Both the position numbers and the translations under genes were made by a program. A stretch of 64,000 nucleotides of DNA from NCBI RefSeq assembly GCF_000280905.1, contig NZ_ALAP01000032.1, positions 124,001 to 188,000 of the forward strand. Reading direction: 5' to 3'. This document shows positions 1-64,000 of this stretch, piece after piece (position 1 is the first letter of the stretch; every line of letters starts with the position of its first letter). The notes beneath the pieces were generated by a model. It was not told where the DNA came from. It did no database searches and saw only the letters and a program-made list of their open reading frames with translations. Source of the DNA: Streptomyces sp. AA1529. Its GTDB lineage: Bacteria > Actinomycetota > Actinomycetes > Streptomycetales > Streptomycetaceae.

Positions 1-41
1 GACCCGTGCAACTTTCGACCGTCCCTCCGTAAGCTGGGGAC

Positions 42-623
42 GTGCCCAGGATTCGAGCGGCCTCCGTGGCCGAGCACCGGACGATGCAGCGCGCGGCCCT
101 GCTGGACGCCGCCAGGTCACTGCTGTCCGAGGGCGGTACGGAAGCCCTGACCTTCCCCGCCCTCGCGCAGCGCACCGGCTTGGCTCGCTCCTCCGTCTAC
201 GAGTACTTCCGCTCCCGCGCCGCGGTCGTCGAAGAGCTGTGCGCTGCCGACTTCCCGGTGTGGGCAGCCGAGGTCGAGTCGGCCATGCGAGCCGCACCGA
301 CGCCCGAAGGCAAGGTCGAGGCATACGTCCGCAGGCAGTTGGCCCTGGTGGGGGACCGCCGCCACCGCGCCGTCGTCGCGATCTCCGCGGGCGAACTGGA
401 CGCGGGGGCGCGCGAGCGGATCCGCGCCGCACACGGCGGGCTGATCTCGATGGTCGTCGAGGCGCTCGGCGAGCTGGGCCACGCCCAGCCCCGCCTCGTC
501 GCCGTGCTGCTGCAGGGCGTCGTGGACGCGGGGGTGCGCCGTGTCGAACTCGGGGCGGCCGAGGATCCGGAGCAGATCGCCGAGGCCGCCGTCGCCATGG
601 CGCTGAACGGCGTCCGGGGCTGA
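42..623 (+). CDS. TetR-family transcriptional regulator
   Basis: Probable one-component DNA-binding repressor of 193 residues. The N-terminal TetR helix-turn-helix lies at about residues 17-65 and includes the recognition segment TGLARSSVYEYFRSR. The remaining all-helical part is the ligand/dimer domain, which gives no clue to the ligand. The GTG at 42 is chosen because GGGGA lies a few bases upstream and the domain begins soon after; the upstream region is cut by the window edge. It is convergent with the M23 peptidase gene, so that gene is not an obvious divergent target. The family call is firm; the regulated genes are unknown. Confidence 0.85.
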   Translation: MPRIRAASVAEHRTMQRAALLDAARSLLSEGGTEALTFPALAQRTGLARSSVYEYFRSRAAVVEELCAADFPVWAAEVESAMRAAPTPEGKVEAYVRRQLALVGDRRHRAVVAISAGELDAGARERIRAAHGGLISMVVEALGELGHAQPRLVAVLLQGVVDAGVRRVELGAAEDPEQIAEAAVAMALNGVRG

Positions 624-723
624 CGGCGGACAGGCCCTCGGGGGCGGCCGGACGCTCCACTCTCCGGCGGGCCGATCGGCCGCCACCGCCCGCGGGGCGC
701 GGCGCGGCCCGGGGGCTGCCGTT

Positions 724-1647
724 CACCCGCCGGTGCGCCCACAGCGCGCCCAGTGCGAGAGCCGAGGCGCCGAGTCCTGCCGCCGGGCCGTCTCCGCCGG
801 CCGCGGCAGCCTGCGGCACCCGGTCCGCTCCGCTGTCCGCCGGTTCGCGCCGCTGCGGTGTGCTGTCCTCACCCGGTACCGGCACCCCGCGGACCGGCAG
901 CAGCCGGGAGGGTCCGCCCAGGAGCGCGGAGGGCAGCAGGGAGAGCGGGTCCAGGTAGCGCTTGCCCCGCAGCAGTCCCCAGTGCAGGCAGGTGGGCGGA
1001 CAGTGCGTGCCGCGCAGGAGCGTGCCGACGCGCTGGCCTGCCCGCACCCGCTCGCCCTTGCGCACGGAGGGCCGCACCGGCTGGTACGTCGTCCGCAGCG
1101 GGGGCTGTCCCGAGCCGCTGAGCCGGATGGACACCACCCACCGCCCCGCGACCCGGCCGGCGAACGACACCCGGCCCGCCGCGACCGCGCGCACCGGCCG
1201 CCCGGCGCCGGAGGCGAGGTCGACCCCGCGGTGGCCCGCCGCCCACGGTTCCGGCGGTGGATCCCAGCCGCGCAGCACCCGCGGCCGCCGGGCACCGCTT
1301 CTTCCCCGGACCGGCCAGACCCGCCCGGCCACCGGGAGATCCGTTTCCCGAACCGGGGGATCGCGGTCACCGGACGCGTGGCTCGGCCCGCTCCCCTCTC
1401 CTGCGGGCTCCCGGGGGTCCTCGGCCGCGGACTGTTCCAGCGGATGGGCTGCGGCGGATGCGGGCGCCGTGCCCACCTGGGGAAGGGGGCTCAGCCAGAC
1501 CAGCAGTCCCAGCAGCACGACGACTCGCTCCGCCGCACACGTGGCGGAGCGAGCCGCTCTCCGCTGCCGCGGAGCGCGGGAACGGGAAGGCCGGGAGGCC
1601 GGGAGAGCGCGGCGCGAGCCGGCGCCCGGGGAGGGGTGCTGTTCCAT
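724..1647 (-). CDS. Secreted M23-family (LytM-type) peptidase, 3' end unresolved
   Basis: Predicted exported cell-wall peptidase. The ATG at 1647 opens a frame with a basic N-terminus and a hydrophobic signal segment (residues about 41-65, VVVLLGLLVWLSPLP). An LytM/M23 domain begins near residue 115, with GHRGVDLA (HxxxD zinc motif) and a CLHWG motif where the family usually has HxH, so the first His of that pair is Cys. A hydrophobic stretch (LGASALALGALW) lies near residue 295. Oddity: this frame has no stop codon from 1647 down to position 1 and runs antisense through the TetR gene. The end given here is only the last family-like part. A TGA sits one frame away at 723-725, so a one-base indel (biological or sequencing) is a simple explanation. 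It is divergent from rpsB. Confidence 0.7.
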
Positions 1648-2161
1648 GGGAGAACGGTGGCCCGGTTCGCCGTCGCGCGGGGATCATGGTCCGGAGTTGT
1701 GGACAACCGGCCGGCTGCGGACAGCTCCGTCACCCGGACGAGGGGATCCGGGCCGCACAGGAAACGGGGGGGACCCGGGCGGCACGGGAGCGGCCGCGAA
1801 GCCGTTCCACGCTCGTCACCGTGCCAGGGAGCTGGTCCGGACGGCATTCTGGCACCCGCACGGACTCCGCGCCCCGCACCCTCGCGGAGCTCCGGTGCCG
1901 GGAGCCCGCGGTGCGGCTCCCGGCTCCCGGCACCCGGCGGGCGCGGTGCCCCTCCGCGGTCCCGTACACTGCTGGTGCGGCCCGGGTGACCGGGCTGACT
2001 TCGCACGCCCCGCCACCCTCACCCGGTGGCCGCGCATCTCGGTCCCAGGAACGGTCCCGGTCTCCACGCCGGAACCCTCCGGGCGGCGCGTCGGGGGCGT
2101 CAGGCAAGCGGGGGCGTCCGGCCTCCGCTGACGACAACCGAGTACACCAAGGAGAACGGCC
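1648..2161. other. Divergent intergenic region, M23 gene / rpsB
   Basis: About 510 bases without a supportable gene. It must hold the promoters for the leftward peptidase gene and rightward rpsB. A weak -10-like TACACT lies at 1965-1970; no convincing -35 was found. If transcription starts there the rpsB leader would be about 185 nt, long enough for autoregulation by S2, but no recognised structure was identified. Confidence 0.4.
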
Positions 2162-3106
2162 ATGGCCGTCGTCACGATGCGGGAGCTGCTGGAGAGCGGC
2201 GTCCACTTCGGGCACCAGACCCGCCGCTGGAACCCGAAGATGAAGCGCTTCATCTTCACCGAGCGCAACGGCATCTACATCATCGACCTGCTCCAGTCGC
2301 TGTCGTACATCGACCGCGCCTACGAGTTCGTCAAGGAGACCGTCGCCCACGGCGGCTCCATCATGTTCGTCGGCACCAAGAAGCAGGCCCAGGAGGCCAT
2401 CGCCGAGCAGGCCACCCGCGTGGGCATGCCCTACGTGAACCAGCGCTGGCTCGGCGGCATGCTCACCAACTTCTCGACGGTCTACAAGCGGCTGCAGCGC
2501 CTCAAGGAGCTGGAGCAGATCGACTTCGAGGACGTGGCCGCCTCCGGCCTCACCAAGAAGGAGCTGCTGGTCCTCTCCCGCGAGAAGGCCAAGCTGGAGA
2601 AGACCCTCGGTGGTATCCGCGAGATGCAGAAGGTGCCCAGCGCCGTCTGGATCGTGGACACCAAGAAGGAGCACATCGCCGTCGGCGAGGCGCGCAAGCT
2701 CAACATCCCGGTGGTGGCGATCCTCGACACCAACTGCGACCCCGACGAGGTCGACTACAAGATCCCGGGCAACGACGACGCGATCCGCTCCGTCACCCTG
2801 CTGACCCGCGTGATCGCCGACGCCGTGGCCGAGGGCCTCATCGCCCGTTCGTCCGGCGGCTCCGGCGAAGGCAAGGGCGAGAAGGCCGCCGGTGAGCCGC
2901 TGGCCGAGTGGGAGCGCGACCTCCTCGAGGGCGAGAAGGCCGCCGAGAAGCCGGCCGCCGAGGCCGAGAAGCCCGCCGAGACCGAGGCGCAGCCCGCCGC
3001 CGAGGCCGCCGGTACCGCTGACGAGGCTGCCGGTACCGCCGCCGAGGCCGCCGGCACCGCCGCCGAGGGCGAGCAGGCGGCGGCCCCCGCCGAGCAGCAG
3101 GGCTGA
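2162..3106 (+). CDS. rpsB: 30S ribosomal protein S2
   Basis: S2 binds the small subunit between head and body and is needed for S1 recruitment and initiation. The 314 residues start [19 protein letters not shown], the typical S2 N-terminus, and contain the conserved stretch [12 protein letters not shown]. The ATG at 2162 follows a strong AAGGAGA at 2149-2155. The body ends near residue 235. After it comes an acidic, alanine-rich tail of about 75 residues, absent from E. coli S2 but common in actinomycetes, with three 21-bp repeats. Two hairpins follow the gene before tsf, so partial termination between S2 and EF-Ts is likely. Confidence 0.98.
2999..3061 (+). repeat. Three 21-bp tandem repeats in the rpsB 3' end
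   Basis: In-frame units at 2999-3019, 3020-3040 and 3041-3061 encode [14 protein letters not shown] and AEAAGTA. They differ by only a few bases and form the alanine/acid tail of S2. Copy number is likely to vary between strains. Confidence 0.85.
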
Positions 3107-3111
3107 CCCAC

Positions 3112-3179
3112 GGCCCACGTGGATCACGTGGGCCCACAGGTCCGCGGTGGGACGGCGGGGGCTGGGTGCCCCCGCCGTC
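3112..3179 (+). terminator. Double stem-loop between rpsB and tsf
   Basis: The first hairpin pairs 3112-3120 with 3126-3134 (9 perfect pairs, 5-nt loop). The second pairs 3151-3162 with 3168-3179 (12 perfect pairs, loop TGGGT). Neither is followed by a U run, as is usual in Streptomyces. They probably attenuate rather than fully stop read-through into tsf. Confidence 0.75.
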
Positions 3180-3253
3180 CAGCCGTGAGCTGAGCCGGTC
3201 CCGTGTGACTCCGAACCAACCTCACCGACTTTCCGAGAAGAGATTCACAGACC

Positions 3254-4090
3254 ATGGCGAACTACACCGCCGCCGACGTCAAGAAGCTCCGGGAGCTGAC
3301 CGGCGCCGGCATGATGGACTGCAAGAAGGCGCTGGACGAGGCCGAGGGCAACGTCGACAAGGCCGTCGAGGTTCTGCGCGTCAAGGGCCAGAAGGGCGTG
3401 GCCAAGCGCGAGAGCCGCACCGCCGAGAACGGCGCGGTCATCACCCGCATCGCCGCCGACAACGCCACCGGTGTGCTGGTCGAGCTCAAGTGCGAGACGG
3501 ACTTCGTCGCCAAGGGTGAGAAGTTCATCGCCGCCGCCGAGGCCATCGCCGCGCACATCGAGGCCACCTCCCCGGCCGACATCGACGCGCTGCTCGCCTC
3601 CGAGATCGAGTCCGGCAAGACCGTCCAGGCGTACGTCGACGAGGCCAACGCCGGCCTCGGCGAGAAGATCGTGCTGGACCGCTTCGCGCAGTTCTCCGGC
3701 GCCTTCGTCGGCTCCTACCTGCACCGCACCAGCCCGGACCTGCCCCCGCAGGTCGGCGTGCTGGTCGAGCTGGACGCCGCGAACGAGGAGATCGCCAAGG
3801 ACGTCGCGCAGCACATCGCCGCCTTCGCCCCGGCCTACCTGACCCGCGAGGACATCCCGGAGGAGACGGTCGCCAACGAGCGCCGCATCGCCGAGGAGAC
3901 CGCCCGCGAGGAGGGCAAGCCCGAGGCCGCCCTGCCGAAGATCATCGAAGGCCGGGTCAACGGCTTCTTCAAGGAGAACACCCTCCTGGACCAGCCCTTC
4001 GCCAAGGACAACAAGAAGTCCGTGCAGAAGGTCCTGGAAGAGGCCGGTGTCTCGCTGAAGCGCTTCGCCCGCTTCCGCGTCGGCGCCTGA
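3254..4090 (+). CDS. tsf: Translation elongation factor Ts
   Basis: EF-Ts is the guanine nucleotide exchange factor for EF-Tu. The 278 residues begin MANYTAADVKKLRELTGAG, with the N-terminal UBA-like domain (about 1-40) and the signature CETDFVAKGEKF, which contains the TDFV motif that contacts the EF-Tu nucleotide site. The length matches actinobacterial EF-Ts. The ATG at 3254 has AGAAGAG about 10 bases upstream. It lies directly after rpsB, the near-universal bacterial order. Confidence 0.98.
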   Translation: MANYTAADVKKLRELTGAGMMDCKKALDEAEGNVDKAVEVLRVKGQKGVAKRESRTAENGAVITRIAADNATGVLVELKCETDFVAKGEKFIAAAEAIAAHIEATSPADIDALLASEIESGKTVQAYVDEANAGLGEKIVLDRFAQFSGAFVGSYLHRTSPDLPPQVGVLVELDAANEEIAKDVAQHIAAFAPAYLTREDIPEETVANERRIAEETAREEGKPEAALPKIIEGRVNGFFKENTLLDQPFAKDNKKSVQKVLEEAGVSLKRFARFRVGA

Positions 4091-4182
4091 GGACCCGGTT
4101 CCCGACGCACGCCGCAGGCCGGTTCTGCTCGCTCGGGGGTGGGGCGCACCGGGTAGCGCGCACGGAACCGGCACGGGCCCGA

Positions 4183-4188
4183 TAAGGT
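4183..4188 (+). promoter_or_regulatory. Candidate -10 element ahead of pyrH
   Basis: TAAGGT fits the TANNNT -10 pattern of the principal Streptomyces sigma factor. It lies upstream of the large stem-loop and pyrH. No good TTGAC-type -35 is visible, so support is modest. Confidence 0.35.
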
Positions 4189-4212
4189 CGGGCACAGGGC
4201 AGTTGTGACGAG

Positions 4213-4261
4213 GAGGCCATTGCCGCAGAGGGAACCGCGAGGATCCATCGGCAATGGCCTC
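4213..4261 (+). promoter_or_regulatory. Stem-loop in the pyrH leader (attenuator candidate)
   Basis: Bases 4213-4225 (GAGGCCATTGCCG) are a perfect 13-bp inverted repeat of 4249-4261, with a 23-nt loop, followed by TTTCG. It sits between the candidate -10 and the pyrH start. It may be a tsf terminator or a leader attenuator for UMP kinase; sequence alone does not decide. Confidence 0.65.
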
Positions 4262-4287
4262 TTTCGTATGTGCACGAGGAGATCTCC

Positions 4288-5043
4288 ATGAGCAGCAATG
4301 ACACCGACAACGACAGCGACGGCCGACGGCGCTTCCTGCTGAAGCTCTCCGGCGAGGCGTTCGCCGGTGGCGGCGGACTCGGTGTCGATCCCGACGTCGT
4401 GCACAAGATGGCCCGGGAGATCGCCTCGGTGGTCCAGGACGGGGCCGAGATGGCCGTCGTCATCGGCGGCGGCAACTTCTTCCGGGGCGCCGAGCTCCAG
4501 CAGCGCGGCATGGACCGCGCGCGCTCGGACTACATGGGCATGCTCGGCACCGTGATGAACTGCCTGGCGCTCCAGGACTTCCTGGAGAAGGAGGGCATCG
4601 ACTCGCGGGTGCAGACCGCCATCACGATGGGGCAGGTCGCCGAGCCCTACATCCCGCTCCGCGCCATCCGGCACCTGGAGAAGGGCCGCGTCGTCATCTT
4701 CGGCGCCGGGATGGGGATGCCCTACTTCTCCACCGACACCACGGCCGCCCAGCGTGCTCTGGAGATCAACGCCGAGGTGATGCTCATGGGCAAGAACGGC
4801 GTGGACGGCGTCTACGACTCCGACCCGGCGCGCAACCCCGCGGCGGTCAAGTTCGACGCGCTCGAGTACGGCGAGGTCATCACCCGGGATCTCAAGGTCG
4901 CCGACATGACCGCGATCACGCTCTGCCGGGACAACAAGCTGCCGATCCTCGTCTTCGAGCTGCTGGCCGAAGGCAATATCGGCCGCGCCGTCAAGGGTGA
5001 GAAGATCGGCACCCTGGTCAGCAACCAGGGCACCCGGCCCTGA
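4288..5043 (+). CDS. pyrH: UMP kinase (uridylate kinase)
   Basis: Catalyses UMP + ATP to UDP + ADP in pyrimidine nucleotide synthesis; the bacterial hexameric enzyme of the amino-acid-kinase fold. The 251 residues include the N-terminal phosphate-binding stretch [11 protein letters not shown], the GGGNFFRG motif and the C-terminal DP/T-rich UMP site ([13 protein letters not shown]). The ATG at 4288 is preferred over the in-frame GTG at 4270 because GAGGAG (4276-4281) is correctly spaced for it. It follows a leader with a long stem-loop and is probably co-transcribed with frr. Confidence 0.97.
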
Positions 5044-5314
5044 CCGGCCCCGACTCCGGCTCCGACCCCGGGCCCGGCACCGGCCCGGCCGGTGGAGCCG
5101 CGGATCCGGCCGGCCGTCCGGCCACCGGTCGGCCGGCGCCGACGGCAACACCGTCGCGCCGGAACGGCACGGTACGGGGATGGACAACAGCCTGCCGGTC
5201 GGACACCGTGCAGGCAGCAGGGCATCGCGGGGGCCGGGGCGGCCCGCGGGGCGGCCGTCAGCTCACAGCCCCGGATGAAGCAGTCAGGCTCATTCATCGA
5301 ACCAGGAGCACGTG

Positions 5315-5872
5315 GTGATCGAAGAGACCCTCCTCGAAGCCGAGGAAAAGATGGAGAAGGCGGTCGTCGTCGCCAAGGAGGACTTCGCCGCTATCCGAAC
5401 CGGCCGTGCGCACCCGGCGATGTTCAACAAGATCGTGGCCGAGTACTACGGCACGATGACGCCGATCAACCAGCTCGCGTCGTTCTCCGTACCGGAGCCC
5501 CGGATGGCGGTGGTCACCCCGTTCGACAAGAGCTCGCTGCGCAACATCGAACAGGCCATCCGCGACTCGGACCTGGGCGTCAACCCGTCGAATGACGGCC
5601 ATATCATCCGGGTGACATTCCCCGAGCTCACCGAAGAACGCCGTCGGGAGTACATCAAGGTCGCCAAGGCCAAGGGCGAGGACGCCAAGATCTCCATCCG
5701 GAGCATCCGGCGCAAGGCCAAGGAGGCCATGGACAAGGCCATCAAGGACGGCGAGGTCGGTGAGGACGAGGGCCGCAGGGGCGAGAAGGAACTCGACGAC
5801 ACCACCTCCAAGTACGTCGCACAGGTGGACGAGCTGCTCAAGCACAAGGAGTCCGAGCTGCTCGAAGTCTGA
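5315..5872 (+). CDS. frr: Ribosome recycling factor
   Basis: RRF splits post-termination ribosomes together with EF-G. It has 185 residues, starting (M)[16 protein letters not shown] and containing [10 protein letters not shown] and PITEERR-like segments ([17 protein letters not shown]). Two consecutive GTGs occur at 5312 and 5315. The second is chosen because AGGAG (5304-5308) is then 6 bases away and the family usually starts MIEE. The 270-base gap after pyrH has several weak GC hairpins, including 5190-5215, but no gene. Confidence 0.97.
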
Positions 5873-5911
5873 GCCCACCGTCCCAAGGTCCGAGGTCGAA
5901 GGCTGCTATCT

Positions 5912-7093
5912 GTGAACGACTCATCCTGGGGAGCGCCGCAACCGGACGCGGGCTACTGGGGCCCTCCCGAGCAGGGCTCCGCCGCGCCCGCGGCGATGCC
6001 CCGCCCGGGCGATGGTCCGGTGTCCGCCCACGACGTGAGCGTCCCCGTGCACGATGTGGGCGGCGACGCGTCGCAGACTCGGCGTATGCCCATTGCACCC
6101 GACCCCGGGAGCCCCGGTGACGCCGGAGACGGCCGTGCCGGCCGGCCCGGCCCCGACGGCTCCGGACCCACAGATCCCGCCGGTCCCTCCGGCGGCGCGC
6201 GGCACGGCCAGGACGGGCCGGAACCGCCGCACACCCCCAGGCAGCCCGAAGCGCCCGCGGCCGCGGAAGTGGGCAGGAAGCGCGCCGGGCGGGACCTGCC
6301 CGCGGCGATAGGGGTCGGCCTGGGCCTCGGCGTCGTCATCCTCGCCGCGCTGTTCCTCTACAAACCGGCCTTCCTCGGCGTCATCGTGCTGGCGGTCGTC
6401 GTCGGGCTCTGGGAACTGACCTCGCGGCTGCGGGAGCGCAAGGAGATCCAGGTCCCGCTGGTGCCGCTGGCGCTCGGCGGTGCGGCCATGACGGTCGCCG
6501 GCTATCTGCGGGGCGCGGAGGGCGCCTGGATCGCCATGGCCCTCACGGCGCTGGCCGTGCTGGCCTGGCGCATGACGCAGCCCGCGGCCGACTACCTGCG
6601 GGATGTGACGGCGTCCCTCTTCGCCGCCTTCTACGTGCCCTTCCTCGCGACTTTCGTCGCCCTGATGCTGGCGGCGGACGACGGACCCTGGCGGGTGCTG
6701 ACGTTCCTGATCCTGACCGTGGTCAGCGACACCGGCGCCTACGCGGTGGGCTGGCGGTTCGGGCGGCACAAGCTGGCCCCGCGGATCAGCCCCGGGAAGA
6801 CCCGGGAGGGACTGGTCGGCGCGGTGGCCTTCGCCATGGCGGCGGGCGCCCTGTGCACGCAGTTCCTGATCGACGACGGGCGCTGGTGGCAGGGTCTGCT
6901 GCTGGGGCTCGCGGTCGCGGTCAGCGCCACTCTGGGCGATCTGGGCGAGTCGATGATGAAGCGCGACCTGGGCATCAAGGACATGGGAACCCTGTTGCCC
7001 GGGCACGGCGGCATCATGGACCGGCTCGACTCGCTGCTGCCGACCGCGCCGGTGGTCTGGCTGCTGCTGGTGGTCTTCGTCGGCGCCGGCTGA
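5912..7093 (+). CDS. cdsA: Phosphatidate cytidylyltransferase (CDP-diglyceride synthase)
   Basis: Forms CDP-diacylglycerol from phosphatidic acid and CTP at the membrane, the branch point to all phospholipids. The 393 residues comprise a Pro/Gly-rich cytoplasmic extension of about 120 residues, then eight or so membrane segments. The family signature near the C-terminus ([18 protein letters not shown] followed by MDRLDS) is intact. The GTG at 5912 follows GAAGG. The N-terminal extension is long compared with E. coli CdsA but usual in Streptomyces. It lies 40 bases after frr, in the conserved frr-cdsA order. Confidence 0.95.
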
Positions 7094-7174
7094 GCCCACC
7101 CCGTCCGACTCATCCGACCGCGCGGCAGCGGGACCCAGGGGCCCTCGGCTCCTTCCGCGACCCGTCCGGCCCCC

Positions 7175-7201
7175 ACCGCCTCCGCATCCTGCGGGGGCGG
7201 T
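7175..7201 (+). terminator. Stem-loop after cdsA
   Basis: 7175-7186 pairs with 7190-7201 around a TCC loop (12 pairs with one G-T), followed directly by TT. It separates cdsA from rlmN and is a good intrinsic terminator candidate. Confidence 0.6.
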
Positions 7202-7293
7202 TTCCGGGCCGGGCGGGGCCGGCGGCCGGGGGACCACCGCCCTGTCCCGCTGACCAGCGGCACGCCAAAATGATCTGCGACACTGGTACGGCT

Positions 7294-8400
7294 ATGCCTG
7301 CACCCGGAGAACTCACGTTCGTCGCCCCGCGCGGCGCCAAGAAGCCGCCCCGTCACCTTGCCGATCTCGCTCCCGAGGAGCGCCGTGCGGCGGTCGAGGA
7401 GCTCGGCGAGAAGCCCTTCCGCGCCAAGCAGCTCTCGCAGCATTACTTCGCGCGGCTGGCCCACGATCCGCAGCAGTGGACCGACATCCCGGCCGCTGCC
7501 CGCGAGAAGCTGGCGTCCGGGCTGCTGCCCGACCTGATGAGTGTGGTGCGGCACATCAGCTGCGACGACGACGCCACCCGCAAGACGCTGTGGCGGCTGC
7601 ACGACGGGACGCTCGTGGAGTCCGTCCTGATGCGGTACCCGGACCGGGTCACCATGTGCATCAGCTCGCAGGCGGGCTGCGGGATGAACTGCCCGTTCTG
7701 TGCCACGGGCCAGGCCGGTCTGGACCGGAATCTGAGCACCGCGGAGATCGTCCACCAGATCGTGGACGGGATGCGGGCCCTGCGGGACGGCGAGGTGCCC
7801 GGCGGGCCGGCGCGGCTGTCGAACATCGTCTTCATGGGGATGGGCGAGCCGCTGGCCAACTACAAGCGGGTGGTCGGCGCCATCCGGCGGCTGACCGATC
7901 CCGAGCCGGACGGCCTCGGGCTGTCCCAGCGGGGTATCACCGTCTCCACGGTCGGGCTCGTGCCCGCGATGCTGCGCTTCGCCGACGAGGGTTTCAAATG
8001 CCGGCTGGCGCTCTCCCTGCACGCGCCCGACGACGAACTGCGGGACACCCTGGTGCCGGTCAACACCCGGTGGAAGGTGCGCGAGGTACTCGACGCCGCC
8101 TGGGAGTACGCGGCCAGGTCCGGGCGCCGGGTCTCCATCGAGTACGCGTTGATCAAGGACATCAACGACCAGGCGTGGCGTGCCGATCTGCTGGGCCGGC
8201 TGCTCAAGGGCAAGCGGGTGCACGTCAACCTCATCCCGCTGAATCCGACGCCCGGCTCCAAGTGGACCGCCTCCCGGCCCGAGGACGAGGCCGAGTTCGT
8301 ACGGACGCTGGAGTCGCACGGTGTACCCGTGACCGTTCGGGACACCCGGGGTCAGGAGATCGACGGTGCGTGCGGCCAGCTCGCGGCGACCGAACGCTGA
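7294..8400 (+). CDS. rlmN: Dual-specificity rRNA/tRNA adenine-C2 methyltransferase
   Basis: Radical-SAM enzyme that methylates C2 of A2503 in 23S rRNA and A37 in some tRNAs. The 368 residues carry the [4Fe-4S] motif CGMNCPFC (Cys129, Cys133, Cys136) and the C-terminal resolving cysteine in ACGQLA (Cys360), both needed for the two-step mechanism. The ATG at 7294 is chosen from the family N-terminus. No clear ribosome binding site precedes it, so the mRNA may be near-leaderless. The absence of Cfr-like features and the location with cdsA support RlmN rather than Cfr. Confidence 0.95.
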
Positions 8401-8468
8401 CGCCTGACTGGTAGTGTTCGAACGGGCCGCCCGGTGCGGCCCGCACAACCGAACAGCCGAACAGCCGA

Positions 8469-8563
8469 CAGGGGAGCGCTCACAGCGCTGAGAGTGCGGC
8501 CGTACGCCCCGTACGTGCCGCAGACCCTCGAACCTCGCCCGGGTCATGCCGGGTAGGAAGTCG
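8469..8563 (+). promoter_or_regulatory. TPP (THI-element) riboswitch
   Basis: The conserved THI landmarks appear in order: GGGGAGC (8471-8477), CTGAGAG (8488-8494), ACCCTCGAACCT (8524-8535), CGGGTCATGCCGG and TAGGAAGT. The closing stem pairs CGAC at 8466-8469 with GTCG at 8560-8563. The GGAAG ribosome binding site of the next gene (8556-8560) overlaps the 3' side of this stem, so TPP binding should hide it and block translation. A -10-like TAGTGT at 8412-8417 could drive it. It controls the thiamine-type ABC operon. Confidence 0.93.
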
Positions 8564-8571
8564 ATGCACTG

Positions 8572-9648
8572 ATGAAGAAGCACGCACGGCGGGCTGCCGC
8601 CGCAACCACCGCTGTCCTCACTCTCGCAGTTCTGGCCACCGCCTGCGGCGGCTCGGACGACAGCGCGGACTCCAAGACGGTCACTCTCGTCACCCACGAC
8701 TCGTTCGCCGTCTCGAAGTCCGTGCTGAAGGACTTCGAGAAGCGCAGCGGCTACAAGGTCGAGGTGCTGCGCGGCGGCGACGCGGGTGCCGCCGTGAACC
8801 AGGCGGTGCTCAACAAGGGCAACCCGCAGGGCGATGTCTTCTTCGGCGTCGACAACACGCTCCTCTCCCGCCCGCTCGACAAGGGCGTCTTCGCCCCCTA
8901 CGAGGCCGAAGGCCTGGCGAAGGTGCCCGGGCGGCTGCAGGCCGACCCGGAGAAGCACCGGGTCACCCCGGTGGACACGGGTGACGTGTGCGTCAACTAC
9001 GACCGCCGGTGGTTCGCCGACAAGAAGCTCGACCCGCCGCGTACCCTGCAGGACCTGGCGAAGCCCCGCTACAAGGACCTGCTGGTGACCGAGGACGCCG
9101 CCAACTCCTCTCCCGGACTGGCGTTCCTGCTGGCGAGCGTCGCCGAGTTCGGCGAGGACGGCTGGCAGGACTACTGGAAGAAGCTGCGCGCCAACGGGGC
9201 CGAGGTCGCCGGGAGCTGGGAGCAGGCCTACAACGACCGCTTCAGCGGCTCCCGCGAGGGCAAGGGCAAGGGCGACAAGCCGCTGGTCGTCTCCTACGCC
9301 TCCAGCCCGCCCGCCGAGGTCATGGGCGAGAAGAACCCGCCCGAACAGGCGCCGACCGGCGTGGCCAAGGGAACCTGCTTCCGGCAGACCGAGTACGCCG
9401 GGCTGCTCCGCGGCGCGAAGAACACCGAGGGCGGGCAGGCGCTGCTGGACTTCCTGCTCAGCAAGCGGTTCCAGGAGGACCTGCCGCTGAAGATGTTCGT
9501 CAACCCGGTCCGCGAGGACGCCCGGCTGCCGGAGCTGTTCACCAAGTACGGCGAGACCGTGGACGACCCCGCCACCGTCGCCCCGCGGAAGATCGCGGAA
9601 CACCGGGAGCAGTGGATCAAGACGTGGACGTCGCTCGCCGTGAAGTAG
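8572..9648 (+). CDS. thiB: Thiamine-type ABC transporter substrate-binding lipoprotein
   Basis: Captures thiamine (or a precursor or phosphate) outside the membrane and delivers it to the permease. It has 358 residues with a signal peptide ending in lipobox LATAC (Cys25). The mature protein resembles the ThiB/periplasmic binding fold (VTLVTHDSFAVSK, GDVFFGVDNTLLSR, PVDTGDVCVNYD). The ATG at 8572 is 11 bases after GGAAG, inside the riboswitch stem. The TPP riboswitch, rather than the fold alone, supports the thiamine assignment. First gene of the three-gene importer. Confidence 0.92.
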   Translation: MKKHARRAAAATTAVLTLAVLATACGGSDDSADSKTVTLVTHDSFAVSKSVLKDFEKRSGYKVEVLRGGDAGAAVNQAVLNKGNPQGDVFFGVDNTLLSRPLDKGVFAPYEAEGLAKVPGRLQADPEKHRVTPVDTGDVCVNYDRRWFADKKLDPPRTLQDLAKPRYKDLLVTEDAANSSPGLAFLLASVAEFGEDGWQDYWKKLRANGAEVAGSWEQAYNDRFSGSREGKGKGDKPLVVSYASSPPAEVMGEKNPPEQAPTGVAKGTCFRQTEYAGLLRGAKNTEGGQALLDFLLSKRFQEDLPLKMFVNPVREDARLPELFTKYGETVDDPATVAPRKIAEHREQWIKTWTSLAVK

Positions 9649-11399
9649 CCGCCCGCGACGCCGCGGCCCGGGCCCTCCCGGACTCTCCGGAAGGGCCGGT
9701 GCCTCCCGGCGCCCCGGACGGCCCCACCGTGCGACCGTCCGCCGCCGCGAACCACCGCGGCGGCGGCTCCGGCGCGCGGCTCGCGCTGATGGCCGTCCCG
9801 GCGGCGTTCTTCGTGCTCTTCTTCGGCTACCCGGTGGCCGCGATCGTCCTCCGCGGGCTGCACGAGGGCGGCAGCTGGCGGACCGGCCGGATCGCCCGGG
9901 TGCTCGGCGATCCCGACATCCTCCAGGTGCTCTGGTTCACGCTGTGGCAGGCCGCGGCCTCCACCGCGCTCACTCTGGCGCTGGCCCTTCCCGGCGCCTA
10001 CGTGTTCGCACGGTTCGACTTTCCGGGCAAGCAGCTGCTGCGCGCCGTGGTGACGGTGCCGTTCGTGCTGCCGACCGTCGTCGTCGGCTCCGCCTTCCTC
10101 GCGCTGGCCGGGCGCGGGGGAGCGCTGGACGTCTGGTTCGGGGTACGGCTGGACACCAGCGTGTGGGCGATCCTGCTGGCGCACGTCTTCTTCAACTACG
10201 CGGTTGTCGTGCGCACCGTCGGCAGCCTGTGGTCCCAGCTCGACCCGCGCCAGGAGGAAGCCGCACGCGTCCTGGGCGCCGGCCGGTTCACCGCCTGGCG
10301 GCGAGTCACCCTGCCCGCGCTGGCGCCGTCCGTGGCGGCGGCCGCACTGATCGTCTTTCTGTTCACCTTCACCAGCTTCGGCGTCATCCAGGTCCTGGGC
10401 GGGCCGCGGTACGCCACGCTGGAGGTCGAGATCTACCGGCAGACAGCCACCCTGCTGGACCTGCCGACCGCCGCCGTGCTGACGCTCACCCAACTCGCGG
10501 CCGTCGCCGCGCTGCTGGCCGTGCACGCCTGGGCACTGCGCAAGCGGGAGAGCGCGCTCAGCCTGGTGCCCGCTGAGCAGACCGCCCGCCGTCCGGCAGG
10601 GCCCGGCCAGTGGACGACGATCGGCGCCGTGCTGGGGGTGATGCTCGTGCTGACGGCCGCACCGCTGCTCGTACTGGTCCAGCGGGCACTCGACGGACCC
10701 GACGGATACGGTCTCGCCTTCTTCCGCGCGCTGGGCGCCCGCTCCGACAGCGCGACCTTCGTCGTCGCGCCCGTCGAGGCCATCGGCAACTCACTGGCCT
10801 ACGCCGCCGTGGCGACGGCCATCGCCCTGGTGGTGGGCGGGCTGGCCGCCGCCGCCCTGACCCGGCGGGCCGGTCGGCTGGTGCGGGGTTTCGACGCGCT
10901 GCTGATGCTCCCGCTCGGCACCTCCGCCGTCACCGTCGGTTTCGGCTTCCTCGTCGCGCTGGACGAGCCGCCACTGGATCTGCGGTCGAGCTGGATCCTG
11001 GTACCGCTGGCCCAGGCGCTGGTCGGCGTGCCGTTCGTCATCCGCACCATGCTGCCGGTGCTGCGCGCCGTGGACGTGAGGCTGCGGGAGACCGCGGCCG
11101 TGCTGGGCGCCTCCCCGCTGCGGGCCTGGCGGGAGGTCGATTTCCCGCTGGTGCGCCGCGCGCTGCTGGTGGCCGCCGGGTTCGCCTTCACCGTCTCGCT
11201 GGGCGAGTTCGGCGCGACCGTGTTCATCGCCCGGCCCGACGCGCCCACCCTGCCGGTCGCGGTGGCCCGGCTGCTGGGGCGGGCCGGGGAGGCACACTAC
11301 GGGCAGGCCATGGCCCTGAGCACGCTCCTCATGCTCGTCTGCGCGGGGGTACTGCTCGCGCTGGAGCGGGTGCGGACCGACGGCCGGAGGGAGTTGTAG
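9624..11399 (+). CDS. thiP: Thiamine-type ABC transporter permease (fused)
   Basis: Integral-membrane channel of the importer, with two MetI-type permease domains in one chain as in ThiP. Each half has its EAA loop for ATPase contact (EEAARVLGAGRFTAWRR in the first, RETAAVLGASPLRAWRE in the second) and about six membrane segments. The GTG at 9624 overlaps the end of the binding-protein gene by 25 bases and gives 591 residues with a hydrophilic N-terminus of about 50. Internal GTGs nearer the first membrane segment are also possible. The stop abuts the ATPase start. Confidence 0.9.
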   Translation: MDVARREVAARDAAARALPDSPEGPVPPGAPDGPTVRPSAAANHRGGGSGARLALMAVPAAFFVLFFGYPVAAIVLRGLHEGGSWRTGRIARVLGDPDILQVLWFTLWQAAASTALTLALALPGAYVFARFDFPGKQLLRAVVTVPFVLPTVVVGSAFLALAGRGGALDVWFGVRLDTSVWAILLAHVFFNYAVVVRTVGSLWSQLDPRQEEAARVLGAGRFTAWRRVTLPALAPSVAAAALIVFLFTFTSFGVIQVLGGPRYATLEVEIYRQTATLLDLPTAAVLTLTQLAAVAALLAVHAWALRKRESALSLVPAEQTARRPAGPGQWTTIGAVLGVMLVLTAAPLLVLVQRALDGPDGYGLAFFRALGARSDSATFVVAPVEAIGNSLAYAAVATAIALVVGGLAAAALTRRAGRLVRGFDALLMLPLGTSAVTVGFGFLVALDEPPLDLRSSWILVPLAQALVGVPFVIRTMLPVLRAVDVRLRETAAVLGASPLRAWREVDFPLVRRALLVAAGFAFTVSLGEFGATVFIARPDAPTLPVAVARLLGRAGEAHYGQAMALSTLLMLVCAGVLLALERVRTDGRREL

Positions 11400-12518
11400 A
11401 TGCTGCGGTTGGACGGAGTGACCGTGAGCTTCGGCGAGCGGACCGCGTTGGACGCGGTCGGCCTCGAGGTGGCCGCGCACGAGACGGTGTGTGTCCTGGG
11501 GCCCAGCGGCAGCGGCAAGTCCACCCTGCTGCGCGTCGTCGCGGGGCTGCAGGAGGTCAGCAGCGGCCGGGTGCTGCTGTCGGGGCAGGACCAGACCGGT
11601 GTGCCGCCGCACCGGCGGGGCGTCGGCCTGATGTTCCAGGACCACCAGCTCTTCCCGCAGCGCGACGTCGCCGGAAACGTCGGCTTCGGACCGCGGATGC
11701 ACGGCATGGGGCGGGCCGAGGCCGACCGCCGGGTCGCCGAGCTGCTGGACCTGGTGGGGCTGCCGGGGGCGGGACGGCGGGCGGTGACCGCGCTGTCCGG
11801 CGGCGAGCAGCAGCGGGTCGCGCTGGCCCGCGCGCTGGCCCCGGAGCCGAGGCTGCTGATGCTGGACGAGCCGCTGGGCCAGCTCGACCGCGGACTGCGC
11901 GAGCGCCTCGTCGTCGAGCTGCGCAGCCTGTTCCGCAGGCTGGGTACGACGGTGCTCGCGGTCACCCACGACCACGGGGAGGCGTTCGCGCTCGCCGACC
12001 GGGTCGTGGTGATGGAGCGCGGCCGCATCGCCCAGGCGGGCACCCCGCTGGAGGTCTGGCAGCGCCCCGCCTCCGAGTTCGTCGCCCGCTTCCTGGGATT
12101 CGACAACATCACCCCGGCCAGCGTCGACGACGGGACCGCGGACACCGTCTGGGGGAGGCTACCCGTGCCCGACGGCACCCCGCGGGGCGACGGCCAGGTG
12201 CTCGTGCGGCCCGGCGGTGTGCTGCTGCGCGAGCCCGGGGAGGGGCTGCGCTGCACGGTGGAGGCGCGCACGTTCCGCGGCGGGGACGCCTCCATGGTCA
12301 CCGTGCTGCTGCGTCCGGACGCGGGACCGCCTCTGGAGGCGGCCTGCACGCTGCGGGACGCGCCGCGGGAGGGCGCCGAGGTGGGGGTCGTCTTCGACCC
12401 GCGGGAGGTGGTCGCCCTGGCTGCCCCGCACGGCGCACCGGAAGCACCCCGCACCCCCGCGCCGCGGAAGGCGGACCCGGGTCATGGCTCTCCGTCCGGC
12501 TCGGGCCGGATCCGGTAG
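11400..12518 (+). CDS. thiQ: Thiamine-type ABC transporter ATP-binding protein
   Basis: ATPase that powers uptake through the fused permease. It has 372 residues: Walker A GPSGSGKST (34-42), signature LSGGEQQ (132-138), Walker B RLLMLDEP (151-158) and an H-switch in AVTHDHGE. A C-terminal region of about 130 residues looks like a TOBE-type regulatory domain, making it longer than E. coli ThiQ. The ATG at 11400 immediately follows the permease stop with no gap, indicating translational coupling. It ends before a convergent ABC pair. Confidence 0.9.
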   Translation: MLRLDGVTVSFGERTALDAVGLEVAAHETVCVLGPSGSGKSTLLRVVAGLQEVSSGRVLLSGQDQTGVPPHRRGVGLMFQDHQLFPQRDVAGNVGFGPRMHGMGRAEADRRVAELLDLVGLPGAGRRAVTALSGGEQQRVALARALAPEPRLLMLDEPLGQLDRGLRERLVVELRSLFRRLGTTVLAVTHDHGEAFALADRVVVMERGRIAQAGTPLEVWQRPASEFVARFLGFDNITPASVDDGTADTVWGRLPVPDGTPRGDGQVLVRPGGVLLREPGEGLRCTVEARTFRGGDASMVTVLLRPDAGPPLEAACTLRDAPREGAEVGVVFDPREVVALAAPHGAPEAPRTPAPRKADPGHGSPSGSGRIR

Positions 12519-12530
12519 CCGCAGGAGCGG

Positions 12531-13772
12531 TCAGCCCGTGGGCAGTGCCGTCAACAGCCCGCCGGCCGCCACGAGCGGCGCGCACACCGCCGCGGTGGCG
12601 GCGGCTCGCAGCAGTGCCACACCCCGGCCCAGCTGTCGCGGCGCCCCGAGGCGGTCCAGCAGCTCCCGGACGGGGGCACGGCCGCGCCGGACCCGGGCGA
12701 GCGCGGCCAGCCCGGCCGCGGCAGTACAGCATCCGGTCAGGGCAGCGGCGAGTACCAGCAGCGGGCCGGGAGCGGGCAGCCCGGCTCCGGTCAGGTGGGC
12801 CCGGACGACCGCGACCAGTGCCGCCGCCACCGCGCTCAGCGCACCCAGCGGACGACCGGCGACGGCCGCTTCGCGGACGAGTGAGCGGCCGGCCAGCAGC
12901 CGCACCGGGCCCGGTCGGGCGACCCCCAGCAGATGCCCGCTCAGGGCCACCAGTCCGGGGCCGGCCACCACCAGGCCCACTCCGATGAGCGTCCATCCGG
13001 CGGCGAACGGCCAGCCCGCCACGGCACCGGGAAGTTCCGCCGGGACCCGGGCGCCGCGGCCGGTGCCGCGCGCCGCATGCGCCGCCAGCAGCAGGCCCGC
13101 CGTTCCGGTCAGCAGGCCGGAGACCGCTTGCAGGGCGCTGCGCAGCAGTCCGGCGCGGTACGGGGTGCCCGTACCGTCCCGCCGGGCCGATTCCGCAGCG
13201 CGGCGGCTGTCCGTGACCCGCCCGGAACCCGACGGCTCGGGGGCCGCGGCGCCGGGCCGGGCACCCCAGGCGGCTGCGAGGGCGGCCACCGCCGGGAGCA
13301 CGCTCAGCAGCGTCACGGCGGCGGGGACGGGGAGCGGGGGGCCCTGCAGCGGCAGCAGGGCCGACGGGCGGGGCAGGTTCAGTACCGACAGCGAGCCGCC
13401 CGCGCTCTCGACGCCTCCCCGTACGGTCAGCAGGAGCGTCAGCGCGCTGCCCGCCAGGCCGGGTACCGCGGCGGTGCGTGCGGCCAGCAGCGGCAGCCTG
13501 GCCGGTCCCAGCCCGGCGGCGTGCAGGCCGAGCCGGGTCCCGGCCCGGGGTTCGGTGCGCCCGAGGACCGCGGCCGGCTGCGCGGTGGCGGCGAGGGGGA
13601 TCAGGCACCACAGCAGCCGGGTCAGGACGGCCACCCGGTGCCCGGGGTGTTCCAGGGCGTAGGAGAGCGCGGCGAGCAGCAGCAGGCCGCCGCCGGCGGA
13701 GGCGCACAGCAGCAGCAGGCGGAGCAGCAGCGCCGCGGGCGTCGCGGTGAGCGTCAGACGGAGAGTGAGCAC
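12531..13772 (-). CDS. Multi-spanning membrane protein, probable ABC permease partner
   Basis: Unrecognised integral membrane protein of about 413 residues with roughly eight to ten hydrophobic segments (for example LLLRLLLLCASAGGGLLLLAAL and FAAGWTLIGVGLVVAGPGLV). The GTG at 13772 lies inside the 3' end of the ATPase gene (19-base overlap), so it is translationally coupled to it. The pairing with a LolD/MacB-like ATPase suggests an FtsX-type permease, but no FtsX extracellular domain or signature could be identified. It converges on the thiamine transporter operon with only 12 bases between stops. Confidence 0.65.
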   Translation of the reverse strand: MLTLRLTLTATPAALLLRLLLLCASAGGGLLLLAALSYALEHPGHRVAVLTRLLWCLIPLAATAQPAAVLGRTEPRAGTRLGLHAAGLGPARLPLLAARTAAVPGLAGSALTLLLTVRGGVESAGGSLSVLNLPRPSALLPLQGPPLPVPAAVTLLSVLPAVAALAAAWGARPGAAAPEPSGSGRVTDSRRAAESARRDGTGTPYRAGLLRSALQAVSGLLTGTAGLLLAAHAARGTGRGARVPAELPGAVAGWPFAAGWTLIGVGLVVAGPGLVALSGHLLGVARPGPVRLLAGRSLVREAAVAGRPLGALSAVAAALVAVVRAHLTGAGLPAPGPLLVLAAALTGCCTAAAGLAALARVRRGRAPVRELLDRLGAPRQLGRGVALLRAAATAAVCAPLVAAGGLLTALPTG

Positions 13773-14533
13773 GCAGCCGCGCCTTCCGGTCCTGCGGACA
13801 CCGCGGCCGGGGCGCCGGGCGCGGGGGTGCGCGCCCGGCGGCCGTCGGTGAGGGCGACGATGCGGTCGGCGAGCGCGGCGCCGGTCGCCTCCGCGGTGCG
13901 TGCCGCCTGGTCGAGTGCGAAGTCGTGCCCGGCGAGGAGGACGGTGATGCCCTGCGAGCGGGCCGCGGCGCTGAGCGCCCGCAGTACTTGGGCGCGGTCG
14001 GTCTGGTGCAGGGGTGCCGTGGGCTCGTCGGCGAAGAGCACCGTGGGGGAGTGGACCAGTGCCCGGGCCACGGCGACGCGCTGGCGCTGGGCCTGCCGGA
14101 GCGCGGGCGGCCGCTTGCCGGCGCAGTCCGCGACGTCCAGCCGCTCCAGCCAGGAGCACGCCGTGCTGCGGGCCGTGCGGTATCCGTCCCCCTGCAGCAG
14201 GAGGGGGAGCGCGGCGTTCTCCCAGGCGGTCAGTTCGGGGACGAGACGCGGGGTGCTGTCGATCCAGCCGAAGCGGTGCAGCCGCAGCCGCTCCCGCGCT
14301 GCCCGGCCGAGGGTGTGCACGGGGGCGCTGTTGAACCACACCTCGCCCTGGTCCGGCAGCAGCTGCCCGGACATGCAGCGCAGCAGTGTGGTCTTCCCGC
14401 TGCCCCGCGGCCCTGTGACGGCGAGGATCTCGCCTTCCCGGACGCCGAGCGAGACGCCTTGCAGCGCGGGTGAGCCGTCGTGGGCGTAGTGCAGTCCTCG
14501 CGCCCAGAGCACGTCGTCCGGCGGGGCGGCCAT
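13754..14533 (-). CDS. ABC ATPase with degenerate signature motif
   Basis: LolD/MacB-like ABC nucleotide-binding subunit of 259 residues. Walker A GPRGSGKTT (41-49), Walker B TVLFADEPT (164-172) and the switch His (LLAGHD) are present. The signature LSGGQ is replaced by ALRQAQ (144-149), and the Q-loop Gln appears to be Ser (WIDSTPRLVPELTAWEN). ATP binding is plausible but hydrolysis may be weak. The ATG at 14533 is preferred over the upstream ATG at 14566 because GGAGG is 6 bases from it. It is co-transcribed with the overlapping membrane gene; substrate unknown. Confidence 0.85.
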   Translation of the reverse strand: MAAPPDDVLWARGLHYAHDGSPALQGVSLGVREGEILAVTGPRGSGKTTLLRCMSGQLLPDQGEVWFNSAPVHTLGRAARERLRLHRFGWIDSTPRLVPELTAWENAALPLLLQGDGYRTARSTACSWLERLDVADCAGKRPPALRQAQRQRVAVARALVHSPTVLFADEPTAPLHQTDRAQVLRALSAAARSQGITVLLAGHDFALDQAARTAEATGAALADRIVALTDGRRARTPAPGAPAAVSAGPEGAAACSLSV

Positions 14534-14584
14534 GGGGCACCTCCACTCAACATCGCGAGCCGTCATTCCCTCTGGAGGGTGAAA

Positions 14585-14630
14585 CGAGGGGCGGGGGCAT
14601 CGGTCACTGGATCGATGCCCCCGCCCCTCG
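14585..14630 (-). terminator. 18-bp perfect stem-loop
   Basis: 14585-14602 pairs perfectly with 14613-14630 around a 10-nt loop. It lies downstream of the aminotransferase gene and just upstream of the ABC ATPase gene, both leftward, so it isolates the two units. Confidence 0.85.
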
Positions 14631-14672
14631 TGCGGCCCTGTGCGGGTCGGGTGTCGTGCTCCGCGGTACGGC

Positions 14673-16052
14673 TCAGAGCTTCGTCCACGCCTCCGTGAGG
14701 ACGGAGCGGAGGATCTGCTCGGCCTCGTCGAAGACCTTCTGGTCGGAGATCAGCGGCGGGGCGAGCTGGACGACCGGGTCGCCCCGGTCGTCGGCGCGGC
14801 AGTAGAGGCCGTTCTCGAAGAGCGCCTTGGACAGGAAGCCGTACAGGACGCGCTCGGACTCCTCTTCGGTGAACGTCTCCTTGGTGGCCTTGTCCTTGAC
14901 GAGTTCGATGCCGTAGAAGAACCCGTTGCCGCGCACGTCGCCGACTATGGGCAGGTCGTGCAGCTTCTGCAGGGTGCTGAAGAAGCCGGCCTCGTTGTCG
15001 AGCACGTGCTGGTTGAGGCCCTCGCGCTCGAAGATGTCGAGGTTGGCCAGCGCGACGGCGGCCGAGACGGGGTGGCCGCCGAAGGTGTACCCGTGCAGGA
15101 ACGTGCTGTCACCGTGGTAGAAGGGCTCGGCGATCCGGTCGGAGATGACCGCGGCCCCTATCGGCGAGTAGCCGGAGGTCATGCCCTTGGCGCAGGTGAT
15201 GATGTCGGGCACGTAGCCGAACTTGTCGCAGGCGAAGACGGTGCCCAGCCGCCCGAAGGCGCAGATCACCTCGTCCGACACGAGCAGCACGTCGTACTGG
15301 TCGCAGATCTCCCGGACCCGCTGGAAGTAGCCGGGCGGCGGCGGGAAGCAGCCGCCCGCGTTCTGCACCGGTTCCAGGAAGACCGCGGCCACGGTCTCCG
15401 GGCCCTCGAAGAGGATCTGCTGCTCGATCTGGTCGGCGGCCCAGCGGCCGAACGCCTCGGGGTCGTCGCCGTGGATCGGGGCGCGGTAGATGTTGGTGTT
15501 GGGCACCTTGTGCGCGCCGGGGACCAGCGGCTCGTAGGGGGCCTTGAGCGCGGGCAGCCCGGTGATGGCCAGGGCGCCCTGCGGGGTGCCGTGGTAGGCG
15601 ACGGCGCGGGAGATGACCTTGTGCTTGAGCGGGTTGCCGGTCAGCTTGTGATAGTGCTTCGCCAGCTTCCACGCCGTCTCGACGGCCTCGCCGCCGCCGG
15701 TGGTGAAGAAGACCTTGTTCAGGTCGCCCGGGGCGTGCTGCGCGAGGCGCTCGGCCAGCTCGACGGCCTTGGGATGCGCATAGGACCAGATGGGGAAGAA
15801 GGCGAGGTCCTGGGCCTGCTTGTTGGCGGCCTCGGCCAGCTCGGCGCGGCCGTGCCCCGCCTGGACGACGAACAGGCCCGCCAGACCGTCGAGGTAGCGC
15901 TTGCCGTCGGTGTCGTAGATGTAGACGCCCTCGCCGCGGGCGATCGTCGGAACCGGCGCGTTCTGGTACGACGACATGCGGGTGAAGTGCATCCACAGGT
16001 GGTCGTTGGCGGTGCGGGAGAGGTCCTTGCTCACTGTTATCGCGTTCCCCAT
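14673..16052 (-). CDS. PLP-dependent omega-amino-acid / putrescine-type aminotransferase
   Basis: Class III aminotransferase of 459 residues that probably transaminates putrescine, another diamine or an omega-amino acid to the aldehyde. The PLP phosphate-binding region (TTGGGEAVETAWKLAK), the catalytic-lysine segment CAKGMTSGYSPIG and the cofactor-contacting VSDEVICAFGR are intact. The ATG at 16052 overlaps the upstream Lrp/AsnC gene by 16 bases. An in-frame GTG at 16034 is an alternative. The adjacent, divergently transcribed aminobutyraldehyde dehydrogenase would oxidise the product. Exact substrate is inferred from context, not read from residues. Confidence 0.88.
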   Translation of the reverse strand: MGNAITVSKDLSRTANDHLWMHFTRMSSYQNAPVPTIARGEGVYIYDTDGKRYLDGLAGLFVVQAGHGRAELAEAANKQAQDLAFFPIWSYAHPKAVELAERLAQHAPGDLNKVFFTTGGGEAVETAWKLAKHYHKLTGNPLKHKVISRAVAYHGTPQGALAITGLPALKAPYEPLVPGAHKVPNTNIYRAPIHGDDPEAFGRWAADQIEQQILFEGPETVAAVFLEPVQNAGGCFPPPPGYFQRVREICDQYDVLLVSDEVICAFGRLGTVFACDKFGYVPDIITCAKGMTSGYSPIGAAVISDRIAEPFYHGDSTFLHGYTFGGHPVSAAVALANLDIFEREGLNQHVLDNEAGFFSTLQKLHDLPIVGDVRGNGFFYGIELVKDKATKETFTEEESERVLYGFLSKALFENGLYCRADDRGDPVVQLAPPLISDQKVFDEAEQILRSVLTEAWTKL

Positions 16053-16525
16053 GTGTAGGTCTGCTTGCGCAGCTTGAGGTAGACGAAGCTCTCCGTCGAG
16101 CGCACGCCCGGCAGGGTCCGGATGCGTTTGTTGATCAGTTCGAGGAGATGGTCGTCGTCGTGGCACACGATCTCGACGAGCAGATCGAACGAGCCCGCCG
16201 CGATGACGACGTAGTCGACCTCGTCGAGCCCGGCGAGCGCGTCGGCGACCGGTTCGACGTCCCCGTCGACCGTGACGCCGAGCATCGCCTGGCGCATGAA
16301 GCCGACGGTGAGCGGATCGGTCACGGCGACGATCTGCATGACGCCCTGCTCCTGGAGCTTCTGGACGCGCTGCCGCACGGCCGCCTCGGAAAGCCCGACG
16401 GCTTTGCCGATGGCGGCGTACGGGCGCCGTCCGTCCTCCTGGAGCTGTTCGATGATTGCCAGGGACACGGCATCCAGGGACGAGGAGCCTGCTGTCTTCT
16501 TCGAGTCGCGAGCCACGGGTGCCAC
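16037..16525 (-). CDS. Lrp/AsnC-family transcriptional regulator
   Basis: A 162-residue regulator with an N-terminal winged helix-turn-helix (DAVSLAIIEQLQEDGRRPY onward, recognition part GLSEAAVRQRVQKLQ) and a C-terminal RAM/AsnC ligand domain that forms octamers and senses amino acids. It is co-transcribed with the aminotransferase by overlap and faces the dehydrogenase gene at 16697, so the shared 170-base gap is its likely operator region. Start codon is uncertain: GTG 16525 and GTG 16516 are both possible and neither has a clear ribosome binding site. Confidence 0.92.
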   Translation of the reverse strand: MAPVARDSKKTAGSSSLDAVSLAIIEQLQEDGRRPYAAIGKAVGLSEAAVRQRVQKLQEQGVMQIVAVTDPLTVGFMRQAMLGVTVDGDVEPVADALAGLDEVDYVVIAAGSFDLLVEIVCHDDDHLLELINKRIRTLPGVRSTESFVYLKLRKQTYTWGTR

Positions 16526-16696
16526 TGTGCATGAGACATCCGCCGTCCCGCAACCCTTGAGCGATGTAATCCGCAGCCAATCGACTGACTCGGCACTGAT
16601 TCCGTTGTTCAGCGGCGGTGGGCGTATCGAAAACGTTGCTCGGCCGGTTAGGGTGGCGGTCTCACCCATTGGACAACGGAGCAGGAGGGGTGCGAA

Positions 16697-18130
16697 GTGA
16701 CCACCGAGCTGCGTCGACTGCGCAACTACATCGACGGGGAGTTCAGGGACGCCGCGGACGGCCGGACCACCGAGGTGGTCAACCCGGCGACGGGTGCGGC
16801 GTACGCCACGGCGCCGCTGTCCGGCGCCGCCGACGTCGACGCCGCGATGGCCGCCGCCGAAGCCGCCTTCCCCGCCTGGCGGGACGCCACGCCCGGCACC
16901 CGCCAGCAGGCCATCCTCAAGATCGCCGACGCGCTGGAGGCGCGCGCCGACGAGTTCCTCGCCGTCGAGTGCGAGAACTGCGGCAAGCCGCTGGAGCTGA
17001 CCCGGCAGGAGGAACTGCCGATGATGCTCGACCAGATCCGCTTCTTCGCTGGTGCCGCCCGGATGCTCGACGGCAAGGCGGCGGGCGAGTACATGGAGGG
17101 CCTGACCTCGTTCGTGCGGCGCGAGCCGATCGGCGTGTGCGCCCAGGTCGCCCCGTGGAACTACCCGGCGATGATGGCCGTGTGGAAGTTCGCCCCGGCT
17201 CTCGCGGCGGGCAACACGGTCGTGCTCAAGCCCTCCGACACCACCCCGGCCTCCACGGTCTTCCTGGCCGAGCTGATGGGCGCGATCCTGCCCAAGGGCG
17301 TCTTCAACGTCGTGTGCGGCGACCGGGACACCGGGCGGCTGCTCGTCGAGCACAAGACCCCGGCGATGGCCTCCATCACCGGCTCGGTACGGGCCGGCAT
17401 GGAGGTCGCCGCCAGCGGCGCCAAGGACCTCAAGCGCGTCCACCTGGAGCTGGGCGGCAAGGCCCCCTGCGTCGTCTTCGACGACGCGGACATCCCGGCG
17501 GCCGTCGAGGGCATCCGGGACGGCGGCTTCTTCAACGCCGGCCAGGACTGCACGGCGGCCACCCGGGTGCTCGTCCAGGAAGGCGTCCACGACGAGTTCG
17601 TGCAGGCCCTGGCCAAGGCCGCGGCCGAGGTCAGGACCGGCGACCTGAGCGACGAGGACTGCTTCTACGGCCCGCTGAACAACCCGACCCACCTGGAGAA
17701 GGTGGCGGGCTTCATCGACCGCCTCCCCGCGCACGCCAAGGTCGAGGCGGGCGGCGAGCGGGTCGGCGACCAGGGCTACTTCTACGCACCCACCGTCGTC
17801 TCCGGCCTCAAGCAGGACGACGAGATCATCCAGAACGAGGTCTTCGGACCGGTGATCACCGTCCAGAAGTTCACCGACGAGGCGCAGGCCGTCGAGTGGG
17901 CCAACGACGTGGAGTACGCGCTGGCCTCCTCGGTGTGGACCACCGACCACGGCACCGCCATGCGGATGTCCAGGGTCCTGGACTTCGGCTGCGTGTGGAT
18001 CAACACCCACATCCCGCTCGTCGCCGAGATGCCGCACGGAGGCTTCAAGAAGTCCGGCTACGGCAAGGACCTGTCGATGTACGGCCTGGAGGACTACACG
18101 CGGGTCAAGCACGTCATGACGGCACTGTGA
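16697..18130 (+). CDS. Gamma-aminobutyraldehyde-type dehydrogenase
   Basis: NAD(P)-dependent aldehyde dehydrogenase of 477 residues, probably oxidising gamma-aminobutyraldehyde to GABA (PuuC/PatD-like). The catalytic pair is intact: Glu in LELGGKAP and Cys in GQDCTAAT, which is the local sequence typical of aminobutyraldehyde and betaine-aldehyde enzymes. The cofactor segment VAPWNYPAMM is present. The GTG at 16697 follows AGGAGGGG. It is divergent from the Lrp/AsnC regulator, suggesting local control. A paralogue lies at 21572. Confidence 0.92.
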   Translation: MTTELRRLRNYIDGEFRDAADGRTTEVVNPATGAAYATAPLSGAADVDAAMAAAEAAFPAWRDATPGTRQQAILKIADALEARADEFLAVECENCGKPLELTRQEELPMMLDQIRFFAGAARMLDGKAAGEYMEGLTSFVRREPIGVCAQVAPWNYPAMMAVWKFAPALAAGNTVVLKPSDTTPASTVFLAELMGAILPKGVFNVVCGDRDTGRLLVEHKTPAMASITGSVRAGMEVAASGAKDLKRVHLELGGKAPCVVFDDADIPAAVEGIRDGGFFNAGQDCTAATRVLVQEGVHDEFVQALAKAAAEVRTGDLSDEDCFYGPLNNPTHLEKVAGFIDRLPAHAKVEAGGERVGDQGYFYAPTVVSGLKQDDEIIQNEVFGPVITVQKFTDEAQAVEWANDVEYALASSVWTTDHGTAMRMSRVLDFGCVWINTHIPLVAEMPHGGFKKSGYGKDLSMYGLEDYTRVKHVMTAL

Positions 18131-18137
18131 GCCGACC

Positions 18138-18261
18138 CTGCGGCGGGGGCGGCGCCCCCGCCGCAGGGCCGCGGCCACACCCGCGACAGGCCCGCACCCC
18201 GACCGGGGGCGGGCCTGTCCGCCGGGCACGGGCGGCTCCCGCCGGAGCGGCCCGTGCCCGG
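18138..18261. terminator. Cluster of three stem-loops between convergent genes
   Basis: Hairpin 1: 18138-18150 with 18154-18166 (13 pairs, loop GGC). Hairpin 2: 18187-18195 with 18209-18217, extended inward by CCCC/GGGG (18197-18200 with 18205-18208). Hairpin 3: 18222-18233 with 18250-18261 (12 pairs). Together they block read-through in both directions between the dehydrogenase and the zinc-ribbon gene. Confidence 0.8.
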
Positions 18262-18271
18262 ACTCAGGACT

Positions 18272-18643
18272 TCAGGACTGGTAAGGGTTCTGCGGCCCGC
18301 GGTCGGCGAAGGGGTTCTGGCCCTGCGCGCCCGGCTGCTGCGGAACACCGGCCACCGCCTGCCCAGCCGCACCCGCGGCCGGAGCCCCGCCCTGCCCCTG
18401 GCCGAGCAGCTGCTCGGCGCTCTCCTTGGAGATCTCGGTGTGCGCGCCGCAGAAGGTGCACTGGAGAGAGTGCTTCGCGGGTGCGATCGGGAACAGCGGG
18501 ATGAAGAAGAGCGAGAACTTCGTCACCCGCTTGCGCAGCGCGTGCGCCGCCGGGTTGCCGCAGAACCCGCAGAGCAGGTTGAGCATGGCGAGCTGCATCA
18601 GCTTGCTGCTGGTACCGAAGATGATCACGCTGGTTCCATTCAC
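18272..18643 (-). CDS. Zinc-ribbon domain protein
   Basis: Small conserved actinobacterial protein of 123 residues, function unknown. Two CxxC pairs, CGFCGN (residues about 25-29) and CTFCG (about 62-65), should bind one zinc and flank the hydrophobic segment KFSLFFIPLFPIAPAK. The C-terminal third is a Gly/Gln/Ala/Pro-rich tail. The GTG at 18643 is the first start in frame. It is leftward, upstream of the triple hairpin, and probably a single-gene unit. Confidence 0.8.
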   Translation of the reverse strand: MNGTSVIIFGTSSKLMQLAMLNLLCGFCGNPAAHALRKRVTKFSLFFIPLFPIAPAKHSLQCTFCGAHTEISKESAEQLLGQGQGGAPAAGAAGQAVAGVPQQPGAQGQNPFADRGPQNPYQS

Positions 18644-18700
18644 GAGTGCGTAGCGAGCGGATATGAGCCAATCACCCGCCGACGTCCTCCGGAAGCCGGT

Positions 18701-19456
18701 TCATGTAACAGGCGTGCGCCAACTCCGTGTGTGCCGCGGCCTGTCCAGCGCGCGCACCAGTCGCGCGACATGGTTGCTGGTGATCCCGTCCACCCCCAGC
18801 GCGGCGAGCCTGCGCATGGTGCGTACCCGGTCGGCCGTCCACGCGGAGACCAGCCGCCCGTCCGCGTGCGCACGGGCGACCAGTTCCGGGGTGAGCAGTC
18901 CGAAGCGGTAGTTGAGCCAGCGCGGCCGCAGCTCCGCGAGCAGCGTCGGCCGCACCGGCGCCGCGCGCTCCCAGGTGAGGGCCAGTTCGGCACCCGGCGA
19001 CACGGCGCGCACCCGCCGCATCGCCTCCGGGCCGCCGCAGTAGTAGACGCGGTCGGCCGCGTCCGCGGCCCGCACGGCCGCGACCGCGGCCGCCACCGCG
19101 CCGGGATCGGGCAGATCGACCAGGGTGCGGACCCCGCGGGTGGCCGCGAGCGCGTCGGTGAGCGCGGGCACGCCGGGAGCCAGCTCGGTCAGCCGTTCAC
19201 GGCTGACCGTCCCCACGGCGGCATCGTGCCCCCACAGCCGCTCCAGGGTGCGGTCGTGCAGCACCACGGGCACCCCGTCCCGGGTGAGCCGCACATCCAG
19301 TTCCACGGCGTCGGCCCCCGCGGCCACGGCGGCGCGGAAGGACGGCAGGGTGTTCTCGCGTGCGGCCCAGGGCGCGCCCCGGTGCGCCACCGCGGCCGGC
19401 CGGCGGCCCGGGGGAGCCGCCGCGGGCCGGTCCGCTCCGGCCGGTTCTCCGGTCAT
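18701..19456 (-). CDS. Glycerophosphodiester phosphodiesterase family protein
   Basis: Hydrolyses glycerophosphodiesters to an alcohol and glycerol-3-phosphate. The 251-residue GDPD barrel has the catalytic HRG (AVAHRGAPWAARENT), metal ligands ELDVRLTRDG and the second catalytic His in VVLHDRTLERL. The C-terminal strand GVDGITSN is typical. No signal peptide, so probably cytoplasmic. The ATG at 19456 overlaps the deaminase stop as ATGA, so the two are translationally coupled; a functional link is not obvious. Confidence 0.9.
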   Translation of the reverse strand: MTGEPAGADRPAAAPPGRRPAAVAHRGAPWAARENTLPSFRAAVAAGADAVELDVRLTRDGVPVVLHDRTLERLWGHDAAVGTVSRERLTELAPGVPALTDALAATRGVRTLVDLPDPGAVAAAVAAVRAADAADRVYYCGGPEAMRRVRAVSPGAELALTWERAAPVRPTLLAELRPRWLNYRFGLLTPELVARAHADGRLVSAWTADRVRTMRRLAALGVDGITSNHVARLVRALDRPRHTRSWRTPVT

Positions 19457-20490
19457 CCCGTACGCTGCCAGGCTGCCAGGTGGGCGTCGATCTCCTCGCA
19501 CAGCCGGGCCTTGCCGCCCTCGTCCAGGAAGGACACCCGCACCGCGTTCCTGGCCAGCGCGGCCACTTCCGCCGCGTCCAGGCCCAGCAGCTTCGCCGCG
19601 ATGCCGTACTCGGTGTTGAGGTCGGTGCCGAACATCGGCGGGTCGTCGCTGTTGATGGTGACCAGCACCCCCGCCTTGACCATCTCGGCGACGGGATGGT
19701 CGGCGAGGGACTCCACCGCGCGGGTCGCGATGTTCGAGGTAGGACAGACCTCCAGCGGAATCCCGCGCTCGGCCAGGTGCTCCAGCAGCCGCGGGTCCTG
19801 GACGGCGCTCGTGCCGTGGCCGATGCGTTCGGCCCGCAGCGAGGTGAGCGCGTCCCAGATCGTGCCCGGACCCGTCGTCTCCCCCGCGTGCGGGACGCTG
19901 TGCAGCCCGGTGGCCAGCGCCCGGTCGAAGTAGGGCTTGAACTGCGGGCGGGGCACCCCGATCTCCGGACCGCCGAGCCCGAAGGAGACCAGCCCGTCCG
20001 GGGCCAGCGCGGTGGCGATCCGCGTCGTCTCCTCGGCCGCCTCCAGTCCCGCCTCGCCCGGGATGTCGAAGGTCCAGCGCAGCACCACGCCCAGTTCCCG
20101 CTCGGCGGAGCGGCGGGCGTCCTCGATGGCCTCCAGGAAGGCGCCGTCGGGGATGCCGCGGCTCACCGAGCTGTAGGGCGTCACGGTCAGTTCCGCGTAC
20201 CGGATCGACTGCCGCGCCATGTCGCGGGCGATCTCGTAGGTCAGCAGGCGCACGTCCTCGGCGTCCCGGACCAGGTCCACGACCGAGAGGTAGACCTGGA
20301 TGAAGTGCGCGAAGTCGGTGAACGTGAAGTAGTCGGCGAGGGCCTCGGGGTCCGTCGGCACGCCCGCCTCCGGATGGCGGGCCGCGAGTTCGGCCACGAT
20401 CCGCGGCGAGGCGGAGCCGACATGGTGCACATGCAGCTCCGCCTTGGGCAGCCCTGCGATGAAGGCGGCCAGATCTGAGGATTCGGACAA
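19453..20490 (-). CDS. Adenosine-deaminase-family enzyme, probably 6-aminodeoxyfutalosine deaminase
   Basis: Zinc amidohydrolase of 345 residues. It has the first metal pair in KAELHVHHVGS, His in HAGETTGPGTIWD, the catalytic HGTS and the last metal Asp in INSDDPPMF. It would commonly be called adenosine deaminase. However, characterised cog1816 proteins from Streptomyces and other futalosine-pathway bacteria deaminate 6-aminodeoxyfutalosine in menaquinone synthesis, and the HVHHVGS form (rather than HLDG) suits that group. The substrate call is inference. First gene of a two-gene unit with the GDPD gene. Confidence 0.85.
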   Translation of the reverse strand: MSESSDLAAFIAGLPKAELHVHHVGSASPRIVAELAARHPEAGVPTDPEALADYFTFTDFAHFIQVYLSVVDLVRDAEDVRLLTYEIARDMARQSIRYAELTVTPYSSVSRGIPDGAFLEAIEDARRSAERELGVVLRWTFDIPGEAGLEAAEETTRIATALAPDGLVSFGLGGPEIGVPRPQFKPYFDRALATGLHSVPHAGETTGPGTIWDALTSLRAERIGHGTSAVQDPRLLEHLAERGIPLEVCPTSNIATRAVESLADHPVAEMVKAGVLVTINSDDPPMFGTDLNTEYGIAAKLLGLDAAEVAALARNAVRVSFLDEGGKARLCEEIDAHLAAWQRTG

Positions 20491-20607
20491 GGGATGCCTC
20501 CGGCTCCGTTGCGGGTCCGGTCATCGTAGGCGCCCCGGTGCCGGACGTGTGTCCGAGCAGCCGCATAGCATGAGGTGAAGGGACCATGTGGAGGGAGAGG
20601 GGACGCG

Positions 20608-21273
20608 ATGGACAAGGGGGCGGGACCGCTGCCGCCTGCCGGAGCGCCCGGGCAGCCGAGCGGGGGGAGCGACGACGGTCAGGGGAGCGGTAAGCCGCCT
20701 CCGATACCCCCGGCGCCGGACGGCCCGGGCCGCTCCTACGGCGTACCAACCGCGGCGGGGTACCCACCGCAGGGCGTGCCCGCGGCACCGGGGCCGCACG
20801 GCTACGGCGGCGGGCCGCCGGGGTACGGGGCGGCGGGCGGATACCCGGGCCACGGCGCCCGGCCCGGCGCGGGCGGCGGCTACGGCGCGGGAGCCTACGC
20901 GCCGTACGGCTGGTACGGACCGCCGCCGCCGGTCGGCAAGTCGGTGGCCGCCATGGTGGTCGGTATCGGCAGCGTGGTGCTGGTTCTGACCTGCTGGGGG
21001 AGTTTCCTCGCCGTCCTCTCCTCCCCCGTCGCGCTGGTCCTGGGCGTCAGCGCGCGGCGCGCGGTGGCCAGGGGGGAGCAGGGCGGCAGCGGGCAGGCGA
21101 CGGCGGGGTTCGTCCTCGGCATCGTCGGACTGGCGCTGGCGGTGCTCGTCAGCACGCTCCTGATCCTCGGCCTGACGGTCTGGTCGGACGATTCCGGCGG
21201 CGGGCCGGGGGGTGGCGACGGCGACTCCTTCGACGCCCGGGGCACCCGTGCGCCGGTCGCGGCGGTGCGCTGA
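20608..21273 (+). CDS. DUF4190-like membrane protein with Pro/Gly-rich N-terminus
   Basis: Protein of 221 residues, function unknown. The first half is a low-complexity Gly/Pro/Tyr tail, followed by two strong membrane segments (VAAMVVGIGSVVLVLTCWG and AGFVLGIVGLALAVLVSTLL) separated by a short loop, the usual DUF4190 arrangement. The ATG at 20608 is chosen because GAGGGGA lies 7 bases upstream; an in-frame ATG at 20575 lacks a site. It is divergent from the deaminase and followed by a strong terminator. Confidence 0.75.
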   Translation: MDKGAGPLPPAGAPGQPSGGSDDGQGSGKPPPIPPAPDGPGRSYGVPTAAGYPPQGVPAAPGPHGYGGGPPGYGAAGGYPGHGARPGAGGGYGAGAYAPYGWYGPPPPVGKSVAAMVVGIGSVVLVLTCWGSFLAVLSSPVALVLGVSARRAVARGEQGGSGQATAGFVLGIVGLALAVLVSTLLILGLTVWSDDSGGGPGGGDGDSFDARGTRAPVAAVR

Positions 21274-21289
21274 GCGGACTTCCCGAGCA

Positions 21290-21342
21290 GCACGGCGAGG
21301 GGCGGCCTTCCACGGAGTGCGGAGGGCCGCCCCTCGCCGTGC
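21290..21342 (+). terminator. 18-bp stem-loop after the DUF4190-like gene
   Basis: 21290-21307 pairs perfectly with 21325-21342, with a 17-nt loop. It isolates the DUF4190-like gene from the polyamine transport operon. Confidence 0.85.
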
Positions 21343-21407
21343 CCTGCCCTTTCCCGCCGTCCGGCCGCCGGCGGCGCCGTGGGAGGCGGAAGCCCGATGC
21401 GGGTATC

Positions 21408-21443
21408 GATTCCGTGGCGTAATCAAAAGATAACTACGGAATC
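21408..21443 (+). promoter_or_regulatory. Inverted repeat in an AT-rich promoter region
   Basis: GATTCCGT at 21408-21415 and its exact complement ACGGAATC at 21436-21443 flank an AT-rich core (AATCAAAAGATAACT) that could hold a promoter. It lies about 130 bases before the second aldehyde dehydrogenase gene. The same octamer GATTCCGT occurs at 16598-16605 upstream of the first one, so a shared regulator is possible. Confidence 0.4.
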
Positions 21444-21571
21444 CCTTGTTGGATGCGCGGAGCCCTGCCAGGATCTGCTGCCAACAGCGGTCTGGGCCAC
21501 GGTGCCGCTTGATGCGAACCGTGCCGCGGAGCCGCCGGAGCACGCCGCACCCCGCAGTGTCAGGAGTCCCG

Positions 21572-23095
21572 ATGGTCCAGCGCTTCGATGTGTCCGAACG
21601 GTTCGCCGCGGGCGCCCAGTACGTCGCCGGCCGGCTCGGCCCCGGCACCTCCGGCCGCTCGCACGCCGTCGTCGACCCCGCGACCGGTGCGGAGGTGCAC
21701 CGGTTCGAGCTGGCCGGCGCGGCCGACATCGACGCCGCGGTCGGCGCCGCCCGTGCGGCCCTGCCCGGCTGGGCCGGCGCCACGCCCGCCGAGCGCTCGG
21801 AGGCCATGCACCGCTGGGCCGCCCGGCTCGCCACGCTGACCGACGAGTTCGTGTACGCCGAGTCGCTGCAGTGCGGCAAACCGCTCAAGCTCTCCGCCGA
21901 GTTCGACATCCCGGGCTCGTTCGACAACGTCGCCTTCTTCGCGGGATCAGCCCGGCACCTCGCCGGTGCGGCGGCCGCCGAGTACAGCGGGGAGCACACC
22001 TCCTCCGTCCGGCGGGAGCCGCTGGGTGTCATCGGATCCATCGCGCCGTGGAACTACCCGCTGCAGATGGCGGCCTGGAAGATCCTCCCGGCCGTCGCGG
22101 CGGGCAACACCATCGTCCTCAAGCCTTCCGAGCTCACGCCGCTCACCTCCGTGATGTTCGCGCAGGCCGCGGAGGAGGCGGGGGTCCCGGCCGGGGTGAT
22201 CAACATCGTCACCGGCGCCGGGCCGGACGCGGGCGAGGCGCTCGTCGCCCACCCCGGGGTGGCCATGACCTCCTTCACCGGCTCCACGGCCGTCGGCAGG
22301 CGGGTGGCCGAGATCGCCACCACGGCCTCCCGTCCCGCCAAGCGCCTGCACCTCGAACTCGGCGGCAAGGCGCCGTTCCTGGTGTTCGACGACGCGGACC
22401 TGGCCGCGGCGGCACACGGCGCGGTCGCGGGCGCTCTGATCAACAGCGGTCAGGACTGCACGGCGGCGACCCGCGCCTACGTCCAGCGCCCGCTCTACGA
22501 CGCCTTCGTGGAGGCTGTCGCCGAACTGATGAACGGGGTTCGTGTCGGTGACCCGTTCGCGGCCGACACGGACCTGGGTCCGCTGATCTCCCATGCGCAA
22601 CGCGACCGGGTGGCCGGCTTCGTCGACCGGGCCCGCTCCTACGCCACCGTCGTCACCGGGGGCGAGGCGCCGGGCGGGGAACTCGCCCGCGGCGCCTACT
22701 ACCGTCCGACGCTCCTCACCGACGCTCCGCAGGACAGCGAGGCCGTCCAGCAGGAGATCTTCGGCCCGGTGCTCGTCGTCCTGCCCTTCGACACCGACGA
22801 CGAGGGGATCGCGCTGGCCAACGACACGCCCTACGGGCTCGCCGCCTCCGCCTGGAGCCGGTCGGTCTTCCGCACCGGGCGCGCCGCGCGAGAGCTCCAG
22901 GCCGGCTGCGTGTGGCTCAACGACCACATCCCGATCATCAGCGAGATGCCGCACGGCGGATACAAGGCCTCCGGCTACGGCAAGGACATGTCCGCCTTCT
23001 CGTTCGAGGAATACACCCAGATCAAGCACGTGATGGCCGAGACGACCGGCACCGTGCGCAAGGACTGGCACCGAACGGTCTTCGGCGACCGCTGA
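21572..23095 (+). CDS. Gamma-aminobutyraldehyde-type dehydrogenase, second copy
   Basis: Aldehyde dehydrogenase of 507 residues, similar to the gene at 16697 in catalytic motifs (LELGGKAPF, GQDCTAATR) and in the C-terminal segment ISEMPHGGYKASGYGKD. Probably oxidises aminoaldehydes released by polyamine oxidation. The ATG at 21572 has AGGAG 6 bases upstream. It lies 90 bases before the polyamine binding-protein gene, so it probably heads the import/oxidation operon through the FAD oxidase. Confidence 0.9.
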   Translation: MVQRFDVSERFAAGAQYVAGRLGPGTSGRSHAVVDPATGAEVHRFELAGAADIDAAVGAARAALPGWAGATPAERSEAMHRWAARLATLTDEFVYAESLQCGKPLKLSAEFDIPGSFDNVAFFAGSARHLAGAAAAEYSGEHTSSVRREPLGVIGSIAPWNYPLQMAAWKILPAVAAGNTIVLKPSELTPLTSVMFAQAAEEAGVPAGVINIVTGAGPDAGEALVAHPGVAMTSFTGSTAVGRRVAEIATTASRPAKRLHLELGGKAPFLVFDDADLAAAAHGAVAGALINSGQDCTAATRAYVQRPLYDAFVEAVAELMNGVRVGDPFAADTDLGPLISHAQRDRVAGFVDRARSYATVVTGGEAPGGELARGAYYRPTLLTDAPQDSEAVQQEIFGPVLVVLPFDTDDEGIALANDTPYGLAASAWSRSVFRTGRAARELQAGCVWLNDHIPIISEMPHGGYKASGYGKDMSAFSFEEYTQIKHVMAETTGTVRKDWHRTVFGDR

Positions 23096-23184
23096 CGACC
23101 CCGGGCCCGAGCTGACACCCCCTGCCGCCCCCGGGGTGCCCGACCCCGATCCCGCCCCGCCCCCTTCCAGGAAGGCGGTCCCCC

Positions 23185-24426
23185 ATGGACCTGTTCGAAG
23201 GACTGCCGGAGCCCGTCGCCAAGGCGTGGGAACGCAGTCTGACCGGTGGCCGCGCCGCGATGTCCCGGCGCCGGCTGCTGCGCGCCGCCTCCCTCGCCGC
23301 GGCCGGCTCCACCCTCGCCGCGTGCGGAATCCCGCCGGCGGTCGGCGACAAGAGCGGCAACGCGCCCGAGGACGCCCCCGACCACTCCCGCGAGGAGAAG
23401 GTCCTCAACTTCGCCAACTGGCCCCTCTACATCGATGTCGACGAGAAGAACAAGAAGAAGCGTCCCACTCTCGACCGCTTCCAGCGCGAGAGCGGGATCA
23501 AGGTGAAATACATCGAGGACATCAACGACAACAACGAGTTCTACGGCAAGATCAAGCCGCAGCTCGCCGCAGGCCAGGACACCGGCCGCGACCTGGTGTG
23601 CCTCACCGACTGGATGGCTGGCCGCATCATCCGGCAGGGCTGGGCGCAGCGCCTGGACCCGGCGAACCTGCCGCACGCCGTCACCAACCTGGAGGACCGA
23701 TTCCGCGCGGCCGCCCACGATCCCGGACGGCAGTACAGCTACCCCTGGGCGGGCACGGCCTGCGTCGTCGCGTACAACAAGAAGGCCACCAAGGGGAAGA
23801 GGGTCACCAGCGTCACCCAACTGCTGGAGGACGATTCCCTCAAGGGCCGGATATCCATGCTGACGGAGATGACCGACACCATCGGGCTGACCATGCTCGA
23901 CATGGGGGTCGACTCCGAGCACTTCTCGGCGGACGACTTCGACGCCGCCGTCGCCCGGATCCAGAAGGCCGTCGACCGCAGGCAGCTGCGGCGCTTCAGC
24001 GGCAACGACTACATGGACGAGCTCAACTCCGGTGACATCGCCGCCTGCCTGGCATGGGCCGGGGACGTCGTACAGCTCCAGCTCGACAACCCGGACGTGG
24101 AGTTCGCCGTCCCCGACAAGGGATACCTCTTCGGCACGGACGACCTGCTCGTTCCCGCCAAGGCCCGGCACCGCGGCAACGCCGAGGCACTGATCGACTA
24201 CTACTACCAGCCCAGGGAGGCCGCCGAGCTGGCTGCCTGGGTCAACTACATCTGCCCGGTCACCGGTGCCCAGGCCGAGATGGAGAAGATCGACAAAGAG
24301 CTGGCCGACGCTCCGCTGATCTTCCCCGACGCGCGCATGATCGCCAAGGGGAAGAACTTCCGGCCGATGAGCGCCAAGGAAGAAGCCCGCTACGAGGAGA
24401 AGTTCTCCAAGCTCATCGGGGCCTGA
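23185..24426 (+). CDS. potD: Spermidine/putrescine-type ABC binding lipoprotein
   Basis: Extracellular polyamine-binding protein of 413 residues. A long N-region with twin arginine (SRRRLLRAASLAAAGS) leads to lipobox LAAC (Cys47), so it is probably a Tat-exported lipoprotein. The mature part begins with VLNFANWPLYID, typical of PotD/PotF. Segments DLVCLTDWMAGRIIRQGW and DLLVPAKARHRGNAEALIDYYY also fit. The ATG at 23185 follows AGGAAGG; a second ATG at 23260 would remove the N-region but lacks a site. Confidence 0.92.
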   Translation: MDLFEGLPEPVAKAWERSLTGGRAAMSRRRLLRAASLAAAGSTLAACGIPPAVGDKSGNAPEDAPDHSREEKVLNFANWPLYIDVDEKNKKKRPTLDRFQRESGIKVKYIEDINDNNEFYGKIKPQLAAGQDTGRDLVCLTDWMAGRIIRQGWAQRLDPANLPHAVTNLEDRFRAAAHDPGRQYSYPWAGTACVVAYNKKATKGKRVTSVTQLLEDDSLKGRISMLTEMTDTIGLTMLDMGVDSEHFSADDFDAAVARIQKAVDRRQLRRFSGNDYMDELNSGDIAACLAWAGDVVQLQLDNPDVEFAVPDKGYLFGTDDLLVPAKARHRGNAEALIDYYYQPREAAELAAWVNYICPVTGAQAEMEKIDKELADAPLIFPDARMIAKGKNFRPMSAKEEARYEEKFSKLIGA

Positions 24427-24474
24427 GCCGCCCGCGTCCCTGTCCGCGCCAGCCCGCATCCCCGAGGACCGGCC

Positions 24475-25641
24475 ATGACCATCACCCTTTCCGGTATCAG
24501 CAAGACCTTCGGCGACGTCACCGCCGTCCAGCCGCTCGACCTCACGGTTCCCGAGGGGACGTTCTTCGCCCTGCTGGGCGCCTCCGGCTGCGGCAAGACC
24601 ACCACACTGCGCATGATCGCGGGCCTGGAGGAGCCGACCTCCGGCAGCATCCTGCTGGGCGACGAGGACATCACCCACCTCCCGCCCCACAAACGCCCCG
24701 TCAACACCGTCTTCCAGAACTACGCGCTCTTCCCGCACCTGGACGTCGCGGAGAACGTCGCCTTCGGACTGCGCCGCCGCGGGGTGAAGTCGGTCCGCAA
24801 GCAGGTCGCGGAGATGCTCGACCTCGTCCAGCTCGGCGACATGGCCCGCCGCAGACCCCGGCAGCTCTCCGGCGGACAGCAGCAGCGCGTCGCCCTCGCC
24901 CGGGCCCTGATCAACCGCCCCCAGGTCCTGCTCCTGGACGAGCCGCTGGGCGCCCTGGACCTCAAGCTGCGCCGCCAGATGCAGCTCGAGCTCAAGCGCA
25001 TCCAGACCGAGGTCGGCATCACCTTCGTGCACGTCACCCACGACCAGGAAGAGGCCATGACCATGGCCGACGGCGTGGCCGTGATGCACGGCGGGCGTGT
25101 CGTCCAACTCGGACCGCCCGCCGATCTGTACGAGAACCCGCGCTCCACCTTCGTCGCCAACTTCCTGGGCACCTCCAACCTGATCGAGGCCGAACTGCTC
25201 TCCGACGCCGGGAACGCTTCCCCGGACGGTGCCGGAGACGGCACCGAGATGCGGGTCAAGGTGGTGGAGACCGGCGACCCGCTCCGGCTGCCCGCGGCCC
25301 GCTGTTCGGCCGAGGGGCTGCCCCCGGGCGGCAGAGTGCTGGTCGGCGTGCGGCCGGAGAAGATCTCCCTCGCCTGTACCGACGAGGCGGGCACGGTCCC
25401 CCCTGAGGTCCCCGACGGCCGCAACCGGCTCACCGGCCGGATCCGGGAAGCCGGCTATCTGGGCGTCTCCTGGCAGTACCTCGTCGAAACCCCGGCCTGC
25501 GAACTCACCGTCTACGAGCAGAACGTGGAGCGCGACAGCCGGCTCGCGCCGGGCGCGCACGTCGTCCTGCACTGGCGGCCCGCGCACACCTTCGCACTCG
25601 ACGCGGACCAGGACGCACGTGCGGGGGAGGAGGCCCTGTGA
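24475..25641 (+). CDS. potA: Polyamine ABC transporter ATP-binding protein
   Basis: ATPase of the polyamine importer, 388 residues. Walker A GASGCGKTT, signature LSGGQQQR, Walker B VLLLDEP and HVTHDQEEAM are canonical, followed by a C-terminal TOBE region (GVRPEKISL). All key residues are intact. It lies 48 bases after the binding-protein gene, and its stop overlaps the next gene's GTG by four bases. Confidence 0.95.
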   Translation: MTITLSGISKTFGDVTAVQPLDLTVPEGTFFALLGASGCGKTTTLRMIAGLEEPTSGSILLGDEDITHLPPHKRPVNTVFQNYALFPHLDVAENVAFGLRRRGVKSVRKQVAEMLDLVQLGDMARRRPRQLSGGQQQRVALARALINRPQVLLLDEPLGALDLKLRRQMQLELKRIQTEVGITFVHVTHDQEEAMTMADGVAVMHGGRVVQLGPPADLYENPRSTFVANFLGTSNLIEAELLSDAGNASPDGAGDGTEMRVKVVETGDPLRLPAARCSAEGLPPGGRVLVGVRPEKISLACTDEAGTVPPEVPDGRNRLTGRIREAGYLGVSWQYLVETPACELTVYEQNVERDSRLAPGAHVVLHWRPAHTFALDADQDARAGEEAL

Positions 25642-26606
25642 CCGCCGTGGCCACACCCCCGCCCGCCGGCCCCGCGCCCGGTGCGGCGCCGGGCACCGGC
25701 CAGGAGCCCGGCACCGCGGACTCCGCGGCCGGCGGACGACGGCCGCGGCGCGGACTGACCCCCTACTGGCTGCTGCTGCCCGCCGGGCTCTGGCTCGCGG
25801 TCTTCTTCGTCGCCCCGCTCTTCTACCAGGCGTCCACCTCGGTGCAGAGCGGCTCGCTGGAGGAGGGCTTCCGCGTCACCTGGCAGTTCTCGAACTACAC
25901 CGACGCGCTGGGCACCTACGGCGAACACTTCCTCCGCTCGTTCGGCTACGCGGCCGTCGCGACGGCACTGTGCCTGCTCATCGGCTATCCGCTGGCGTAC
26001 ATGATCGCCCTCCGGGCCGGGCGCTGGCGCAACCTGCTGCTGGTCCTGGTGATCGCCCCGTTCTTCACCAGCTTCCTCATCCGCACCCTGGCCTGGAAGA
26101 CGATCCTCTCCGACGGCGGCCCCGTCGTGTCCGTCCTGAGCTCCCTGCACATCCTGGACGTGACCGGCTGGCTGGGACTGACCGGTGCCGACCGCGTCCT
26201 GGCCACCCCGCTGGCCGTGGTCTGCGGACTGACGTACAACTTCCTGCCCTTCATGATCCTGCCGCTCTACAGCTCCCTGGAGCGGATGGACACCTCGCTG
26301 CTCGAAGCGGCCCGGGACCTGTACGCCACACCGTCGACGACGTTCCGGAAGGTGACCTTCCCGCTCTCTCTTCCCGGGGTGGTCGCGGGCACGCTGCTCA
26401 CCTTCATCCCGGCGTCCGGCGACTACATCAACGCCCAGCTCCTCGGCTCGCCCAACGAGCAGATGGTGGGCAACGCCATCCAGAAGCAGTTCCTGAACGT
26501 TCTCGACTACCCGACGGCGGCAGCGATGTCCTTCATCCTGATGGCGCTCATCCTGATCATGGTCAGCGGCTATCTGCGCAAGGCGGGGACGGAGGAACTG
26601 GTCTGA
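25638..26606 (+). CDS. potB: Polyamine ABC transporter permease, first subunit
   Basis: Membrane subunit of 322 residues with six or so spans and a MetI-type EAA loop, EAARDLYATPSTTFRKV. A hydrophilic Pro/Ala-rich stretch of about 40 residues precedes the first span. The GTG at 25638 overlaps the ATPase stop (GTGA), and its own stop overlaps the next ATG, a coupled potABC array. Confidence 0.94.
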   Translation: MTAVATPPPAGPAPGAAPGTGQEPGTADSAAGGRRPRRGLTPYWLLLPAGLWLAVFFVAPLFYQASTSVQSGSLEEGFRVTWQFSNYTDALGTYGEHFLRSFGYAAVATALCLLIGYPLAYMIALRAGRWRNLLLVLVIAPFFTSFLIRTLAWKTILSDGGPVVSVLSSLHILDVTGWLGLTGADRVLATPLAVVCGLTYNFLPFMILPLYSSLERMDTSLLEAARDLYATPSTTFRKVTFPLSLPGVVAGTLLTFIPASGDYINAQLLGSPNEQMVGNAIQKQFLNVLDYPTAAAMSFILMALILIMVSGYLRKAGTEELV

Positions 26607-27472
26607 TGACCCCGACTCCGCCCCCGACCGCCCCGACCGCGGCTGCGCGTGCCGCGGCCCGTCCCGGGCCGTTCGCGGCAGCACTGCGGCTGCTGCGCCG
26701 GAACGCCGTCGTCCTGGTGGGATGCGCGGCCCTGGCCTGTCTGCTGGTGCCCAACCTGGTCGTCCTGCTGTTCTCCTTCAACAAGCCGGCCGGCCGCTTC
26801 AACTACACCTGGCGCACCTTCTCCACCGATGCCTGGACCGACCCGTGCAGCGTCGCCGGGATGTGCGACGCGCTCGGACTCAGCCTGCAGATCGCGGCGC
26901 TGGCCACCCTGATCGCCACGGCCTTCGGCACGTTCGCCGCCTTCGCGCTGGCGCGCTACCGCTTCCGGGGCAAGAGCACCACCAACGCACTGATCTTCCT
27001 GCCGATGGCCATGCCCGAAGTCGTGATGGGCGCCTCCCTCGGCACCCTCTTCCTCAACACCCGCGTCGAGTTCGGGTTCATGACGATTCTGATCGCGCAT
27101 GTCATGTTCTGCCTGAGCTTCGTCGTGGTCGCCGTCAAGGCCCGGGTGATGAGCATGGATCCCCGCCTGGAGGAGGCCGCCCGCGACCTCTACGCGGGCC
27201 CCTTCCAGACGTTCTGGCGCGTCACCCTGCCGCTCGCCGCACCGGGAATCGCCTCCGGCGCCATGCTCAGCTTCGCCCTCTCGTTCGACGACTTCATCAT
27301 CACCCAGTTCAACGCGGGTCCCTCGACGGTCACTTTCCCCATGTTCGTCTGGGGCGCGGCACAGCGCGGCGTCCCCGTGCAGGTCAACGTGATCGGCTCG
27401 GCGATGTTCGGGCTGGCGCTGGTGATCGTGCTGGCAGGGCAGCTCGCGGCCAACCGCCGCGGGAAGCCGTGA
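26606..27472 (+). CDS. potC: Polyamine ABC transporter permease, second subunit
   Basis: Second membrane subunit, 288 residues, with the EAA loop EEAARDLYAGPFQTFWRV and the C-terminal SFDDFIITQFNAG typical of PotC/PotI. The ATG at 26606 shares its A with the potB stop. It completes the importer; the PuuB-like oxidase follows after 200 bases. Confidence 0.94.
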   Translation: MTPTPPPTAPTAAARAAARPGPFAAALRLLRRNAVVLVGCAALACLLVPNLVVLLFSFNKPAGRFNYTWRTFSTDAWTDPCSVAGMCDALGLSLQIAALATLIATAFGTFAAFALARYRFRGKSTTNALIFLPMAMPEVVMGASLGTLFLNTRVEFGFMTILIAHVMFCLSFVVVAVKARVMSMDPRLEEAARDLYAGPFQTFWRVTLPLAAPGIASGAMLSFALSFDDFIITQFNAGPSTVTFPMFVWGAAQRGVPVQVNVIGSAMFGLALVIVLAGQLAANRRGKP

Positions 27473-27630
27473 GGATCGCCTCCCGGTGCACCGCGCGCAG
27501 CCGGCCCCGGCACCCCGGTCGGCACCCTGTCCGGCGGCGCCGGACCTACGACGCGGCACCGCCCCCGGGCGTACGACGCGGCGCCGCCCCTGGCGCGCGC
27601 CGCGCGGAGCCGCCAGGAAGAAGGACGACC

Positions 27631-27678
27631 ATGAACGACCCCGGGACCGCACACCTGAGTACGACGAGGAGTCGATGA
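27631..27678 (+). CDS. Upstream mini-ORF (15 codons) coupled to the PuuB-like gene
   Basis: ATG at 27631 with AAGGA about 8 bases upstream encodes MNDPGTAHLSTTRSR and ends at a TGA that overlaps the next gene's ATG (ATGA at 27675-27678). It may be a translated leader that couples or tunes translation of the oxidase. Coding status is unproven; no conserved protein is recognised. Confidence 0.4.
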   Translation: MNDPGTAHLSTTRSR

Positions 27679-29105
27679 CCGTGAGTGACGCCGTGGCCTC
27701 TTCTACTGCTCTCCGCTCCCTCGCCGACGCCCTGCCCACCCCCTTCTGGCTGGACGACCCGGCCCACCGCCCCGAGCGCCGCCCGGCACTCGTCGGCGAC
27801 GAGCACTGCGACCTGCTGGTGGTCGGAGGCGGCTACAGCGGCCTGTGGACCGCGCTGCTCGCCAAGGAACGGAACCCCGCCCGCGACGTGGTGCTCGTGG
27901 AGAGCGAGGAGGTCGGCTGGGCCGCCTCCGGACGCAACGGCGGCTTCTGCGCCGCCTCGCTCACCCACGGTTTCGGCAACGGCCTCGCCCGCTGGCCCGA
28001 GGAGATCGCCGAACTCGAACGGCTGGGCCGGCGCAACCTGGACGCCATCCAGGAAGCCGTCTCCCGCTACGCCATCGACTGCGACTTCGAGCGCACCGGC
28101 GAAATCGCCCTGGCCACCGAGCCCCACCAGGTCGCCGAACTGGAGGAATGGGCGCAGCAGGCCGAGGCGCTCGGCGTGGGCGACGGGCTGACCCTGCTCG
28201 GCCGGGACGCGGTGCGCGCCGAAGCCGACTCGCCGACCTTCCTGGCCGGACTCTGGGACCGCACCGGAGTCGCCATGGTCAACCCCGCCCGCCTCGCCTG
28301 GGGCCTCAAGCGCGCCTGCGAACAGGCCGGCGTCCGCATCCACGAGCACACCCCCGCGACCCGGCTGGACACCCGCGGCGCCGAGATCGCCGTCGGCACT
28401 CCCTACGGCCGGGTGCACGCCCGCAGCGTCGCCCTGGGCACCAACGCCTTCCCCTCGCTGCTGCGCCGGGTGCGGCCCTACATCGCCCCCGTCTACGACT
28501 ACGCGCTGATGACCGAACCGCTTGACGAGGAGCAGCGGGCGGCGGTCAACTGGCACAACCGCCAGGGCCTCAGCGACAGCGCCAACCACTTCCACTACTT
28601 CCGCATCACCACGGACCACCGCATCCTGTGGGGCGGCTACGACGTCCTCTACCACTACGGCAGCCGGATCTCCCGCGACTACCACCAGCGCCCCGAGACC
28701 TTCGCCAAGCTCGCCCGGCACTTCTTCCGCTGCTTCCCGCAGCTCGAGGGACTGCGCTTCACCCACAGCTGGGGCGGCGTCATCGACACCTGCTCGCGCT
28801 TCTCCCCGTTCTTCGGCACCGCCGCCGACGGCCGCGTCGGCTACGCCGCGGGCTTCACCGGGCTCGGCGTCGGTGCCACCCGGTTCGGTGCCGAGGTCGT
28901 GCTCGACCTGCTCGCGGGCGAGCCCACCGAGCGCACCGCGCTGCGGATGGTGCGCAAGAAGCCGCTCCCGTTCCCGCCGGAGCCGGTCCGCTGGGCCGGG
29001 ATCGGCCTCACCCAGTGGTCGCTGGCCCGCTCCGACGCGCAGGCCGGACGCCGCAACCTGTGGCTGAAGGCCCTGGACAAGGTGGGCATGGGTTTCGACA
29101 GCTGA
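27675..29105 (+). CDS. puuB: FAD-dependent oxidoreductase, PuuB-like
   Basis: DAO-family flavoenzyme of 476 residues, probably oxidising gamma-glutamylputrescine or another amine to the aldehyde with release of ammonia or methylamine. The Rossmann FAD motif VVGGGYSGLWTALLAKE is at about residues 47-63. WAASGRNGGFC is the family's second FAD motif, and the C-terminal FTGLGVGATRFGAEVV closes the FAD site. The ATG at 27675 has GAGGAG 4-5 bases upstream. Its place after a polyamine importer supports the polyamine role; the matching glutamyl-polyamine ligase is not in the window. Confidence 0.88.
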   Translation: MTVSDAVASSTALRSLADALPTPFWLDDPAHRPERRPALVGDEHCDLLVVGGGYSGLWTALLAKERNPARDVVLVESEEVGWAASGRNGGFCAASLTHGFGNGLARWPEEIAELERLGRRNLDAIQEAVSRYAIDCDFERTGEIALATEPHQVAELEEWAQQAEALGVGDGLTLLGRDAVRAEADSPTFLAGLWDRTGVAMVNPARLAWGLKRACEQAGVRIHEHTPATRLDTRGAEIAVGTPYGRVHARSVALGTNAFPSLLRRVRPYIAPVYDYALMTEPLDEEQRAAVNWHNRQGLSDSANHFHYFRITTDHRILWGGYDVLYHYGSRISRDYHQRPETFAKLARHFFRCFPQLEGLRFTHSWGGVIDTCSRFSPFFGTAADGRVGYAAGFTGLGVGATRFGAEVVLDLLAGEPTERTALRMVRKKPLPFPPEPVRWAGIGLTQWSLARSDAQAGRRNLWLKALDKVGMGFDS

Positions 29106-29110
29106 CGGTA

Positions 29111-29219
29111 CCGCCGGCGTCTCCGGCGGGAGGGCGCCCGCCGTGCCTCAGCCCCCGGCCGGCGGCGCCCGGCGGGCCCGTGGCGGGTTCCGGCCGCACG
29201 GCACCCTGCTGCCGTGCGG
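29111..29219. terminator. Stem-loops between convergent puuB-like and PAP2 genes
   Basis: 29111-29117 pairs with 29123-29129 (7 bp), next to the oxidase stop. 29194-29203 pairs with 29210-29219 (10 bp, 6-nt loop), directly after the PAP2 gene's stop on the other strand. They probably end the two converging units. Confidence 0.65.
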
Positions 29220-29969
29220 TCACGGCCCGCCGGAGCGTGGCAGGCGGGCGCCGAGCCCCGGCCGGTGTGCGGCCACGAAGGCCCCACACAGCAGCAACAC
29301 GCTCAGACACCAGCCCGCCAGCACGTCCAGCGGCCAGTGGTACCCCCGCCACACCAGCCCGAGCCCGTTCCCGACCACCAGGGCGACGACCAGCGTCCCC
29401 GCCGCTCGGCGCGCCGCGGGGGAGAGTCCGCCGCTCAGCACGAGCAGCGCGCCGCCGCACACCGCCGCCGTGGTGGCGGCGTGCCCGGACGGATAGAAGC
29501 CCCCACCGCCGGACGGGCCGGCGCGGTCCGTCCACATCTTCAGGCCCAGCACCAGGGGAACCATCAGCGCCACGGCTGCCCCGTAGCACACCACCGGCCA
29601 CCACCGGCGACCCCTCGAACGCAGCAGCGACAGCACCATCGCGGCGGCGAGCAGCGGCAACGCCACCTCCGGATTGCCCAGATCCGCGAGCGCCTCGGCC
29701 GGCATCCGCGGGGGCGCCGCCCGGCGCACGGCCGCGCCCAGCTCCTCGTCCCGGCCGACCAGCGCACCCTTCACCAACACCTGCCAGGTGCCCAGAAGCA
29801 GCACGAGAGCGCACAGGCCGCAGGCGGATACCAGCAGCGGCCGACGGCGGTGCGATGCTCCGGAGCCCGGAGGAGGCGTGAGCGTGGCCGGCCGCCCGGG
29901 AACCGGGGGGACAGCTCCAGGGCGGCCGTGTCGACCGGGTTCCCGCCGGTCCCGGGGGGTGTGGGACAA
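29220..29969 (-). CDS. PAP2-family membrane phosphatase
   Basis: Integral-membrane acid-phosphatase-type enzyme of 249 residues, which would dephosphorylate a lipid phosphate or prenyl pyrophosphate. The catalytic core PSGHAATTA (second motif) and WRGYHWPLDVLAG (third motif, SRxxxxxHxxxD variant) are present. The first motif is KMWTDRAGP, a departure from KxxxxxxRP in spacing. About five membrane segments follow a proline-rich N-terminus. Single-gene unit; substrate unknown. Confidence 0.85.
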   Translation of the reverse strand: MSHTPRDRREPGRHGRPGAVPPVPGRPATLTPPPGSGASHRRRPLLVSACGLCALVLLLGTWQVLVKGALVGRDEELGAAVRRAAPPRMPAEALADLGNPEVALPLLAAAMVLSLLRSRGRRWWPVVCYGAAVALMVPLVLGLKMWTDRAGPSGGGGFYPSGHAATTAAVCGGALLVLSGGLSPAARRAAGTLVVALVVGNGLGLVWRGYHWPLDVLAGWCLSVLLLCGAFVAAHRPGLGARLPRSGGP

Positions 29970-30406
29970 GCGGCTATCCGATCGGTGAGGAACGTGCGCG
30001 AGGGCACGACCGGGCCTGTCTTGGGGAGCGCCCGGCTCGGACCGGGGGCCCGGAGGTGGCCCTCCGCGCCGCCCGGCGACTCAAGAAACCGTACGGCAGC
30101 GGCCCGGGCCCCGACAGGCGCATTACGCACCGGACATCGGCCCCGCACACATTCTTCACCGCTGCTGCTCCCCTGCTGGTCACCGCCCGCTGGGGCGGTA
30201 CGCGGCGCCGGTGAGCGCGCGTCCCGACCACGCTACCGGCCCCGGACGCGGCCGGAGGGAGGACCGGCCGCCCGGACGACCGGTCCTCCCGTCCCCCTGC
30301 GCGGCCGCGCGCCGCGCACCACCCCGCCGAACCGCCGCGAGCCGTCGGCCGGGGGGGAAGACCGGCCGACGGCTCGCTCGACAGGGCTCGGCGAGCCCCC
30401 GGGCCC
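29970..30406. other. Intergenic region upstream of PAP2 and downstream of gabT
   Basis: About 440 bases without a supportable gene. The right half carries the gabT terminators; the left part must contain the leftward PAP2 promoter, which could not be pinned down. Confidence 0.4.
30257..30375 (-). terminator. Two stem-loops downstream of gabT
   Basis: 30339-30352 pairs perfectly with 30362-30375 (14 bp, 9-nt loop), and 30257-30267 pairs with 30280-30290 (11 bp, 12-nt loop). They stand one after the other downstream of leftward gabT. Confidence 0.8.
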
Positions 30407-31765
30407 TCACAGCCCGGCGACCGCCTCCTCCAGGACGTCGAGACCCTCGTTGAGCAGGTCCTCGCCGATGACCAGCGGCGGCAGGAAGCGCACGACGTTG
30501 CCGTAGGTGCCGGTCGTCAGGACGAGCAGGCCCTGCTGGTGGCATGCCTTCGCGAGCGCCGCGGTGGCCTCCGGGTTGGGCTCCTTGCCGCCCGGCTTCA
30601 CCAGCTCGAGGGCGAGCATGGCGCCCCGGCCGCGGACATCGCCGATGATCCCGGAACTCTCCGCCAGCTTCTCCAGCCGCGGCTTCATGATCTCCTCGAT
30701 GCGCCGCGCCTTGGCGGGGAGGTCGAGCTCGCGCATCGTCTCGATGGATCCGAGCGCGGCCGCGCACGCCACCGGGTTGCCGCCGTAGGTGCCGCCCAGC
30801 CCGCCGCTGTGCGCGGCGTCCATGATGTCGGCCCGGCCGGTGACCGCGGCCAGCGGCATACCGCCCGCGATGCCCTTCGCGGTGGTGATCAGGTCCGGCA
30901 CGAGGCCCTCGTCCTCGCAGGCGAACCACTGGCCGGTGCGACAGAAGCCGGACTGGATCTCGTCCGCGACGAAGACGATGCCGTTGTCCCGCGCGAACTG
31001 CTGGATGCGCGGCAGGAAGCCCTTCGCCGGGACGATGAAGCCGCCCTCGCCCAGCACCGGTTCGATGATGATCGCGGCGACGTTGTCGGGGCCGATCTGC
31101 TTGGTGATCTGGTCGATCGCCTGGGCCGCGGCCTCCTCGGCGCAGTTCTCCGGGCCGGTCAGCCAGCGGTAGGGGTAGGCGACCGGGACGCGGTAGACCT
31201 CGGGCGCGAACGGGCCGAAGCTGTGCTTGTACGGCATGTTCTTCGAGGTGAGCGCCATCGTCAGGTTGGTGCGGCCGTGGTAGCCGTGGTCGAACACCAC
31301 GACGGCCTGGCGGCCGGTGTGCGCGCGGGCGATCTTGACAGCGTTCTCCACCGCCTCGGCGCCGGAGTTGAACAGCGCGCTCTTCTTGGCGTGGTCGCCC
31401 GGGGTGACCGCGGCCAGCTCCTCGCAGACCCGCACATAGGGCTCGTAGGGAACGACCATCGCGCAGGTGTGGGTGAAGTCGTTGAGCTGCTCCGTCGCCC
31501 GGCGCACGACCGCCTCGGCGCTGTTGCCGACCGAGGTCACGGCGATACCGGAGCCGAAGTCGATGAAGGAGTTGCCGTCCACGTCCTCCAGGACGCCACC
31601 GCCGGCGCGGCGCGCGAAGACCGGCAGCACCGTCCCGATGCCGTTGGCGACCGAGGCCTGCTTGCGGGCCATCAGCTCCTGCGACACGGGCCCGGGGACA
31701 GCGGTGACCACACGCCGCTCCTGGGGGAGGGAAGGCCCTCCGGACAGTTCCGTCTTTCCGGTCAT
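30407..31765 (-). CDS. gabT: 4-aminobutyrate aminotransferase
   Basis: PLP enzyme of 452 residues converting GABA and 2-oxoglutarate to succinic semialdehyde and glutamate. The PLP-lysine motif TTAKGIAGGMPLAAV, VADEIQSGFCRTG and the phosphate-binding NSGAEAVENAVK are intact. The ATG at 31765 has GAGGAG about 7 bases upstream. It supplies the substrate for the GabD-like dehydrogenase at 36799 and takes up the GABA made by the two aminobutyraldehyde dehydrogenases. Confidence 0.95.
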   Translation of the reverse strand: MTGKTELSGGPSLPQERRVVTAVPGPVSQELMARKQASVANGIGTVLPVFARRAGGGVLEDVDGNSFIDFGSGIAVTSVGNSAEAVVRRATEQLNDFTHTCAMVVPYEPYVRVCEELAAVTPGDHAKKSALFNSGAEAVENAVKIARAHTGRQAVVVFDHGYHGRTNLTMALTSKNMPYKHSFGPFAPEVYRVPVAYPYRWLTGPENCAEEAAAQAIDQITKQIGPDNVAAIIIEPVLGEGGFIVPAKGFLPRIQQFARDNGIVFVADEIQSGFCRTGQWFACEDEGLVPDLITTAKGIAGGMPLAAVTGRADIMDAAHSGGLGGTYGGNPVACAAALGSIETMRELDLPAKARRIEEIMKPRLEKLAESSGIIGDVRGRGAMLALELVKPGGKEPNPEATAALAKACHQQGLLVLTTGTYGNVVRFLPPLVIGEDLLNEGLDVLEEAVAGL

Positions 31766-32102
31766 AGCGCACTCCTCGGGAGGAACGGGTGTCTGGCACT
31801 TCGCAGGCTAGGGGCACGCGGACGGAGGACACATGCACCGCTCCGGAGAAGTGCGGACCGCGTGTTGGCCACGACGGACATAGGTGCGCGGGTGGCGGCA
31901 CGCCCGCCCGCGCTCGGCCCCCTCCGCCGGGTGCCGGCGCCCGCCCTGCCCGGCCGCCCGCGGCCAGGTGTGGGCCCCGGCCCCGGCGATCCCGCCGACA
32001 GGCCGGGCCAACTGACATGGTCAGCCGCTAGATTGGGGGGCAGGAGGGCGCCGGTCGCGTACCGGACCGGCGCGTCGGGGCGTCAGGGAGCTGAGGCAGC
32101 AC
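31766..32102. other. Divergent intergenic region, gabT / TraG-like gene
   Basis: About 340 bases with no supportable gene. It should contain divergent promoters. A -10-like TAGATT lies at 32029-32034 facing right, but without a good -35. Confidence 0.35.
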
Positions 32103-34352
32103 ATGGACATGGGGCTTCCCCACCGGAAGCAGGGCACGGGCAGCACACACCACACTGCCCCCACCCCCACCGGCCACCCCGCGGTCCCACCCCAACCGTC
32201 CGCGCCCCCCGCGGCCCCGGACCCGAGCGCCGCCCCCCTGGCCTCCGGAGTGGAGGCGGGCCCGCCACCCATGCCCTCCGGCGCCCCCCAGGGCGGCCCC
32301 CCGCTCGCCGACTGGCTGCGCCTGCCCCGCCCCCAGGCCGCCCCCGGCGTATGGCGCTGCGGCTACGAACAGCGCCCACCGGAAGACCCCGACCGCACCC
32401 CCGCCCGCCAACTCGTCAGCGGCGCCCTCATCTCCTTCCTCATGGGATGGCTGCTGTGGTCGCTGCTGTGGAACGGGTATCTGGGCAGCTACTGGCAGTG
32501 GCCGCTGGTCGCTCTCACTCCTGACTCGTGGCGGGAGGCCGGTGGCAACCAGGTCCTCTTCGTATGGGCTTCCTGGATCTACAACGGAGGCGTCTTCATC
32601 GGCCTCGCCTTCTTCTTCGGCCGTGTGGGCCGCTGGGACGAGTTGGCGCGGCGTGTGTGGGCGCGGCTCACCGGGCAGGGAGCACGGCGCCACGGCGGAT
32701 TCGTCCCCGACACGGCAGCGGCGCCGGGGTCTGCGCACGCCCCCGTCCCCCCACCGCACCTCGACCCCGTCCAGTGGCCGGAGCTGCGGGCCGGGGGGGC
32801 CGGGCGGGCGGCCGAGGTGCTGGCCGGGGAGCTGGACGCCGGCCGGATGACGGATGTCGACCATGCCCGGCTGGAGCGCGCGTGGCAGACCGTACGGGCG
32901 CGGCCGCAGCGGCTGGAGGCGTTCGTCGAGAGTGTGCTGGCCCAGGGCGCGGAGGCCTGCGCGCACCCGTCGGGGGCCCGGGACCTGTCGGTGCGGGCGG
33001 CCCGGCACGATCTGTCACTGCGCCAGGTCCGCATCGGGCGGGCCGCCGACTCCGAGCGCAATCCGCACGAGTACCGCGGGGCCGGTATCGCGCTGGACCC
33101 CTCGTTGCTGGGCACGTCGGCGCTGGCCGTCGGTCCGCCCGGTACCGGCAAGACGAGCAGGCTGGCCCGCCCGGTGGTGGAGTCGCTCTGTCTGCAGGCG
33201 CTGGCCGGGCAGGCGGCGGTGATCGCGGTGAGTCCGGCGGGTTCGCAGTTCGTGCGCGACGACTCCTTCGACCTCGTCATCCGGCTCGGGCACCCGGGCT
33301 CGACGCACGATCTGGATCTGTACGGCGGGACGACGGATCCGGACGAGGCCGCGGGGATGCTCGCCGAGGGCCTGGTGGGGGATCTGGCCGCCACGCTGCC
33401 GGGGGGCGACAGCCGCCGCGCCGCGACGTCGCTGGCCCAGCTCATCGGCCCGTTCGCCGCGGTGCACGGCCGGTTCCCCACCGTCCCCGAGCTGCGCGAA
33501 CTGCTGGACGGCGGTCCGGGCGCGCTCGATGCGCTGCGGGAGGCGCTGCGGGCCGGGGGACAGGGCGGGCAGCTTCGGGAGCTGGACGCCTTCGAGCGGC
33601 AGTCCGGGCGCGCGGGGGACATCGCCGCGCTGCTGGCGGACCGGATCGCGCTGCTGGACCGGCCCGCCTTCGCCGACTTCTTCCTGCCCGAGGGCAGCCC
33701 GAAGGCGGTGGGCCGGCGCCCGTTCTCGCTGCGTGCGCTGGAGCATCCATTGCGGGTCCGGGTGGACCTGCCCGAGCGGGGGCACGCGGAGGCGTCGCGG
33801 ATCCTGGCCCGGCTGCTCCTCGCGCAGTTCACGGAGTGCGCGGTGGCCCGGGGTGACCAGTCGCTCTTCGCCTGCCTGGTGCTGGACGACGCGGCGCAGA
33901 CCGTCACCCCGCAGGCGCTGCGGGGCCTGCAGCGGCTGCGCTCGGTGCACGCGGGCGTGCTGCTGACGCTGCGGGCGCTGGACGATGTGCCCGAGCCGCT
34001 CCGCGGGCCGCTGCTCGGGGCCGTGGGGTGCCGGATGGTGTGCGCGGGGGTCACACCGTGGGACGCGGAGCGGTTCGCCGAGGTGTGGGGTACCGAGTGG
34101 GTGCAGACCCGTACGGTCACCAATCGGCAGCTGGTCTCGGACGAGCCCGTCACCCGGGTCCTGCACGCGGTGCGGCGGCTGGCGACCGGCAAGCACGTGA
34201 CGGCCGAGTCGGTGACCGTGCGCAGTGAGCAGCGGGAGCGCTGGTCCGCCTCCGACCTGGCCAACGAGCTGCAGCCGGAGCACGCGGTGCTCTCGGTGAC
34301 CACGGTCCGCGGGGAACGTACGCCGCCGATCCTGACGAAGCTGGGGGAGTGA
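32103..34352 (+). CDS. Membrane-anchored TraG/VirD4-like ATPase
   Basis: Protein of 749 residues. A Pro-rich N-terminus of about 95 residues leads to two membrane segments (about 100-125 and 150-172), a cytoplasmic linker, Walker A GPPGTGKTS (about 345-353) and a Walker B-like FACLVLDDA near residue 600. After it comes LRGLQRLRSVHAGVLLTLRAL, which resembles the region after Walker B in type IV coupling proteins. The layout suits a TraG/VirD4-type pump, but no relaxase, T4SS or other conjugation gene is nearby and codon use matches the core genome. Probably a resident chromosomal ATPase of unknown role. Confidence 0.7.
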   Translation: MDMGLPHRKQGTGSTHHTAPTPTGHPAVPPQPSAPPAAPDPSAAPLASGVEAGPPPMPSGAPQGGPPLADWLRLPRPQAAPGVWRCGYEQRPPEDPDRTPARQLVSGALISFLMGWLLWSLLWNGYLGSYWQWPLVALTPDSWREAGGNQVLFVWASWIYNGGVFIGLAFFFGRVGRWDELARRVWARLTGQGARRHGGFVPDTAAAPGSAHAPVPPPHLDPVQWPELRAGGAGRAAEVLAGELDAGRMTDVDHARLERAWQTVRARPQRLEAFVESVLAQGAEACAHPSGARDLSVRAARHDLSLRQVRIGRAADSERNPHEYRGAGIALDPSLLGTSALAVGPPGTGKTSRLARPVVESLCLQALAGQAAVIAVSPAGSQFVRDDSFDLVIRLGHPGSTHDLDLYGGTTDPDEAAGMLAEGLVGDLAATLPGGDSRRAATSLAQLIGPFAAVHGRFPTVPELRELLDGGPGALDALREALRAGGQGGQLRELDAFERQSGRAGDIAALLADRIALLDRPAFADFFLPEGSPKAVGRRPFSLRALEHPLRVRVDLPERGHAEASRILARLLLAQFTECAVARGDQSLFACLVLDDAAQTVTPQALRGLQRLRSVHAGVLLTLRALDDVPEPLRGPLLGAVGCRMVCAGVTPWDAERFAEVWGTEWVQTRTVTNRQLVSDEPVTRVLHAVRRLATGKHVTAESVTVRSEQRERWSASDLANELQPEHAVLSVTTVRGERTPPILTKLGE

Positions 34353-34424
34353 TGCGCGTCCCGTTCCCGGGCCCCGCATCCGGGGGCCCGAATGGGGGCC
34401 GGCGGCTGTACCGTGAAGTGCGTT

Positions 34425-36452
34425 ATGCCACCGACTCTTGCCGCGCTCGTCCAGAACTCCGCGCTCCGCCTCTCCGTGCTCGCAGGGCACGGCGGGCTGG
34501 ACGCCACCGTGCGGTGGGCGCACTCCAGCGAGCTGGCCGATCCGACTCCGTACATGGACGGCGGGGAACTCATCCTCTTCACGGGGCTCAAGCTCGACGC
34601 GGACGACCGCGACGCGATGCGCGCCTATGTGGACAAGCTGGTGGGCAAGGGCGTGGTCGGGCTCGGCTTCGCGGCGGGTGTCAACTACGAGGGGGTGCCG
34701 CAGGCCCTGGTCGACGCCTGCCGCGGTGCGGACCTCCCGCTGCTGGAGGTGCCCCGGCGCACCCCGTTCATCGCGATCAGCAAAGCGGTGTCGGCGGACA
34801 TCGCCGCAGAGCAGTACCGCGCGGTGAGTGCCGGGTTCGACGCGCAGCGGGAGATGACCCGCGCCGCGCTCTCCCGGGAGGGCCCCTCGGCGCTGCTCGC
34901 GCGGCTGGCCTCGCAGGTCGACGGGTGGGCGGCGCTCTACGACGCCTCCGGGTCGGTCGTCGCCACGGCTCCGGCCTGGGCGGTGCGCCGGGCGACCCGC
35001 TTCGTCGGCGACGCCGAGCGGCTGCGGGACCGGCCGGCTCCCGCCAGCGCGGTGGTCAGCGAGGGGGACGGCGGGGACGACCGGGTCGAACTCCAGTCGA
35101 TCGGCAGCGGGCGCCGTGCCAAGGCGGTGCTGGCCGTCGGGACGGCGGCGCCGCTGGGCACGGCCGAGCGCTATGCCGTGAACTCGGCCATCGCGCTGCT
35201 GACCCTGACCATGGAGCGCTCCCGGGCGCTGCAGGAGGCGGAACAGCGGCTGGGTGCCGCGGTGCTCAAGATGCTGCTCGTCGGCGAGGGCGAGCACGCC
35301 CGTGCGGTGGCCGGGCAGCTCTACGGCGGTCTGCTGGACGCCCCGATGCGGGTGATCGTCGCGGAGCCGGCGTCGGCCGCTGCCGCGAGGTTCGCGCAGG
35401 AGGGCATCGCGGCGGTGCAGTCGGCCCAGTCCGCCGGGCCGCCTCCGGTGCCCACCGCGTCCGCGGTCCGGCCGTCGTCTCCCGTCCCCGCCGGGTATCT
35501 GGCGCGCGCGGGTGAGCTGTGCGGGCTGGCCGATCTGGCAGCCGCGGCGGGCACCGCCGCGGTGGTGCCCGCGTCGTCCGAGCCGGCGCGGCCCGGCGGC
35601 GTGCGGGCGTCGGCCAGGGCGTCCGCGAGGTCTTCCGCCAAGCAGTCGGCCCGGCCGTCCGCGACGGGGCCGGCAGCCTCGCAGCAGGCCGCCGGGAAGC
35701 CGCCGGCCGCCGGCGGATGGGACGGCCCGACCGGGGCGGCCACCGGGGCGGGGGCTTCCGCGGCCTCCGGTGTGGTGGTCGGCTCGGGCGGCCCGCAGGC
35801 CGACGCGTCGGACACGGGGCGGCTGAGCCGCATCGTCTGGCCGCTCGAGGAACTCGCGGACGCGGTCGAGACCGCGGCGGCGCGCAACGGCGAGGCGGTG
35901 CTGGTGGTGCCGGACGGGGCGCGACTGGTGGTGCTGGCGTCGGACGGCGGCGCGGCGGTTGCCGGGTGCGCGGAGTTCGCCGGTACGGCGTCAGCGGCGC
36001 GGCCCGGTCGGCGGTCCGGCGGGGGCGGCGAGGAGGGGCTGGCCATCGGTGTCTCGGCCCCGGTCGGTCTGGCCGCGGCCGCGGTGGCCTTCAAACAGGC
36101 GGATCAGGCGCTGTCGGTCGCCCGGCGGCGCGGGGTGGCGCTGGTGGAACACGAGGACGTCGCCGCGGGGTCGGTGCTGCCGCTGCTGGCCGACGACGCC
36201 GTCCGGGCCTTCGCGGACGGGCTGCTGCGCGCGCTGCGGGAACACGACGCGAACGGCAGGGGTGATCTGGTGGCGTCGCTGCGCGCCTGGCTGTCCCGGC
36301 ACGGGCAGTGGGACGCGGCGGCGGCGGAGCTCGGGGTGCACCGCCACACGCTGCGGTACCGCATGCGCCGGGTGGAGGAGATCCTGGGCCGCTCTCTCGA
36401 CGACCCGGACGTGCGGATGGAGCTCTGGCTGGCCCTGAAGGCCACCGGCTGA
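34425..36452 (+). CDS. PucR-family transcriptional regulator
   Basis: Protein of 675 residues with an N-terminal PucR sensor domain (PTLAALVQNSALRLSVLAG onward, about 1-125), a central GGDEF-like fold and a C-terminal HTH_30 (WDAAAAELGVHRHTLRYRMR). Residues about 370-480 are a low-complexity Ala/Ser/Gly insert not needed for either domain. The ATG at 34425 fits the family start; there is no clear ribosome binding site and a -10-like TACCGT is close, so the mRNA may be nearly leaderless. Adjacent to the gabD-like gene, it is a good candidate regulator of GABA use. Confidence 0.9.
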   Translation: MPPTLAALVQNSALRLSVLAGHGGLDATVRWAHSSELADPTPYMDGGELILFTGLKLDADDRDAMRAYVDKLVGKGVVGLGFAAGVNYEGVPQALVDACRGADLPLLEVPRRTPFIAISKAVSADIAAEQYRAVSAGFDAQREMTRAALSREGPSALLARLASQVDGWAALYDASGSVVATAPAWAVRRATRFVGDAERLRDRPAPASAVVSEGDGGDDRVELQSIGSGRRAKAVLAVGTAAPLGTAERYAVNSAIALLTLTMERSRALQEAEQRLGAAVLKMLLVGEGEHARAVAGQLYGGLLDAPMRVIVAEPASAAAARFAQEGIAAVQSAQSAGPPPVPTASAVRPSSPVPAGYLARAGELCGLADLAAAAGTAAVVPASSEPARPGGVRASARASARSSAKQSARPSATGPAASQQAAGKPPAAGGWDGPTGAATGAGASAASGVVVGSGGPQADASDTGRLSRIVWPLEELADAVETAAARNGEAVLVVPDGARLVVLASDGGAAVAGCAEFAGTASAARPGRRSGGGGEEGLAIGVSAPVGLAAAAVAFKQADQALSVARRRGVALVEHEDVAAGSVLPLLADDAVRAFADGLLRALREHDANGRGDLVASLRAWLSRHGQWDAAAAELGVHRHTLRYRMRRVEEILGRSLDDPDVRMELWLALKATG

Positions 36453-36798
36453 CCCGCGCGCCGGCTGCTCCGTCCCGCGCGGCGTGCGCCGAGGGGGAGC
36501 CGAAGGGGGAGTCGACGGGCACTTCGCGGGCCGGTCGTCGATCCCGTCGCCGGGTGGTCGCCGGTCCGTCGCCGCGGGCCGTCCGGTGGAGCCGCGGGGT
36601 GGTCGCTCCCGCGGACCGGGTCGGGTACCGGGGCGTACGGGGACAACCCACGCGGAGCGCAGTGCGCCGCGTACAGTGCCAATCCGTATGACGGCACAGC
36701 CGAAGCACTCCACCCCGGCGAAGAAGCGGACGGGCCGCGACGCCCTACCGTGGACGCTGGAACCGAGGCACTCTCCCGCATCCGGAAGGCGATCCGCA

Positions 36799-38253
36799 GT
36801 GACGACAGCGACTTCCCCGCACGCATTCTGGCTCGCCGGCCGCAAGGCCACCGGCGACACCACGCTCGACGTCACCTCGCCCTGGGACGGCAGGCACGTC
36901 GGCAGCGTCAGCATCCCCACCTCCGCGCAGGTGGAGGAGGCCGTGGCCGCTGCCGCCGCGGTGGCCGGCGAGTTCTCCGCCACCCCCGCGCACGTCCGTG
37001 CCGCCGCGCTGGACCACCTCACCCGCCGTCTCGTGGAGCGCACGGACGAGATCGCCGAGCTGATCTCCGCGGAGAACGGCAAGCCGATGAAGTGGGCGCG
37101 CGGTGAGGTGGGCCGCTGCATCTCCGTCTTCCGCTGGGCGGCGGAGGAGGCCCGCCGCTTCAACGGGGGCGAGGCGCAGCGCCTGGACTCGGACGCGGGC
37201 GGCACGGGCCGGCTGGCCTTCACCCGCCGCTTCCCCTACGGCCCGGTCCTGGGGATCGCGCCGTTCAACTTCCCGCTCAACCTGTGCGCCCACAAGGTCG
37301 CCCCGGCGCTCGCGGTGGGCACCCCGATCATCCTCAAGCCGGCGCCCGCCACCCCGCTGTCCGGGCTGATCCTCGGCGAGCTGCTGGCCGAGACGGACCT
37401 GCCCGCGGGTTCCTGGTCGGTGCTGCCGGTGCCGAACGACCAGATGCCGGGCCTGGTGCAGGACGAGCGGCTGCCGATCATCTCCTTCACGGGCTCGGCG
37501 CCGGTCGGCTGGTCGATCCTGGACTCCGCACCGCGCAAGCGGGTCACCCTGGAGCTGGGCGGCAACGGTGCGGCGGTCGTGCTGGCCGACTACGCCTCCG
37601 AGGCGGACCTGGACTGGGCGGCCCGGCGCATCGCGACGTTCTCCAACTACCAGGCGGGCCAGTCCTGCATCTCGGTCCAGCGGGTCGTCGCCGACGCCTC
37701 GGTCTACGACCGGCTGGTTCCCAAGGTCGTGGCGGCCGTCGAGGCGCTCACCACCGGTGACCCCGCGGACGAGGCGACCGATGTGGGCCCGCTGGTGAGC
37801 GAGGACGCCGCACGCCGGGTCGAGTCGTGGATCGGCGAGGCCGTCTCGCGCGGCGCCAAGGTGCTCACGGGCGGCAAGCGGGACGGTGCGTCCGTGGAGC
37901 CGACGGTGCTGGAGAACGTGCCCGCCGACACGCAGATCGGCTGCGAGGAGGTCTTCGGGCCCGTCATGTCGTTCGTGAAGGTGAACGGCGAGCAGGAGGC
38001 CTTCGAGACCGTCAACGACTCCAGGTACGGCCTGCAGGCCGGGCTGTTCACCCACGACGTGCAGGCCGCCTTCCGTGCGCACCGCGCGCTGGAGGTCGGC
38101 GGGGTCGTCGTCGGCGACGTGCCGTCCTACCGGGCCGACCAGATGCCCTACGGCGGCGTCAAGGACTCCGGTGTGGGCCGTGAGGGCGTGCGGTTCGCGA
38201 TGGAGGACTACACCTACGAGCGCGTCATGGTGCTCACCGGTCTCGACCTCTGA
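36799..38253 (+). CDS. gabD: Aldehyde dehydrogenase, succinic-semialdehyde-type
   Basis: Dehydrogenase of 484 residues, probably oxidising succinic semialdehyde to succinate at the end of GABA breakdown. Catalytic Glu (LELGGNGAAVVL) and Cys (GQSCISVQR) are intact; GQSC differs from the GQDC of the two aminobutyraldehyde-type enzymes here, suggesting a different substrate. The GTG at 36799 has GGAAGG upstream and matches the domain start; an ATG at 36688 would add 37 poorly conserved residues. It follows the PucR gene. The 345-base gap before it holds only weak GC structure. Confidence 0.85.
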   Translation: MTTATSPHAFWLAGRKATGDTTLDVTSPWDGRHVGSVSIPTSAQVEEAVAAAAAVAGEFSATPAHVRAAALDHLTRRLVERTDEIAELISAENGKPMKWARGEVGRCISVFRWAAEEARRFNGGEAQRLDSDAGGTGRLAFTRRFPYGPVLGIAPFNFPLNLCAHKVAPALAVGTPIILKPAPATPLSGLILGELLAETDLPAGSWSVLPVPNDQMPGLVQDERLPIISFTGSAPVGWSILDSAPRKRVTLELGGNGAAVVLADYASEADLDWAARRIATFSNYQAGQSCISVQRVVADASVYDRLVPKVVAAVEALTTGDPADEATDVGPLVSEDAARRVESWIGEAVSRGAKVLTGGKRDGASVEPTVLENVPADTQIGCEEVFGPVMSFVKVNGEQEAFETVNDSRYGLQAGLFTHDVQAAFRAHRALEVGGVVVGDVPSYRADQMPYGGVKDSGVGREGVRFAMEDYTYERVMVLTGLDL

Positions 38254-38277
38254 CCCGTCCCTGTCCGGCGACGCGTG

Positions 38278-38317
38278 CTGCCGGGCGCTGCTGCGGAATC
38301 GCGGCGGCGCCCGGCAG
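38278..38317 (+). terminator. Stem-loop after the gabD-like gene
   Basis: 38278-38288 pairs perfectly with 38307-38317 (11 bp) around an 18-nt loop that can itself pair partly. Confidence 0.65.
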
Positions 38318-38377
38318 GGGTGCGTCAGGGCGGGCACCGCCGTCCCGGTGGGGTGCCCGGAGGCCACCGGCTCTCTG

Positions 38378-38393
38378 TACCTACTGGTATGTA
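38378..38393 (+). promoter_or_regulatory. TetR-type operator over the start codon
   Basis: TACCTACTGGTATGTA fits the palindromic pattern TACnTAC-NN-GTAnGTA typical of TetR-family operators. It spans the likely -10 and the ATG (38389) of the TetR gene, implying autorepression of a leaderless transcript. Confidence 0.7.
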
Positions 38394-38994
38394 CACTTCG
38401 GGTGTGGACGGTGGAGACACGGCGGACAGGCTGATCGAGGCCACCCAGGAACTCCTGTGGGAGCGCGGCTACGTGGGCACGAGCCCGCGGGCCATCCAGC
38501 GGCGTGCCGGAGCGGGCCAGGGCAGCATGTACCACCACTTCGGCGGCAAGCCCGATCTGGCCCGGGCCGCGGTGCACAGGAGCGCAGAGGAGCTGCGGAC
38601 CCGGGCCGAGGCGGACCTCTCCGGCGCCGGAAGTGCGCTGGAGAGAGTGCGTACCTACCTCACCCGCGAGCGCGCGGTGCTGCGCGGCTGCCGGATCGGC
38701 GGACTCGCCCAGGATCCGGACGTGGTCGCCGATCCGGGACTGCGGGCCCCGCTGCGGGAGACCTTCGACCGGCTCCGCGCCCGCCTGGCGGAAGTGTTCG
38801 AAGAAGGCCGCACCGACGGGGAGTTCCGGCCGGACCTCGACCCGGCGGGAACAGCGGCCACCGTCGTCGCCGTCGTCCAGGGCGGCTATGTGCTCGCCCG
38901 TTCCGCCGGGCACCCCGGACCGTTCCACGAGGCCGTCGACGGTCTGCTGCGGCTCCTGGAGGCACACACCGCCGAGCCGGACGCCCGCGCATGA
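38389..38994 (+). CDS. TetR-family regulator, probably autoregulated
   Basis: A 201-residue repressor with the TetR helix-turn-helix at about residues 10-55 (TSPRAIQRRAGAGQGSMYHHF) and a ligand domain. The ATG at 38389 lies inside a palindrome that also covers the likely -10, with no upstream ribosome binding site, so the mRNA is probably leaderless. Its stop overlaps the next gene's start (ATGA), tying it to the phosphotriesterase-family enzyme, which is its likely target. Confidence 0.9.
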   Translation: MYTSGVDGGDTADRLIEATQELLWERGYVGTSPRAIQRRAGAGQGSMYHHFGGKPDLARAAVHRSAEELRTRAEADLSGAGSALERVRTYLTRERAVLRGCRIGGLAQDPDVVADPGLRAPLRETFDRLRARLAEVFEEGRTDGEFRPDLDPAGTAATVVAVVQGGYVLARSAGHPGPFHEAVDGLLRLLEAHTAEPDARA

Positions 38995-39956
38995 CCGGCG
39001 AGGACACCGGGGCCGCTGCCGCCCCGCACGCCGCGAGCGGTCCGCCCGGGCCCGGTCCGGCGGTCCGCACCGTCGAAGGCGATCTCCCCGGAACCGAGCT
39101 GGGCGTCTGCGACGCCCACGACCACCTCTTCCTGCGCAGTCCGCGGCTGCCGGGGCAGGAACTGACCGACGTGGACGCCGCGGAGCGGCAGTTGCGGGCC
39201 TTCGCCGAGCACGGTGGTCGCAGCCTCGTGCAGTGGACGCCCCACGGGATGGGCCGTCACTCCGGTGCGCTGGCCGACCTCGCCCGGCGCACCGGAGTGC
39301 GGCTCGTCGCCGCGACCGGACTGCACCAGGCCCAGCACCACACCGGGGAGCTGCCGTCCGATCCGGCGGCCCTGTTCGTGCAGGAGCTGACCCGCGGGAT
39401 GCGCGGCGGGGTGTGCGGCGAAGCGCCGCGGGCCGGTCTGATCAAGGTCGCCGGCGACTTCCACGGGCTCGGCCGGCACGCACGGTGGACGATGGCGGCC
39501 GCGGCCGAGGCGCACCGGGCGACGGGGGCGCCGATCGCGGTGCACCTGGAGTCGGGCACCGGCGCAGCCGAGGTGCTGGACCACCTGTGCGGGCGGCAGG
39601 GGGTGCCGCCCTCCGGCGTGCTGCTGGGCCACGTGGGGCGGTGCCCGGACCCGCGCATGCAGCGGGCGGCTGCCGCCTCGGGTGCCTGGCTGGTCTTCGA
39701 CGGGCCGTCGCGCACCCATCACGCGACGGACTGGCGCCTGTTCGACAGCCTCGTCGAGCTGTTCGAGCACGGGTACGGAGACCGGCTGCTGATGGGCGGG
39801 GACACCGTCACGGCGACAGCCCGCGCGGAGACGGGGGTGCCGTATGTGGCGCGCGCACTGCGCCCCCGTGTCGCCGACGAGTTGGGCGCCGCCGCGGCGC
39901 GGCAGATCTTCGAGGTCAACCCTCGGCGGGCTCTCGCCGTCCATTGGAAGGGCTGA
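38991..39956 (+). CDS. Phosphotriesterase-family metal-dependent hydrolase
   Basis: Amidohydrolase-fold protein of 321 residues with the full binuclear metal set of the phosphotriesterase family: His43 and His45 (DAHDHL), Lys152 (LIKVAGD, carbamylated in the family), His185 (VHLESG), His214 (LLGHVG) and Asp271 (MGGDTVT). Members hydrolyse lactones, phosphotriesters or phosphodiesters; the true substrate cannot be read here. It is coupled by ATGA to the TetR gene. A metallophosphoesterase follows after 160 bases. Confidence 0.85.
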   Translation: MTGEDTGAAAAPHAASGPPGPGPAVRTVEGDLPGTELGVCDAHDHLFLRSPRLPGQELTDVDAAERQLRAFAEHGGRSLVQWTPHGMGRHSGALADLARRTGVRLVAATGLHQAQHHTGELPSDPAALFVQELTRGMRGGVCGEAPRAGLIKVAGDFHGLGRHARWTMAAAAEAHRATGAPIAVHLESGTGAAEVLDHLCGRQGVPPSGVLLGHVGRCPDPRMQRAAAASGAWLVFDGPSRTHHATDWRLFDSLVELFEHGYGDRLLMGGDTVTATARAETGVPYVARALRPRVADELGAAAARQIFEVNPRRALAVHWKG

Positions 39957-40002
39957 GCGGCCGTACCCGGCCCGATCCGACGGCAAGGACCGGGGGCGGC
40001 CC

Positions 40003-40104
40003 GGACCGAGCCGAGTACGACCCGAACCGAACCGAATCCGGCCTGAGCCGAGGGCAGTACGAGCCCTGGACCGGGCCGATCACGAAACCTGGACCGAGCC
40101 GAGT
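40003..40104 (+). repeat. Direct repeats between the PTE and phosphoesterase genes
   Basis: GGACCGAGCCGAGT occurs at 40003-40016 and 40091-40104, with related ACCGAACCGAA elements between. The second copy runs into the ribosome binding site region of the next gene. Function unknown; possibly a simple-sequence expansion. Confidence 0.55.
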
Positions 40105-40116
40105 GAGGATCCACGC

Positions 40117-40884
40117 ATGTTCACCTTCGCGCAGTTCAGCGACATCCATCTCGGCCAGGACCGGGGCGACGGCGGCGCACGCGCCCGTGAACGCACCGAG
40201 CGCGTGCTGGCCTGCCTCTCGGGGGTGCTCGACGGACTCGACGCCGTCCTGCTCACGGGGGACATCGCCGACCACGGCCGGGAGGACGAGTACACGCTGG
40301 CGGCGAAGCTCTTCGCCGACCACGGCGTGCAGCCGCTGATCTGCCCCGGCAACCACGATGCGCGCGGCGCCTACCGCGCGGTGCTGCGGCACGGCGACGC
40401 CGCCGACACCTCGCCCGTCGACGAGGTGCACCGGCTGCCCGGCGCCACCTTCCTGATGTGCGACTCCAGCGTGCCCGGGAAGGGGCACGGCCGCCTCGAC
40501 GACGCCACGCTCGGCTGGGTCGACCGGGAACTCGCCCGGACCCCGGACGACGCGCCCGCGTTCGTGTGCTTCCACCATCCGCCCGTACCGCTGTACGGCC
40601 AGTACGTCGATCCGATCCGGCAGTTCGGGGAGGAACGGCTGGCCGAGGTCCTCGGCAGGCACGGCACGGTGGCGGGGCTGCTGTGCGGGCACAGCCACAC
40701 CCCGGCCGTGACCAGCTTCGCGGGGGTGCCGCTGGTCGCCGCACCCGGTGTGGTCTCCACGCTGAAGATGCCCTGGGAGGGCGAGGAGGGCGGGCCGGTC
40801 GACTACACGCTGCCCCCGGTGATCGCCTTCCACGTCCTCGCCGACGAGGGCAGGTTGACCACCCACTTCCGGGTCGTGCCCTGA
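40117..40884 (+). CDS. Metallophosphoesterase (CpdA-like)
   Basis: Calcineurin-type phosphoesterase of 255 residues with the complete metal motif set: DIHLG (Asp and His), GDIADHG, GNHD, HHPP and GHSHTP. This arrangement is shared with cyclic-AMP phosphodiesterase CpdA and glycerophosphodiesterase GpdQ. The ATG at 40117 has TGAGGA about 8 bases upstream. Probably part of the TetR/PTE transcription unit. Confidence 0.9.
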   Translation: MFTFAQFSDIHLGQDRGDGGARARERTERVLACLSGVLDGLDAVLLTGDIADHGREDEYTLAAKLFADHGVQPLICPGNHDARGAYRAVLRHGDAADTSPVDEVHRLPGATFLMCDSSVPGKGHGRLDDATLGWVDRELARTPDDAPAFVCFHHPPVPLYGQYVDPIRQFGEERLAEVLGRHGTVAGLLCGHSHTPAVTSFAGVPLVAAPGVVSTLKMPWEGEEGGPVDYTLPPVIAFHVLADEGRLTTHFRVVP

Positions 40885-41036
40885 GCCGCGGCCGGTCCCG
40901 GAACCGGGAGGGCGGGCGACTGCCGCAACCCGCCGCTGCACGTCGGCCGGCCGCACTACAGTGCTGCGGGGAACGTGATTCCGGGACACTCATGTGCGAA
41001 GCGCGGAGCGGGGAGTCCGCAGGAGGGGTGGGGGCC

Positions 41037-41183
41037 ATGCGTCCGGGCAAGGAGTGGCGGCACCGGCGGATCTGCCGCGTCCTGACCGTCGCCGTGGCGG
41101 CTGTGGCGCTGCTGCTGCTGATCGTCACCGTCGTACTGACGCTCGGCGGCCATCCGGCCGCCGGGAGCAGCGCCGCGCCCTGA
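41037..41183 (+). CDS. Small single-span membrane protein
   Basis: Possible 48-residue protein: a basic start (MRPGKEWRHRRICR), one strong hydrophobic helix (VLTVAVAAVALLLLIVTVVL) and a short tail. AGGAGG at 41021-41026 lies 10 bases before the ATG, and a -10-like TACAGT is at 40957-40962. An in-frame ATG at 40992 is an alternative start. Not recognised; function unknown. Confidence 0.5.
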   Translation: MRPGKEWRHRRICRVLTVAVAAVALLLLIVTVVLTLGGHPAAGSSAAP

Positions 41184-41439
41184 GGCCCTCGGCGGCCGCG
41201 GATTCCCCCCGGCCCGTGGCCCGCCCCCCGTTCCCGGGGCGCGGCGCTCTCCCTGGCATCCGACAGTACGCACGGCGCCGGTGCCGGTCGTCACCGTTCG
41301 GCGGTAATCGCGGATGACGGGAGTTCGGCCCGCTGCGGTAGCCCGGGCCCGGCCTCGTACCAGGGCGGTGGTGCGCGACTGCCGCGGACGGCGCGCCCGG
41401 TGGACGAGCATCCCGCCGGGCTGTCGCTACGCTGCGGCG

Positions 41440-41989
41440 ATGCGGAGTGCGACGGTCCGGGCCCGGGCGCGTCTCGGGGTCGAGCGGGTGCCGGCGGGGG
41501 TGTACGACGGTGTGATCGCGCTCGCCATCACGGCGGTCAGCCTGCTGCTGGGCAACGACCGCGTCCCGGCGGGCTGGTCGGGCCTCGACCCGCCGGGCGT
41601 CGCGCTGACCTGTGCGGTGAACCTGCCGCTCGCCGCCCGCCGCCGGTTTCCGAGCACGCTGTGCCTGCTGGTCCTGGCCCTCTGGGCGGTGTACGTGGCG
41701 CTGGACTACTGGCCGGTCGTCAACTCCCTGGGGCCGCTCCTCGCGCTCTGCACCGTCGCGGTCCTGCGCCCGATGCGCCAGGCGGTGCTGTGCGCCCTGC
41801 TGCTCGCGGCGGTGTGGAACCTCGCCGGTACGACGGGTGCGGAGAGCTCCTGGGCCACCGTCCCGGGGCAGAGCCTGCTCTGCCCCGGTGTCCTGTGCGG
41901 ATTCGGTCACCTCGCCCGCAAGGCGGCCCGGCGCAACGTGGAACTGGACCGGCTGACCGACCAGTTGCGGAGCGAGCGGGCGGGGGCCG
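41440..41989 (+). pseudogene. Truncated sensor histidine kinase (N-terminal membrane part)
   Basis: Encodes the five or so membrane segments and the start of the coiled-coil linker of a NarL-type sensor kinase (AVNLPLAARRRFPSTLCLLV through LARKAARRNVELDRLTDQLR). It then loses kinase sequence: no DHp box (RELHD) or HATPase domain follows. At about 41980-41990 it runs into response-regulator sequence in another frame. The kinase frame stays open into the acyl-CoA dehydrogenase, but that extension is not protein-like. Confidence 0.75.
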
Positions 41990-42388
41990 GTGCTCAAGGA
42001 CACCGGGCCGCAGCGGCTGCTGGCCGCCGTCGCCGCCGTCGCGGAGGGCGACACCCTCTTCGCGCCGAGCGTCACCCGGCGGCTCGTGGAGGCATACGCG
42101 CCGCGGGCGGAACGGCCGGCCGCACCGGCCGGGACCCTCGACCAGCTCACCGGGCGGGAGCTGGACGTCCTCCGGCTGGTGGCGGGGGGACTGTCCGATC
42201 CCGGGATCGCCCAGGCCCTGGTGATCAGCGAGTCGACCGTCAAGACGCACCTCAACCGGACGATGGCCGAGCTGGGCATCGGCTCCCGTGCCCAGGCCGT
42301 CGTGCTCGCCTACGAGACCGGACTGGTCGTCCCGGGCGGCGGCGGGCCGCGGGAGCCGGGCGGACAGTGCCCCCGGTCCGGTCGGTGA
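41990..42388 (+). pseudogene. Truncated NarL/LuxR-type response regulator (C-terminal part)
   Basis: Begins at the linker following a receiver domain (VLKDTGPQRLLAAVAAVAEG) and contains a complete LuxR helix-turn-helix (LTGRELDVLRLVAGGLSDPG and STVKTHLNRTMAELG). The receiver domain with its phosphorylated Asp is absent. A GTG at 41990 could start a 132-residue DNA-binding fragment, but there is no good ribosome binding site. It is fused directly to the kinase remnant, which marks a deletion. Confidence 0.75.
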
Positions 42389-42573
42389 ACAGCCCGGCGC
42401 GCGGTGCGGAGGAGCTTCTGCTGCGCGGCGTCTGGCAGGCCCGGGGCGAATCGGGTACATACGACCGAGTGGTACCCGGCGGTGGTCGGGGCGGTTCCCG
42501 CTCCGCGGCCGGCTCCCGTCGGTACCGTTCCCGCACCGCGTGTCCGCCTCCACACCGTTTCGAGGTGAGTGAG

Positions 42574-44499
42574 ATGACCGTCTCCGAGCGTGCAGCACGC
42601 GAAGTCGCCGAGGCTGCCCGGGAGAAGGACTGGCGCAAGCCCAGCTTCGCCAAGGAGCTGTTCCTCGGCCGCTTCCGCCTCGACCTCATCCACCCGCACC
42701 CGGAACCGGCGGCCGAGGACGCCGCACGGGGCGAGGAATTCCTGGCCCGGCTGCGCGAGTTCGCCACCACCGGAATCGACGGGGCGCTGATCGAGCGGGA
42801 GTCCCGGATCCCGGACGAGGTGCTCGGCGGCCTCAAGGAACTCGGCGCGCTCGGCATGAAGATCGGCACCGAGTACGGCGGCCTCGGGCTCACCCAGGTG
42901 TACTACAACAAGGCGCTCGCGCTGGTCAGCTCCGCCAGTCCCGCGGTCGGGGCCCTGCTCTCGGCACACCAGTCCATCGGTGTGCCGCAGCCGGTCAAGC
43001 TGTTCGGCAGCCGGCAGCAGAAGGACGCCTACCTGCCGCGCTGCGCGCGCACCGACATCTCCGCCTTCCTGCTGACCGAGCCCGACGTGGGCTCCGATCC
43101 GGCCCGGCTGGCGACGACGGCCGTGCCGGACGGCGACGACTACGTCCTCGACGGTGTGAAGCTGTGGACGACCAACGGGGTGATCGCCGACCTGCTGGTG
43201 GTCATGGCACGGGTCCCCGAACCGGATCCCGACGACCCGCGGCGCGCCGAAGGGCACCGGGGCGGCATCTCGGCCTTCGTCGTCGAGGCCGGCTCGGAGG
43301 GCATCACCGTGGAGAACCGCAACGCCTTCATGGGGCTGCGCGGCATCGAGAACGGCGTGACCCGCTTCCACCGGGTGCGGGTTCCGGCCGCCGACCGGAT
43401 CGGTCCCGAGGGCGCCGGGCTCAGGATCGCGCTGACCACCCTGAACACGGGCCGGCTGTCGCTGCCGGCCACCTGTGCGGGCAGCGGGAAATGGTGTCTG
43501 AAAATCGCCCGCGAGTGGTCCCGGGAACGGGTCCAGTGGGGGAGGCCGGTCGCCGAGCACGAGGCCGTCGGCAGCAAGATCTCCTTCATCGCGGCGACCA
43601 CCTTCGCCCTCGAAGCGGTCCTGGACCTGTCCTCGCAGATGGCCGACGAGGACCGCAACGACATCCGGATCGAGGCCGCCCTCGCCAAGCTCTACGGCAG
43701 TGAGATGGCCTGGCGGATGGCGGACGAGCTGGTGCAGATCCGCGGCGGCCGGGGCTACGAGACCGCCGAGTCGCTGGCGGCCCGCGGCGAACGCGGCGTT
43801 CCGGCCGAGCAACTGCTGCGCGACCTGCGGATCAACCGGATCTTCGAGGGCTCGACCGAGGTCATGCACCTGCTGATCGCCCGGGAGGCCGTGGACGCGC
43901 ATCTGTCGGTGGCCGGGGACCTGATCGACCCGGACAAGACGCTCGCCGACAAGGGCAGGGCGGCGGTCGGCGCCGGCGCGTTCTACGCGAAATGGCTGCC
44001 CGGGCTGGTCGCCGGTCCCGGCCGGATGCCGGGCGCCTACGGTGAGTTCGCCGCCCTGGCGGGGCATCTGCGCTACGTCGAGCGCGCCGCCCGCAAGCTG
44101 GCCCGCGCCACCTTCTACGCCATGTCCAGGTGGCAGGGCCGGATGGAGACGAAACAGGGGTTCCTCGGCCGCGTCGTCGACATCGGCGCCGAACTGTTCG
44201 CGATGAGCGCCGCCTGCGTGCGGGCCGAGAAGCTGCGGCGCGACGGCACCGACGGGCAGGCCGCGCACCAACTGGCCGACGCCTTCTGCCGGCAGTCCCG
44301 CCTCCGGGTCGAGGAGCTCTTCGGACGCCTGTGGCACAACACCGATGACCTGGACGGCACGGTCGTCCGCCAGGTCCTGGCCGGGGCCTACAGCTGGCTG
44401 GAGGACGGCGTCGTCGACGCGTCCACCGAGGGCCCCTGGATCGCCGACGCCGCGCCCGGGCCCACGGAGAGGGAGAACGTGCACCGCCGCGTCCCGTGA
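42574..44499 (+). CDS. Acyl-CoA dehydrogenase (long, VLCAD/ACAD9-like)
   Basis: FAD enzyme of fatty-acid beta-oxidation, 641 residues. The N-terminal and central domains hold FLLTEPDVGSDPAR (FAD/substrate) and the Arg/Glu region RIFEGSTEVMHLL with the likely catalytic Glu. An extra C-terminal helical domain of about 180 residues makes it longer than short/medium-chain enzymes, as in very-long-chain members. The ATG at 42574 has GAGGTGAG upstream. It is in the same frame as the upstream kinase remnant, but a fusion is not expected. Confidence 0.93.
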   Translation: MTVSERAAREVAEAAREKDWRKPSFAKELFLGRFRLDLIHPHPEPAAEDAARGEEFLARLREFATTGIDGALIERESRIPDEVLGGLKELGALGMKIGTEYGGLGLTQVYYNKALALVSSASPAVGALLSAHQSIGVPQPVKLFGSRQQKDAYLPRCARTDISAFLLTEPDVGSDPARLATTAVPDGDDYVLDGVKLWTTNGVIADLLVVMARVPEPDPDDPRRAEGHRGGISAFVVEAGSEGITVENRNAFMGLRGIENGVTRFHRVRVPAADRIGPEGAGLRIALTTLNTGRLSLPATCAGSGKWCLKIAREWSRERVQWGRPVAEHEAVGSKISFIAATTFALEAVLDLSSQMADEDRNDIRIEAALAKLYGSEMAWRMADELVQIRGGRGYETAESLAARGERGVPAEQLLRDLRINRIFEGSTEVMHLLIAREAVDAHLSVAGDLIDPDKTLADKGRAAVGAGAFYAKWLPGLVAGPGRMPGAYGEFAALAGHLRYVERAARKLARATFYAMSRWQGRMETKQGFLGRVVDIGAELFAMSAACVRAEKLRRDGTDGQAAHQLADAFCRQSRLRVEELFGRLWHNTDDLDGTVVRQVLAGAYSWLEDGVVDASTEGPWIADAAPGPTERENVHRRVP

Positions 44500-44536
44500 C
44501 CGGTCGACTTCCGGCCACCCCGGGGCGTGGGGACGG

Positions 44537-44570
44537 CGGGGCCCGGGCGTCCCGGGGCGCCCGGGCCCCG
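44537..44570 (+). terminator. 13-bp stem-loop after the acyl-CoA dehydrogenase gene
   Basis: 44537-44549 pairs perfectly with 44558-44570 around an 8-nt loop. It separates this gene from dxr. Confidence 0.75.
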
Positions 44571-44654
44571 GCGCGCATACCGGATTCCCGCGCGCCCCCT
44601 GCTCCGCGCCGGTGCGCTGTCCGGTCCCGTCCGGAGAGCGGACACAATAGGGGC

Positions 44655-45944
44655 ATGACCGACTCCCTCGCTGACCCGCATCTGCGCCATCCCGGCACCG
44701 GGCCGTCCGGCAACGGCCCGGCGGCAGCGTCGCCGGCGGGCGCACCGCGCGACATCGTGATCCTCGGCTCGACGGGTTCGATCGGCACGCAGGCCGTCGA
44801 CGTCGTGCTGAAGAACCCCGGCCGGTTCCGGGTGACCGCCTTGGCGGCCTCGGGCGGCCGCGTGGACCTGCTCGCCGAGCAGGCGCGGCTGCTGCGGGTG
44901 GGCACGGTCGCCGTGGCCCGTACGGAGGCGGTGCCCGATCTGCGCGCGGCGCTGCGCGCGGCCTACGGCAGCAAGGAGCCGCTGCCCGAGGTGCTGGCCG
45001 GGCCGGACGCGGCGACGGAGCTGGCCGGCTCGCCGTGCCACACGGTGCTCAACGGCATCACCGGTTCCATCGGCCTGGCGCCCACCCTGGCGGCGCTGGA
45101 GGCCGGCCGGGTCCTGGCGCTGGCCAACAAGGAATCCCTCATCGTCGGCGGGCCGCTGGTCAAGGCGCTGGCGCGGCCGGGCCAGATCGTGCCCGTCGAC
45201 TCGGAGCACTCCGCGCTGTTCCAGGCGCTGCTCGGCGGTACCCGTGCCGAGGTGCGGAAGCTCCTGGTCACCGCCTCGGGCGGGCCGTTCCGGGGACGCA
45301 GCAGGTCCGAGCTGGCCGAGGTGACCCCGCGCGAGGCGATGGCGCACCCGACCTGGGAGATGGGCCCGGTCATCACCGTGAACTCGGCCACCCTGGTCAA
45401 CAAGGGCCTGGAGGTGATCGAGGCCCACCTGCTGTACGACATCCCGTTCGAGCGCATCCAGGTGGTGGTCCATCCGCAGTCCGCGGTCCACTCGATGGTG
45501 GAGTTCACGGACGGCTCCACTCTCGCCCAGTGCGGACCTCCCGACATGCGGCTGCCGATCGCACTCGGCCTCGGCTGGCCCGAGCGGGTCCCGGACGCCG
45601 GACCGGTCTTCTCCTGGACGGAGGCGATGTCCTGGGACTTCTACCCGCTGGACGAGGAGGCGTTCCCCGCCGTGCCGCTGGCGTGCCGGGTGGGTGCGCT
45701 GGGCGGAACGGCCCCCGCGGTGTTCAACGCCGCGAACGAGGAGTGCGTCGAGGCGTTTCTGGCCGGAAGGCTGCCGTTCACGGGCATCGTGGATACGGTG
45801 GCCGCTGTGGTCGAGGAGCACGGCACGCCGGGCGGAACCGGGCTGACCCTCTCCGATGTCCTCGCCGCAGAGAAGTGGGCGCGTGCCCGCGCCCGTGACC
45901 TGGCGGCACGTTCCGCCACAGCAACAGCGGAGGCCCGCGCATGA
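44655..45944 (+). CDS. dxr: 1-deoxy-D-xylulose-5-phosphate reductoisomerase
   Basis: Second step of the MEP isoprenoid pathway: rearranges and reduces DXP to MEP with NADPH. The 429 residues have an extra N-terminal stretch of about 30, then the NADPH motif [31 protein letters not shown] (metal ligands) and the flexible-loop [11 protein letters not shown]. The ATG at 44655 follows CACAATAGGGG and may be near-leaderless. It overlaps rseP by ATGA. Confidence 0.97.
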
Positions 45945-47245
45945 CGGCGCTCATGACCATCCTCGGCATAGTCGTCTTCGTCGTCGGCCTGCTGTTCTCC
46001 ATCGCCTGGCACGAGTTGGGCCACTTCTCCACGGCCAAGATGTTCGGTGTCCGGGTTCCGCAGTTCATGGTCGGCTTCGGCCCCACTCTGTGGTCCAAGC
46101 ACAAGGGCGAGACCGAGTACGGGATCAAGGCCGTGCCGCTCGGCGGCTACATCCGCATGATCGGCATGTTCCCACCGGGGGACGACGGGGCCGTGCGGCA
46201 GCGCTCCTCCTCGCCGTTCCGCGGCATGATCGAGGACGCCCGTTCGGCCGCGTACGAGGAGCTCAAGCCGGGGGACGAGCAGCGGATGCTCTACACCCGC
46301 AAGCCGTGGAAGCGCGTCGTCGTGATGTTCGCCGGGCCGTTCATGAACCTGGTGCTGGCCGTGGTGATCTTCCTGCTGGTGCTGATGACCTTCGGCGTCA
46401 ACACCCAGACCACCACCGTCTCCACGGTCTCGGAGTGCGTGATCCCGGCCTCGGCGCAGAGCGACAAGTGTCCCGGGGGCGCCAAGGACTCCCCGGCCAA
46501 GGCCGCCGGACTGCAGCCGGGTGACAAGATCGTCTCCTTCGACGGGAAGCGCGTCGAGGACTGGGGGGCACTCCAGCGGAGCATCCGCGACACCACCGGA
46601 CCCGCGACCCTGACCGTCGAGCGGGACGGCGCACGGCGGACACTGCACGCCGACCTGATCGAGAACAAGGTCGCCAAGTCCGACGGCCACGGCAGCTATG
46701 TGCCCGACGAGTACGTCTCCGCCGGGTTCCTCGGCTTCACCCCGGCCAGCGGGATCGTGCAGCAGTCGTTCCCGCAGGCCGTGGACCGGATGGGCGACAT
46801 GATGGCCAACGGCGTGGAAGCGCTGATCGCCCTGCCGGGCAAGGTGCCCGACCTGTGGAACGCGGCCTTCGACGGTGCCGAGCGCAAGCAGGACTCGCCG
46901 ATGGGCGTGGTGGGCGCGGCGCGGGTCGGCGGTGAGGTCTTCTCGCTCGACATCCCGCCGAGCCAGCGGGTGGCGACGATGCTCTTCCTGGTGGCCGGGT
47001 TCAATCTGAGCCTGTTCCTGTTCAACATGCTGCCGCTGCTGCCGCTGGACGGCGGACACATCGCGGGAGCGGTGTGGGAGTCGCTCCGGCGGAATCTGGC
47101 CAAGGTCTTCCGGCGGCCCGACCCCGGCCCCTTCGACGTCGCCAAGCTGATGCCCATCGCCTACGTGGTGGCCGGGATCTTCCTGTGCTTCACCCTTCTG
47201 GTGCTGGTGGCGGACGTGGTCAATCCGGTCAGACTCACCGGCTGA
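45941..47245 (+). CDS. rseP: Site-2 membrane metalloprotease (RIP)
   Basis: Intramembrane zinc protease of 434 residues that cleaves anti-sigma factors or signal remnants. The zinc site HELGH is at residues 24-28, the partner motif [12 protein letters not shown] is in the last membrane segment, and one PDZ domain lies between (about 175-260, [15 protein letters not shown]). Four or so membrane helices. It is coupled to dxr; dxr-rseP-ispG is the conserved actinobacterial order. Confidence 0.95.
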
Positions 47246-47267
47246 CCGGACCCCGGTCCGACACGCG

Positions 47268-47296
47268 GACGCCCATGCGATTCCTGCATGGGCGTC
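47268..47296 (+). terminator. 11-bp stem-loop after rseP
   Basis: GACGCCCATGC (47268-47278) is perfectly complementary to 47286-47296 with a 7-nt loop. A following -10-like TAATCT at 47349-47354 may restart transcription for ispG. Confidence 0.75.
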
Positions 47297-47412
47297 ATGG
47301 AATGCGGCATATTTCCCCGACGATGTGCCCGGTGCGACGGCAGTGCCGTAATCTCGGGGGCCGGAGCCCGCTGAACCCGGGACTTGAACGACACCGTTGG
47401 GGTTGCACGCTG

Positions 47413-48570
47413 ATGACAGCGATTTCGCTCGGAATGCCGGACGTCCCGGCCAAGCTCGCCGACCGCAGGGTGAGCCGGAAGATCCAGGTAGGACCGGTCG
47501 CGGTGGGTGGGGACGCGCCCGTGTCCGTGCAGTCCATGACCACGACCCGCACCGCGGACATCGGCCCGACGCTGCAGCAGATCGCGGAGCTGACGGCGTC
47601 CGGCTGCCAGATCGTCCGCGTGGCGTGCCCCACCCAGGACGACGCCGACGCGCTCGCCACGATCGCCCGCAAGTCGCAGATCCCGGTGATCGCCGACATC
47701 CACTTCCAGCCGAAGTACGTCTTCCAGGCCATCGACGCCGGCTGTGCGGCCGTCCGGGTGAACCCCGGCAACATCAAGCAGTTCGACGACAAGGTCAAGG
47801 AGATCGCCACCGCGGCCTCCGCCGCCGGCACCCCCATCCGGATCGGCGTCAACGCGGGCTCCCTGGACAAGCGGCAACTGGAGAAGTACGGCAAGGCCAC
47901 CCCCGAGGCGCTGGTCGAGTCCGCGCTGTGGGAGTGCTCGCTCTTCGAGGAGCACGGCTTCCGCGACATCAAGATCTCGGTCAAGCACAACGACCCCGTC
48001 GTGATGGTCAACGCCTACCGGCTGCTGGCCGAGCGCTGCGACTACCCGCTGCACCTCGGCGTCACCGAGGCCGGCCCCGCCTTCCAGGGCACCATCAAGT
48101 CGGCCGTCGCCTTCGGCGCCCTGCTCAGCGAGGGCATCGGCGACACGATCCGGGTCTCCCTCTCGGCGCCGCCCGCCGAGGAGGTCAAGGTCGGCATCCA
48201 GATCCTGGAGTCCCTCGGGCTGCGCCAGCGCGGCCTGGAGATCGTCTCCTGCCCCTCCTGCGGCCGCGCCCAGGTGGACGTCTACAAGCTCGCCGACGAG
48301 GTCACCGCGGGCCTGGAGGGCATGGACGTGCCGCTCCGCGTCGCCGTCATGGGCTGCGTCGTCAACGGTCCCGGTGAGGCCCGGGAGGCCGACCTCGGCG
48401 TCGCCTCCGGCAACGGCAAGGGGCAGATCTTCGTCAAGGGCGAGGTCATCAAGACCGTCCCCGAATCCAAGATCGTCGAGACGCTCATCGACGAGGCCAT
48501 GAAGATCGCCGAGCAGATGGAGAAGGACGGCGTCATCTCCGGCGAGCCCGTGGTCACCACGGCGGGCTGA
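47413..48570 (+). CDS. ispG: 4-hydroxy-3-methylbut-2-enyl-diphosphate synthase
   Basis: Iron-sulfur enzyme of the MEP pathway converting MEcPP to HMBPP. The 385 residues contain [19 protein letters not shown], the TIM-barrel part, and the [4Fe-4S] cysteines in SCPSCGR and [10 protein letters not shown]. The ATG at 47413 fits the family N-terminus. It is probably transcribed both from its own promoter and with dxr-rseP. Confidence 0.96.
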
Positions 48571-48618
48571 GCCCGGCCCCGGCGCTCCGCCGGCTCCGGA
48601 CCCTCCTGCGACGCCGCA

Positions 48619-48651
48619 GCCGCCGCGCGGCCGAGACGGTCGTGCGGCGGC
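48619..48651 (+). terminator. Stem-loop after ispG
   Basis: 48619-48626 pairs with 48644-48651; the 17-nt loop can form an inner helix. A -10-like TACAGT at 48671-48676 follows and may serve the acetyltransferase gene. Confidence 0.5.
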
Positions 48652-48729
48652 GCGCTGCTGGGCGCCCGGGTACAGTGCCAGCAGATCGTCCTTCACGCCC
48701 GCGGGCCGCACGGTGAGGCATCGAGACCG

Positions 48730-49575
48730 TTGTTGACCACCACCTCCACCAAGGTCGTCGAACCGGCCGAACTGCAGGAAGCGCTCGCCGTCCTGCGCCG
48801 GGAGCCGGTCAATAACGCGTTCGTCGCCGCCCGCGTGCAGACCGCCGGGCTCGACCCCTGGCGGCTGGGCGGCGAGATGTGGGGCTGGTACCGGGACGGC
48901 ACCCTGGAGGCCCTCTGCTACAACGGCGCCAACCTGGTCCCGCTGTGCGCCGGACCCGAGGCCGTCCGCGCGTTCGCCGAGCGGGCGCGCCGCCAGGGCC
49001 GCCGCTGCTCGTCCATCGTCGGCCCCGCCGGCCCGACCGCCGCGCTGTGGTCCTGGCTGGAGCCGCACTGGGGGCCGGCCCGCGAGGTGCGGGCCAACCA
49101 GCCGCTGCTGGTCACCGACCGGGTACCGTCCGGCACTCCGCCCGACCCGCTGGTGCGCCGCGTCGCCAAGGACGAGATGGACCTGGTGCTGCCCGCCTGC
49201 GTGGCCATGTTCACCGAGGAGGTCGGCGTCTCCCCGCTCGCCGGCGACGGCGGACTCGTCTACCAGGCGCGGGTCGCCGAGCTCGTCGGCACCGGACGTT
49301 CCTTCGCCCGCATCGAGGACGGCCGGGTCGTCTTCAAGGCGGAGATCGGCGCCGTCACCCCCTACGCCTGCCAGATCCAGGGCGTCTGGGTGGCACCGGA
49401 CCGGCGCGGCGAGGGCCTCTCGGAGACCGGCATGGCCGCCGTGGTCGAACACGCGCTGCGCGACGTCGCCCCGCTCGTGAGCCTGTACGTCAACGACTTC
49501 AACACGCCCGCCCGCGCCGCCTACCGCCGCGTCGGCTTCCGCGAGGTCGGCGCGTTCATGAGCGTCCTGTTCTGA
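48730..49575 (+). CDS. GNAT-family acetyltransferase, two-domain
   Basis: Protein of 281 residues. The C-terminal half is a GNAT acyltransferase fold (IQGVWVAPDRRGEGLSETGMAAVVEHAL for acetyl-CoA binding, YVNDFNTPARAAYRRVGF). The N-terminal half resembles a DUF4081-type degenerate GNAT. TTG at 48730 is chosen because the family begins immediately and GAGG lies upstream; the next TTG at 48733 cannot be excluded. Substrate unknown. Confidence 0.85.
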   Translation: MLTTTSTKVVEPAELQEALAVLRREPVNNAFVAARVQTAGLDPWRLGGEMWGWYRDGTLEALCYNGANLVPLCAGPEAVRAFAERARRQGRRCSSIVGPAGPTAALWSWLEPHWGPAREVRANQPLLVTDRVPSGTPPDPLVRRVAKDEMDLVLPACVAMFTEEVGVSPLAGDGGLVYQARVAELVGTGRSFARIEDGRVVFKAEIGAVTPYACQIQGVWVAPDRRGEGLSETGMAAVVEHALRDVAPLVSLYVNDFNTPARAAYRRVGFREVGAFMSVLF

Positions 49576-49647
49576 GCCCGCGCCCCGGTGGGGCCGCGCT
49601 GCGCGGCCTCTTCGCGCGGGACCTGCCGAGGAAGTAGCCTCCCGGCC

Positions 49648-50217
49648 ATGCCGCACACAGCCGGGAGATCGCTCCCGGACCCCCGGAGCGTGGTCACCGG
49701 CCCGCTCGACCTCGCCGTCCGCGTCGACGAGGCGCTGGCCGTCCAGGCCGTCGCCTTCGGACTGACCGACGACGAGATCGGCGTCCGCAGGCACATCGTG
49801 GTGCGGCACATGACCTCGCCGGGTGCGCGGGCGCTGGGCGCCGCCACCGAGGAAGGCCGGCTGGTCGGCTTCGTCTACGGCATGCCGAACGACCGCTCCC
49901 AGTGGTGGTCGACGGTGGTGGAGCCCTATCTGGCCCGGCACGGCTGCCAGGACTGGCTGGACGACACCTTCGTGATCACGGAGCTGCATGTGCACCCCGC
50001 CTTCCAGCACCGCGGGATCGGGCGCGAGCTGATCACCCGGCTCACCGACGCGGCCACCGAACCGCGGTCCCTGCTGTCGGCCCTCGACCTCGACAGCCCG
50101 GCCCGCGCCCTCTACCGCAACCTGGGATACCGCGACCTGGCCCGCCGGGTGCAGTTCCCCAGCGCTCCGCAGCCGTACGCGGTGATGGGCGCGTGGCTGC
50201 CGCTGGCGCGGGACTGA
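49648..50217 (+). CDS. GNAT-family acetyltransferase
   Basis: A 189-residue GNAT protein. The acetyl-CoA pyrophosphate loop is ELHVHPAFQHRGIGRELI, and LDSPARALYRNLGYRDL forms the C-terminal part. A -10-like TAGCCT lies a dozen bases before the ATG, so the transcript may be nearly leaderless. The product precedes proS but has its own promoter region; substrate unknown. Confidence 0.85.
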   Translation: MPHTAGRSLPDPRSVVTGPLDLAVRVDEALAVQAVAFGLTDDEIGVRRHIVVRHMTSPGARALGAATEEGRLVGFVYGMPNDRSQWWSTVVEPYLARHGCQDWLDDTFVITELHVHPAFQHRGIGRELITRLTDAATEPRSLLSALDLDSPARALYRNLGYRDLARRVQFPSAPQPYAVMGAWLPLARD

Positions 50218-50267
50218 GCGCGGCCGCCGGACCGGCATCTCGTTTCCGTGCTGCCGGTCCGGGCCGA

Positions 50268-50273
50268 TAGGCT
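50268..50273 (+). promoter_or_regulatory. Candidate -10 element for proS
   Basis: TAGGCT, with TTCCGT at 50244-50249 as a weak -35 (18-bp spacing), lies about 55 bases before the proS start. Confidence 0.35.
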
Positions 50274-50328
50274 CCGCACCGACGTGTTCCGTCACTCATC
50301 GCGAGTACAGCCCCGAGCAGGAGTCCCC

Positions 50329-52038
50329 ATGGCAGCCCGTGTCCAGCGTTTGTCCAGGTCGATGCTGAAGACGCTGCGTGACGACCCGGCCGACGCGGAG
50401 ACACTCAGCCACAAGCTGCTGGTCCGCGCCGGGTTCGTACGCCGCACCGCAGCCGGGATCTGGACGTGGCTCCCGCTGGGCAAGCAGGTGCTGGAGAACG
50501 TCACCCGCGTCGTCCGCGAGGAGATGGACGCCATCGGCGGCCAGGAGGTGCTGCTCCCGGCGCTGCTGCCCAAGGAGCCCTACGAGGTCTCCGGCCGCTA
50601 CGAGGAGTACGGCGACCTGCTCTTCCGCCTCAAGGACCGGAAGGGGGGCGACTATCTGCTCGGCCCCACGCACGAGGAGATCTTCACCCAGGTCGTCAAG
50701 GACCAGTGCACCTCGTACAAGGACCTGCCGGTCACGGTCTACCAGATCCAGACCAAATACCGTGACGAGGCCCGCCCCCGCTCGGGCATCCTGCGCGGGC
50801 GCGAGTTCACCATGAAGGACTCCTACTCCTTCGACGTCTCCGACGAGGGCCTGGCCGAGTCCTACGCCGCGCACCGCGTCGCCTACCGGCGCATCTTCGA
50901 GCGCCTGGGCCTGGACTACCGCATCGTCTCGGCGGTCTCCGGGGCCATGGGCGGCTCCGCCTCGGAGGAGTTCCTGGCGCCCGCCGCGGCTGGCGAGGAC
51001 ACCTTCGTGCAGTGCCCGCAGTGCGGCTACGCGGCCAACACCGAGGCCGTCTCCGTCACGCTCCAGCCCGCCACGACCGAGGGCCACGACCCGGTCGAGA
51101 AGCTGGACACCCCCGACACGCCCACCATCGAGACGCTCGCCGGGCACCTGGGCGTGCCCGCCTCGGCGACGCTGAAGAACCTGCTGGTCAAGGTGGACGG
51201 CGAGATCACCGCGGTCGGCGTCCCCGGCGACCGCGAGGTGGACCTGGGCAAGCTCGGCGAGCAGCTCGCGCCCGCCACCGTCGAGCTGGTCACCGCGGAG
51301 GACTTCGAGGGCCGCCAGGACCTGGTCCGCGGCTACGTGGGACCGCAGGGCGGCATGGCAGGCAAGGCGTTCCGCTACCTCGCCGACCCGCGGATCGCGC
51401 CCGGCACCGCCTGGATCACGGGTGCCAACGAGGAGGGCAAGCACGCCCGCAACGTGGTCTGCGGACGGGACTTCGAGGTCGACCAGTACCTCGACGTCGT
51501 CGTCGTCGAGCCGGGCGACCCCTGCCCGAACTGCGGAGCCGGCATCGAGCTGGACCGCGCCATCGAGATCGGCCACATCTTCCAGCTCGGCCGCAAGTAC
51601 GCCGACGCGTTCGAGCTCGACGTACTCGGCCAGGACGGCAAGCCGGTCCGGGTGACGATGGGCTCCTACGGCATCGGCGTCTCGCGCGCCGTGGCCGCGC
51701 TGGCCGAGCAGCACGCCGACGAGCACGGCCTGTACTGGCCGCGCGAGGTGGCGCCCGCCGATGTGCATGTGGTCGCGGCGGGCAAGGCCCAGCAGACCGA
51801 GGCCGCGCTGGAGATCGCCGACCGGCTCGGCGCGGCGGGCGTGCGGGTGCTGGTGGACGACCGCACGAGCGTCTCCCCGGGGGTGAAGTTCACCGACGCG
51901 GAGCTGATCGGGGTGCCGACCATCCTGATCGCCGGGCGGGGCATCAAGGACGGCCGTGTCGAGCTCAAGGACCGGCGCACCGGCGAGCGCGAGGAGCTCC
52001 CCGTCGAGGAGGCTCTCGCGCGGCTCACCCGGGGCTGA
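50329..52038 (+). CDS. proS: Prolyl-tRNA synthetase (bacterial type)
   Basis: Class II aminoacyl-tRNA synthetase of 569 residues. Motif 2 ([21 protein letters not shown]), motif 3 ([14 protein letters not shown]) and the anticodon-binding C-terminal domain are present. A YbaK/INS editing domain lies between motifs 2 and 3 (about 225-385), which clears Ala-tRNAPro. The ATG at 50329 has AGGAG 6 bases upstream. No T-box leader is seen. Confidence 0.97.
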
Positions 52039-52064
52039 CCTCGCTCCTCCGGCACTGACCGGTT

Positions 52065-52097
52065 CCGGCCCGGTGCGGGATCCCCGCACCGGGCCGG
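52065..52097. terminator. 15-bp stem-loop between convergent genes
   Basis: 52065-52079 pairs perfectly with 52083-52097 with a 3-nt loop. It serves proS and the convergent APH-like gene. Confidence 0.85.
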
Positions 52098-52102
52098 CCG
52101 CG

Positions 52103-53056
52103 TCACAGCCAGGCCGCGAACTCCAGCAGCATCTCCGCGTCCGCGGTGCCGCCGCCCGCGTACTGCCGGCACGCGGACTCGACCGCGCGGTAGAGCGTCC
52201 AGTGCCGCACCCGTTCGCGCGGGACGTCCAGCGAGTCGGCGAGCTTGTTGACCCGGCGCCGGGTGGCGGCCGGGGCCCCGCTGGAGGCCATCAGGTCGTG
52301 CAGCCGGTCCCGCACCAGCCGCGCCAGGTCGTAGGCCGGCTCCCCGACCAGGGGATCGGGTCCCACCGTCAGCCAGTGCGCCCGCTCGCCCGAACCGGCG
52401 GAGGCCAGCACGGCGCCCTGGCGGAAGTCCCCGTGCAGCATCACCTGCTCGCCCTCGGCGGGTTCGGCCAGCATCGCCGCGCGCGCCTCCAGCGCGGCGG
52501 CCACCAGCGGTTCCGCGTCCGGGGGCACCCAGGAGCGCATCTGCGCCGCCTCCAGCGCGGTGTGCTCGGCGACCGTCTCCAGGCCGTGCCCAGCGGCCGG
52601 CGGCACCCACAGCCGCCGCACCACCGAGACGGCCTCCAGCGTCGCCTTGGCCTCCGCCAGCGACCGCAGCGACACCTCGCAGCGCAGTCGCTCCAGCAGC
52701 AGGACGCCCTCCTCGGGCGCGGCCCGCAGCACCCGTACGGCACCGAGCCCGTGCCACGCGGTCAGCGCCGCGTACTCGCGCGCGGTCCGCACCGGCGCCG
52801 GCGCACCGTCCGGCGCCGGCAGCTTGAGGGCCGCCGGGGTGCCGTCGGCCTGCCGCACCAGCACCACCACGCTGCTGCGCCCGCCCGGAGTCACCACCCG
52901 TTCGGCCTCCAGCTCCCACTCCCGGAGCCACCGCTCCAGCAGCGCGGGCAGCTCCCGCAGCCAGTTCTGCGCCGCGGCAGCCGCCGGCGCGCCCTGTTGG
53001 GCGGCCAGCGCGCGCGACAGCCGCTGCGGGGGTTCGAGGGGCAGCACGGAAGCCAT
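52103..53056 (-). CDS. APH(6)-like phosphotransferase, probable pseudokinase
   Basis: Protein of 317 residues with the fold of streptomycin/aminoglycoside-6-phosphotransferases (AALKLP with Lys78, MLHGD, LVGEPAYDLARLVRDR). Key catalytic positions have changed. HGDxHxGN reads HGDFRQGAVL, so the metal-binding Asn is Ala205. The IDPKP metal Asp is Gly222 (VGPDPLVGEP). The catalytic Asp200 is kept. It may bind nucleotide or an aminoglycoside without transferring phosphate. The ATG at 53056 fits the family start; an upstream in-frame ATG at 53089 is possible. A resistance role should not be assumed. Confidence 0.75.
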   Translation of the reverse strand: MASVLPLEPPQRLSRALAAQQGAPAAAAAQNWLRELPALLERWLREWELEAERVVTPGGRSSVVVLVRQADGTPAALKLPAPDGAPAPVRTAREYAALTAWHGLGAVRVLRAAPEEGVLLLERLRCEVSLRSLAEAKATLEAVSVVRRLWVPPAAGHGLETVAEHTALEAAQMRSWVPPDAEPLVAAALEARAAMLAEPAEGEQVMLHGDFRQGAVLASAGSGERAHWLTVGPDPLVGEPAYDLARLVRDRLHDLMASSGAPAATRRRVNKLADSLDVPRERVRHWTLYRAVESACRQYAGGGTADAEMLLEFAAWL

Positions 53057-53129
53057 TCCGGACGGGCCTTTCGTCAGGACTCTCGGGAGCATTCTCGGGG
53101 AGCGCGCACGGGCCGCGTGCACGGCCGGA

Positions 53130-53609
53130 TCACAGCGCGCCGGGCACGGCGGAGCGGTCCGGCGCCCCCGAGGGGGAGGCCGGTGAGTCCCCGGCGCCCA
53201 GTTCGGTCAGGCCCGGGAAGGCCACCCCGCCGCCCTTCCAGCGGACCGAGCGGACCGCGGCCTCGCGCAGTGCGTCGGCGGCCGTGCGCCGCCGTGCCCC
53301 CTCGCTTGCCCGCACCAGGTCCGCGTACACCCCGGCGACCCGGTCCTCCAACTGGGCGGCGAGCCGCACGGCCGCCGCGCTGTCGGGGACGGCGAAGGGC
53401 AGCGCGTAGGCGGCGGCGGCCGGTTCCGGATCGCCGCCCAGGGCGCGGACGGTGCGGCGCAGCGCGTCCCGGCGCGCCCGGTGCGCCTCGTAGCACTCCC
53501 GGGCCTCGCCCTCGCGGTCCTCGTCGATCCGGCCGCCGACGACCCCGTAGCCGTAGACGGCGGCGTGTTCGGCGCGCAACGCCGCCTGCGCTGCGGTCAG
53601 TTCCGTCAT
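53130..53609 (-). CDS. DUF4439 ferritin-like protein
   Basis: Helical protein of 159 residues: TAAQAALRAEHAAVYGYGVVGG, REGEARECYEAHRARRDAL and AAQLEDRVAGVYADLVRASE form a four-helix arrangement with Glu/His residues like ferritin-fold proteins. Function unknown. The ATG at 53609 overlaps the lipoprotein stop (ATGA), so the pair is coupled and likely acts together. Confidence 0.8.
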   Translation of the reverse strand: MTELTAAQAALRAEHAAVYGYGVVGGRIDEDREGEARECYEAHRARRDALRRTVRALGGDPEPAAAAYALPFAVPDSAAAVRLAAQLEDRVAGVYADLVRASEGARRRTAADALREAAVRSVRWKGGGVAFPGLTELGAGDSPASPSGAPDRSAVPGAL

Positions 53610-54334
53610 CCTTCGGCCGCCCCTTCCCGGCGCGGCCCGGCCTCGTCCGCCATGCCGTCGTCCGCGCTCCCGCCGTCGTCCGCCGTGCTCTTCCCGTCGT
53701 CGCCGCTGCCGGCGTCCTTGCCCCGCTGGTCGAGGAGGTATCCGTGCGCCGAGCCGCAGGCGGCCACCGAGGCGAGCAGCCGGGCCAGCTCGGGTGGTGC
53801 GCCGTCCAGCGCCCTGGTGCGGGTGTCGGCCAGCTCCCGCTCCGCCCTGGCCAGCGCCGCGAGCGCTGCTGTGGGGCTCTTCGGCACGGAGGCGGTGTCC
53901 GGGCTGGGCGGGCGTTCGGAGGTGCTCTCCCGCCCGCCGGGCTGTGCCGAGCGGTCGGTGCCGGGCGCGTCGGAGGGGCGGCGCGTGCCGCGCCCGCCGG
54001 GGGAGGGGGACCGGGTGCCGGACTCCCCGCCGCGCAGTACCCGCACATGGCGGACGATCTCCTCGCGCAGCGGGCGCAGCGGGGCGGCCAGTGCCGGGTG
54101 CACCTCTGCCGTGCCGTCGTAGCGGGCCAGCAGGTGTTCGCTGTCGCGTGCCGCGCCGCTGCGCAGCCGCCGCGCAGCCTCGGCACCCGCGCCGTCGGCG
54201 TCCTGCGCGGCCTCCCCGCCCGTGCAGGCCGCGAGGAGCGGCACTCCGAACGCCGTTCCGGTGGCGCCCAGCACGCCGGCCAGCAGCGCTCTGCGGCGCG
54301 GCCGCGCCGCCGTCGGTGACGGCATCAGCGACAT
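53606..54334 (-). CDS. Tat-type lipoprotein
   Basis: Exported protein of 242 residues, function unknown. The N-terminus ARPRRRALLAGVLGATGTAF has twin arginines and ends in lipobox LLAAC, so Tat export and lipidation are likely. The rest is largely helical and low-complexity, with HLLARYDGTAEVHP and a Ser/Asp-rich tail. The ATG at 54334 is chosen because GGGAG is 5 bases away; GTG 54340 is an alternative. It is divergent from rimP. Confidence 0.75.
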   Translation of the reverse strand: MSLMPSPTAARPRRRALLAGVLGATGTAFGVPLLAACTGGEAAQDADGAGAEAARRLRSGAARDSEHLLARYDGTAEVHPALAAPLRPLREEIVRHVRVLRGGESGTRSPSPGGRGTRRPSDAPGTDRSAQPGGRESTSERPPSPDTASVPKSPTAALAALARAERELADTRTRALDGAPPELARLLASVAACGSAHGYLLDQRGKDAGSGDDGKSTADDGGSADDGMADEAGPRREGAAEG

Positions 54335-54647
54335 GTGCACTCCCTGGATGTGGGCGAACGGACGGCCAGACGGACTGCGGCCTCGCCCGGGCCCGTGACC
54401 GCGGTGGGGCGCCGGTCACGCCCCGCGAGGGTACCCGGGGTCCTTCCCGCGGCTGTCCGCGGCCACCCCTGCCGGGCCGGGGCTGTACCCGGACGCCGCA
54501 CACGGCGGCGGGACGGTGCGGCCGCGCACAGCCGAGCGTTGTGGCACCGGGTCGGCGCAGCGCGCCACAGGCGATAGGCTTGGGCGGCGACACGCCCTTG
54601 TCACAAGGCCCCCCTACAACAGCACACGCGGCCGAGGAGTCACCCGG

Positions 54648-55205
54648 ATGAGCACCACCCAGAGCGAGAGGCTGCGCGGACTGCTGGAACCGCTTGTCAG
54701 CAAGAGGGGGTTGGATCTCGAGGAGATCGATGTGACCCCGGCCGGAAAGCGGCGCGTCCTGCGTGTCGTGGTGGACGCTGACGACGGGGTCCAGCTGGAC
54801 ACCTGCGCGGAACTGAGCCGCGCCTGCTCCGAAGTGCTCGACGAGAGCGACGCGATGGGCGGCGCCCCGTATGTGCTGGAGGTCACCTCTCCCGGGGCCG
54901 ACCGGCCGCTGAGCGAGCTGCGGCACTACCGCCGCGCCGTCGGGCGGCTGATCAAGGCGCAGCTCACCGAGGCCGCCGGCGGAGGGGAGCTGACCGCCCG
55001 CCTCACCGCTGTCGACGACGAGGGCCTCGACCTGGAGGTGCCCGGGGTCAAGGGGCGCAAGCCCACCGCCCGCAGGCTCGCCTTCGAGGAGATCGCCAAG
55101 GCGCGGGTCGAGATCGAGTTCAACCCCAAGGCCGCGCAGCAGCGGCGCATGTCCGCGGACGGCGACGCCGAAGCCGCCGGGAACGAGAACGAGGAGGAGG
55201 CGTAG
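54648..55205 (+). CDS. rimP: Ribosome maturation factor RimP
   Basis: Assists late 30S assembly. It has 185 residues: an N-terminal alpha/beta domain ([34 protein letters not shown], the family signature) and a C-terminal SH3-like domain, then an acidic tail. The ATG at 54648 has GAGGAG 8 bases upstream. First gene of the rimP-nusA-ylxR-infB operon. Confidence 0.95.
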
Positions 55206-55207
55206 CC

Positions 55208-56230
55208 GTGGACATCGACATGAGTGCCCTGCGCGGGCTGGTCCGGGAGAAGGAGATCTCGCTGGACCTGCTGGTCGAGGCGATCGAGTCGGCCCTCCTC
55301 ATCGCGTACCACCGCACGGAGGGCAGCAGGCGCGACGCGCGCGTCGAGCTGAACCGCAAGACGGGCCACGTCACGGTGTGGGCCAAGGAGAGTGCCGAGG
55401 AGCTCGAAGAGGGCGCGGAGCCGCGGGAGTTCGACGACACCCCCACCGGATTCGGCCGGATCGCCGCGACGACGGCCAAGCAGGTCATCCTGCAGCGGCT
55501 GCGGGACGCCGAGGAGGAGGTCACCTTCGGCGAGTACGCGGGCCGCGAGGGCGATGTCGTGGCGGGCGTCGTCCAGCAGGGCAAGGACCCCAAGAGCGTG
55601 CTGGTGGACATCGGCAAGCTGGAGGCCATCCTGCCGCCGCAGGAGCAGGTGCCCGGCGAGGAGTACGGGCACGGCACCCGGCTGCGGACCTATGTGGTCC
55701 GGGTGGTCAAGGGTGTGCGCGGTCCTTCGGTGACGCTGTCGCGCACCCATCCCAATCTGGTCAAGAAGCTCTTCGAGCTGGAGGTCCCGGAGATCGCGGA
55801 CGGCTCGGTGGAGATCTCGGCCATCGCCCGCGAGGCGGGCCACCGCACCAAGATCGCCGTACGGTCGGCCCGCTCGGGGCTCAACGCCAAGGGCGCCTGC
55901 ATCGGTCCGATGGGTGGCCGGGTGCGCAACGTGATGGCGGAGCTGCACGGCGAGAAGATCGACATCGTGGACTGGTCCGAGGACCCGGCCGAACTGGTCG
56001 CCAACGCCCTTTCCCCGGCGCGGGTGAGCAAGGTCGAGATCCTCGACCTCGCGGCGCGGTCCGCCCGCGTCACGGTGCCCGACTACCAGCTCTCGCTGGC
56101 GATCGGCAAGGAAGGGCAGAACGCCCGGCTCGCCGCGCGCCTCACGGGCTGGCGCATCGACATCCGCCCGGACACCGCCGACGCGGCGGAGGGCGAACCG
56201 GCTCCGGAGCGTCCGGCCGGACACGGCTGA
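55208..56230 (+). CDS. nusA: Transcription termination/antitermination factor NusA
   Basis: RNA-polymerase-associated factor of 340 residues: an N-terminal domain, S1 (about 130-200), KH1 and KH2 ([40 protein letters not shown]). It lacks the acidic C-terminal repeats of E. coli NusA, as is usual in actinobacteria. The GTG at 55208 is two bases after the rimP stop, with GAGGAGG upstream. Confidence 0.97.
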
Positions 56231-56347
56231 ACCACGACGGGACCGGTCACCCCGCGCGGTCGGGTGTGTACGACGCGGATGGCCGACGAGTAACGGCGCC
56301 CTTACCCCCCAACGGGATTCGGGGCTTCGGGGAGGTAGACTTAAGCA

Positions 56348-56635
56348 GTGTCTGGCCGGACGCGTGGTCGGGCGTGCCCTCAGCGGACCTGTGTCGGCTG
56401 CCGGGAGCGCACCGACAAGCAAGGTCTGCTGCGGCTGGTGCTGATCGGGGGAAGCCTGATCCCCGATCTTCGCGGTAGGCTGCCCGGTCGGGGTGCGTAT
56501 GTGCACTCTGTGCCGTCCTGCCTCGAGCAGGCGGTCCGGCGCCGGGCATTCAACCGGGCCTTCCGGGGTCCGGGTCCGTTCGACCTCGCAGAGCTGCGGG
56601 AGCACGTGGAGCGGAACGCACAGCACGCACCGTAG
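56348..56635 (+). CDS. ylxR: YlxR (DUF448) RNA-binding protein
   Basis: Small nucleoid/RNA-associated protein of 95 residues with the signature CVGCRERTDKQGLLRLV and the loop GRLPGRGAYVH, proposed in Bacillus to affect transcription. The GTG at 56348 has GGGAGG about 12 bases upstream. It lies in the conserved nusA-ylxR-infB order. Confidence 0.92.
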   Translation: MSGRTRGRACPQRTCVGCRERTDKQGLLRLVLIGGSLIPDLRGRLPGRGAYVHSVPSCLEQAVRRRAFNRAFRGPGPFDLAELREHVERNAQHAP

Positions 56636-56641
56636 GAGCCC

Positions 56642-56672
56642 GTACGGAACCTCCGTACCGGGAGAGGTACCT
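56642..56672 (+). promoter_or_regulatory. Short hairpin and palindrome in the infB leader
   Basis: 56642-56648 (GTACGGA) pairs with 56652-56658 around ACC, followed by the self-complementary GAGGTACCTC at 56663-56672. They sit between ylxR and the tandem repeats ahead of infB, and may structure the leader. Confidence 0.5.
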
Positions 56673-56698
56673 CGCGAGTGGGAAGTAGGTCGAGATTG

Positions 56699-56731
56699 CG
56701 ATGAGCACTCGATGAGTACGCGATGAGTACG
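56699..56731 (+). repeat. Three tandem 11-bp units forming nested mini-ORFs before infB
   Basis: CGATGAGCACT (56699-56709) and two exact CGATGAGTACG copies (56710-56720, 56721-56731) abut one another. Each unit holds an ATG. The first two mini-ORFs read MSTR and end at a TGA overlapping the next ATG; the third reads MSTPMHQ and stops at 56746. They lie about 40-55 bases before the infB start. Confidence 0.8.
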
Positions 56732-56787
56732 CCCATGCATCAGTAGCGAAGGTCCGGCGGACGACCCCCCGGGCCGTAAGGAGCGAA

Positions 56788-59700
56788 GTGGCTAAGGTCC
56801 GGGTATACGAACTCGCCAAGGAACTTGGAGTCGAGAGCAAGGTCGTCATGGCCAAACTCCAGGAACTCGGTGAATTCGTCCGTTCGGCGTCCTCGACGAT
56901 CGAGGCGCCGGTAGTCCGCAAATTGACAGACGCGTTCGACGCGGGTTCTGGCTCAGGTGCCAAGAAGTCCGCGGCGAAGCCTGCGGCGCCGAAGAAGGCC
57001 GCCGCCCCGACCCCCGCGCCCAAGCCGGGCGCACCCAAGCCGGGCGGTCCGAAGCCCGGCGCCCCCAAGCCGGGCCCCGCGGCTCCGGCGACCCCTGCGC
57101 CGAGCGCCCCGAGCGCCCCGAGCCCCGCACAGGGCGAGACGGGCGCTGCCGAGGCACCCAAGCCGGGCGCCCCGAAGCCCGGTGGGCCCAAGCCGGGGCC
57201 CGCACAGCCGGCCGCGCCGGCGAAGCCGGACTTCCAGGCACCGCCCGCCGCGCCGGGAGCTCCCAAGCCGGGCCAGGCCCCGAAGCCCGGCCAGGCACCC
57301 AAGCCGGGTCAGGCTCCCAAGCCCGGCGGGCAGGGCCGTCCGCAGGGTGGGCAGGCGCCGAAGCCGGGTCAGGCTCCCAAGCCCGGCGGGCGCACCTCCG
57401 GCCCGCGCCCGGGCAACAACCCCTTCACCTCCGGTGGCTCCACCGGTATGGCGCGTCCCCAGTCGCCGCGCTCCGGCGGTGCTCCCAAGCCGGGTGCTCC
57501 GAAGCCCGGCGCCCCCAAGCCCGGTCAGGGCCAGGGACAGGGCCAGGGCGGAGCCGGCCAGTCCGGTCCGCGTCCGCAGGCTCCGGGTGGCGGTCGCGCC
57601 ACGCCGGGCAACATGCCGCGTCCGCAGGCCCCGCAGGGCGGCGGCCCGCGTCCCGGCGGTGCCGGTGCCGGTGGCAACCGTCCGAACCCGGGCATGATGC
57701 CGCAGCGTCCCGCTGCGGGTCCGCGTCCCGGCCCCGGCCGTGGCGGCCCCGGCGGCGGTGGCCGTCCGGGTGGCGGCGGTCGTCCGGGTGGCGGCGGCGG
57801 TTTCGCCGGTCGTCCCGGTGGCGGCGGTGGCCGTCCGGGCGGTGGCGGCGGTTTCGCCGGTCGTCCCGGTGGCGGCGGCCGCCCCGGTTTCGGTGGCCGT
57901 CCCGGCGGTCCCGGCGGTCGTGGTGGCACCCAGGGCGCGTTCGGCCGTCCCGGCGGTCCGGCCCGTCGCGGTCGCAAGTCGAAGCGGCAGCGGCGCCAGG
58001 AGTACGAGCAGATGCAGGCGCCGTCGGTCGGCGGCGTGATGCTGCCGCGCGGCAAGGGCGAGGTCGTCCGGCTGTCGCGCGGTGCCTCGCTCACGGACTT
58101 CGCGGAGAAGATCAACGCCAACCCGGCGTCGCTGGTCCAGGTGATGTTCAACCTGGGTGAGATGGTCACCGCGACCCAGTCCGTCTCCGACGAGACGCTG
58201 AACCTCCTCGGCGAGGAGATGAACTACGTCGTCCAGATCGTCAGCCCGGAGGAGGAGGACCGCGAGCTTCTCGAGTCCTTCGACATCGAGTTCGGCGAGG
58301 ACGAGGGCGGCGAGACGGCACTCGTGGCGCGTCCCCCGGTGGTGACCGTCATGGGTCACGTCGACCACGGCAAGACGCGGCTGCTGGACGCGATCCGGAA
58401 GACCAACGTCATCGAGGGCGAGGCCGGCGGCATCACCCAGCACATCGGTGCCTACCAGGCGTCGACCGAGGTGAACGACGAAGAGCGCAAGATCACCTTC
58501 ATCGACACCCCCGGTCACGAGGCGTTCACCGCCATGCGTGCCCGCGGTGCCAAGTCGACCGACATCGCGATCCTCGTGGTCGCGGCCAACGACGGCGTGA
58601 TGCCGCAGACGATCGAGGCGCTCAACCACGCCAAGGCGGCCGAGGTGCCGATCGTCGTCGCGGTCAACAAGATCGACGTCGAGGGCGCCGACCCCACCAA
58701 GGTCCGCGGCCAGCTGACCGAGTACGGGCTGGTGGCCGAGGAGTACGGCGGCGACACGATGTTCGTCGACATCTCCGCGCGCCAGGGGCTGAACATCGAG
58801 GAGCTCCTCGAGGCCGTGGTCCTGACCGCGGATGCCTCGCTGGACCTGCGGGCCAACCCCGACCAGGACGCGCAGGGTCTCGCCATCGAGGCCCACCTCG
58901 ACCGCGGCCGTGGCGCCGTGGCCACCGTCCTGGTCCAGCGCGGCACGCTGCGGGTCGGCGAGACCATGGTCGTGGGCGACGCCTACGGCCGGGTGCGCGC
59001 GATGCTCGACGACAAGGGCGAGAACATCAAGGAAGCGGGTCCCTCGACCCCCGTCCTGGTGCTCGGTCTCACCAATGTCCCGGGCGCCGGCGACAACTTC
59101 CTGGTGGTGGACGAGGACCGCACGGCACGGCAGATCGCCGAGAAGCGCGCGGCGCGCGAGCGCAACGCGGCCTTCGCCAAGCGGACCCGCCGCGTCTCCC
59201 TGGAGGACCTGGACAAGGTGCTCAAGGCGGGCGAGGTGCAGCAGCTCAACCTCATCATCAAGGGCGACGCGTCCGGTTCGGTGGAGGCCCTGGAGTCCTC
59301 GCTGCTCCAGCTCGACGTCGGCGAAGAGGTGGACCTGCGCATCCTGCACCGCGGGGTGGGTGCGGTCACCGAGACCGACATCGACCTGGCGACCGGCTCC
59401 GACGCCATCGTGATCGGCTTCAACGTCCGCGCCGAGGGGCGTGCGACCCAGCTGGCCGAGCGCGAGGGTGTGGACGTCCGCTACTACTCGGTGATCTACC
59501 AGGTCATCGAGGAGATCGAAGCGGCGCTCAAGGGCATGCTCAAGCCCGAGTACGAAGAGGTCGAGCTGGGCACGGCGGAGATCCGCGAGGTCTTCCGTTC
59601 GTCCAAGCTGGGCAACATCGCCGGTGTCCTCATCCGCTCCGGCGAGGTGCGCAGGAACACCAAGGCCCGCGTCATCCGGGATGGCAAGGTCGTGGCGGAG

Positions 59701-59853
59701 AACCTCAACATCGAGGGCCTGCGCCGCTTCAAGGACGATGTCACCGAGATCCGCGAAGGCTTCGAGGGCGGTATCAACCTCGGGAACTTCAACGACATCA
59801 AGGTCGACGACGTCATCGCGACGTACGAGATGCGGGAGAAGCCGCGCGGCTGA
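56788..59853 (+). CDS. infB: Translation initiation factor IF-2
   Basis: GTPase of 1021 residues that brings fMet-tRNA to the small subunit and promotes subunit joining. An N-terminal domain ([20 protein letters not shown]) precedes a very long Lys/Pro/Gly/Ala-rich linker (about 55-395), then a GTPase with G1 GHVDHGKT, G3 DTPGHE, G4 NKID, and C-terminal domains including the fMet-binding end. The GTG at 56788 follows AAGGAG. The linker is far longer than in E. coli but common in Streptomyces. The leader carries nested mini-ORFs. Confidence 0.98.
57000..57980 (+). repeat. Low-complexity Pro/Gly/Lys linker in infB
   Basis: Repeated in-frame motifs encode KPGQAP, APKPGG and [11 protein letters not shown], forming a flexible, basic linker between the N-terminal and GTPase domains. 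The DNA is strongly repetitive, so slippage and length variation are expected. Confidence 0.85.
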
Positions 59854-59880
59854 TCCCTTGCGCAGGGCAACCCGCGCATC

Positions 59881-59960
59881 GCCCGGTCACCGCGAGTGGT
59901 GATCGGGCGAGGTACGGGACCGGGGCCGACCGGCGGAGTATTTCCGTCGATCGGCCCCGG
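59881..59960 (+). terminator. Two stem-loops after infB
   Basis: 59881-59891 pairs with 59898-59908 (11 pairs with one G-T). 59920-59929 pairs with 59951-59960 (10 perfect pairs), and its loop can extend the stem. They may partly end the operon before the DUF503 gene. Confidence 0.7.
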
Positions 59961-60051
59961 CCGTTGCGTGTACGGTGCCAGTGCATTCCAGGCCCCCAGC
60001 CCCCGCTGGGCGGCACCCCCAAGGCCCCACGGGTGGCTTGACCCGGACTGT

Positions 60052-60345
60052 ATGTACGTAGGGACGCTGTCCTTCGACCTGCTTCTCGGCGATGTGCGGT
60101 CGCTCAAGGAGAAGCGCTCCGTCGTCCGCCCCATCGTCGCCGAGTTGCAGCGCAAGCACGCGGTCAGTGTCGCCGAGACGGGCGAGCAGGACCTCTACCG
60201 CAGAGCCCGCATCGGACTGGCGGCGGTGTCCGGCGACGCCGGACACCTCAGCGACCTGCTGGACCGCTGCGAGCGGCTGGTCGCCGGGCGCCCCGAGGTG
60301 GAACTGCTCTCCGTGCGGCGGCAGTTCCACGGCGACGACGCATAG
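60052..60345 (+). CDS. DUF503 family protein (YlxP-like)
   Basis: Conserved 97-residue protein usually found between infB and rbfA, as here. It begins MYVGTLSFDLLLGDVRSLKEKRS and contains VSVAETGEQDLYRRARIGLA, typical of the family, which has a ferredoxin-like fold. A role in ribosome assembly is suspected but not established. The ATG at 60052 has no clear ribosome binding site, so a short leader is likely. Confidence 0.9.
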   Translation: MYVGTLSFDLLLGDVRSLKEKRSVVRPIVAELQRKHAVSVAETGEQDLYRRARIGLAAVSGDAGHLSDLLDRCERLVAGRPEVELLSVRRQFHGDDA

Positions 60346-60463
60346 CACCACAGCCGCCGCGGCAGGCGCCGCGGCGGAGCACGCAGAACGTCAGCAGACG
60401 CAGCAGACGCAGAGAGAACGCAGCAGCGCGTGAGCGCGAGGCGCAGAGCAAGGAGACGGACCA

Positions 60464-60964
<501 letters not shown>

Positions 60965-60967
60965 TCC

Positions 60968-61891
60968 GTGGCACGCAGGAGAGACAACGGCCCCGGCGGG
61001 CTGCTCGTCGTCGACAAGCCCGCCGGGTTCACCTCGCACGACGTCGTGGCCAAGGTGCGCGGCATGGCCCGCACCCGGCGGGTCGGCCACGCGGGAACAC
61101 TCGACCCGATGGCCACCGGCGTGCTGGTCGTCGGCACCGAGCGGGCCACCCGGCTGCTCGGCCACCTGGCCCTGACGGAGAAGGAGTACGTCGCGACCCT
61201 CCGGCTCGGGCAGGAGACCGTGACGGAGGACGCCGAGGGGGAGATCACCGCCGCGCGGGGAGCCGGGGACGTCGACCGGCAGCGGCTCGACGCGGCCGTC
61301 GGCGCCCAGACCGGCGCCATCTCGCAGGTGCCCTCCGCGGTCAGCGCCGTGAAGGTGGACGGCAAGCGCGCCTACGCCCGGGTCCGTGAGGGCGAGGAGG
61401 TGCAACTGGCCGCCCGCCCGGTCACCGTCTCCTCGTTCCAGGTGCACGATGTGCGCCCGGACACCGCCGAGGACGGCACACCCGTCACCGACGTACTCGT
61501 GTCGGTCGTGTGCTCCTCCGGCACCTATGTGCGCGCACTCGCCCGCGACGTGGGCGCGGAACTGGGCACGGGCGGCCATCTGACCGCGCTGCGGCGCACC
61601 AGGGTCGGGCCCTACGGTCTGGACGGCGCGCACACCATGGAGCAGTTGCAGCAGTTCGTGGACGCCGAGCAGTCGCTGCCGGTGGTGCCGCTGGGTGACG
61701 CCGCCGCGGCGGCGTTCGCCCGCTGGGACATCGACGAGGAGCAGGCGCGCCGTATCGGCAACGGCGTGCAGTTGCGGATGCCCAGCGGCAGCGGACCGGG
61801 CCCCGTCGCGGTGTTCGGCCCGGGCGGGCAGTTCGTCGCACTGGTGGAGGAGCGCGAGGGCAGGGCCAGGAGCCTGGCCGTCTTCGTGTGA
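60968..61891 (+). CDS. truB: tRNA pseudouridine-55 synthase
   Basis: Makes psi55 in the T-loop of tRNAs. The 307 residues have the catalytic Asp in GHAGTLDPMATGVL, the preceding LVVDKPAGFTSHDVV, and the RNA-contacting CSSGTYVRALARDVG. The GTG at 60968 lies three bases after the rbfA stop, so it is co-transcribed. Confidence 0.97.
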   Translation: MARRRDNGPGGLLVVDKPAGFTSHDVVAKVRGMARTRRVGHAGTLDPMATGVLVVGTERATRLLGHLALTEKEYVATLRLGQETVTEDAEGEITAARGAGDVDRQRLDAAVGAQTGAISQVPSAVSAVKVDGKRAYARVREGEEVQLAARPVTVSSFQVHDVRPDTAEDGTPVTDVLVSVVCSSGTYVRALARDVGAELGTGGHLTALRRTRVGPYGLDGAHTMEQLQQFVDAEQSLPVVPLGDAAAAAFARWDIDEEQARRIGNGVQLRMPSGSGPGPVAVFGPGGQFVALVEEREGRARSLAVFV

Positions 61892-62135
61892 GGCCCGCCC
61901 GGCGGCCGCCGGGGCGGATCTCCGTGCGGCAGCCGCGACACGCAGGGCGGAGCGTGCCGTGCAGCCCTCCGGCGCCGGGTCCGGAGCGGCCGGGTGTCAC
62001 GCCACCGGGCATGTCCCGAGGTGGGTCCCTGCGGGTCGCGCCGGTGGGGCATGGCACCCTTGGACCGGCGGCGGAACCCGCCGTCAGCACCAACGGCACA
62101 GGCACTGGCGAACTAGGTAGCGACGAGGAGCAGAC

Positions 62136-63080
62136 GTGCAGCGCTGGCGTGGCTTGGAGGACATCCCCGAGGGCTGGGGGCGCAGCGTCGTCACCATCGG
62201 CTCGTACGACGGGGTGCACCGGGGGCACCAGCTCATCATCGGCAGGACCGTGGAGCGTGCCCGGGAACTGGGCGTCCCCGCCGTGGTCGTCACGTTCGAC
62301 CCGCACCCCAGCGAGGTCGTCCGGCCGGGCAGCCACCCCCCGCTGCTCGCCCCGCATCACCGGCGGGCCGAACTCATGGGCGAACTGGGGGTGGACGCCG
62401 TTCTCGTGCTTCCTTTCACCTCCGAGTTCTCCAAACTGTCGCCCGCCGACTTCGTGGTCAAGGTCCTCGTGGACAAGCTGCACGCGCGCAGCGTCGTGGA
62501 GGGCCCGAACTTCCGCTTCGGACACAAGGCGGCCGGCACCGTCGCCTCGCTGGCCGAACTCGGCGGCACCTACGACTACGACGTGATCGTCGTCGACCTC
62601 TTCGAGCGCACGGACGGCGGCGAGGCGTTCTCCTCCACGATGGCGCGCCGGCTGGTGGCCGAAGGAGAGGTGCGCGGCGCGGCGCAGGTGCTGGGCCGCC
62701 CGCACCGCGTCGAGGGTGTGGTGGTGCGCGGTGCGCAGCGGGGCCGCGAACTCGGCTATCCCACGGCGAACGTGGAGACCCTTCCGCACACGGCCGTCCC
62801 GGCCGACGGTGTGTACGCCGGCTGGCTGACGGTGAACGGCGAGGCGATGCCCGCCGCGCTCTCGGTCGGCACGAACCCCCAGTTCGACGGCGTCGAGCGC
62901 ACGGTGGAGGCGTACGCCATCGACCGGGTGGACCTGGACCTGTACGAGTTGCACGCGGCGGTGGACTTCCTGGAGTACATCCGGGGCCAGGAGAAGTTCG
63001 AGACGCTCGAGGCGCTGAAGGAACGGATGGCGCAGGACGTCGAGGAGTCCCGGCGGCTGGTGGCCGCTGCGGAGGACTGA
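62136..63080 (+). CDS. ribF: Bifunctional riboflavin kinase / FAD synthetase
   Basis: Makes FMN from riboflavin and then FAD. The N-terminal adenylyltransferase domain has TIGSYDGVHRGHQ and FDPHPSEV; the C-terminal kinase has GRELGYPTANV. The 314 residues are typical in length. The GTG at 62136 follows GAGGAG. The 244-base gap after truB shows no FMN riboswitch or other gene. Confidence 0.96.
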   Translation: MQRWRGLEDIPEGWGRSVVTIGSYDGVHRGHQLIIGRTVERARELGVPAVVVTFDPHPSEVVRPGSHPPLLAPHHRRAELMGELGVDAVLVLPFTSEFSKLSPADFVVKVLVDKLHARSVVEGPNFRFGHKAAGTVASLAELGGTYDYDVIVVDLFERTDGGEAFSSTMARRLVAEGEVRGAAQVLGRPHRVEGVVVRGAQRGRELGYPTANVETLPHTAVPADGVYAGWLTVNGEAMPAALSVGTNPQFDGVERTVEAYAIDRVDLDLYELHAAVDFLEYIRGQEKFETLEALKERMAQDVEESRRLVAAAED

Positions 63081-63163
63081 GCCGCACCCCGGACCTCCCG
63101 GTCCCGCCGGCGGCCTCGTCCGCATCGGTCGGGTGGGTCGAATCCGGCGGATCGGCCGGGCGG

Positions 63164-63212
63164 AAGCAGGTGAGGGGCGGTCGGACCAGGTCCGACCGCC
63201 CCTCACCTGCTT
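63164..63212. terminator. 22-bp perfect stem-loop between convergent genes
   Basis: 63164-63185 is fully complementary to 63191-63212 with a 5-nt loop and a short T run on the right. It should end ribF transcription and also the leftward gene. Confidence 0.9.
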
Positions 63213-63235
63213 TCCGGTTCCGGGGGAGGCCCCCG

Positions 63236-64000
63236 CTACTGCTGCTGCGGCCAGCCGCCGCCGGGCTGGGGCTGCCCCGGCTGTCCGGGACCGCCCGGGT
63301 GGCCCTGCTGCTGCGCGGGTCCGGGATAGCCGTAGCCGCTGCCGCCCGCCCCGTACGGCGGCTGCTGTGCGGGCGGTGGGCCGCCGGGCACGCCGCCCCC
63401 CGGATGCCCCGGCTGAGCGCCGTGCCCCGGTACCCCGCCCTGGCCCGGCATCGGGGGAGCGAGCTGCGGCGGCGGGTTGCCGTCCGCCGTCCACAGACCC
63501 TGCTGCTGCTGGGCCCGCGCGAAGTCCTCGGCCACCATGGCGGACAGGTTGAAATACGCCTCGCGTGTCCTCGGCCGCATCATCGTCAGATCCAGTTCGG
63601 CTCCGGCGGAGAGATGCTCGTCGAACGGGACGGTGACCACACCGCGGCACCGGGTCTCGAAGTGCGCCACGATGTCCTCGACCCGGATCATCTTCCCCAC
63701 CTCGCGGACCCCGGAGATGACCGTGATGCTCCGCTGCACCAGCTCCGAGTAGCCGTGCGCGGCCAGCCAGTCGAGCGTCGTGCTCGCGCTGCTCGCGCCG
63801 TCCACCGACGGCGTGGAGATGATGATGAGCTGGTCGGCCAGGTCCAGCACGCCCCGCATGGCGGAGTACAGCAGACCCGTGCCCGAGTCGGTCAGGATGA
63901 TCGGGTACTGCCTGCCCAGCACGTCGATGACGCGCCGGTAGTCGTCGTCGTTGAACGTGGTCGAGATGGCCGGATCGACGTCGTTGGCCAGGATCTCCAG
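63236..64000 (-). CDS. MinD/ParA-like ATPase, C-terminal part (runs off the window)
   Basis: Only the last 254 or so residues are present; the frame is open to the right edge. [10 protein letters not shown] and [23 protein letters not shown] match the Walker B/switch part of MinD/ParA-type ATPases. The C-terminal tail of about 80 residues is Gly/Pro/Gln-rich ([20 protein letters not shown]). Similar proteins stand at the edge of type VII (ESX) secretion loci in Streptomyces, which suggests such a locus may lie to the right; this is inference. Confidence 0.75.

Follow-up and report, generated by a model that had tools for sequence, protein, structure and literature searches.

A chain of three overlapping mini-ORFs and a possible translational attenuator in the infB leader of Streptomyces sp. 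AA1529 and other Actinomycetes

The ylxR-infB gap of Streptomyces sp. AA1529

The window analysed here is a 64,000-nt stretch of the Streptomyces sp. AA1529 genome (contig NZ_ALAP01000032.1, positions 124,001 to 188,000), and all coordinates are counted within it. The gap between ylxR and infB, which was read directly from the sequence, occupies 56636–56787 (152 nt); infB encodes translation initiation factor IF2 and is presumably the gene under control of the leader. The gap and its flanks carry the following features:

56348–56635: ylxR, upstream neighbour of the leader
56639–56661: hairpin directly 3′ of the ylxR stop
56671–56678: self-complementary stretch in the leader, CTCGCGAG
56681–56689, + strand: purine-rich, Shine-Dalgarno (SD)-like stretch before ORF1, GGAAGTAGG
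56701–56715, + strand: mini-ORF1, MSTR and stop, ATGAGCACTCGATGA
56712–56726, + strand: mini-ORF2, MSTR and stop, ATGAGTACGCGATGA; start overlaps the ORF1 stop (ATGA)
56723–56746, + strand: mini-ORF3, MSTPMHQ and stop, ATGAGTACGCCCATGCATCAGTAG; start overlaps the ORF2 stop (ATGA)
56751–56757, + strand: P1, GGTCCGG, 5′ arm of a hairpin after the last mini-ORF stop
56768–56775, + strand: P2, CCCGGGCC, 3′ arm, able to pair with P1 or P3
56778–56783, + strand: infB SD sequence AAGGAG, from sequence reading
56788–59853, + strand: infB, start GTG (ORF call, IF2_N match and N-terminal match)
56796–56803, + strand: P3, GGTCCGGG, in infB codons 3–6, complementary to P2

The mini-ORFs are laid out on three abutting 11-nt units starting at 56699, 56710 and 56721, of which units 2 and 3 are identical and each 82% identical to unit 1, with ATGA joins at 56712 and 56723. 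In fact, direct reading placed the three chained mini-ORFs, their 11-bp units and their ATGA joins exactly where the earlier note had put them, and the hairpin and the self-complementary stretch that it had reported in the 152-base gap are both present. The pattern ATGA-N7..13-ATGA-N7..13-ATGA occurs at 8 places in the genome, against 1 for the control pattern read backwards, and only at infB are both spacings in frame (11 and 11). An extra ORF before ORF1 (GTG, VGSRSRLR) was dropped as a candidate, being missing from nearly all relatives.

A search of Rfam with 55900–57100 gave no match over the gathering score; the two hits below threshold lie 5′ of the leader, and a known RNA family was rejected as its identity. 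Unusual overall stability was likewise rejected, the 141-nt leader as a whole folding no better than its shuffles (z 0.05). As for the region upstream of ORF1, many Streptomycetaceae read GCACGG/CCGTGC (by eye) where the hairpin at 56639–56661 reads GTACGG/CCGTAC in this genome, and since these changes are paired the hairpin seems to be kept. The sequence GGTACCTCGCGAG at 56666–56678 is nearly invariant in the aligned Streptomycetaceae and was not recognised in other families.

Conservation of the chain and turnover of its peptides

Among the relatives, 99 of 101 same-genus genomes matched a 301-nt query and all 61 family genomes matched a 201-nt query; the labels Streptomyces and Streptomycetaceae used for these genomes are presumptive and in part taken over from the earlier note. 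In 29 distinct aligned leaders of Streptomycetaceae (from those 30 of 60 loci whose infB start was located on the one strand searched), there is next to no variation from GGAAGTAGG through GGTCCGG. The 11-nt repeats and the MSTR peptides hardly change, and variation falls mostly in ORF3, where codons 4 and 6 vary and an extra codon may be present in frame, the stop being kept. This near-invariance, third codon positions included, exceeds what the attenuator model set out below needs, and it would suit a stalling nascent peptide or a repeat bound by protein as DNA or RNA, with the ORFs incidental.

Class-wide, a DNA search with the leader at E ≤ 1 found 170 of 197 genomes, many with weak matches, and a search with the IF2 N-terminus, which is independent of the leader, matched 182 of 197. 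The class sample consisted of 60 regions placed by leader match, 60 more, and the loci returned by searches. Of the second 60, 56 were placed by the IF2 protein, as a subset of the 182 matching genomes (the 15 genomes with no protein match lie outside the sample), and G272, G321, G330 and G301 by leader match. Chains were scored with ATG or GTG starts, 3–14 codons, a distance of at most 200 nt from infB, and joins that were either NTGA or, like TGATG, had a single base common to stop and start. Chains of three or more tiny ORFs were found in 177 of 180 distinct infB leaders and two in the other three; in regions placed by IF2 protein position alone the count was 54 of 56. Among the exceptions, the ORF2 stop of L141 and L255 is a TAG two bases before the next ATG, and in L268 the third start has no in-frame stop within 14 codons (by eye).

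Dinucleotide shuffles of 144 leaders, with TTG starts also admitted and NTGA joins only, reached a chain of three in 101 of 7,200 cases (1.4%). In other Actinomycetota classes, 1 of 37 infB leaders reached three (L179, with unrelated ORFs), the leader position being uncertain in five of the 37, either from IF2 matches of 18–21 bits (L165, L171, L185) or from a start codon that was not found (L153, L166). Taken together, these figures argue that a chain of three is not due to chance. In a window control, 127 of 7,281 windows, which include the infB leaders themselves, held three or more. Moreover, one spelling of the chain matched at least 119 stretches of a species-genome collection, and among the 80 loci listed from these matches a script found an IF2-like N-terminus directly downstream in 75; a further infB case is L297, whose contig ends within infB, and four (L304, L316, L335, L350) lie elsewhere. 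Named examples with infB downstream come from Nocardiopsis, Corynebacterium, Terrabacter, Intrasporangium, Kineococcus and Tessaracoccus. A contig titled as a Spirochaetaceae MAG (JAJAYQ010000041.1, L309) also bears an infB leader of the class type, and its title looks wrong.

The architecture was examined in 72 of 73 representatives, which were chosen by shared 8-mers rather than from a tree; L141, with only two chained ORFs, was left out, and the last three ORFs were counted, as chains of four or five in some leaders may contain chance upstream ORFs. At all 144 joins the start overlaps the upstream stop in the manner of termination-reinitiation sites, as ATGA (135), GTGA (6), TGATG (2) or TAATG (1). 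The earlier note had looked to conserved ATGA joins and repeat phase within Streptomyces as a sign of function, and this conservation in fact extends far beyond the genus. The 11-bp repeat is the Streptomycetaceae form, and the units of other families differ in length and sequence. Lengths are narrow (ORF1 of 4 codons in 62/72, ORF2 of 5 codons in 60/72, ORF3 of 5–7 codons in 66/72), and the start is ATG except for GTG in 8 of 216 ORFs. The peptides turn over, with 26, 47 and 72 distinct sequences for ORF1, ORF2 and ORF3; MSTR-like sequence is gone and the overlaps are kept in family f25 (L226: MKLK, MSSLEL, MRSYN) and in f36 (L262: METK, VNGSK, MRPVRE). In several leaders of f17 (among L081–L091, L212–L214 and L219–L220) ORF1 is reduced to MSA, and TGATG takes the place of ATGA at its join to ORF2.

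The leader ORFs of the 72 representatives thus showed no conserved codon or peptide for stalling or sensing, and a function of the peptide sequence was rejected in view of the turnover. A protein-binding repeat was rejected as well, the 11-nt repeat being confined to Streptomycetaceae among the leaders read. Since outside this family the repeat is lost and frames and overlaps are kept, and since the ORF3 peptide is different in every one of the 72, the repeat or stalling-peptide explanation is disfavoured and we find it hardly credible, even though it accounts for the near-invariance within the family.

Anti-SD energies of −4.4 kcal/mol or lower were found before ORF1 in 61 of 72 representatives, before ORF2 in 8, before ORF3 in 2 and before infB in all 72. 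The region before ORF1 (mean −5.74 kcal/mol) is no better than its own shuffles (−5.63), and among the leader sites only the infB SD clearly beats shuffles of itself. ORF2 and ORF3, which usually have no SD-like site, should therefore depend on termination-reinitiation, and this usual absence is consistent with their translation depending on the upstream ORF. As overlaps and lengths are kept, peptides vary and an SD-like site is found mainly at ORF1, selection seems, as far as sequences can tell, to act on the architecture of a chain entered at ORF1 and travelled by reinitiation. A chain that outlasts complete peptide turnover is unusual evidence of selection on reading-frame architecture itself.

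The tiny ORFs could also report peptidyl-tRNA drop-off, RF2 action at UGA, recycling or slow CGA decoding rather than the IF2 level as such, with the RNA switch described below as the output. The lengths (3–7 codons in 211 of 216 ORFs) and the inner stops, UGA in nearly all joins, would suit such a sensor, and CGA is the last codon at 101 of 144 joins, whereas long open frames have it at 40 of 116 NNA joins. Reading of CGA by inosine could promote release or slippage. CGA is not universal, however, since AAA, CAA, CCA, GCA and TCA occur in its place, and the gene downstream is that of an initiation factor. Drop-off in early elongation is driven by RF3 and RRF (PMC10192219); even so, we consider a drop-off or termination sensor improbable.

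Alternative pairings between the chain and the infB start

Downstream of the last mini-ORF lie two alternative pairings that the earlier note had not described, P1:P2 and P2:P3, and in the AA1529 leader the second would enclose both the SD and the infB start at 56788. In 71 of 72 representatives a helix begins 0–8 nt past the last mini-ORF stop (L143 has no hairpin), with a mean MFE z of −2.02 against mononucleotide shuffles (z < −1 in 60/72) and with several standard pair types at its positions across representatives. The last stop lies at a median of 43 nt before infB and the hairpin end at a median of 14 nt.

Pairing was counted in 69 representatives after L143, L146, L148 and L254 (four of the 73, and also of the 180) were left out. 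P2 fits P3 better than P1, since eight contiguous pairs are formed by P2:P3 in 41 of the 69 and by P1:P2 in 14. P2 was placed by folding, and its register looks wrong by eye in L102, L115, L121, L135, L139, L222 and L224, errors which mostly count against the P2:P3 result. At the Arg wobble position (position 7) P3 pairs with P2 in 50 of 69 leaders, compared with 37.4 ± 3.15 after permutation of P3 (50 was reached in 2 of 5,000 permutations), and P1 pairs with P2 there in 32 of 69; at positions 1–6 the P3:P2 pairs amount to 344 of 414 cells, compared with 329.1 ± 2.8, both tests ignoring the relatedness of the leaders. Positions 8 and 9 of P3 are invariant and therefore uninformative on covariation. 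Concerted changes in P2 and P3 were also seen by eye, GACGCGGACC with GGTCCGCGTC (L131), ACACGGACC with GGTCCGTGT (L138), CGCGGGTC with GACCCGCG (L139), CGCGGGCC with GGCCCGCG (L102, L113, L115) and ATGCGGGCC with GGTCCGCGT (L226, L227, L236), so that P2 and P3 appear to covary in many families. Mutually exclusive hairpins, one of them hiding the gene start, are thus predicted in most representatives.

P2:P3 in this register is missing in L085, L087, L091 and L246, and in family f4, which we take to be Mycobacterium-like, and families f36 and f37, where P2 or P1 seems by eye able to pair with the SD region instead. In three Mycobacterium-like leaders (L149, L188, L267) the 3′ hairpin arm ends in CCTC and could pair with GAGG of the infB SD, possibly as a replacement for P2:P3. 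A candidate helix P0, in which the ORF1/ORF2 join would pair with sequence upstream of ORF1, had stood out on visual inspection and was rejected after a null permutation test (cognate −7.64, permuted −7.67; 1,700 of 3,000 permutations as good).

The chain might serve constitutive ribosome loading, relaying terminating ribosomes towards the infB SD and thereby boosting or steadying IF2 with no sensing involved. Coupling was found in 13 of 14 overlapping pairs tested (PMC6728339), and the hairpin, which spans much of the distance between the last stop and infB, could bring the stop near the SD. Loading, however, could be had from one overlapping ORF, and more simply from an ORF that overlaps infB itself; moreover, an SD precedes infB in 72 of 72 leaders and the P2:P3 covariation is left with no explanation, all of which makes this reading unlikely in our view.

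Alternatively, ribosomes on the chain could shield the leader from Rho or RNases, with the hairpin as a processing or stability element. Translated uORFs reportedly shape premature, Rho-linked termination in M. tuberculosis (a study cited in PMC13236596). An intrinsic transcription attenuator was rejected, as none of 71 representative hairpins is followed within 8 nt by four or more T, and an intrinsic terminator is accordingly unlikely. Three chained ORFs and the P3 pairing would be needless for control by Rho, and we judge Rho or mRNA-decay control very improbable.

The energy needed to open positions −16 to +15 of infB was computed with stretches after the last stop made unavailable. Over the 73 representatives this cost was 13.95 kcal/mol with nothing hidden and 18.71 kcal/mol with the first 10 nt hidden (an increase in 61, a decrease in 5 and a change within 0.5 in 7), compared with 13.61 kcal/mol when nt 11–20 were hidden and 11.16 kcal/mol when the P2 stretch was hidden (71 representatives). 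infB starts recoded synonymously at random, using GC-rich codon weights of our own choosing, cost 14.84 kcal/mol on average, and the real start cost more in 68 of 73. The AA1529 leader reverses the trend, its cost falling from 21.8 to 18.0 kcal/mol with 10 nt hidden, and of two structures inspected, its own and that of L033, both already contain P2:P3 in the fold of the free leader. In Streptomycetaceae (n = 49) the effect was weaker, the cost going up in 28 and down in 10 with 10 nt hidden, and up in 41 and down in 1 with 14 nt hidden. It is hence the class, and not the AA1529 leader, that speaks for the direction of the switch, which would also depend on P1:P2 folding first during transcription.

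A possible initiation gauge and its known relatives

We propose that the infB leader is a cis-acting translational attenuator which gauges initiation or reinitiation capacity and gives IF2 negative feedback, a reading whose chances of being correct we consider about even. A ribosome would enter at ORF1, terminate after about 4 codons, reinitiate on the overlapping AUG of ORF2, terminate again after about 5 codons and reinitiate on ORF3. The ORF3 stop, 0–8 nt before the hairpin, would be reached only by ribosomes completing all three rounds, and a ribosome resting there would hide P1, leaving P2 free for P3 within infB, so that both the SD and the start codon of infB would be enclosed by P2:P3 (OFF). 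Where rounds fail, through a shortage of initiation factors or the drop-off of short peptidyl-tRNAs, P1:P2 would form first and infB would be open (ON). As every round needs initiation and IF2, a shortage of IF2 would open infB, and the feedback would keep IF2 at a fixed level. We infer that the chain is translated, that the switch runs in this direction and that IF2 or initiation capacity is its signal. The suggestion of the earlier note, that a ribosome stepping along these ORFs could tune IF2 synthesis, would agree with this anatomy (SD-like site at ORF1, hairpin, alternative pairing). Moreover, IF1 and IF2 together reportedly remove peptidyl-tRNAs with short peptides (Karimi 1998), which would link IF2 directly to very short ORFs.

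Perhaps, going one step further, the leader is a class-wide reinitiation counter, at which three obligatory stop-start rounds make a steep, peptide-independent gauge for IF2 autoregulation through the RNA switch; this we put forward tentatively, leaning slightly against it. If true, it would be a ribosome-mediated control that senses initiation rather than stalling. With a leader of this kind throughout the class, initiation and reinitiation capacity could be read out directly, and it would offer a natural system for studying minimal termination-reinitiation as well as a reporter at hand for compounds acting on initiation.

The literature searched (mostly titles and abstracts, with selected passages) gave no description of this infB leader, no experiment on it and nothing on how Actinomycetes set IF2 levels. 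A known control of an initiation-factor gene is the AUU autoregulation of E. coli infC. The parts of the proposed device are of known kinds, and their combination, three reinitiations leading to a structural switch on an initiation-factor gene, was not met in that literature.

Termination-reinitiation at overlapping genes has experimental support in E. coli and Haloferax (PMC6728339), and an AUGA overlap from M. tuberculosis, that of uPPE2-PPE2, supports it as well in assays in M. smegmatis (PMC11260477); small ORFs “coupled” through RTGA have also been described (PMC4633059). The infB leader shares with them the 4-nt or TGATG overlap and a downstream start that often has no SD, and it differs in having two successive overlaps, three minimal ORFs of mostly 3–7 codons and a last ORF that does not overlap the downstream gene. 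In the same operon (rimP-nusA-infB), the rimP-leader attenuator (PMC2965389) is also a leader regulation; however, it has a terminator motif before rimP, whereas the infB element is internal to the operon, immediately 5′ of infB, and lacks a terminator. The cold induction of E. coli infB (PMC6511841) likewise places an initiation-factor gene under translational or operon control, and a term search of that paper found no mention of upstream ORFs.

In its logic the leader also resembles the translational attenuators of the erm type (compare PMC8274638), at which the position of a ribosome on a leader ORF picks between hairpins, one of them hiding the start. The infB leader differs from these in having no conserved peptide or stall motif, and since the defining conserved peptide is absent we class it as translational attenuation and not as the stalling-peptide type. 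Its signal, in addition, would be several completed reinitiations, and the arrival of the ribosome would switch the gene off.
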